Of a stretch of DNA of 23,376 nt, positions 1-23,376 are shown in pieces. The notes below the pieces were generated by a model that saw only the letters and a list, made by a program, of their open reading frames with translations, had not been told where the DNA came from and searched no databases. The stretch is from a virus. How positions within the stretch are numbered: position 1 is the first letter of the stretch; each line of letters opens with the position of its first letter. The stretch is taken from positions 1 to 23,376 of IMG/VR virus record IMGVR_UViG_3300025849_000228; one strand, given 5' to 3'. A program made the position numbers and the translations under genes.

Positions 1-384
1 ACAACCAATCGTGAAGCAAGGAAGCAGCACCCCACTAACCGCCAGTTGAGTATGGTGGATGAAAATGAAGAGAGACAAGCAAAAGCACAAGAAATATTCA
101 GCGAGATGCAAAGCGAAGTCTCTAAAGTTGCTAAGGATTACTACGAGATGGCACTAAACTCCGGTATCGCAAAGGAACAAGCGCGGGCGTTGCTGCCTGA
201 AGGATTGACGGAGACCACACTCTATATGTCAGGAACGTTACGCTCGTGGGTGCATTACTGTCAGCTTCGAATGGCTAACGGAACACAGAAAGAACATATG
301 GATGTCGCTAAGATTGCATGGGATATCCTTGGCGTTCACTTCCCAGACGTAATCGCTGCAGTCGACGAGGGTGCTTGTGGATAA
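1..384 (+). CDS. thyX: ThyX, FAD-dependent thymidylate synthase (3' part)
   Basis: The open frame runs in from the left edge, so only the C-terminal 127 residues are visible. ThyX methylates dUMP to dTMP using methylenetetrahydrofolate and reduced FAD, supplying thymidine for phage replication. Family hallmarks seen: an A-R-x-L-L-P segment, then GTLRSWVHYCQLR followed by HMDVAKIAWDILG, matching the ThyX pattern in which N/G-x-R-x-(L/W)-x-(H/N)-F-x-x-x-R precedes a helix ending near the C-terminus. The stretch RKQHPTNRQLS near the left edge aligns in position with the classic RHRxxSxNExSxRY signature but is divergent. A TTG/ATG around 46-54 is unlikely to be the true start because homology continues upstream. 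The gene ends just before a short spacer and the early small-gene region. Assignment by motif; confidence is good. Confidence 0.85.
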   Translation, partial: TTNREARKQHPTNRQLSMVDENEERQAKAQEIFSEMQSEVSKVAKDYYEMALNSGIAKEQARALLPEGLTETTLYMSGTLRSWVHYCQLRMANGTQKEHMDVAKIAWDILGVHFPDVIAAVDEGACG

Positions 385-459
385 CCTGTGGATAACTTTG
401 GTATGTATTGTTGTAGATATCTAATGGGTAAATCGTTCGTTATTTGAGGTGGTTAAATT

Positions 460-648
460 ATGATTAAATTTCAGTATGAGTTCAACACTTGGAAGAACTG
501 GGGCGAGTTCCACATCACACCGAGCGTGAGTGCGCGATGGAACCGCTATGGCGCGCGCCAAGTATTTTACTGTGTCGAGTTGAGATTTCTCTGCTGTTAC
601 TTCGCGGTGGAGCGCCGGCAGCTCTATTCATTCCAAGACGGAATATAA
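460..648 (+). CDS. Small conserved-type phage protein, 62 aa
   Basis: ATG is preceded by a clear Shine-Dalgarno (GAGGTGG at 447-453). The N-terminus has an aromatic pattern, F-x-Y-E-F-N-T-W-K-N-W-G-x-F-x-x-T-P, that resembles short phage proteins of unknown function which I recognise only loosely. The C-terminal half is hydrophobic and cysteine-rich but not a clean membrane helix. It is the first gene of the early region, between thyX and promoter P1 at 678. A competing minus-strand frame has no credible ribosome site. No function can be given. Confidence 0.55.
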   Translation: MIKFQYEFNTWKNWGEFHITPSVSARWNRYGARQVFYCVELRFLCCYFAVERRQLYSFQDGI

Positions 649-677
649 CGTATTCCTTAAATTCATGTAAATAATGC

Positions 678-706
678 TTGCAAAACATCTCTGGTTGTGT
701 CATAAT
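678..706 (+). promoter_or_regulatory. Early promoter P1 (sigma70 type)
   Basis: TTGCAA at 678-683, 17-bp spacer, CATAAT at 701-706. It lies about 30 bp before the ATG at 737. The sequence after the -10 box (ATAATTACTCTGTAAT) closely resembles that after the promoter near 3240. Inferred from consensus match and position. Confidence 0.7.
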
Positions 707-736
707 TACTCTGTAATAAACAATAAGAGGTGAACA

Positions 737-1039
737 ATGAACTACAAAGCTTTTGATGTTGCTGTACTAAACGAGACGATTGGTTGGAAATCTGCTGCCG
801 GTTATCTTGAAGGTAAGATCACTCGAATCGATACTCGCAAGAACACTGCGTGTAAGAAAACTCTCAGTGATTGGGTGATGGTTGAGTTGGACCCTTACTT
901 TGCACGATTTGAAGGTGAGAAAGCGTATCTCAACGCAAACTTCCTGATGGAAGGTGGTAAGGTTCGTAATATTCTTGCTGGTGGAGATGCAGGTCGACGC
1001 CAAGCGTCTGCCGCTTTGGCTCAGATTATGAGGAGGTAG
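737..1039 (+). CDS. Unknown early protein, 100 aa
   Basis: Good ribosome site (AGAGGTG) seven bases before the ATG, and promoter P1 directly upstream. The protein is soluble and mixed alpha/beta by appearance, with a basic, alanine-rich C-terminus (G-R-R-Q-A-S-A-A-L-A-Q-I-M-R-R). No family is recognised. It heads a three-gene unit with the next two genes (gap of 4 bp, then a 4-bp overlap). Confidence 0.75.
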   Translation: MNYKAFDVAVLNETIGWKSAAGYLEGKITRIDTRKNTACKKTLSDWVMVELDPYFARFEGEKAYLNANFLMEGGKVRNILAGGDAGRRQASAALAQIMRR

Positions 1040-1043
1040 CGTA

Positions 1044-1259
1044 ATGATTGTCAAAATGAAATGTAACTGGTCGTGTGACCGACCCGTGATCGAGATCTTC
1101 AAAGAAAGCACCGGTGGTCCTGTCAGGGTTGGTGAAGGGTTTACTCCTAACTTCCTAGCGTATCATATCCTTGCCAATGGTGGTCCTGCTCCGGAGATAC
1201 GTGGTTTTGTCCCAGAAACCCACAACGCTCTCTGGGATGCTACGTGTGACCTCCTATGA
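1044..1259 (+). CDS. Unknown early protein, 71 aa
   Basis: The ATG follows a strong ribosome site (GAGGAGG at the end of the preceding gene). Starts M-I-V-K-M-K-C-N-W. No domain or membrane segment is recognised. Its stop codon overlaps the next start as ATGA, so the two are probably translationally coupled. Confidence 0.65.
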   Translation: MIVKMKCNWSCDRPVIEIFKESTGGPVRVGEGFTPNFLAYHILANGGPAPEIRGFVPETHNALWDATCDLL

Positions 1260-1567
1260 AGAAGGGTGAGACGTATACGTTCCCTAACCCTACCGACCCT
1301 ATTGGTGCGATGATTAAACGGCACCGCCTTCAGGTGTTGGTTCACAGTTGTCTGTATTATGCTCTGGATGAGAATATCTGGGATGACCACAAGTTCGATG
1401 ATGTCTGTAAAGACCTCGCAAACCTGCTCAAAGTGTATCCAGACGCATATTCTGATCGATTTGACGAGTACTTCGATGGTTGGGATGGTAGCTCTGGTTA
1501 TCATTTTCCTCACCGTGATTCGTGGGTTCTAAGTGCTGCTCAAAACCTTCTTAGGAATAGCCCTTAG
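1256..1567 (+). CDS. Small protein resembling the N-terminal Ia region of NAD+-dependent DNA ligase, 103 aa
   Basis: The middle of the protein (H-S-C-L-Y-Y-A-L-D-E-N-I-W-D-D-H-K-F-D) follows the pattern of the Ia domain of LigA-type ligases, 'YY-x-L-D-x-x-x-x-x-D-x-x-(Y/F)-D', which binds NAD+/NMN. No adenylation lysine motif or other ligase domain follows, so this cannot be a ligase by itself. Small stand-alone proteins of this look are common in phages and of unknown role. There is no Shine-Dalgarno; the ATG overlaps the previous stop (ATGA), implying coupled translation. The family link is an inference from the motif. Confidence 0.65.
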   Translation: MKKGETYTFPNPTDPIGAMIKRHRLQVLVHSCLYYALDENIWDDHKFDDVCKDLANLLKVYPDAYSDRFDEYFDGWDGSSGYHFPHRDSWVLSAAQNLLRNSP

Positions 1568-1577
1568 GAGGCGCAGG

Positions 1578-1596
1578 AACGGCTCTGAACCGTTTT
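1578..1596 (+). terminator. Weak terminator-like hairpin
   Basis: AACGG (1578-1582) can pair with CCGTT (1590-1594) around a 7-base loop, followed by TT. It lies just after the three-gene unit 737-1567. The stem is short and the T-run poor, so termination is only a possibility. Confidence 0.3.
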
Positions 1597-1613
1597 CCCG
1601 ACTACTTTGATAA

Positions 1614-1639
1614 GTTATAAGGGTATGGCGTCTTATAAC
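1614..1639. repeat. Inverted repeat GTTATAAG / CTTATAAC
   Basis: A perfect 8-bp inverted repeat with a 10-base loop (1622-1631) directly upstream of promoter P2. A related shorter repeat (GTTATA / TATAAC, 2279-2294) sits at the same place before promoter P3. It may be a regulator binding site or a weak terminator insulating the promoter. Confidence 0.55.
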
Positions 1640-1688
1640 AAAATGTTCTAAGAAATGTGTTGACAAATCATCTTTCGTGTGTCATAAT
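1640..1688 (+). promoter_or_regulatory. Early promoter P2 with upstream box
   Basis: TTGACA (1660-1665), 17-bp spacer, CATAAT (1683-1688). The box AAAATGTTCTAAGAAA (1640-1655) ends four bases before the -35 and recurs at other promoters here. The leader 1678-1712 is identical over 35 bases to 5350-5384 of P6, including the ribosome site. Confidence 0.85.
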
Positions 1689-1714
1689 ATGTTTTTAATC
1701 AATAAGGAATCGTT

Positions 1715-2062
1715 ATGAAATCTGAATTAGTTTTTCCCCCAATGCCTGCAATGTACCTTGCTAAGCCTAACCACAACAACTTTTTGCATTCTGAGAAGTT
1801 CCCGACTATTCGTGAAGCAGTGAAGTTCTTGAACTCTCGGCTGATGGTCGAACCGAAGATTGACTCGGAAGGGAACGATGTCCCACCCGCTATGGTGTTC
1901 CCCACGATGAAGTTCGTTGACTTTGCTTATCTGGGTAAGATTATGCGAGTTGACGGCGACGAAACTTCCGTCTTCACTGAGGACGAGAAGGTCCTCGACG
2001 CGATGGAAGAGTTGGAAAGCTTGTTGATCATCGAGAAGTTCATGAGCGAGGAGGTTGCTTAG
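1715..2062 (+). CDS. Unknown early protein, 115 aa
   Basis: First gene after promoter P2, with ribosome site AAGGAA. Soluble and acidic towards the C-terminus (a run rich in E and D, then E-E-L-E-S-L-L-I-I-E-K). No family is recognised. The terminal coding sequence carries an AGGAGG that serves the next gene, whose GTG start shares its first base with this gene's TAG stop. Confidence 0.75.
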   Translation: MKSELVFPPMPAMYLAKPNHNNFLHSEKFPTIREAVKFLNSRLMVEPKIDSEGNDVPPAMVFPTMKFVDFAYLGKIMRVDGDETSVFTEDEKVLDAMEELESLLIIEKFMSEEVA

Positions 2063-2229
2063 TGGGAGTTGCTATCTTCTGGGCTGGAGTCTTCCTGATA
2101 GCATACGCTGGTGTGTGGGTTCTTTGGCTTCCATTTCGCTTGTTTGGGTGGAAGCCTCTGAGCCCTGCTGTTATTTCCGTTTTGAGTGTTTTAGCAATAT
2201 TTTACGGAATATACTTGACATTAGCTTGA
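2062..2229 (+). CDS. Small membrane protein, 55 aa, GTG start
   Basis: Read by hand: GTG start at 2062 overlapping the previous TAG by one base, with a perfect AGGAGG (2049-2054) seven bases upstream. The product begins with a hydrophobic helix (G-V-A-I-F-W-A-G-V-F-L-I-A-Y), then W-L-P-F-R-L-F-G-W-K-P, then a second helix (A-V-I-S-V-L-S-V-L-A-I-F-Y-G-I-Y-L), so two transmembrane segments with a short positively charged turn. A frame starting at 2055 in another phase is a shadow without a ribosome site. Function unknown; phage early small membrane proteins often alter the host envelope, which is only a possibility here. Confidence 0.7.
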   Translation: MGVAIFWAGVFLIAYAGVWVLWLPFRLFGWKPLSPAVISVLSVLAIFYGIYLTLA

Positions 2230-2243
2230 CATTGTGATACATT
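2215..2243 (+). promoter_or_regulatory. Possible promoter over the end of the small membrane gene
   Basis: TTGACA (2215-2220), 17-bp spacer, TACATT (2238-2243). The spacer contains a second TTGACATT, giving an 11-base near-repeat. No start codon with a ribosome site follows until 2375, and P3 intervenes, so it may be a tandem or relic promoter. Confidence 0.45.
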
Positions 2244-2278
2244 AGCAGTGTAGCCTAATGATTCGGACAGTTCCAAAC

Positions 2279-2294
2279 GTTATAAGCATATAAC
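2279..2294. repeat. Short inverted repeat before P3
   Basis: GTTATA (2279-2284) and TATAAC (2289-2294) around AGCA. It occupies the same position relative to promoter P3 as the longer 1614-1639 repeat does to P2, and the sequence from TATAAC to past the -35 is nearly identical at both promoters (33 of 34 bases). Confidence 0.5.
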
Positions 2295-2343
2295 AAAACG
2301 TTCTAAGAAATGTGTTGACAAAACATTAAATATCCAGTATAAT
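2295..2343 (+). promoter_or_regulatory. Early promoter P3 with upstream box
   Basis: Upstream box AAAACGTTCTAAGAAA (2295-2310), TTGACA (2315-2320), 17-bp spacer, TATAAT (2338-2343): perfect sigma70 hexamers. It drives the overlapping genes 2375-3106. Confidence 0.88.
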
Positions 2344-2374
2344 AGTCTCATAAAATAAAGAAATGGAGAACGAT

Positions 2375-2527
2375 ATGGGTACATTAGTAGATACAAACAC
2401 CGGCGAGTTTCTTGAGACTGGTGATCTTGGTAATCTGTTAGAGTATGTCAATGCTCTTGAAGAAATGGGTGTGGTGCACAGCCTTAGAGTGTACCTTGAT
2501 GATGAAGCATATGCGGAGGTTGCGTAA
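2375..2527 (+). CDS. Small acidic protein, 50 aa
   Basis: ATG follows ribosome site TGGAGA and promoter P3. The product is acidic (D-D-E, E-E, E-F-L-E), with no cysteine or membrane segment. Its TAA overlaps the next ATG (TAATG). It is the first of four overlapping short genes. No family recognised. Confidence 0.65.
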   Translation: MGTLVDTNTGEFLETGDLGNLLEYVNALEEMGVVHSLRVYLDDEAYAEVA

Positions 2528-2718
2528 TGATTGTTACAGAACACATCAAGTTTGTTCTTAGTGAAAAAATTGAGTTAATTCAGTTGACCAAGAGAGCCCC
2601 TTGGTTAACGGTGACCAAGAAAGATTCATATGATGAAGGTTATCTCGACGCATTGGATTTTGTTCTCAATCTGATTGAGTCAGAAGAATCAGAAATTAAG
2701 TATAAGGAGGTAGTATAA
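2527..2718 (+). CDS. Unknown early protein, 63 aa
   Basis: Starts at the TAATG overlap with the preceding gene; GCGGAGG upstream provides a ribosome site. The C-terminal half looks helical and acidic (Y-D-E-G-Y-L-D-A-L-D-F-V-L-N-L-I-E-S-E-E-S-E). The end of the gene carries AAGGAGG for the next one. No function is recognised. Confidence 0.7.
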   Translation: MIVTEHIKFVLSEKIELIQLTKRAPWLTVTKKDSYDEGYLDALDFVLNLIESEESEIKYKEVV

Positions 2719-2882
2719 TGGTCCCATGGTATGAAAGAGATGATATTGGCGAGTATTTGATTGACGTAAGTGCATCAATTCACGACGGTCAGATCGATGA
2801 TGCTATCTGTGCTTGTATCAGGGTTGGTATGAGTGATGAAGAAATTGATGAGTTTTTGGACTCGAACGGAGTTGTACAATGA
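2718..2882 (+). CDS. Small acidic protein, 54 aa
   Basis: Read by hand: ATG at 2718 overlaps the previous TAA, with an ideal AAGGAGG (2704-2710) upstream. The product has a C-x-C pair (A-I-C-A-C-I) and a very acidic second half (M-S-D-E-E-I-D-E-F-L-D). It probably forms two or three helices. The next gene overlaps as ATGA. Unknown function. Confidence 0.68.
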   Translation: MVPWYERDDIGEYLIDVSASIHDGQIDDAICACIRVGMSDEEIDEFLDSNGVVQ

Positions 2883-3106
2883 GAGATTTGACCGGTAAGA
2901 TTTGTGAAATCGATTATGTCGGTTCGGGTGTGAGAGTTCTTGGTAGGATTACACAGTCACGGTACAGTTCTTATGATGGTGTGACGCACCACTTTGAGTT
3001 CATGACGCCGTTTCGGTTTCGAACAGATAGTCATGATCATGCAATTATCCGTGAAGTTGGCGAAAGCTCTGTCGCTGATGATATCCGAATCACCAAAATT
3101 TGGTAG
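2879..3106 (+). CDS. Unknown early protein, 75 aa
   Basis: Last gene of the P3 unit, overlapping the previous stop (ATGA). The sequence reads as a small beta-rich domain (L-T-G-K-I-C-E-I-D-Y-V-G-S-G-V-R-V-L-G-R-I-T), perhaps an SH3- or OB-like barrel, but this is only an impression. It is followed by the upstream-box remnant and the long hairpin. Confidence 0.68.
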   Translation: MRDLTGKICEIDYVGSGVRVLGRITQSRYSSYDGVTHHFEFMTPFRFRTDSHDHAIIREVGESSVADDIRITKIW

Positions 3107-3116
3107 CTCTTATTCC

Positions 3117-3132
3117 AAAATGTTCTAAAAAA
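3117..3132 (+). promoter_or_regulatory. Orphan copy of the promoter upstream box
   Basis: AAAATGTTCTAAAAAA matches the box that precedes P2, P3 and P5 but is not followed by TTGACA. A long inverted repeat begins 16 bases downstream, as if a promoter had been interrupted or replaced. Confidence 0.5.
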
Positions 3133-3147
3133 AGTTTGTTTTCCTCG

Positions 3148-3216
3148 GCTGTAAGTCATTGATTTCATTGGAGGTTTTCGTCTCCTTTTCCTCCTTTAGA
3201 ATCAATGACTTACAGC
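3148..3216. repeat. Long hairpin, perfect 16-bp inverted repeat
   Basis: 3148-3163 and 3201-3216 are perfect 16-bp inverted repeats (GCTGTAAGTCATTGAT and its complement), extendable by one T-A and one G-T pair. Inside, GGAGG (3170-3174) can pair with CCTCC (3190-3194), making a two-stage stem of about 69 bases. It follows the operon 2375-3106 and is trailed by TTCCTTTCTTT, so it may be a terminator or a cruciform-type site. Confidence 0.75.
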
Positions 3217-3245
3217 TTCCTTTCTTTGTCAATATAGTGTATAAT
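3217..3245 (+). promoter_or_regulatory. Promoter-like -10 element before 3281
   Basis: Perfect TATAAT at 3240-3245; no good -35 at 17 bp (TTCCTT at 3217-3222). The sequence after it (ATAATTACTTTGTAATCAAC) closely matches that after P1, supporting a real start site that may need an activator. Confidence 0.5.
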
Positions 3246-3280
3246 TACTTTGTAATCAACGAGAAGAGAGAGAACTAAAG

Positions 3281-3523
3281 ATGGAAAAAATGACAAGAAC
3301 TGCTGCCTCTTATGAAACCTATGCTGAGTACGTTGCTGCTCGTCGTGCAACACGTCACCACGTTTTGCCTGAGACCTTGTGGGCTGCATTGAAAGAAGAC
3401 GAGACATTGTGTAACCCTCGAATGGCAGACGGGTATGCCGAGTTTGAGGCTGCATGGGAAGTGAAAGATATCTCTTTGAGATTAGATCCTAGTAAACCTG
3501 CTTACATCGTGAGGACCGTATAA
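3281..3523 (+). CDS. Unknown early protein, 80 aa
   Basis: ATG preceded by GAGAAGAGAG. The protein is soluble, with a helical, arginine-rich start (A-E-Y-V-A-A-R-R-A-T-R-H-H) and tryptophans in the middle. Its TAA overlaps the next ATG (TAATG). No family is recognised. Confidence 0.7.
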   Translation: MEKMTRTAASYETYAEYVAARRATRHHVLPETLWAALKEDETLCNPRMADGYAEFEAAWEVKDISLRLDPSKPAYIVRTV

Positions 3524-3846
3524 TGTATTGTATCTACGCTACCAGTGGTGATTGTGCCCCTAACGGGATGAGCGAGAAGGGCGATATGATCCCTGTCGCA
3601 AGAACTGAATGGTTCCCCCACATCAAACGAATGCTTAAGGCTGCTATAGACTGGGAGTTTGCGACGTTGGAGCCTGGCTTTCAGTACACCCACGACGATC
3701 CAGCATACACCGAATGGCTCGATGCTACGGAAAACTGTCTCGATTTGGGAATAATTCACCACAAATGGCACGCCAGAACGTCTTGGGCGCTCGGAGAGTT
3801 CGAGATCATGCTTGAGGATGCTCGGTATAGAGTTGCTAGTTGCTGA
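3523..3846 (+). CDS. Unknown early protein, 107 aa
   Basis: Coupled to the previous gene by TAATG, with GAGGA upstream. The sequence is rich in W, H and acidic residues (D-P-A-Y-T-E-W-L-D-A-T-E-N-C-L-D-L-G-I-I-H-H-K-W-H) and has a helical C-terminus. Four cysteines are scattered, not arranged as a zinc motif. Function unknown. Confidence 0.7.
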   Translation: MYCIYATSGDCAPNGMSEKGDMIPVARTEWFPHIKRMLKAAIDWEFATLEPGFQYTHDDPAYTEWLDATENCLDLGIIHHKWHARTSWALGEFEIMLEDARYRVASC

Positions 3847-3855
3847 AAAAAAGCT

Positions 3856-3903
3856 AAAATATCTAAAAAAAGTGTTGACAAAACATTAAAAACCTGTCAT
3901 AAT
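3856..3903 (+). promoter_or_regulatory. Early promoter P4 (before the sigma-4 gene)
   Basis: TTGACA (3875-3880), 17-bp spacer, CATAAT (3898-3903). 3868-3915 is identical over 48 bases to 4453-4500 (P5). The upstream box (3856-3870) is degenerate and one base shorter than at P2, P3 and P5. Confidence 0.88.
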
Positions 3904-3935
3904 ATGATTTTAAACGATTGAGAAAGGGTGGTCAA

Positions 3936-4436
3936 ATGAAGAAAGGTTCTACGTTTTTAGAGTTTGGTGGAGTTCCAGTATCAGTGGGGGGAGAGTTTGA
4001 ACAGTACGATTATTTAGAGTCTGACATGGAAAACTGTGTCGAATTTGAAGCCGTGTCCGAAACTGATTTCGACCATTTTGATGAAGTTTCTGATGCCAAG
4101 AAATTGATCGAAGCAGCCTTAGAGACATTGTCCGAAAGAGAACGTAAGGTCATATACATGCGATTTGGTATTGGTTGTCGTACCGACCATACCTTAGAAG
4201 AAACTGGGTTTGCGTTTGAGGTGACCCGAGAGCGGATACGGCAAATCGAATCTAAAGTTATCAGGAAAATGCGGAGTTACCTTTTGAGGATGCCCAAAAT
4301 GACTCATGAAAGCTTTCATTATTCTGAAAAGGGGTCACCCCAGCGACTTTTAAGCGATTCCGAATATCGCCGAACACGAGTTCAGCATAACATGTTCTTA
4401 TCCTGTTATGGGTTGGATGAAAAGTTATATGCTTAG
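3936..4436 (+). CDS. Stand-alone sigma70 region-4 domain protein, 166 aa
   Basis: Residues about 56-115 match region 4 of RpoD-type sigma factors: A-L-E-T-L-S-E-R-E-R-K-V-I-Y-M-R-F-G-I, then D-H-T-L-E-E-T-G, then the recognition helix V-T-R-E-R-I-R-Q-I-E and a helical end. In housekeeping sigma this domain contacts the -35 box and the beta-flap of RNA polymerase. No region 2 or 3 is present; residues 1-55 are acidic and unlike sigma 1.1, and the C-terminal 45 residues are unrecognised. I choose ATG 3936 (after GAAAGGGTGG) over the in-frame TTG 3918, which lies only about 15 bases after the -10 box. The gene sits between promoters P4 and P5, which are identical over 48 bases. It may redirect host polymerase to TTGACA promoters or act as a competitor of host sigma; both are inference. 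Confidence 0.88.
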   Translation: MKKGSTFLEFGGVPVSVGGEFEQYDYLESDMENCVEFEAVSETDFDHFDEVSDAKKLIEAALETLSERERKVIYMRFGIGCRTDHTLEETGFAFEVTRERIRQIESKVIRKMRSYLLRMPKMTHESFHYSEKGSPQRLLSDSEYRRTRVQHNMFLSCYGLDEKLYA

Positions 4437-4439
4437 ATC

Positions 4440-4488
4440 AAAATGTTCTAAGAAAAGTGTTGACAAAACATTAAAAACCTGTCATAAT
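4440..4488 (+). promoter_or_regulatory. Early promoter P5 with upstream box
   Basis: Box AAAATGTTCTAAGAAA (4440-4455), TTGACA (4460-4465), 17-bp spacer, CATAAT (4483-4488). It begins within four bases of the sigma-4 stop codon and shares 48 identical bases with P4. Confidence 0.9.
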
Positions 4489-4521
4489 ATGATTTTAAAC
4501 AATAGAGAAGTGAGTAGAGAT

Positions 4522-5127
4522 ATGCCTGATTTTGCCTTTGAAGTTGCTCCAAACGATGCTTGTAATATAGCTCGCATCAGTGCCAAATTTGCTGCTGAGG
4601 GTTTAGTGTTGGAGATGGACGCAGAACGAATGGTTAGTAAGTGTGTCCGACCCAGTAAAAGATCACGGCTTGGTTACGTAAATGTTTTTCACATCCAGTT
4701 TCGTTCAACCGAGCGTATGTTCGAACATGCTGATAAGCACCTTGCCGATCTCGAAGCAAAGCGAGTCTACAAAGCAGAACGTGCTGCAGAGAAGAAAGAG
4801 CGAACCACGATGGCACGTAACAGTGTAATCGTTGATGACATCTTTGTCTCTTCTTGGGGTTACGAGCAGACCAACGTTGATGCGTTTCAGGTCGTCGAGA
4901 AGATAGGCAATGCCACTGTCGTGTTGCGTCCTATCGCTTGTCGTGCTGTTGAGGGTACTGAAATTTCACACGGTATGGCGCAGAACGTGGTTCCTGTTCA
5001 CAATGCTTTCATTGGTGAAGAGACAATCACCAAGCGAATCACTGAGTATGGTATCAAGATCAACAGCTATAGCAGTGCTTTCCAGTGGGATGGCAAACGA
5101 GAATTCTACAACAGTTGGTATGCATAG
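4522..5127 (+). CDS. Conserved-type phage protein, 201 aa
   Basis: The frame is open from 4408, but promoter P5 lies inside that stretch, so the ATG at 4522 (M-P-D-F-A-F-E-V) is the start. The first 60 residues may form a small alpha/beta domain; a charged helical linker (A-K-R-V-Y-K-A-E-R-A-A-E-K-K-E-R) follows. The C-terminal half contains D-I-F-V-S-S-W-G-Y-E-Q-T-N-V-D-A-F-Q-V-V, a motif I associate with phage and plasmid proteins of unknown function. No enzymatic motif is seen. Confidence 0.8.
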   Translation: MPDFAFEVAPNDACNIARISAKFAAEGLVLEMDAERMVSKCVRPSKRSRLGYVNVFHIQFRSTERMFEHADKHLADLEAKRVYKAERAAEKKERTTMARNSVIVDDIFVSSWGYEQTNVDAFQVVEKIGNATVVLRPIACRAVEGTEISHGMAQNVVPVHNAFIGEETITKRITEYGIKINSYSSAFQWDGKREFYNSWYA

Positions 5128-5136
5128 GGGATTATT

Positions 5137-5322
5137 ATGGAAAGAAGAAAGCTCAATCACGAGGTGGGTTCTGTGTACATCCCCGAAGATCGCCGCAGGA
5201 AAATGACATTCAACCACGCAGAGAACGACTTTGACGAGACGTTCATGCAGGGTGTCCTCGGTTCTTTTGTGGGATCTATGCTGATCTTTGGAACTTTCTT
5301 TGCTATTATTGTGTTTATTTAA
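5137..5322 (+). CDS. Small C-tail-anchored membrane protein, 61 aa
   Basis: The first 38 residues are charged and hydrophilic (R-R-K, E-D-R-R-R-K); the last 23 form one hydrophobic helix (V-L-G-S-F-V-G-S-M-L-I-F-G-T-F-F-A-I-I-V-F-I) that ends the protein. It is therefore probably anchored in the inner membrane by its C-terminus with a cytoplasmic head. The ribosome site is modest (AGGGGA). The stop lies 9 bases before the -35 of P6. No function recognised. Confidence 0.7.
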   Translation: MERRKLNHEVGSVYIPEDRRRKMTFNHAENDFDETFMQGVLGSFVGSMLIFGTFFAIIVFI

Positions 5323-5331
5323 GAAAAAGTG

Positions 5332-5360
5332 TTGACAAACCATATTTTTTGTGTCATAAT
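5332..5360 (+). promoter_or_regulatory. Early promoter P6
   Basis: TTGACA (5332-5337), 17-bp spacer, CATAAT (5355-5360). The leader (5350-5384) is a 35-base identical copy of the P2 leader. Only the end of the upstream box (AAGAAAAAGTG) is kept because the previous gene runs up to it. Confidence 0.88.
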
Positions 5361-5386
5361 ATGTTTTTAATCAATAAGGAATCGAA

Positions 5387-5626
5387 ATGGAGCGATTAGA
5401 CTTGAGCGGTAAAACTTCAGACGAATTGTTAGAGATTCTTCACGAGAAATGTAAGTTTCACGACTGGTTCTTCACTATGGCTGACGACTCTCGTGCGTAC
5501 CACGCAGGGCTTGCGAAAGCCGACGAGATCGAATACATCCGCAGTGTTCTTGACGCTATGGGATTCGGTATGACGGCTAAAACCATCATCGAAGGGTGGA
5601 AGCCAAGAGTAGCAGTGAGACACTAA
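5387..5626 (+). CDS. Unknown early protein, 79 aa
   Basis: First gene after P6, ribosome site AAGGA. Helical and soluble (S-D-E-L-L-E-I-L-H-E-K-C-K-F-H-D-W-F-F). No family is recognised. The next gene starts one base after the stop codon. Confidence 0.7.
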   Translation: MERLDLSGKTSDELLEILHEKCKFHDWFFTMADDSRAYHAGLAKADEIEYIRSVLDAMGFGMTAKTIIEGWKPRVAVRH

Positions 5627-5627
5627 G

Positions 5628-5789
5628 ATGGATACCTTTTTGGCAATATCAATGGGTGTACTTGGTGCGATGATTTTTCTATGGGCACTAGCATTTGCTC
5701 TGGAAGAACGTGAGCGAGAACGTAAGCAAGAACGCTTAAACCGTTTTAACAAAAATGATGTAAAATATACTGATGGAGATAATACATGA
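5628..5789 (+). CDS. Small membrane protein with charged tail, 53 aa
   Basis: Read by hand. One N-terminal hydrophobic helix (residues 3-25: F-L-A-I-S-M-G-V-L-G-A-M-I-F-L-W-A-L-A-F-A) is followed by a strongly charged helix (E-E-R-E-R-E-R-K-Q-E-R) and a polar end. This suggests a single-pass inner-membrane protein with a cytoplasmic coil. The ATG lies one base after the previous stop and the TGA overlaps the next ATG. The ribosome site is weak, consistent with coupling. Confidence 0.6.
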   Translation: MDTFLAISMGVLGAMIFLWALAFALEERERERKQERLNRFNKNDVKYTDGDNT

Positions 5790-5983
5790 GCGATAACCCT
5801 AAAGCATACCTGAATGGTTCTTATGTCAATTTTGAGCGTATGGGTAAACGCAAAACCGGTTTTGTCGAAGAGGTTTTTGACGATGGGTTTGCCGTTGCTA
5901 CCGTGGTGCATGATGACAAAGGATTTCCTCTTCATAACACCGACTATGTTGTGTTTGTTAAAACGGAGGATGCGTTTCGATGA
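5786..5983 (+). CDS. Unknown early protein, 65 aa
   Basis: ATG overlaps the previous stop (ATGA); ribosome site GGAG. Composition suggests a small beta-barrel-like domain (S-Y-V-N-F-E-R-M-G-K-R-K-T-G-F-V-E-E-V-F). Its end carries GGAGG for the next gene. No family recognised. Confidence 0.68.
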   Translation: MSDNPKAYLNGSYVNFERMGKRKTGFVEEVFDDGFAVATVVHDDKGFPLHNTDYVVFVKTEDAFR

Positions 5984-6132
5984 GTAAAATCAACGGGTTG
6001 ATGTCTGGTATCGAACGATCTTTCAAATATCACGATGAGAAACTTGATCGTCTTGAACTGGCAATCTTAGGTCTGTACATCCTCAACGTTAGTATTGTTT
6101 CCGCAGCAATTTTTTTAGGAGTCTTTGAATGA
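5980..6132 (+). CDS. Small membrane protein, 50 aa
   Basis: Read by hand: ATG at 5980 in an ATGA overlap with GGAGG upstream. A charged amphipathic N-terminal part (residues 1-26) precedes one hydrophobic helix (L-A-I-L-G-L-Y-I-L-N-V-S-I-V-S-A-A-I-F-L-G-V-F). Likely single-pass, C-terminal tail anchored. The next gene starts at an ATGA overlap. Unknown function. Confidence 0.6.
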   Translation: MSKINGLMSGIERSFKYHDEKLDRLELAILGLYILNVSIVSAAIFLGVFE

Positions 6133-6293
6133 TAGCAAAAGAAGATGTGATGTCTTATGAGGAAAAAGTTGCTAAGACTCTAAAGGTGTACAGCGCTATA
6201 GAGGATGCGTGGAGACAAGGTAAAATTTCTGTCTTTACATTAAACGAATTATCTGATATACTAGACGAGTATACAGATTTGATTGAGGAATAA
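6129..6293 (+). CDS. Unknown small helical protein, 54 aa
   Basis: Read by hand: ATG at 6129 overlapping the previous TGA, with AGGAG upstream. Soluble and helical (Y-E-E-K-V-A-K-T-L-K-V-Y-S-A-I-E-D-A-W). The stop lies one base before the next ATG, and a putative promoter lies inside its 3' end. No family recognised. Confidence 0.6.
   Translation: MIAKEDVMSYEEKVAKTLKVYSAIEDAWRQGKISVFTLNELSDILDEYTDLIEE
6234..6262 (+). promoter_or_regulatory. Possible promoter for the HAD-like gene
   Basis: TTTACA (6234-6239), 17-bp spacer, TATACT (6257-6262), about 32 bp before ATG 6295. Single-base deviations from consensus in each hexamer. Confidence 0.5.
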
Positions 6294-6294
6294 A

Positions 6295-6915
6295 ATGATA
6301 AGAGACAAAGTGATACTGACAGATTGTGATGGTGTCTTAGTTGACTGGGAAGCCAAGTTTACTTCGTGGATGATTCGCAATGGATATTGTGTTGTTGATG
6401 AAACCGCGTACAATGTGGCTGAGCGATTTGCCAAAACGCAGTCTGCTTACTCCAAGGATGGGTATAAACTCACCAAGACGGTAGGGCAGCAGCTCATCAA
6501 GTACTTTAACGAATCTGCAGCGATTGAGACGTTGAGCCCTCTGCGGGATGCTATTAAGTATGTTCGCAAGTTACACGAAGAACACGGGTATGTCTTCCAT
6601 GTTATCACATCATTATCTACGGATCCGGATGGTGCAAGACTACGGAAGCGAAACTTGGATTTGTTATTCGGTCCAACCGTCTTTGAGAAAATTGTGTGTC
6701 TTGATTGTGGTGCTGATAAAGATGATGCACTTGAACCATACAGAGATACCGGCTGTTTCTGGATTGAGGACAAGATAGAAAATGCAGAACTCGGAAGTGC
6801 ACTTGGATTATCCAGTATTTTGCTTGACCATTCCTATAATGTGGAGTATAATGGATCTATTGCGAAATTTGGAAATTGGAAAGACATATATAAGTATGTA
6901 ACAGGAGAAATATGA
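6295..6915 (+). CDS. HAD-superfamily phosphatase, 5'-nucleotidase-like, 206 aa
   Basis: Motif I is L-T-D-C-D-G-V-L-V-D-W, with nucleophile Asp10 and acid/base Asp12. A later hydrophobic strand ending in S (H-V-I-T-S-L-S) fits motif II, and W-I-E-D-K-I-E-N-A-E fits the motif IV acidic pair. This layout is that of HAD hydrolases of the 5'(3')-deoxyribonucleotidase (NT5C) type, which dephosphorylate nucleoside monophosphates in the cytoplasm. Phages carrying thyX often hold such nucleotide-pool enzymes, but the substrate is not shown by the sequence. ATG 6295 is preferred to TTG 6283 because of GAGGA upstream and homology beginning here. The stop overlaps the next ATG. Confidence 0.78.
   Translation: MIRDKVILTDCDGVLVDWEAKFTSWMIRNGYCVVDETAYNVAERFAKTQSAYSKDGYKLTKTVGQQLIKYFNESAAIETLSPLRDAIKYVRKLHEEHGYVFHVITSLSTDPDGARLRKRNLDLLFGPTVFEKIVCLDCGADKDDALEPYRDTGCFWIEDKIENAELGSALGLSSILLDHSYNVEYNGSIAKFGNWKDIYKYVTGEI
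6824..6852 (+). promoter_or_regulatory. Possible internal promoter
   Basis: TTGACC (6824-6829), 17-bp spacer, TATAAT (6847-6852) inside the HAD-like gene, 60 bp before the next start at 6912. Confidence 0.45.
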
Positions 6916-7508
6916 ACGTATTTTATTTATCGGAAAACCCTAAACCGTGTGCGCAAGCTCATAATGACAGTCATTGTGTCAAAATGATACTGGAGTACTG
7001 CCAGTTATTGTCTTCTGCGCATAGATTTGCTGACGGGCAGATGGTCATGGTGCCTGCGCTGGATAAAAGCGGCAAACAAGTCTATTTAAAGTCCGGTGAG
7101 GAGCGCACTAAGAAACACTGGAAGCTTCCTGACGATAGAGAGGGTACATTATACTTGGCTACGCACATAAACCACCCCAGCGCCGTCTGGGTGCGTCTCA
7201 GCAAGCAAAATTACGCTTGGTTACACTCATTATTGGTGGAATTGTGCCAAGAATACACGTTTCGATACGGCAAAACGCACAAATGCCTCGAAATTGGGCT
7301 CGTAGAACGGCTATCCACACCCCCAAACAACATTGCGGATGCTCCATTTACTGCCCCGACGCCTGCGATGCCCGAGGAGTGCGTATTAGAGACATCTCTG
7401 GCGTCTTATCGCAACTACTATAACAAATTTAAAACACATTTGGCGTCTTGGAAGAAGCGTGGCGCGCCTGAATGGTTTCAATCAGGAGTATCTTATGCCA
7501 ACGTATAA
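6912..7508 (+). CDS. Conserved phage protein, 198 aa, function uncertain
   Basis: The N-terminus (F-Y-L-S-E-N-P-K-P-C-A-Q-A-H-N-D-S-H-C-V-K-M-I-L-E-Y-C) follows a pattern I know from many marine T4-like phages: 'D-x-x-P-x-x-C-A-x-x-x-x-D-x-H-x-V-K-M-x-x-E'. Further conserved-looking parts are T-H-I-N-H-P-S-A-V-W-V-R, E-Y-x-x-R-Y-G-K-x-H-K-C and the C-terminal P-E-W-F. Such proteins are sometimes annotated as pyrimidine-dimer glycosylase-like, which I cannot confirm. Conserved D, H, K and E hint at an enzyme. Ribosome site AGGAG; overlaps the HAD-like gene by 4 bases and the next gene by 14. Confidence 0.75.
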   Translation: MNVFYLSENPKPCAQAHNDSHCVKMILEYCQLLSSAHRFADGQMVMVPALDKSGKQVYLKSGEERTKKHWKLPDDREGTLYLATHINHPSAVWVRLSKQNYAWLHSLLVELCQEYTFRYGKTHKCLEIGLVERLSTPPNNIADAPFTAPTPAMPEECVLETSLASYRNYYNKFKTHLASWKKRGAPEWFQSGVSYANV

Positions 7509-7731
7509 CTTTCGACACAAAGAATCGCGTGAAGTCATTGAAATGAGAATGAAGATTAGTGAGCGGGAGGAGTGGTTAGCCGCAAATCCCGAATATGAGT
7601 CTGTGATGTTAGGGGCCCCGTCGATTGGTGACCCCGTAAGGCTCGGGCTGGTAAAACCTGATAATGGATTTCGTGAAGTTTTGCATAAAGCAAAAGAAGC
7701 CCACCCTTTGGGGAACATTAACACATTCTGA
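7495..7731 (+). CDS. FmdB-like small protein lacking zinc cysteines, 78 aa
   Basis: Begins M-P-T-Y-N-F-R-H, like the FmdB/zinc-ribbon family opening M-P-x-Y-x-(Y/F)-x-C, but none of the zinc-binding cysteines is present. The C-terminal P-D-N-G-F-R-E-V-L-H-K resembles small conserved proteins of marine T4-like phages. ATG 7495 follows CAGGAG and overlaps the previous gene; the in-frame TTG 7459 has no such site. Role unknown. Confidence 0.75.
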   Translation: MPTYNFRHKESREVIEMRMKISEREEWLAANPEYESVMLGAPSIGDPVRLGLVKPDNGFREVLHKAKEAHPLGNINTF

Positions 7732-7765
7732 TGGGGTATCTTCAATTAATCAAGGAAGGTACTAT

Positions 7766-8530
7766 ATGTCAAGAAAAGCTAAAAACGGAGAAACGACTAC
7801 GAGAAAAAAATCCTGTATAAAACTGGATCATATGGATGTTATTGAACCACTTACCGACAATCAAAGAAAGTTTTTTGATTCTTATCGGCAAGGTGATTAC
7901 TTTATAGCACTTCATGGTGTTGCAGGAACAGGAAAAACATTTATCGCATTCTATAAAGCACTAGAGGAGGTACTAGATAAAGGCAGCTCTTTCGAAAAGA
8001 TCGTCATTGTTAGATCTTCGGTACAGTCAAGAGATATGGGGCACCTCCCCGGCGATGTCTCCGAGAAGATGAGTGTGTTTTCTCAGCCGTATGTGCAGAT
8101 ATGCGAAAACTTGTTCGGAAGGAAAGACGCATGGAGTGTTCTGGAAGAGCAGGGTGTAGTTGAGTTTATATCAACTTCGTTTATTAGAGGAATGAGTTTT
8201 GACGATGCAATCATCATTGTTGATGAGATGCAGAATATGACATTTGAAGAAATCGATACCGTCATGACGCGAGTAGGCCACCAGTCAAAAATTATATGGT
8301 GTGGTGACTACAGACAAACAGACTTAAACAAAAAGAAGAACGATGTTAGTGGTATAAATAAGTTCTTTGAGATTGCGTACCATATGGGCGCATTTACAAA
8401 GATAGAGTTTACCGCTGAAGATATTGTGAGAAGTTCATTGGTACGTGACTATATATTAGCAAAACTTCAGCATGAAGATGCTGTATATGAAATTGAAAAA
8501 ATATCAAGGATACCTAAACAGGTAGCATAG
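7766..8530 (+). CDS. phoH: PhoH-like P-loop ATPase, 254 aa
   Basis: Walker A G-V-A-G-T-G-K-T (51-58), Walker B I-I-I-V-D-E-M-Q-N (about 149-157) and a sensor-like segment G-D-Y-R-Q-T-D-L (180-187) identify a PhoH-family ATPase. V-R-S-S-V-Q-S-R-D-M-G-H-L-P-G-D after the P-loop is also typical. PhoH is very common in marine phages; RNA-helicase/nuclease-linked activity has been proposed but its phage role is unsettled. ATG 7766 is preceded by AAGGAAGG; the upstream in-frame ATG 7664 lies inside the FmdB-like gene and adds non-family sequence. The N-terminal 20 residues are basic. Confidence 0.93.
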   Translation: MSRKAKNGETTTRKKSCIKLDHMDVIEPLTDNQRKFFDSYRQGDYFIALHGVAGTGKTFIAFYKALEEVLDKGSSFEKIVIVRSSVQSRDMGHLPGDVSEKMSVFSQPYVQICENLFGRKDAWSVLEEQGVVEFISTSFIRGMSFDDAIIIVDEMQNMTFEEIDTVMTRVGHQSKIIWCGDYRQTDLNKKKNDVSGINKFFEIAYHMGAFTKIEFTAEDIVRSSLVRDYILAKLQHEDAVYEIEKISRIPKQVA

Positions 8531-8531
8531 T

Positions 8532-9311
8532 ATGGAAAATATATCATTAAGCAGGGTTGTCTCGGATGACCCTGCTGTTCTTTCTTTTTGCGAACTGATG
8601 AAAAACTACTCCGTTCGGCACGTAGACCAATCAGTAAAAATCAAAGAAACCAAAATTAACTCCGAAAGGGTGTTGACTTATATTCCGTCACATCGAATTT
8701 CTGCAGAGGGGTTGTGGAACCTCGCACGTAAGTTTAATATAGATCAGTCTCTCAAGTACACTATGACCAAAATGTATTATAGTAGCAAAAACATTGGGGT
8801 TTGCTTGGAAAAAAATGGCGACAAAAATAACTACAGGATATACACCGAGACGCATATCGGAAAAAGTGAATATGAAAGAGCATACAACAATCTCAAGTTC
8901 AAGATCAAGAATGTTGACTCCCTAAAATGGGATGCTGAAAATCCAGAAGGTGTAAAGAGAACATCTTATGAGTCTTTGCTTTATCCTAATCCTAAAAATA
9001 TTCAGTTAGCAATGCATATGGCAAATGTGAAGTATGTGCCTAAGGTTGTTCTGGATAAAATAACGAATCTGGGCAAAAATACTTTCTTAGGCACATACTT
9101 CGTAACTGATGATATCACCTCTCGCACTGCGGTGGATATAAAATTTCACGAGGAGTTTATGCTCTCTGACTTGGAACCGGAGCTTACTGCGTGGAGTAAA
9201 AAGAATTTGAAGAATCGCTTAGAAAAACTTGACATTTACCCCATTCATCATGTATCATTAGGGGTTGATGCAGACGATAAAAACTACGTAACGGTGTATT
9301 TTAAATTATGA
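8532..9311 (+). CDS. Unknown protein, 259 aa
   Basis: Starts one base after the PhoH stop. Soluble, lysine-rich, with no membrane segment, P-loop or cysteine motif. Internal charged stretches (K-S-E-Y-E-R-A-Y-N-N-L-K-F-K-I-K-N-V) and a C-terminal beta-like end (V-S-L-G-V-D-A-D-D-K-N-Y-V-T-V-Y-F-K-L) can be seen. Placement between PhoH and a nuclease, with a 4-base overlap to the latter, suggests a nucleic-acid role, but nothing in the sequence proves it. Confidence 0.8.
   Translation: MENISLSRVVSDDPAVLSFCELMKNYSVRHVDQSVKIKETKINSERVLTYIPSHRISAEGLWNLARKFNIDQSLKYTMTKMYYSSKNIGVCLEKNGDKNNYRIYTETHIGKSEYERAYNNLKFKIKNVDSLKWDAENPEGVKRTSYESLLYPNPKNIQLAMHMANVKYVPKVVLDKITNLGKNTFLGTYFVTDDITSRTAVDIKFHEEFMLSDLEPELTAWSKKNLKNRLEKLDIYPIHHVSLGVDADDKNYVTVYFKL
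9229..9258 (+). promoter_or_regulatory. Possible internal promoter before the nuclease gene
   Basis: TTGACA (9229-9234), 18-bp spacer, TATCAT (9253-9258), about 50 bp before ATG 9308. Confidence 0.4.
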
Positions 9312-9973
9312 ACTTTGAACACTTAAATATGGCGCAGGAACTGCCTACCCTGAAAAGAAAGAACGTTAACGGAAGCCGGTTGTATGCGGTGCCTAACGGT
9401 AACGCATATCCTTCCGTGACTACAATCACAGGGCAACTCAGCAAGGATTCTATTCTTGCGTGGAGAAAACGTGTAGGCGAAGCTGAAGCAAATAAAATCT
9501 CAGGGCAAGCTTCTGCGCGTGGAACTCGCGTTCACAAACTCTGCGAAGATTATTTGAACAATGATCTGGTGGAAACCAAGCAGCCTATGGATAACTTGAT
9601 GTTTTCTGCTTTGAAGAGTACGCTTGACAAGCACGTAGGTAAAGTGCATGCGTTAGAAGCACCTTTGTATTCTCATCACTTGAGATCTGCAGGAACAGTT
9701 GACTGTATTGCCGAGTTTGGCTCAAAGTTATCGGTGATTGATTTCAAGACTTCCAAGAAGATTAAGAAGGAAGAGTGGATTCAGAATTATTTCGTTCAGT
9801 GTTCAGCATATTCTGTTATGTATGAAGAACTGACAGGAATCCCTATAAATAGACTTGTGGTTATAATTGCGGTTGATGGTGAGAAAGATGCACAAGTGTT
9901 TGTAAAAAAACGCGATGACTATATAGGTGAGTTTATAAGATTAAGAGACTTGTACGAGAATACTATCGCATAA
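9308..9973 (+). CDS. PD-(D/E)XK nuclease, RecB/Cas4-like, 221 aa
   Basis: Motifs in order: S-V-T-T-I-T-G near residue 36; R-G-T-R-V-H-K-L-C-E (His76); an E-A-P-L-Y-S strand (Glu118); G-T-V-D-C-I-A (Asp132); V-I-D-F-K-T-S-K (Asp145 and Lys147 as the DxK core); and the Q-x-x-A-Y helix Q-C-S-A-Y (Gln164, Tyr168). This is the RecB-type exonuclease core that binds Mg2+ and cuts DNA ends. No four-cysteine Fe-S set as in Cas4/AddB is seen. Marine T4-like phages commonly carry such a nuclease, with a likely role in recombination or host DNA breakdown. The start overlaps the previous stop (ATGA). Confidence 0.88.
   Translation: MNFEHLNMAQELPTLKRKNVNGSRLYAVPNGNAYPSVTTITGQLSKDSILAWRKRVGEAEANKISGQASARGTRVHKLCEDYLNNDLVETKQPMDNLMFSALKSTLDKHVGKVHALEAPLYSHHLRSAGTVDCIAEFGSKLSVIDFKTSKKIKKEEWIQNYFVQCSAYSVMYEELTGIPINRLVVIIAVDGEKDAQVFVKKRDDYIGEFIRLRDLYENTIA
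9844..9851 (+). promoter_or_regulatory. T4-type late promoter box inside the nuclease gene
   Basis: TATAAATA, the complete T4 late promoter consensus. It would start a transcript about 220 bp before the gene at 10077, covering the structured element 9978-10050. Could also occur by chance in an AT-rich gene. Confidence 0.45.
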
Positions 9974-9977
9974 GTTT

Positions 9978-10050
9978 CGGGGTTTTTTGCCAGTTTTCAG
10001 TGTCTTCTTATCCACCGAAAGAAGACCCCCAGCGCCCAGAAAAAACTGGT
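9978..10050 (+). ncRNA. Structured intergenic RNA element, pseudoknot-capable
   Basis: Outer stem CCAGTTTT (9990-9997) with AAAACTGG (10042-10049); inner stem GTCTTCTT (10002-10009) with AAGAAGAC (10019-10026), both perfect 8 bp, loop 10010-10018. In addition GGGG (9979-9982), outside the outer stem, can pair with CCCC (10027-10030), inside it, which would make a pseudoknot. It lies between the nuclease stop and the ribosome site (TAGGAG, 10065-10070) of the next gene. It could be a leader regulator or an RNA processing or stability element. No known riboswitch class is recognised. Confidence 0.6.
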
Positions 10051-10076
10051 TCCATTTTTAAAGTTAGGAGAGTATT

Positions 10077-10220
10077 ATGGCAAAATCACTATCATCAGGA
10101 TCTACCAAAGTCGATCACAAACCGAAAGGTACATCAATAGGACGAGGGCACTTCAAAAAGTCTTCTTTGAACAAGAGAAAAAAAGCAAACTATAAAAAAT
10201 ATAGAGGTCAAGGAAAGTAA
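10077..10220 (+). CDS. Small very basic protein, 47 aa
   Basis: Read by hand: ATG 10077 after TAGGAG. Highly basic, with S-S-G-S-T-K, G-R-G-H-F-K-K-S-S-L-N-K-R-K-K and a C-terminal K-Y-R-G-Q-G-K. I recognise this as like a short protein recurring in marine T4-like phages and ending in R-G-Q-G-(R/K). It likely binds nucleic acid by charge alone. Its TAA overlaps the next ATG (TAATG). Confidence 0.75.
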   Translation: MAKSLSSGSTKVDHKPKGTSIGRGHFKKSSLNKRKKANYKKYRGQGK

Positions 10221-10636
10221 TGAATAAATTCGAAGCGGTAGAAAAAGTAAACGGTTTATTTGAGTATGAGTTTGACAAAGAACAGTATAATGCCGCAGAC
10301 TATTGGCGCGTTCTGGATGTCACTCAAGAAAAAGATCAAGGCGACTGCGAAGATTATGCGTTGACAGTAGCATGGTTATTAGCTGGGCAATCACGGTTGA
10401 AGTTTTTGTGGATGTTATTCACCCGCAAAGTAAAAATTTGTTTTATCTCAACTTCCGGCGGTGGTCATGCAGTATTAGAACACGACGGCTTGATCGTAGA
10501 CAACTGGAAAAGAGCTTGGACACCAAGGTTAACTTATGAAACGGATTATGCTCAATATAATTGGGAGTATAAGTTTTATTACAATCCTTTGGTAGTATGT
10601 AAAAAGTTGATTCAAGGTAAGTTCTGGAAAAAGTAA
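10220..10636 (+). CDS. Transglutaminase-like cysteine peptidase (BTLCP type), 138 aa
   Basis: Q-G-D-C-E-D-Y-A-L gives the nucleophile Cys43; G-G-G-H-A-V-L gives His83; L-I-V-D-N-W gives Asp94-Asn95. This Cys/His/Asp order with 'GDCEDYA' and 'GHAVL...DN' is the signature of bacterial transglutaminase-like cysteine peptidases (BTLCP; the LapG group is the best known). No signal peptide is present, so it should act in the cytoplasm or the virion rather than the periplasm. The gene overlaps the basic 47-aa protein gene by one base, so the two may work together. Substrate unknown. Confidence 0.82.
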   Translation: MNKFEAVEKVNGLFEYEFDKEQYNAADYWRVLDVTQEKDQGDCEDYALTVAWLLAGQSRLKFLWMLFTRKVKICFISTSGGGHAVLEHDGLIVDNWKRAWTPRLTYETDYAQYNWEYKFYYNPLVVCKKLIQGKFWKK

Positions 10637-10642
10637 AATTAT

Positions 10643-10717
10643 GCCCTTATAGCTGAGTTGGTTTAGCAACGCACTTGTAATGCGTAGACGGGAGTTCGAA
10701 TCTCTCTGGGGGCACCA
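10643..10717 (+). tRNA. tRNA-Thr (TGT)
   Basis: Acceptor GCCCTTA pairs with TGGGGGC (two G-T pairs); anticodon stem ACGCA/TGCGT with loop CTTGTAA gives anticodon TGT (Thr, ACA codons); T-arm GGGAG-TTCGAAT-CTCTC; discriminator A and encoded CCA at 10715-10717. Complete 75-nt cloverleaf. Confidence 0.93.
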
Positions 10718-10736
10718 TTTTAAAGGAGCAGTTATT

Positions 10737-10970
10737 ATGTCGAGACTCAAACAACTGAACTTTTTGATTGATGATGAGACCCGTAAGAAGTTCAAAATTT
10801 GGTGTTACGAAAATGATGTAACGCCGTCTAAAGTGCTGAATGATTTTATCAACGAGAAGATTGGTTTAGCACCATCTACAAATAGTGGAAAGCCTGATGG
10901 GCGATCCAGAAGAACACAATCATCTTGGGATATTCACGACAGTGGTGTTCGCTGGGAAGATACATTTTAA
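10737..10970 (+). CDS. Possible ribbon-helix-helix protein, 77 aa
   Basis: ATG 10737 follows AAAGGAG; the longer open frame runs back into tRNA-Thr and is rejected. The first 43 residues (L-K-Q-L-N-F-L-I-D-D-E-T-R-K-K-F-K-I-W-C, then N-D-V-T-P-S-K-V-L-N-D-F-I-N-E-K-I) fit a beta strand followed by two helices, as in Arc/MetJ-type DNA-binding dimers. The C-terminal 34 residues are polar and probably disordered. It sits between a tRNA gene and a tRNA remnant. DNA binding is an inference from the pattern. Confidence 0.7.
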   Translation: MSRLKQLNFLIDDETRKKFKIWCYENDVTPSKVLNDFINEKIGLAPSTNSGKPDGRSRRTQSSWDIHDSGVRWEDTF

Positions 10971-11015
10971 TCTGACGCGAGAGATACGCTGGTTCGAATC
11001 CAGCCCCTTCCACCA
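10971..11015 (+). pseudogene. 3' half of a tRNA gene (remnant)
   Basis: A complete T-arm GCTGG-TTCGAAT-CCAGC (10988-11004), a 7-nt acceptor strand CCCTTCC (11005-11011), discriminator A and CCA (11013-11015) are present. No GGAAGGG 5' partner or D-arm is found upstream; only GGAAG at 10955-10959, inside the preceding gene. ATCT/AGAT flanking GACGCGAG may be what is left of an anticodon arm. The 5' half was apparently lost or overwritten by the 3' end of the preceding gene. Confidence 0.65.
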
Positions 11016-11071
11016 ATAATGTTTCTTATAGTATACAATGTATATGTTATGAAACAGATCTCGAGAAGTTT

Positions 11072-11093
11072 TTCACCTGCTTTGAATGGTGAA
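11072..11093. repeat. Short perfect hairpin in the tRNA spacer
   Basis: TTCACC (11072-11077) and GGTGAA (11088-11093) pair around a 10-base loop. The 11016-11173 spacer otherwise shows no gene or clear tRNA; it may hold further decayed tRNA sequence. Confidence 0.4.
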
Positions 11094-11173
11094 TGCTGAA
11101 CCGCTGGCAGGCCGGACATCAGTACACAATGCGTTCGGATAGCTTCCGTCAAACGAGGTCTGCCCTAACTAAT

Positions 11174-11250
11174 CGGGATATAGCGCAGTCTGGTAGCGCG
11201 CCTGCTTTGGGAGCAGGATGTCGGGAGTTCGAATCTCTCTATCCCGACCA
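11174..11250 (+). tRNA. tRNA-Pro (TGG)
   Basis: Acceptor CGGGATA/TATCCCG, D-arm with AGCGCAGTCTGGTAGCGC, anticodon stem CCTGC/GCAGG with loop TTTGGGA (anticodon TGG, Pro CCA codons), T-arm GGGAG-TTCGAAT-CTCTC, encoded ACCA. A 77-nt complete cloverleaf. Confidence 0.95.
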
Positions 11251-11260
11251 ATTAATAGAT

Positions 11261-11268
11261 TATAAATA
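11261..11268 (+). promoter_or_regulatory. T4-type late promoter
   Basis: TATAAATA between tRNA-Pro and the next gene. It overlaps the ATG at 11268, showing that this ATG cannot be the start of a gene transcribed from here and that ATG 11307 is the likely start. Confidence 0.75.
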
Positions 11269-11306
11269 TGAAAGAAGAGATAAAAGAACATTTTGAGGGA
11301 AGCACA

Positions 11307-11642
11307 ATGAGCAAAGCCGGTAGGCTTGCTATGGAATTGAGTGCAGAAAAAAAACGACTTCTACAAGAAATGTCGGATCTTCAAATGGAAGTGGAAGATT
11401 TAAAACCCACAACTCCAACAGGAACACTTGACAGTTACGTCAAATGGGCTGCAACAGTTTCTGCTGTCGCTGGAATATTTTTGCAGCAAGCAGATTTCAC
11501 TGTCAGTGGTCAAGTGCTTTATGCGACCTCTGCGTGTTGTTGGGTTTACGTAGGAAGTAGTTGGAACGATAAAGCCATTATGATTGGTAGTGCTATATCA
11601 GGTACTGCAGTATTATTGACACTAGCTAAGGTGTTCAGTTGA
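11307..11642 (+). CDS. Small membrane protein, 111 aa, holin candidate
   Basis: ATG 11307 follows GAGGGA; the in-frame ATG 11268 lies inside the late promoter. Residues 1-35 are a charged coiled-coil-like helix (A-E-K-K-R-L-L-Q-E-M-S-D-L-Q-M-E-V-E-D-L). Then come about three hydrophobic segments: W-A-A-T-V-S-A-V-A-G-I-F-L, G-Q-V-L-Y-A-T-S-A-C-C-W-V-Y-V-G and I-M-I-G-S-A-I-S-G-T-A-V-L-L-T-L-A. Position just upstream of the lysozyme gene under a late promoter makes a holin possible; a conserved membrane protein of other role is equally possible. Confidence 0.75.
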   Translation: MSKAGRLAMELSAEKKRLLQEMSDLQMEVEDLKPTTPTGTLDSYVKWAATVSAVAGIFLQQADFTVSGQVLYATSACCWVYVGSSWNDKAIMIGSAISGTAVLLTLAKVFS

Positions 11643-11860
11643 TGAGTTGGAGTTATAGAATAGTTAAAACGAATGTTGGCGATGTGTCATGGTATGGTGT
11701 TCATGAGGTTTATTATGATGATGAGGGAAAACCGACGATGGTATCTCAGGAGTCGGTTAGCTTGGAGGAAGAAACAGTTGACGATCTTGATTTTCTGATT
11801 GGTAAGATCAAAATTGCAATGAAACAACCAATCTTAAATTACGAGGATTTTGGAAAATGA
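11642..11860 (+). CDS. Conserved-type small phage protein, 72 aa
   Basis: ATG 11642 overlaps the previous TGA by one base (AAGGTG upstream); the TTG three bases earlier is less likely. The pattern W-S-Y-R-I-V, then G-V-H-E-V-Y-Y-D-D-E-G-K-P, then a C-terminal P-I-L-N-Y-E-D-F resembles small conserved proteins seen in many phages. Soluble; no known function. It overlaps the lysozyme start by 4 bases. Confidence 0.75.
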   Translation: MSWSYRIVKTNVGDVSWYGVHEVYYDDEGKPTMVSQESVSLEEETVDDLDFLIGKIKIAMKQPILNYEDFGK

Positions 11861-12303
11861 ACAGAGAAGAAGTATTCGAAACATTAAAAATCGACGAGGG
11901 TGTCAAGTATGAGATTTACGCAGACCATCTCGGATACCACACGTTTGGGGTGGGGCATCTTGTTATCAATGAAGATCCCGAGTGGGGTGAACCATTCGGA
12001 ACACCAATCTCCGAAGAGAGAGTATGGGAATGTTTTGAAAAAGACCTCGACACCGCAATCAGTGAGTGTCACGCTCTATACACAGAAAGCGTCTTTGATG
12101 ACTTTCCAGAAGAAGTCCAGCAGATCGTGGTCAACATGATGTTTAACATGGGACGAACTCGCTTATCTAAGTTTAAGAAGTTTACTGGTGCACTTATTGC
12201 TGGTGATTGGAAGGAAGCAGCAGTCGAAGGGCGAGATTCTCGTTGGCACAAACAAGTGACAAATCGTGCAGAACGATTGATGAAAAGATTAGAGGCTCTC
12301 TAA
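11857..12303 (+). CDS. T4-type lysozyme (endolysin, GH24), 148 aa
   Basis: Muramidase that cuts peptidoglycan between N-acetylmuramic acid and N-acetylglucosamine at lysis. The start I-D-E-G-V-K-Y-E-I-Y-A-D-x-x-G-Y-H-T-F-G-V-G-H matches T4 gpe, giving the catalytic set Glu14, Asp23 and Thr29. M-M-F-N-M-G and S-R-W-H-K-Q-x-x-N-R-A-x-R match the T4 C-lobe. Length is close to the T4 enzyme (164). No signal peptide, so a holin would be needed for access to the wall. Start overlaps the previous stop. Confidence 0.95.
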   Translation: MNREEVFETLKIDEGVKYEIYADHLGYHTFGVGHLVINEDPEWGEPFGTPISEERVWECFEKDLDTAISECHALYTESVFDDFPEEVQQIVVNMMFNMGRTRLSKFKKFTGALIAGDWKEAAVEGRDSRWHKQVTNRAERLMKRLEAL

Positions 12304-12314
12304 TAAACCATTGT

Positions 12315-12322
12315 TATAAATA
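12315..12322 (+). promoter_or_regulatory. T4-type late promoter
   Basis: TATAAATA about 30 bp before ATG 12353, in the short gap after lysozyme. Confidence 0.75.
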
Positions 12323-12352
12323 TACGATTATAGAACATATGAGTATATTACA

Positions 12353-12691
12353 ATGACCACCAAAAAGAAACACACAGTAGATCTTCCGAAGAGTGCCGAC
12401 ACTAATGGTGATGGACACATTTCTTCGGAAGAGTTAGAGACACATCTAAATCTGGAATTCCGGCGTAAAGAACTCGAAGATCAGGATGCACAACGTGACG
12501 CTCAACGCAAGATGACTTGGTTTGCATTGTTTGGTATGTTGTTGTATCCTTTTGGCATTTTTGCGACAGAGTTGTTTGGTTTGTCTAATGCCGCAACAAT
12601 CATCGGTGATATCGCGCCAACTTATTTCATCGCAATCTCAGCCCTCGTCGCCGCTTTCTTCGGAGCGGCCGCTTATACCGGTAAAAAATAA
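12353..12691 (+). CDS. EF-hand plus two-helix membrane protein, 112 aa
   Basis: Residues 16-27 (D-T-N-G-D-G-H-I-S-S-E-E) are a canonical 12-residue calcium-binding EF-hand loop: Asp16, Asn18, Asp20, Ser24 and Glu27 in the ligand positions. A charged helix follows (R-R-K-E-L-E-D-Q-D-A-Q-R-D-A-Q-R), then two transmembrane helices, W-F-A-L-F-G-M-L-L-Y-P-F-G-I-F-A and Y-F-I-A-I-S-A-L-V-A-A-F-F-G-A-A-A-Y. Similar single-EF-hand membrane proteins occur in marine T4-like phages. Expressed late, just after lysozyme. Role unknown; a Ca2+-sensing lysis or virion-associated membrane protein are options. Stop overlaps the next ATG. Confidence 0.85.
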   Translation: MTTKKKHTVDLPKSADTNGDGHISSEELETHLNLEFRRKELEDQDAQRDAQRKMTWFALFGMLLYPFGIFATELFGLSNAATIIGDIAPTYFIAISALVAAFFGAAAYTGKK

Positions 12692-14274
12692 TGGCACAGT
12701 GGAATAAAAATAGTCAAGAACTTGGCAACAACACTAAAACTCTGTATGAAGTCCAGATGCAATCGGATCAATACGGTAACATCTTCAATGAAGGTGCTAC
12801 CGCACGATCTGCGTTCGGTGAAACAATTGCTGTTCCTGTCACGCCTGTTCTCCAGTTAGACGGTCTGTACGATTTAGATCCTCAACAGTTTGAGACATTT
12901 CAAGCAGGTGGCACCGCAGGAACAACTGATACTCTAATGCGAGTCACTACCGGAACTGGTCAATTCGGTTACGGAGTTCTTCGTTCTCGTCGTGCTGTGA
13001 GGTATCGCCCAGGTCAAGGTGCAGTCTCACGATTCACTGCTAAGTTTACCGAAAGTGCTCCCGGCGTAGGTGTCGATGGTTATACTCAACGTGCTGGTTT
13101 CTTCTCACAAGAACAAGCAGTACAGGTTGGATTTAACGGTACTGAGTTTGGTGTGTTACGTGAGAACGGCGGTAAGGCACACATCGAAAATCTTACCATT
13201 ACCGCACCCGCTGGTGCTACTTCAGATATCATTATTACATATCCAACTCAAGGTGCATCAACGTCTACTGAAACAATTGGAGTTACGACTGGAGACACCG
13301 TACAAGAAGTAGCACAGAAGATTGCTCTTGCTTTTGCAGGAAACCCATTCTATATTGTTGAAACATACGACGATAAAGTTTGTTTTCTTGCAAGATCTGT
13401 TGGGGCTAAAGGTAGTGCATTCAACTATGATGCTGGCACAACTCAAACAACTGCCACATCAGTTAATGTTCAGGTTGGTGTTGCTCATACTTCTCTTTGG
13501 ACAGCACAAGCAGATTTCAACTTCGACACTTTGGATGGCAATGGACCTTCTAAAGTTACTATCGACCCCACTAAACTAAATGTATTTCAAATCAACTTTC
13601 GTTGGTTGGGTGCTGGGGAGATTCGATACGCTATTGAGAATCCTATCAATGGTGATATGATTTACTTCCACCACGAACACTACAGCAATCGCAATGTAGA
13701 TGTCCATATCGATAATCCATCTCTGAAGATTGGTTATGTTGCCGCGTCTTTAGGCGGCACTGGAACTGATGTTGTAGTTGAAGGTGGATCTATGATGGGT
13801 GCTATCGAAGGTGTCATTACGACCACGAAATTTCCTACCGCAACTTTTCGAGAAAGTGATACCAACCTAACTGCCGACACTTGGCATCACGTTTTAACAG
13901 TATCCAATAATTTAGTGTTTAGAGGTAAAATCAACACAAGAGAAATATTATTAAAAAATATTAATTCCGCTTTCAGTGGTACTGGTCCCGTTACAGTTGC
14001 TCTACTTCTAAACGCAACAGGGCTAGCAACCACCAGAGAGTTCGTTTCATTGAATGAATATTCCTCAGCGTCCTCTTCTAATACAACTTCCGTAGTGACA
14101 TTAGGAGACCAACGATTAATGTACATCTTTGATGTTGAAGCCGGTGGTTCGGGTAGTCAAGTTCTAGAAGACCTTCGAATTGCAATTCCTCCATCAAATC
14201 AATTGTCTGTTCTGATTAGAAGTCCCCAGCAAATATCTCGGAATGCAATCTCAATGAGTTGGGTGGAGGATTAA
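12691..14274 (+). CDS. Probable virion structural protein, 527 aa
   Basis: Beta-rich, Gly/Thr/Ser-rich, with long stretches lacking charged helices, as in phage tail or decoration proteins. The segment G-V-L-R-S-R-R-A-V-R-Y-R-P-G-Q-G-x-x-S-R-F-T-A-K-F-T and Q-R-A-G-F-F-S-Q-E (about 95-140) recalls a family of marine-phage structural proteins. Residues about 164-261 form a beta module (I-E-N-L-T-I-T-A ... A-F-A-G-N ... A-G-T-T-Q-T) that recurs in the next protein. The remainder has lectin/jelly-roll-like strands (W-L-G-A-G-E-I-R-Y-A-I-E-N). It may face the exterior and bind the host, but neither fibre repeats nor an enzymatic site is seen. Confidence 0.75.
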   Translation: MAQWNKNSQELGNNTKTLYEVQMQSDQYGNIFNEGATARSAFGETIAVPVTPVLQLDGLYDLDPQQFETFQAGGTAGTTDTLMRVTTGTGQFGYGVLRSRRAVRYRPGQGAVSRFTAKFTESAPGVGVDGYTQRAGFFSQEQAVQVGFNGTEFGVLRENGGKAHIENLTITAPAGATSDIIITYPTQGASTSTETIGVTTGDTVQEVAQKIALAFAGNPFYIVETYDDKVCFLARSVGAKGSAFNYDAGTTQTTATSVNVQVGVAHTSLWTAQADFNFDTLDGNGPSKVTIDPTKLNVFQINFRWLGAGEIRYAIENPINGDMIYFHHEHYSNRNVDVHIDNPSLKIGYVAASLGGTGTDVVVEGGSMMGAIEGVITTTKFPTATFRESDTNLTADTWHHVLTVSNNLVFRGKINTREILLKNINSAFSGTGPVTVALLLNATGLATTREFVSLNEYSSASSSNTTSVVTLGDQRLMYIFDVEAGGSGSQVLEDLRIAIPPSNQLSVLIRSPQQISRNAISMSWVED

Positions 14275-14277
14275 GAC

Positions 14278-14814
14278 ATGGCGTGGGTAACAGTGCCAGG
14301 ATCGGCAGGAATTTGGGAATATGAAAACACTGCAACGGGTGCTAACACGTACTCAGATGCAAACGGAACCTATGCTGGTGGTATAAGGTCATACACACCC
14401 GAGGGGGGCGATCTGCAAGAAACATATGCTAGGACTCGTAAGGCTATTGATGCTACTGGCAGATTGCATATTGAAGAAATCACATTCACTGCCGCGGCAA
14501 CGACTGCTACTGATCTGATTATAGTAACTCCTCAAGGTTCTGTAACAACTACTCTAGCGATCGCAGACTCCCCGGCCGCTATTGCAGGGAAAGTCGTAAC
14601 TGCGTTTACTGGTAATACTGATTGGACTGCGAGTAATGTTGATGGGGTTTTAACTTTAACGGCAATCACACCAGAGTTACTCGACGGTGTGATTACTGTT
14701 AATGCAGGAACTACCGGTGTCACCTCAACTCAAGAAACCACACAAAACGGATATAGAATTACAAACACAGAGCGTGGTGAGCTGAGTAAAAATTATTACG
14801 ATGGCCAACCATAA
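14278..14814 (+). CDS. Probable small virion protein sharing a module, 178 aa
   Basis: Good ribosome site GGAGG before the ATG. The N-terminus (W-V-T-V-P-G-S-A-G-I-W-E-Y-E) is an aromatic beta segment common at the start of phage structural proteins. Residues about 63-155 (L-H-I-E-E-I-T-F-T-A ... P-Q-G-S-V-T-T-T-L ... T-A-F-T-G-N ... V-D-G-V-L-T-L-T-A ... A-G-T-T-G-V-T-S-T) repeat the module of the upstream protein. Such small beta domains are found as insertions in tail sheath and tail proteins. It ends 24 bases before the next late promoter. Confidence 0.72.
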   Translation: MAWVTVPGSAGIWEYENTATGANTYSDANGTYAGGIRSYTPEGGDLQETYARTRKAIDATGRLHIEEITFTAAATTATDLIIVTPQGSVTTTLAIADSPAAIAGKVVTAFTGNTDWTASNVDGVLTLTAITPELLDGVITVNAGTTGVTSTQETTQNGYRITNTERGELSKNYYDGQP

Positions 14815-14838
14815 AAATCTGCTTTGATTGTTGTTTGT

Positions 14839-14846
14839 TATAAATA
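14839..14846 (+). promoter_or_regulatory. T4-type late promoter
   Basis: TATAAATA 29 bp before ATG 14876, heading the exported-protein gene run. Confidence 0.75.
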
Positions 14847-14875
14847 GTTTTAGATAAAAATGACGGAGCAATACA

Positions 14876-15442
14876 ATGAGATATTTGTCAGTGCTTCTTT
14901 TTGTAATATACCCCTTTGTATATGCAGAAGAAGTGACCCCAATAGACGACAACACAATTAAAACGGACAGTACCACAAGAAGTACTGTAGATTCTAATAC
15001 CACTACAACGCTAAAATCACCTCCTGCGTCTGCAATCACTCCTACGATAAATACCTCGAACAGTGACCTCTGTACCTTTGGTGTGGCGGGTGCTGTTCAG
15101 ACTCAGATTTTGGGTATCTCGATGGGATCTCAAATTACTGACTCAAACTGTGAGCGTCTAAAATTATCTAAGACTCTATATGATATGGGCATGAAAGTTG
15201 CTGCTGTATCTACATTGTGTCAAGACGAACGAGTTTTTGACGCGATGTTGATGGCAGGAACACCATGCCCGTTTGACGGTTTGATCGGTGATGAGGCAAG
15301 GGCTGCTTGGGCAGTAAACAAAGAACTGGAACCATCAACAGATGTTCCTACGGAAGAAGAAGAGAAGGGGTTAAGTGATGGTACAAAGACACTCATGGGT
15401 GCTGGCGGCGTTGCTAGTCTATTGCTCCTCCTCCTTATCTAG
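14876..15442 (+). CDS. Exported protein with C-terminal membrane helix, 188 aa
   Basis: A signal peptide is visible (M-R-Y-L-S-V-L-L-F-V-I-Y-P-F-V-Y-A, cut likely before E-E). A Thr/Ser-rich linker follows, then a compact region with five cysteines (S-D-L-C-T-F, S-N-C-E-R-L, T-L-C-Q-D-E-R-V-F, G-T-P-C-P-F-D-G-L-I-G). The last residues form a transmembrane helix (G-A-G-G-V-A-S-L-L-L-L-L-L-I). The pattern S-P-P-A-S-A-I-x-P and G-T-P-C-P resembles conserved proteins of marine phages. It is thus likely periplasmic and membrane-tethered. The 3' end overlaps the next gene's signal peptide in another frame. Confidence 0.8.
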   Translation: MRYLSVLLFVIYPFVYAEEVTPIDDNTIKTDSTTRSTVDSNTTTTLKSPPASAITPTINTSNSDLCTFGVAGAVQTQILGISMGSQITDSNCERLKLSKTLYDMGMKVAAVSTLCQDERVFDAMLMAGTPCPFDGLIGDEARAAWAVNKELEPSTDVPTEEEEKGLSDGTKTLMGAGGVASLLLLLLI

Positions 15443-16259
15443 CGAATCAGATATAATTTATGCGACATCAAACAATGCTGCTAATGCAGGGTTGAATTGG
15501 GTAATGTCAAACGTCTTGCCTCAAGCGGCAGGGTTGCAAGTTAACAATGTGGTTTATAGGTACACTACAGAAAAGAATACAGAAGATGATATGCTGGTTC
15601 ATGTGCAGAACGAAAACGCACAGGGAGAAGGATACATTTTTAGAGCAAGTGATGATTGGTCTGGATTGCCAGGAAATACAATTAGTAAAGCAATTCCTGT
15701 TGGTTCAATCCCACTTGATTTTTGGGGAGATGGTAGTATAGAAGTAGAAGGATTTGGAACGGTATTAGAACCTGAAGTGTATTACACATACCAATACCTT
15801 CCTTGTAATAGTCCACAGGACAATCCATCATGCGAAGGTTATGCAGATCCTTTGACATTAATTCCTGAACAAGAGATAGATACTAATAGTGAAGAATATA
15901 TTCAAGCAGAGATAGATCGCAAAGCAAATTTACAAGCACAGAAAGAGCAGGAAGAAAAAGAAGAAAGAGATAAAATGGCGAAGTCCATGGAAAAGAAAGT
16001 TAGGGCAAGTTTGGAAGATATGTTAGGTTTGTCACTCGGCGCAAGTCTACAAGCTGAACAAGATCAGTTATTGATGAATGCGCTAATTGCGACTAATTAT
16101 TTGCCTCGGAATTATCTGGTGGCGATAAGTGGGGGTGAATATCCGGACGCTGAACCGCTGAAAGATAGTAAACTTCCAGACAGTAAGAAAGGTTTGAGAG
16201 TGGGGCTGGCTTCTGAATTGAAGCACCAGCAATTAGTTGATTTACAATATGAGAAGTAA
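15378..16259 (+). CDS. Exported protein with coiled-coil, 293 aa
   Basis: ATG 15378 follows AAGGGG with good spacing; a GTG three bases earlier is possible. The N-terminus (R-H-S-W-V-L-A-A-L-L-V-Y-C-S-S-S-L-S-S) looks like a signal peptide; L-V-Y-C is a poor lipobox, so signal peptidase I cleavage is favoured. Residues about 30-160 are beta-rich with C-N-S-P-Q-D-N-P-S-C; a highly charged helix follows (Q-A-Q-K-E-Q-E-E-K-E-E-R-D-K), then a helical C-terminal domain. The first 65 bases overlap the preceding gene in another frame. No family recognised. Confidence 0.75.
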   Translation: MVQRHSWVLAALLVYCSSSLSSESDIIYATSNNAANAGLNWVMSNVLPQAAGLQVNNVVYRYTTEKNTEDDMLVHVQNENAQGEGYIFRASDDWSGLPGNTISKAIPVGSIPLDFWGDGSIEVEGFGTVLEPEVYYTYQYLPCNSPQDNPSCEGYADPLTLIPEQEIDTNSEEYIQAEIDRKANLQAQKEQEEKEERDKMAKSMEKKVRASLEDMLGLSLGASLQAEQDQLLMNALIATNYLPRNYLVAISGGEYPDAEPLKDSKLPDSKKGLRVGLASELKHQQLVDLQYEK

Positions 16260-16287
16260 CACAAATAACGCATAAGGGAGAACATTA

Positions 16288-16791
16288 ATGTTCAATAAAA
16301 CTTCTATATTATTCGGTACTCTGATGACCTTTTGTTTATGTGTAAACGCAGAAGAAATGGAAGTAGTAGGAAACGTCGAGTCGAAGTGTGTTGTGACACC
16401 CGATACTGCTGGTGTGTATGGTAACCCAACCCCAGATGTTTTGAGTTCAGATCCCACAGACGGTGGCGTAGATCCTGTTGTACGCTTCGATGTGATTCAA
16501 GCGAGTTTGTATAAAGCGAGAATTTCACACCCTACTTCATTTTCTGAAGCACCCACGTTGAATGATACTGTAGTATGGACGGGCGATACTGCCACGTCTC
16601 AGGTATCGGACACCAGCATGTCTGGTTACGATGCTGCTAAAGTAGAGTTCGATAATGTGACTGAGTTCAGTTTAACCGTTGCTGGTAGCACATGGTTCAA
16701 GACTGAAACACAGGCAGATTACGGTTACGGGAAAGCATTTCCTGGCGGCGTATATCGTGCAGTAGTGAGTGCAGAATGTATCGCTATTTAA
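16288..16791 (+). CDS. Exported beta-rich protein, 167 aa
   Basis: Signal peptide K-T-S-I-L-F-G-T-L-M-T-F-C-L-C-V-N-A, cleaved before E-E. The mature part has two cysteines far apart (S-K-C-V-V and S-A-E-C-I), likely a disulphide joining first and last strands, as in pilin-like Ig folds. Sequences such as G-V-Y-G-N-P-T-P-D-V-L and A-F-P-G-G-V-Y-R-A-V-V-S-A-E-C resemble secreted pilin/spore-coat-type beta sandwiches, but this is only an impression. Ribosome site AAGGGAG. Overlaps the next gene by 16 bases. Confidence 0.78.
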   Translation: MFNKTSILFGTLMTFCLCVNAEEMEVVGNVESKCVVTPDTAGVYGNPTPDVLSSDPTDGGVDPVVRFDVIQASLYKARISHPTSFSEAPTLNDTVVWTGDTATSQVSDTSMSGYDAAKVEFDNVTEFSLTVAGSTWFKTETQADYGYGKAFPGGVYRAVVSAECIAI

Positions 16792-17150
16792 TTATATTGA
16801 TACTTTGGGCGAGTGGGCACGTAAGTGCCCATGAGTTCACTCCTACGTATCCGAAATTAAAAACTTCATATGTCGAAGGTGTGTTGTATGCAACAATGAC
16901 GTTGTTCAATGCGCGAGACGATGTGGAGTATTATCAGTTTGGTGTTTTTGATGCAGAGTGGAACAAAGTACCGTTCGCAATGCAAAACAAGATTATGAGA
17001 TTTAAACACCTTGAAAAAAAGAAAGTTGAAATTTATATAAGGGAGAAGGACAGTAAAGATGCTGTTTATATTTGCTCGAAATCCAAGTTGCTTGTGGATG
17101 GTGGTTCGAAAACATCTATAATATCGAAAATCTGTTCAAAAATTAAGTGA
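16776..17150 (+). CDS. Exported protein, pilus-chaperone-like, 124 aa
   Basis: Signal peptide Y-L-I-I-L-I-L-W-A-S-G-H-V-S-A-H, mature start near H-E-F-T-P-T-Y-P-K-L. The body (A-T-M-T-L-F-N-A-R-D-D-V-E-Y-Y-Q-F-G-V-F-D-A-E-W, and K-V-E-I-Y-I-R-E-K, then Y-I-C-S-K-S-K-L) reads like one Ig domain, similar in strand pattern to PapD-type chaperones. That it might assist the beta-rich exported protein encoded directly upstream is an inference. Overlaps both neighbours (16 bases upstream; 4 bases downstream). Confidence 0.72.
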   Translation: MYRYLIILILWASGHVSAHEFTPTYPKLKTSYVEGVLYATMTLFNARDDVEYYQFGVFDAEWNKVPFAMQNKIMRFKHLEKKKVEIYIREKDSKDAVYICSKSKLLVDGGSKTSIISKICSKIK

Positions 17151-17572
17151 AACGATTTATAATATTAATGTTTATGTGTGGCAATGCGTTTGCTGATTCA
17201 AGTTCGTTGAATTTAAATCTTCCGAACATGTCAGGATCATATGCGACAGATAGAGTTAGGTCAGGGCAGTTAGAATGCTCTATGGCAATTGGTGGTTCTG
17301 TTAATTTAGAGTTTGGAGTTGTGGGCATTATTAATCAGAACGGACCATATTCAAGTAATACGGGTGAATTGCCCGATTACTGGGAAGATGAAGGGTTAGT
17401 AAAAGATGTGGGTGTATACGGCAAAATTGTCATACCGTTGAACGCACCACAGAAACGACTTGATTGCAATCGATTATACGAATTAGAGTTAGAGGCACGA
17501 AGAATCGAAGTAATGAAGTTAAAACAAGAAATAGCAAACCTTCGGGCACTATCGTTCGAGGATGAGGAATAG
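17147..17572 (+). CDS. Exported protein, 141 aa, GTG start
   Basis: GTG start in a GTGA overlap with the previous stop. Signal peptide K-R-F-I-I-L-M-F-M-C-G-N-A-F-A, cut before D-S-S-S. The middle has S-G-Q-L-E-C-S-M-A-I-G-G-S-V-N-L-E-F-G-V-V-G; the C-terminus has R-L-D-C-N-R-L-Y-E-L-E-L-E-A-R-R-I-E-V-M-K-L-K-Q-E-I, a helix that may form a coiled coil, with C-C bonding possible between the two cysteines. I recognise this shape from marine T4-like phages, without known function. Last of the five-protein exported group if the small genes after it are excluded. Confidence 0.78.
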   Translation: MKRFIILMFMCGNAFADSSSLNLNLPNMSGSYATDRVRSGQLECSMAIGGSVNLEFGVVGIINQNGPYSSNTGELPDYWEDEGLVKDVGVYGKIVIPLNAPQKRLDCNRLYELELEARRIEVMKLKQEIANLRALSFEDEE

Positions 17573-17575
17573 AAG

Positions 17576-17698
17576 ATGTCTGAAAATGATATATTCGTAG
17601 AATTAATGGCGAGCGTTCAGGAAATGGATGCTATCGTTAAAGGGCAAACACAGCCTACTCGTCGTTTCGAGTTTCCAGAATTTGAAGGAGATGAATGA
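17576..17698 (+). CDS. Small acidic protein, 40 aa
   Basis: Read by hand: ATG 17576 three bases after the previous stop. Sequence pattern E-L-M-A-S-V-Q-E-M-D-A-I-V-K-G then R-R-F-E-F-P-E-F. It is short but its 3' end carries the AAGGAG of the next gene and its TGA overlaps that ATG, so it is probably translated. Similar tiny acidic proteins accompany the next gene type in other marine phages, as far as I recall. Confidence 0.6.
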   Translation: MSENDIFVELMASVQEMDAIVKGQTQPTRRFEFPEFEGDE

Positions 17699-18177
17699 TG
17701 GCTGAAGTAGAGTTTGGGGGCATGACATTTAAGGGCGGTAAGATGATGGTTCTTCTCACTGCTCTCTCTACGTTAGGTGGAGCGAGTTGGGGTGCATTTG
17801 AATTCTACTCTGACTATATGGACATGAAAGAAATTGTTGCTAATATTGACACCAGTGCCATAGAAGCAAGGAACAACGAAATCGAGATTAAACTCGATGC
17901 AGTACAAGAATCTGTGGGAGAAGCAACTGACTACTCCCGCAGTATCAAGAACGATCTAAGAGACGATTTCAACAGGATGGAAGGTAATGTTGATCGTATC
18001 GAAGATCAAAACAGAGAGATGCAAGATGATGTCAGAAACATGATTGATAAAGCATCTGAACGGTTTGACAATAAGAGAGAAAGTCTACAAACTGATACTG
18101 AACTGAAGATTAACGCATTAGAAGATAGATTAAATAAAAAAATACAGAATGTATTAGACAATCCTCTCGCAGATTAG
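17698..18177 (+). CDS. Membrane-anchored coiled-coil protein, 159 aa
   Basis: ATG 17698 is seven bases after AAGGAG; the ATG three bases earlier is too close. A short N-terminal cytoplasmic stretch (E-V-E-F-G-G-M-T-F-K-G-G-K) leads into one membrane helix (M-M-V-L-L-T-A-L-S-T-L-G-G-A-S-W-G), followed by about 110 residues of uninterrupted charged helix (R-N-N-E-I-E-I-K-L-D-A-V-Q, R-I-E-D-Q-N-R-E-M-Q-D-D-V). This is the layout of an inner-membrane spanin, but the usual outer-membrane partner lipoprotein is not found next to it. A conserved protein of this shape occurs in marine T4-like phages. Confidence 0.75.
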   Translation: MAEVEFGGMTFKGGKMMVLLTALSTLGGASWGAFEFYSDYMDMKEIVANIDTSAIEARNNEIEIKLDAVQESVGEATDYSRSIKNDLRDDFNRMEGNVDRIEDQNREMQDDVRNMIDKASERFDNKRESLQTDTELKINALEDRLNKKIQNVLDNPLAD

Positions 18178-18186
18178 GAGAAAATC

Positions 18187-18399
18187 ATGCGAGTTAAAGT
18201 TACATTTAGTAATGGAACATCTATGATTGGGACTTTACCCAAAGACGAATATATTTCATCTCTAAACCATGATCAGATTATACCGTGGATTATGAATGAC
18301 GATAGACAATTTGTGCCTTTTGTACAACCTAATGGTCGTGAAGTGTGGTTAGCAAAGACTGCTATTGCCTACATCGTAGAAGACTATGAAGAATTATAG
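18187..18399 (+). CDS. Unknown small protein, 70 aa
   Basis: Good ribosome site TTAGGAG. Beta-rich, beginning M-R-V-K-V-T-F-S-N-G-T-S-M-I-G-T-L and containing W-I-M-N-D-D-R-Q-F-V-P-F-V. Soluble, no cysteines. No family recognised. Lies directly upstream of the IscU gene, separated by 62 bp that hold a possible tiny membrane ORF. Confidence 0.7.
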   Translation: MRVKVTFSNGTSMIGTLPKDEYISSLNHDQIIPWIMNDDRQFVPFVQPNGREVWLAKTAIAYIVEDYEEL

Positions 18400-18475
18400 T
18401 ATAAAGTTTTTAATGGTGTGTATTGTGGGTTTAATTATTGGTATTATTATTGGAGGCATAATTGTCATATTCTGA
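18386..18475 (+). CDS. Possible tiny membrane peptide, 29 aa
   Basis: Short frame with M-K-N-Y-S-I-K followed by a very hydrophobic, Ile/Gly-rich helix to the end (V-C-I-V-G-L-I-I-G-I-I-I-G-G-I-I-V-I-F). It overlaps both neighbours (14 bases each) in other frames and has only a weak ribosome site. The composition strongly suggests a membrane segment, but translation is unproven. Confidence 0.35.
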   Translation: MKNYSIKFLMVCIVGLIIGIIIGGIIVIF

Positions 18476-18845
18476 TAAAGTGATGGACCACTACGAGAAT
18501 CCTCGTAATGTGGGAAGACTAGACAAAGAAGCAGAAGATGTTGGCACTGGCATGGTCGGGGCCCCTGCTTGTGGTGATGTAATGCTTTTACAAATACAGG
18601 TGAATGATGATGGAATTATCGAAGATGCTAAATTTAAAACCTACGGATGCGGAAGTGCTATCGCGTCTTCCAGCCTCCTTACCGAATGGGTTAAAGGTCG
18701 CAATCTTGATGAAGCTGGGAGTATTAGAAACACCCAGATCGCAGAAGAACTCTGCCTCCCTCCCGTCAAAATCCACTGTAGTGTCCTTGCAGAAGATGCG
18801 ATCAAAGCTGCGATAAAAGATTATAGGAAGAAACACGTCATATAA
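18462..18845 (+). CDS. iscU: IscU-type Fe-S cluster scaffold protein, 127 aa
   Basis: IscU assembles [2Fe-2S] and [4Fe-4S] clusters from IscS-derived sulfur before transfer by HscA/HscB. The match to enterobacterial IscU is residue-for-residue in many places: Cys37 (A-P-A-C-G-D-V with Asp39), Cys63 (Y-G-C-G-S-A), the HscA-binding L-P-P-V-K at 99-103, His105 and Cys106 (I-H-C-S-V-L-A-E-D). All cluster ligands are intact and the full length is kept. Start is TTG 18462 with GGAGG five bases upstream; no ATG fits better. No iscS, hscA, hscB or fdx is in the window, so it must work with host partners. Likely horizontally acquired from a gammaproteobacterial host. The stop codon TAA forms part of a late promoter. 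Confidence 0.95.
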   Translation: MSYSDKVMDHYENPRNVGRLDKEAEDVGTGMVGAPACGDVMLLQIQVNDDGIIEDAKFKTYGCGSAIASSSLLTEWVKGRNLDEAGSIRNTQIAEELCLPPVKIHCSVLAEDAIKAAIKDYRKKHVI

Positions 18846-18848
18846 ATA
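18841..18848 (+). promoter_or_regulatory. T4-type late promoter over the iscU stop codon
   Basis: TATAAATA whose TAA (18843-18845) is the iscU stop codon; 25 bp before ATG 18874. Confidence 0.72.
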
Positions 18849-18873
18849 TCAAAAACAACAAAGGAGATCTAAA

Positions 18874-19485
18874 ATGGAACTGTTAATAGATTTGATGTCA
18901 ACATTTTGGCAATGGGCAATCCTCGCTGTGCTGGTAGTCACCGGTTTTGTAATCAGTCACTTTGACGGGCAAGGCGAACTACGTGTAGGGTTTACTTACA
19001 AGAATATGCCTAAGATGTCACCGTTGCCTATCGCAACCAAAGACAAAGGATTCTTCAAAGGAGTCTGGATGTGGTTGATGGGCACACGACAGTGGGAGAT
19101 CGTAGAGGACTGGCACTATCAGTTAGGTGATAATAAATTTGTTGTTCCAGCTGGATTTCAGTTTGATGGTGCATCAGTGCCTAAGTTTCTCGCAACGTTC
19201 TTATCACCCGTGGGTGTGTTGTTGATGGGTGGGTTGGTACACGACTATGCTTACAAGTATGCAGGATTAAAAACATCAGGAACTAAGAAAGAACAGATGT
19301 TAGAATGGAACTTAGATCAAAAGATGGCAGACGAATTGTTCCGTGACATCTGTATTGAAGTCAACGGTTTCAAAGTACTGAACTATCTCGCATATTGGTC
19401 GCTCCGTCTTGCTGGTTTCGTAGCGTGGAACGGGCATCGTGACCGCGATCAATTTGATCTCAACGGTAAGAGGATTGTACCATGA
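18874..19485 (+). CDS. DUF1353-family phage protein with membrane anchor, 203 aa
   Basis: An N-terminal membrane helix (W-Q-W-A-I-L-A-V-L-V-V-T-G-F-V-I) is followed by the DUF1353 core: V-V-P-A-G-F-Q-F-D-G-A-S-V-P-K at 90-104, S-P-x-G, then G-L-V-H-D-Y-A-Y (about 120-127) and a later D-x-x-F-x-x-x-x-x-x. The D, H and D of these motifs suggest a metal or catalytic site, but the family is uncharacterised. DUF1353 proteins are frequent in phages. Strong ribosome site AAAGGAG and a late promoter upstream. Overlaps the next gene by 4 bases. Confidence 0.87.
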   Translation: MELLIDLMSTFWQWAILAVLVVTGFVISHFDGQGELRVGFTYKNMPKMSPLPIATKDKGFFKGVWMWLMGTRQWEIVEDWHYQLGDNKFVVPAGFQFDGASVPKFLATFLSPVGVLLMGGLVHDYAYKYAGLKTSGTKKEQMLEWNLDQKMADELFRDICIEVNGFKVLNYLAYWSLRLAGFVAWNGHRDRDQFDLNGKRIVP

Positions 19486-19643
19486 AATATTTAACAAAAC
19501 TTATGCAAGAACGGACTTCTTTTGACGGTTTGACATTAATTGCCATCTGTGGTAGTATTATACTCTTCGGCGGTATTGCAAAGTTAGCAGCATATGCAGG
19601 TTTAGCCTACGGCATGTGGACACTTTTAAAAACCGAAAAGTAA
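19482..19643 (+). CDS. Small membrane protein, 53 aa
   Basis: Read by hand: ATG in an ATGA overlap with the DUF1353 gene. M-Q-E-R-T-S-F-D-G then a hydrophobic stretch L-T-L-I-A-I-C-G-S-I-I-L-F-G-G-I, and a second L-A-A-Y-A-G-L-A-Y-G-M-W-T-L-L, ending in K-T-E-K: two membrane helices. Small proteins of this pattern occur in marine T4-like phages. Coupled to the DUF1353 gene, so perhaps a partner. Confidence 0.68.
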   Translation: MKYLTKLMQERTSFDGLTLIAICGSIILFGGIAKLAAYAGLAYGMWTLLKTEK

Positions 19644-19649
19644 TTGTAA

Positions 19650-19838
19650 ATGGTCATTTGTGTTTGTCGGAATATCAAAGAAAGCGACTATCCCAATAAA
19701 GATGACTTGATAAGAAGACTGTACGAGTCTGACACTAAATGCAGTAAATGTATAGAAAACTTGACAATACACCCTGATGGTGATATAATATGCACATCAT
19801 CAAACAAAGGGTTACACTATGAACGGGAAAAAATCTAA
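19650..19838 (+). CDS. Bfd-like [2Fe-2S] protein, 62 aa
   Basis: The N-terminus I-C-V-C-R-N-I and the later K-C-S-K-C-I give C-x-C (Cys4, Cys6) and C-x-x-C (Cys31, Cys34), the spacing used by the BFD-like [2Fe-2S] domain (bacterioferritin-associated ferredoxin; also in NirB and NasB). In bacteria, Bfd reduces bacterioferritin to release stored iron. The length equals stand-alone Bfd (about 64 aa). The C-terminal third has an extra Cys (I-I-C-T-S-S) and no match to Bfd. The ribosome site is weak. A perfect consensus promoter lies inside the 3' half. Assignment from the cysteine pattern; function in a phage is inferred. Confidence 0.72.
   Translation: MVICVCRNIKESDYPNKDDLIRRLYESDTKCSKCIENLTIHPDGDIICTSSNKGLHYEREKI
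19761..19789 (+). promoter_or_regulatory. Perfect consensus sigma70 promoter inside the Bfd-like gene
   Basis: TTGACA (19761-19766), exactly 17-bp spacer, TATAAT (19784-19789), about 30 bp before ATG 19819. It would transcribe 19819, the gp33-like gene, 59 and 32 without late factors. It lacks the upstream box of P2, P3 and P5. Confidence 0.8.
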
Positions 19839-20244
19839 ACTGTTGCGAAAAGCAGGAAATTCTACCTCAGAAGGTAAAAGATTATATGCAAGTTTGCCCA
19901 GAACTTCAAGAGAATTTGCGTCAAAAATTTTAACTTTACGTGCAGAAAATCCGGTCGATCAAACTCAACCTGCTCAACCAGATCTTCACCAAAGCGGATT
20001 CAACAGGAAGAGTCGACAGATAATTGCTTCTCGCGCGAAAGAGTTATTAAGACAAAGACGTGCAAATCCAACGGAAGAGTTTTCTAAACTACGTAAAAGT
20101 GAGCAAGCACAAATTTGCATCGAAGAAGCGGCCAACGAAATGCGAGGTCAAGTTGTAACTGCTCTGCGACAAATGCAGAAAGAATATGACGAAAAGAAAG
20201 TCGAGTCTGAGACAGACTCGGAACCATCCGAAGGCGTAGAATAA
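19819..20244 (+). CDS. Unknown charged protein, 141 aa
   Basis: Ribosome site AAAGGG; the start overlaps the Bfd-like gene by 20 bases. Rich in K, R, Q and E, helical in the second half (I-A-S-R-A-K-E-L-L-R-Q-R-R-A, E-E-A-A-N-E-M-R-G-Q-V-V-T-A-L), ending in an acidic tail (E-T-D-S-E-P-S-E-G-V-E). The basic N-terminus and its place directly before the gp33-like gene suggest DNA or polymerase contact; in T4, dsbA lies beside 33, but I see no clear DsbA similarity. Function unknown. Confidence 0.75.
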   Translation: MNGKKSKLLRKAGNSTSEGKRLYASLPRTSREFASKILTLRAENPVDQTQPAQPDLHQSGFNRKSRQIIASRAKELLRQRRANPTEEFSKLRKSEQAQICIEEAANEMRGQVVTALRQMQKEYDEKKVESETDSEPSEGVE

Positions 20245-20245
20245 T

Positions 20246-20545
20246 ATGCTAAAGTTATACAAACATTTGCCGAGAGCTATGACAAAAGATAACGAAAAAA
20301 TCTCAAAAAGTAAACTAAAAATTCTTAGTCAAAAAGATTTTGAGAGTAAGATTTCTGCAATCGTAAGAGAGAAATCGCCTATTACTATGATAGACGCTAT
20401 CGTATTGTACTGCGAAAAAAATAATGTTGAAATCGAAACTGCCGCAGCATTAGTTACCGCGCAAATGAAATCTAAGTTAGAAAAGGAAGCTATTAGTCAG
20501 CGGATGGTAGAATCCAAAGGCGCAAAACTACCCATAGGAGATTGA
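20246..20545 (+). CDS. 33: gp33-like late transcription co-activator, 99 aa
   Basis: The core P-I-T-M-I-D-A-I-V-L-Y-C-E-K-N-N-V-E-I-E-T-A-A-A-L matches the pattern 'x-I-x-Y-(L/I)-D-A-(V/I)-x-x-Y-C-E-x-N-x-(I/V)-E' that I know from gp33 of T4-like cyanophages and other marine myoviruses. In T4, gp33 binds the beta-flap of host RNA polymerase and links the gp45 clamp to gp55-containing polymerase for late transcription. The gene order 33-59-32 supports the call. A second Met at residue 12 is an alternative start. Basic N-terminus, helical C-terminus. Confidence 0.78.
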   Translation: MLKLYKHLPRAMTKDNEKISKSKLKILSQKDFESKISAIVREKSPITMIDAIVLYCEKNNVEIETAAALVTAQMKSKLEKEAISQRMVESKGAKLPIGD

Positions 20546-20547
20546 TA

Positions 20548-21135
20548 TTGGACCCTTTATGTGCATATAGTACGTATGTCGCACTGAAAAACCATTTCAC
20601 CTCCGACAGCTACGACTATTTTAAGTATCAAAAGAAATCCAACGTATCATCAAAATCTCTGGATAAGAGATCGGACAAATACTTCTTTTTCCGACTTGCC
20701 AAGAAGGGTGATACCGTAGAAGACTTTTTAGTGGCAAACCTAATAGAAAATCCCAATATTTGGGTAGGTGAATTATTAAGTGATAAGGGAGAAGTTACAT
20801 ATAAAGACTGGAAACGAAAACGCGAGTCATTATCATACGCTTTCAAAGAAGAAATAGAGTTCTTTAATGGGTTAGTGCCAAAAGATCTGGACGAAATGTT
20901 TGCTGTAAAATCTGGAGAACATCCAGTAATAATAAAGAAATATTTCCAGAAAGAAATTAGTCTCGAAACATTAATAATTTTAAATGAACTCTTGACATTT
21001 ATGAAAAAGTATGATACTATAATAAATGATCCGTTATACAACGAGGTCAGCAGGATGTGCAAGAAGTATCGTCCATTTATGGATATTGATACTTCGAAGT
21101 GCAAATCTATTATTAAATCTGTAATGGGTTTATAA
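20548..21135 (+). CDS. 59: gp59 helicase-loading protein, 195 aa
   Basis: Matches T4 gp59 along its length: R-S-D-K-Y-F-F-F-R-L-A-K-K (T4 R-R-D-K-Y-F-F-Q-K-L), F-L-V-A-N-L-I-E-N-P-N-I-W-V-G-E (T4 F-I-S-N-L-V-A-N-Q-D-A-W-I-G), H-P-V-I-I-K-K-Y-F and E-T-L-I-I-L-N-E-L-L-T-F-M-K-K-Y-D. gp59 loads the gp41 helicase onto gp32-coated forked DNA. TTG 20548 is chosen because AGGAG lies seven bases upstream; TTG 20542 is one base away from it. It sits between the gp33-like gene and 32, the T4 order. Confidence 0.88.
   Translation: MDPLCAYSTYVALKNHFTSDSYDYFKYQKKSNVSSKSLDKRSDKYFFFRLAKKGDTVEDFLVANLIENPNIWVGELLSDKGEVTYKDWKRKRESLSYAFKEEIEFFNGLVPKDLDEMFAVKSGEHPVIIKKYFQKEISLETLIILNELLTFMKKYDTIINDPLYNEVSRMCKKYRPFMDIDTSKCKSIIKSVMGL
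20992..21023 (+). promoter_or_regulatory. Possible internal promoter for gene 32
   Basis: TTGACA (20992-20997) with 17-bp spacer to TACTAT (21015-21020); an overlapping TATAAT lies at 21018-21023. Inside gene 59, about 190 bp before gene 32. Confidence 0.45.
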
Positions 21136-21138
21136 ATA
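21131..21138 (+). promoter_or_regulatory. T4-type late promoter over the gene 59 stop codon
   Basis: TATAAATA containing the gene 59 stop TAA (21133-21135), about 70 bp before gene 32. Confidence 0.75.
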
Positions 21139-21210
21139 GTGGTATATTATGAATGAAGTGGATAAAACGAAATAAAACAAACTAAAACAAAACATACGAG
21201 GCAACAAAAC
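21139..21210 (+). promoter_or_regulatory. A/C-rich leader of gene 32, likely autoregulatory
   Basis: 21164-21210 is almost only A and C with few G or T (repeats of AAACAAA/AAAACA), so the mRNA leader should be unstructured up to the ribosome site CGAGG. In T4, gp32 represses its own translation by binding cooperatively along an unstructured leader. Same logic is inferred here. A T4-like 5' pseudoknot was not identified. Confidence 0.55.
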
Positions 21211-22110
21211 ATGGCTACAAACTTTGCAGAACTTAAGCGACAACGTAACAAAGATCTTCAGAAACTCACAACTGAAGTAAATAAACTCAATGAAGGACCA
21301 GAAAAGAAGTCTTACGAGGACACACGTTTCTGGCGGCCCGTAGTGGACAAGTCTGGTAACGGTTATGCTGTTATCCGATTCTTACCCGCTCCCGCTGGGG
21401 AAGACATGCCGTGGGTGCAAACCTTTTCTCACGGATTCCAAGGTCCTACTGGCAAGTGGTACATTGAGAACTCTCTAACTACAATCAACCAAAAAGATCC
21501 TGTATCTGAACTAAACTCTCAGTTATGGAATGATGGTACCGATGAAGGTAAAGAGACCGCACGTAAACAGAAACGACGATTGCAATACATTGCAAACATC
21601 TATGTTGTGAAGGATCCGTCAAATCCTGAAAACGAAGGTGAAGTCAAGTTGTTTAAGTTTGGTAAAAAAATCTTTGACAAGTTGAATGATATGATGAATC
21701 CAGAGTTTGAAGATGAGACTCCAGTAAATCCTTTTGATTTATGGGAAGGTGCAAACTTTAAATTGAAGATTCGTAATGTAGAAGGCTACAGAAACTACGA
21801 CAAATCAGAATTCGATACTCCAGCACCCGCTTCTGAAGCAGATGATGATTTAGAGCGAATCTGGTCATTGGAACACGGTTTAACCGAATTCATTAGTGCT
21901 GAAAACTTTAAGACTTATGATGAGTTGAAAACGCGATTGATGTTTGTTCTTGATCGAGATGAAGAACGTACTTATAGTCAGCCTGCCGCTGCTCCAACAC
22001 CCCAACCGGTTGTGGAAGAGCCTAAAGCAGAAACAAAATCTGAAGACCCTTGGGCTGAAGATAATGATGATGATGGGCTAACCTACTTCGAAAAGCTTGC
22101 AGAAGCATAA
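21211..22110 (+). CDS. 32: gp32 single-stranded DNA-binding protein, 299 aa
   Basis: Close to T4 gp32 throughout: A-V-I-R-F-L-P-A, H-G-F-Q-G-P-x-G-K-W-Y-I-E-N, I-A-N-I-Y-V-V-K-D-P-S-N-P-E-N-E-G-E-V, F-K-F-G-K-K-I-F-D-K-L-N-D-M-M and W-E-G-A-N-F-K-L-K. The N-terminal basic region (K-R-Q-R-N-K-D-L-Q-K-L) serves cooperativity; the acidic C-terminus (D-P-W-A-E-D-N-D-D-D-G-L) binds partners such as gp59 and polymerase. Oddity: the T4 zinc ligands are replaced (His74 is kept, while the three cysteines align with Ser88, Asp96 and Ser99) and the protein has no cysteine at all. Length is close to T4 (301). Confidence 0.95.
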   Translation: MATNFAELKRQRNKDLQKLTTEVNKLNEGPEKKSYEDTRFWRPVVDKSGNGYAVIRFLPAPAGEDMPWVQTFSHGFQGPTGKWYIENSLTTINQKDPVSELNSQLWNDGTDEGKETARKQKRRLQYIANIYVVKDPSNPENEGEVKLFKFGKKIFDKLNDMMNPEFEDETPVNPFDLWEGANFKLKIRNVEGYRNYDKSEFDTPAPASEADDDLERIWSLEHGLTEFISAENFKTYDELKTRLMFVLDRDEERTYSQPAAAPTPQPVVEEPKAETKSEDPWAEDNDDDGLTYFEKLAEA

Positions 22111-22126
22111 TCGAATAACCAAACAC

Positions 22127-22153
22127 AAAGGGGGCGATAAGCCCCCTTTTTTT
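22127..22153. terminator. Strong intrinsic terminator after gene 32, possibly bidirectional
   Basis: Stem AAAGGGGGC (22127-22135) with GCCCCCTTT (22141-22149), loop GATAA, followed by T to 22153. On the minus strand the hairpin is followed by TTTGTGTTT, so it may also stop the convergent gene. Confidence 0.93.
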
Positions 22154-22155
22154 GT

Positions 22156-23373
22156 CTACATAGAACCTATTCCGATATGACCCATAGTGATTCCCCTAAC
22201 GTTAACCGCGAGCATAGGGTTGAAATCCCTAACACCAACATTAGCTATATTGACGTTGTTGATAACATCATTACTAGTCATGTTGTTGCTGCCGATGATA
22301 GCTGGGTTTGAACTTATTACATTCTGATTTTCTACAGCAGTTCCCCCAACCACTAGATTGTCGGCGCTACCAGTTCCAGAATTATTGTTCATAACTTCAA
22401 CCACACCTTCGGCGGCCAACGCCGCTACCCCAGAACCCACATTGGCACCAAATTCTCCAGCCGACACATTGTTGCTGGTCAAACCACCACCAACAATCTG
22501 GCCGAGCGCAGTCTCTTCTATTTCGTTGAGTGTGCGAGTATCTTTCATCTGCTCGACACCACCACCACCAGATCCAAACTCTGACATATCAGAAAATAAG
22601 TCTACCTGTTCTTTAGTTGCGTTACCATTCATTTCTGCAGCTTGCAACTGTAAGTTTGCTGCTTGCATAAACACCTCAGAACTCTTAAGAAGTTCTGCAG
22701 CTAATGCCATATCCCCAGATTCCATGGCAGATTCAATCGCCTTTCTGTAATTCTCTTTCGCCTCATCAACCTCTTTTTGCGATTTAATGTTATCAAGACT
22801 TTCGGCAACATTAGGATCAATTTCGGAGAACTGATCCGACAAACTCTCAAGTTCTGCTTCCACAGCATCCAAAGCAGCTTTTGCTTGAATTGTGGCTTGC
22901 CGAGCCATAAACTCGGCCTGTTCTTCTTTTGAGTAGAACGTGGAAAAATATCCTTGCATCGTTTTGCCGAACATTTGTTGTCCACCCAACATCTCAACAA
23001 AATTAGCTTTTGCTCCTGCAATAGCCAGTTTCTTTTGTTCTTCTGTGGGTTCAACTGGGGTGGCACCGGCGCTGGCTGCAGCGGCCATCGCTCTGGCATT
23101 CATAAGGGAATATATATCGATCCCGTAACCATTCGGTCCACCCCTACCCCCAGCAAATTCATAGTCTAGGGCAGAAGCCCCCGCCTCGCCGCCAATTTGC
23201 GAGATCATATTTTTATAGAAAGGGGTATCTTCAAAATTGAAGTTGAACATGCCGTTGCCAGCAGAGAACAATCCGTCGTTCTCTGCCATCTTGTTAAACA
23301 TATCATTAGTTTTTTCTGCAGTGTATCCTAATGCATCAAACCAATATGCAACATTCTCTGTAGCGGATGCCAT
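22156..23373 (-). CDS. Probable virion-associated protein, 405 aa or longer
   Basis: Only minus-strand gene in the window; convergent with gene 32 and ending 3 bases from its terminator. The ATG at 23373 has no visible ribosome site because the window ends 3 bases further on, so the gene may extend beyond it. Content: mixed N-terminal part with G-G-R-G-G-P-N-G-Y-G; an Ala/Gln/Glu-rich helical section (residues about 150-265, e.g. A-A-L-D-A-V-E-A-E-L-E-S-L-S-D-Q-F, A-A-N-L-Q-L-Q-A-A-E-M); then a Gly/Asn/Val-rich tail (V-G-G-T-A-V-E-N-Q-N-V-I-S-S-N-P, N-V-N-I-A-N-V-G-V-R-D-F-N-P). No signal peptide. The composition fits a phage structural or tail-associated protein, but no family is recognised. 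Confidence 0.7.
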   Translation of the reverse strand: MASATENVAYWFDALGYTAEKTNDMFNKMAENDGLFSAGNGMFNFNFEDTPFYKNMISQIGGEAGASALDYEFAGGRGGPNGYGIDIYSLMNARAMAAAASAGATPVEPTEEQKKLAIAGAKANFVEMLGGQQMFGKTMQGYFSTFYSKEEQAEFMARQATIQAKAALDAVEAELESLSDQFSEIDPNVAESLDNIKSQKEVDEAKENYRKAIESAMESGDMALAAELLKSSEVFMQAANLQLQAAEMNGNATKEQVDLFSDMSEFGSGGGGVEQMKDTRTLNEIEETALGQIVGGGLTSNNVSAGEFGANVGSGVAALAAEGVVEVMNNNSGTGSADNLVVGGTAVENQNVISSNPAIIGSNNMTSNDVINNVNIANVGVRDFNPMLAVNVRGITMGHIGIGSM

Positions 23374-23376
23374 TCT

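Follow-up and report, generated by a model that had tools for sequence, protein, structure and literature searches.

The longest perfect inverted repeat of the virus record IMGVR_UViG_3300025849_000228 is most likely a pair of IHF sites placed before a viral promoter rather than an RNA structure. Judging from its sequence and that of related loci, we consider it likely that both arms are binding sites for the IHF of the host, which face each other immediately before the -35 position of a phage promoter. The hairpin, either as RNA or as DNA, is best explained as a by-product of two near-fixed copies of one site set face to face. The window analysed here is the whole record of 23,376 bases, and the features discussed below are the following:

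3116–3132, + strand: orphan copy of the upstream box, CAAAATGTTCTAAAAAA, with sister copies at three other promoters
3148–3216, no strand: whole inverted repeat, with 17-bp perfect arms, a 35-nt centre and a GGAGG/CCTCC inner stem
3152–3164, + strand: distal IHF-type site TAAGTCATTGATT (reverse strand AATCAATGACTTA), with GCTG (3148–3151) before the site
3175–3178, + strand: TTTT tract of the distal site, at +23 to +26 from the first base of the site
3186–3189, − strand: AAAA, forming the A/T tract of the proximal site, at +23 to +26
3200–3212, − strand: proximal IHF-type site, identical 13-mer, with CAGC (3213–3216) after the site on the + strand
3217–3222, + strand: weak hexamer TTCCTT at the -35 position, with a 17-bp offset to the start of the proximal site
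3240–3245, + strand: -10 element, TATAAT, with a 40-bp offset to the start of the proximal site
3244–3256, no strand: palindrome ATTACTTTGTAAT (ATTAC-N3-GTAAT) covering the likely transcription start; ATTACTATGTAAT in relatives
3281–3523, + strand: first gene behind the promoter, 80 aa, with 90–91% identity in 9 of 13 related loci

A Pfam search of the proteins encoded in the window revealed, among others, a gp32-like protein, PhoH and a NifU/IscU-like protein. The gp32-like protein shares 55–57% identity with its counterparts in Methylophilales phage Melnitz and Prochlorococcus phage P-SSM2, and because of this resemblance the virus is probably a T4-like phage. The IscU/NifU-like iron-sulphur scaffold protein (18462–18845, + strand; PF01592, E 2.5e-53) showed 81% identity to a protein of Phage C48C1 and 79% identity to two records named Acinetobacter phage MD-2021a. 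The 80-aa protein of 3281–3523 had no Pfam match at E 0.01. A 172-aa ORF further downstream (3918–4436, + strand) matched sigma-70 region 4 (PF04545, E 8e-16) and no other Pfam family at E 0.01, and it possibly encodes a -35-recognising domain of the phage itself; a TTGACA/CATAAT match lies upstream of it at 3875–3903.

The inverted repeat and its arms

An earlier note on this DNA had pointed out a 16-bp perfect inverted repeat enclosing a second G/C stem. Both observations were confirmed, with arms that are in fact one base pair longer (3148–3164 paired with 3200–3216) and an inner stem formed by GGAGG at 3170–3174 and CCTCC at 3190–3194; with this inner part included, the repeat search gave 27 nt at 85%. 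No other perfect inverted repeat of the window with a centre of 3–120 nt reaches this length, and the longest one found in 300 first-order Markov simulations of the window did not exceed 14 bp. A second perfect inverted repeat of 16 bp (9029–9044/9086–9101), located within the ORF 8532–9311, likewise exceeds the longest in any of the 300 simulated windows. At the RNA level, the region 3143–3235 was predicted to fold with −36.6 kcal/mol (z −8.58 against shuffles). Searches with Rfam at the gathering score matched two tRNAs in the window and nothing else, so the hairpin corresponds to no known Rfam RNA, and a search of named phages with the hairpin region gave no match.

Both arms contain the 13-bp core TAAGTCATTGATT, whose other strand, AATCAATGACTTA, perfectly matches the IHF consensus WATCAANNNNTTR as given in an excerpt of PMC7581858; an excerpted table of PMC6907758 carries the same string in the row of H-NS, apparently through a shift of rows. 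Each of the two sites of the window is accompanied by four A/T at +23 to +26, on the 5′ side of WATCAA. The 13-mer has no other copies within the window at up to two mismatches. As a yardstick we used phage lambda, where the same consensus pattern picks three sites in attP, whose IHF sites are named H1, H2 and H′. The A/T tract of H′ (TTTTTT) occupies +21 to +26, and the logo of the sites collected from viral contigs (see below) places it at +22 to +26. Moreover, the attP site TAAGTAGTTGATT at 27606 has its first five bases in common with the core of the window, and attP contains a TAAGTNNTTGATT site. The pL region of lambda (35400–36000), searched with up to one mismatch, yielded no site of the IHF consensus and was therefore unusable as a second yardstick. 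Among the matches listed, at least four A/T out of five at +22 to +26 were found in 48 of 78 sites, compared with 28 of 78 at the mirror position.

The promoter and its relatives

Two further claims of the earlier note, an orphan upstream box and a TATAAT lacking a good -35, were borne out by the sequence. The box CAAAATGTTCTAAGAAA, exact or with one change, occurs four bases before TTGACA at 1639, 2294 and 4439; its copy at 3116, CAAAATGTTCTAAAAAA, is followed by the inverted repeat and not by TTGACA, and the hexamer found 17 bp before the TATAAT of 3240–3245 is the poor TTCCTT. An additional diverged copy of the box occurs near 3849, and the string AAAATGTTCTAAGAAANGTGTTGACA was detected in four stretches of viral_contigs, three of them with additional copies of the box. 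The palindrome at 3244–3256 would be operator-like. Another ATTAC-N3-GTAAT palindrome is found at 705–717 with a similar following sequence (repeat D8), the two lying over or behind two -10-like elements.

Searches in viral_contigs with the downstream gene revealed 13 related loci, nine of them at 90–91% identity. Upstream regions were compared for eight of these nine close loci, L253 being without upstream DNA; the upstream DNA of L259 and L260 was left out of the comparison. In all eight, a pair of sites precedes the same -10 element at the same place. The left site is invariably [CT]AAGTCATTGATT, and the right one matches the consensus perfectly in L252 and L256 but differs from it by one base (AATCAGTAACTTA) in the other six. 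The centre measures 35 nt in six relatives, 36 nt in L252 and 24 nt in L256, where it is one helical turn shorter and both sites are perfect. Among more distant loci, L257 and L258 encode a homologous gene (46% and 43%) with no pair within the 220 bp before it. In L257, 0.7 kb upstream of the homologue and before another gene, we find the box CTTATTCCAAAACAATCTAAAAAAAGTTT followed by two tandem IHF-type sites and then by TTTACA and GATAAT. This -35 and -10 are offset by 17 and 40 bp, respectively, from the start of the proximal site, exactly the offsets of the window. The L257 sites form no hairpin. Both L256 and L257 carry a box similar to that of the window ahead of their IHF-type sites. On account of the L257 arrangement, box, two sites and promoter look like a unit, in which the hairpin would appear only if the distal site is reversed.

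These comparisons also bear on the proposal of the earlier note that a small insertion may have broken the original promoter; a MITE-like mobile element, for instance, would have separated the box from the -10. The box is indeed an orphan, its distance to the -10 is 80 bp greater than at 2294 and 4439, and one chromosomal pair of the same motif (L142) lies within a longer inverted repeat, potentially a mobile element. Nevertheless, the pair occupies the same place in the eight close relatives, and the order of box, site, site and promoter recurs in L257. Moreover, what recurs in other contigs is the core of the site with its short flanks and not the rest of the element, and the window contains no further copy at up to two mismatches. 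An insertion is thus unsupported and seems to us very improbable.

Recurrence of the motif and spacing of its pairs

The 17-mer GCTGTAAGTCATTGATT was found in at least 120 stretches of viral_contigs, compared with 10 for a control in which its inner four bases had been permuted, and among the matches listed it sits in many different sequence contexts. Removal of near-duplicates by their flanks left 121 exact core sites among these matches, with a logo that shows GCTG before the core, GG at +18/+19 and A/T at +22 to +26; the enrichment of GCTG is partly due to the query, as it belonged to the 17-mer searched. When sites with one mismatch were considered, 19 of 24 changes fell within the four NNNN positions of the consensus. 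These same inner positions do not seem entirely free, however: in 83 partner arms that had not been selected for them, G occupied the first in 75% and T the second in 77%, and the complete GTCA was present in 24 of the 83. Such a preference for an inner GT goes beyond the textbook IHF consensus and counts against a plain IHF reading. In this regard, the sites could belong to some other DNA-binding protein of host or phage whose target overlaps the IHF consensus, either an unknown activator or another protein of the DNABII family. The inner GT and the flanking GCTG (the latter part of the query) are more fixed than IHF would require, and a location upstream of promoters would suit an activator. 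On the contrary, the consensus positions, the position of the A/T tract and the position of the variation all fit IHF, and a TAAGTNNTTGATT site exists in lambda attP. No DNABII gene (PF00216) was detected in nine virus records, perhaps fragments, including that of the window, which fits the use of a protein of the host. We therefore regard a different protein as rather improbable, and host IHF as the likely ligand.

In nine named phages, TAAGTNNTTGATT was no commoner than its reversed control (5 places versus 6), with none in T4, KVP40, HTVC008M, P-SSM2 and C48C1. Six virus records, chosen as motif bearers or as relatives, contain 28 places versus 1 for the reversed control. As for chromosomes, 10 of the 185 genomes in the class of G001 contain the 15-mer TGTAAGTCATTGATT, at 16 places in all (none for the reversed control), and so do 2 of the 192 genomes in the phylum of G002. 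These counts say little on host range because genome sizes differ about threefold. A facing pair in a gammaproteobacterial MAG (L142, around 1001–1073) lies within a longer inverted repeat, in which GGGGGACATTCAGAGTTC precedes the sites and its complement follows them. This repeat may be a mobile element that bears the same site. In three other loci (L040, L048 and L078), a sequence resembling the 3′ end of a tRNA gene, read on the other strand, is found a few bases away from the motif, as expected of IHF sites near attachment sites.

The earlier note had suggested looking for the same hairpin elsewhere, and exact facing pairs were indeed detected in 2 stretches of genome_contigs and 11 of viral_contigs. 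For exact pairs with centres of 15–45 nt, we counted 11 stretches with facing sites, 48 with tandem sites and 3 with outward sites, numbers that were not deduplicated. Among the matches listed, 78 non-redundant sites included 7 with a facing partner, 13 with a tandem and 1 with an outward one, and 57 without any partner within about 70 bp; 4000 random positions gave 30 facing, 54 tandem and 30 outward partners. Both counts indicate that tandem pairs are commoner than facing ones. Pairs for the analysis of spacing were pooled from all the loci collected, many of them found by pair searches with bounded spacing. The 83 non-redundant facing pairs (centres of 20–50 nt) show peaks at 24–25, 33–35 and 44–45 nt, with R 0.60 at 10.5 bp and a best period of 10.36, R being at most 0.31 in 2000 uniform draws. 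The 24 exact facing pairs reached R 0.80 (0 of 5000 draws), and tandem pairs were phased less sharply (R 0.37, reached by 34 of 5000 uniform draws). A spacing in helical steps of about 10.4 bp is a mark of DNA-bound proteins rather than of RNA stems. The 35-nt centre of the window belongs to the second class; the commonest spacing is the 24-nt centre, at which the two A/T tracts would overlap and two IHF dimers may not both have room.

The earlier note also considered a terminator. More broadly, the repeat could be an RNA hairpin that stops transcription of the upstream operon or functions in a leader, either alone or beside IHF binding. The fold is very stable (−36.6 kcal/mol, z −8.58), and that of L248, L252 and L256 is weaker yet non-random (z −5.3 to −6.5). 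The repeat starts about 40 nt behind the stop of the ORF 2879–3106, and its right arm is followed by a T-rich, interrupted tail (5 of 8 T in the window and 6 of 8 T in all eight relatives). In seven of the eight relatives, moreover, the left site lies inside a separate terminator-like stem of 6–7 bp followed by a run of T, which suggests that a terminator of the upstream operon may overlap the left site there. The window and L250 lack such a stem, however, and around the motif in general it occurs at chance level, in 2 of 78 sites among the matches listed, compared with a mean of 1.5 when left flanks were dealt to other sites. As for the long hairpin, a stem with 6 G/C in 17 pairs and a 35-nt centre does not fit an intrinsic terminator. 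In an alignment of the window with six of the eight relatives (7 rows, 6 of them distinct, with many invariant pairs), 0 of 22 pairs had changed on both sides, so no compensatory change was seen. The stem pairs 81.7% of the cells versus 30–50% when slid, a difference to be expected where the structure derives from one of the aligned sequences, but this is about the shuffled mean of 81.0%; of the 17 outer pairs, 10 are invariant and uninformative. Furthermore, 57 of the 78 copies of the motif among the matches listed have no partner with which to pair, the two sites of L257 are in tandem, and spacing in helical steps has no known meaning for an RNA stem. A terminator is consequently not favoured, despite the T-rich tails and the small stems of the relatives, and an RNA role for the repeat appears unlikely to us. 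The idea of a ribosome site sequestered in the inner GGAGG found no support, since no ORF of at least 50 aa starts on the + strand between GGAGG and 3281.

A putative IHF-dependent promoter module

With 210 non-redundant sites and promoters counted in one or other direction, a TTGAC-N-TANNNT promoter was found within 130 bp downstream of 82 sites, compared with 173 of 4000 random positions. These control positions were drawn from all DNA and not just from intergenic regions, and a better control is the one-sidedness of the matches, 85 of which lie downstream and read away from the site versus 8 upstream that read towards it. Other IHF-consensus sites in the same loci had promoters at 8 of 27, and small controls gave 0 of 6, 0 of 1 and 0 of 1; TAAGTCATTGAAA, which is not an IHF core, gave 2 of 4. 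The distance from promoter to site is phased with R 0.37 and 0.35 at 10.5 bp, values reached by 1.5% and 0.8% of uniform draws, with best periods of 11.7 and 9.7, a result that is suggestive only. In a 101-kb phage contig (G381), the five modules analysed (L290–L294) carry two or three copies of the motif each, either facing or in tandem and with one diverged copy in L293, and in all of them a site lies a few bases before GGTTGACA; these modules possibly form an IHF regulon.

Altogether, the best reading of the inverted repeat region is that of an IHF-dependent module upstream of a promoter. Against it speak the preference for an inner GT, the imperfect right site in six close relatives, the lack of a pair before the homologous gene of L257 and L258, the counts in the nine named phages, the looser phasing of tandem pairs, the promoters at TAAGTCATTGAAA, and the terminator-like features of the relatives. 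Host IHF would occupy both sites and bend each of them by about 160 degrees, in agreement with the bend of more than 160 degrees given in an excerpt of PMC6907758. The two bends would fold the upstream DNA with its orphan box back towards the RNA polymerase, and such folding would offset the weak -35, so that the promoter would work with IHF or depend on it. It may also be that IHF represses at these paired sites. In a rigid-rod sketch with two bends of 160 degrees, the distance from box to -35 drops from 33 to about 10 nm at nearly any phase; since the approach is nearly phase-independent, the sketch leaves the phasing unexplained.

Single IHF sites at phage promoters are familiar. The IHF sites of lambda attP serve recombination; they have the 13-bp consensus in common with the sites of the window, and one of them has its A/T tract at the same offset, but they do not form a symmetric facing pair and are not set against a -35, as the sites of the window are. 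The RIP/RIB repeats of E. coli, which combine REP with an IHF site, are palindromic, extragenic and IHF-binding. In them the palindrome is made of REP sequences around the IHF site, whereas here the IHF-type sites themselves are the arms. Activation has been described, in an excerpt of PMC2753651, for the IS5-activated glpFK operon, where an upstream IHF site and an A-tract bend activate a sigma70 promoter in a phase-dependent way. That excerpt places a single, IS5-derived IHF site some 215 bp before the start of glpFK, in contrast with the two sites directly before the -35 position in the window. The phage-like promoters of the Caulobacter gene transfer agent are activated by bound IHF together with other factors (GafYZ), and the excerpt of PMC11150451 describes no facing pair like that of the window. 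A search of the open-access literature by word match found no description of a near-fixed IHF-type site in phased pairs across many uncultured phages.

More tentatively, and with somewhat less than even confidence, we propose that many phages share a promoter module made of two near-identical, optimised IHF sites, either facing or in tandem, spaced in helical steps and located directly before the -35, whose U-turns would form a fixed loop presenting upstream DNA to the RNA polymerase. If this were true, the spacings of about 24, 34 and 44 nt would offer a natural series for asking how two U-turns add up, and the 13-bp string would flag probable IHF-dependent promoters in phages from metagenomes, and may also point to hosts having IHF. 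The finding also carries a warning, as strong hairpins in the intergenic DNA of phages need not be terminators. For the phages themselves, gene expression would be geared to the IHF level of the host, that is, to its growth state, and the recurrence of the arrangement in many uncultured phages hints at a shared borrowing of a host protein for gene control.
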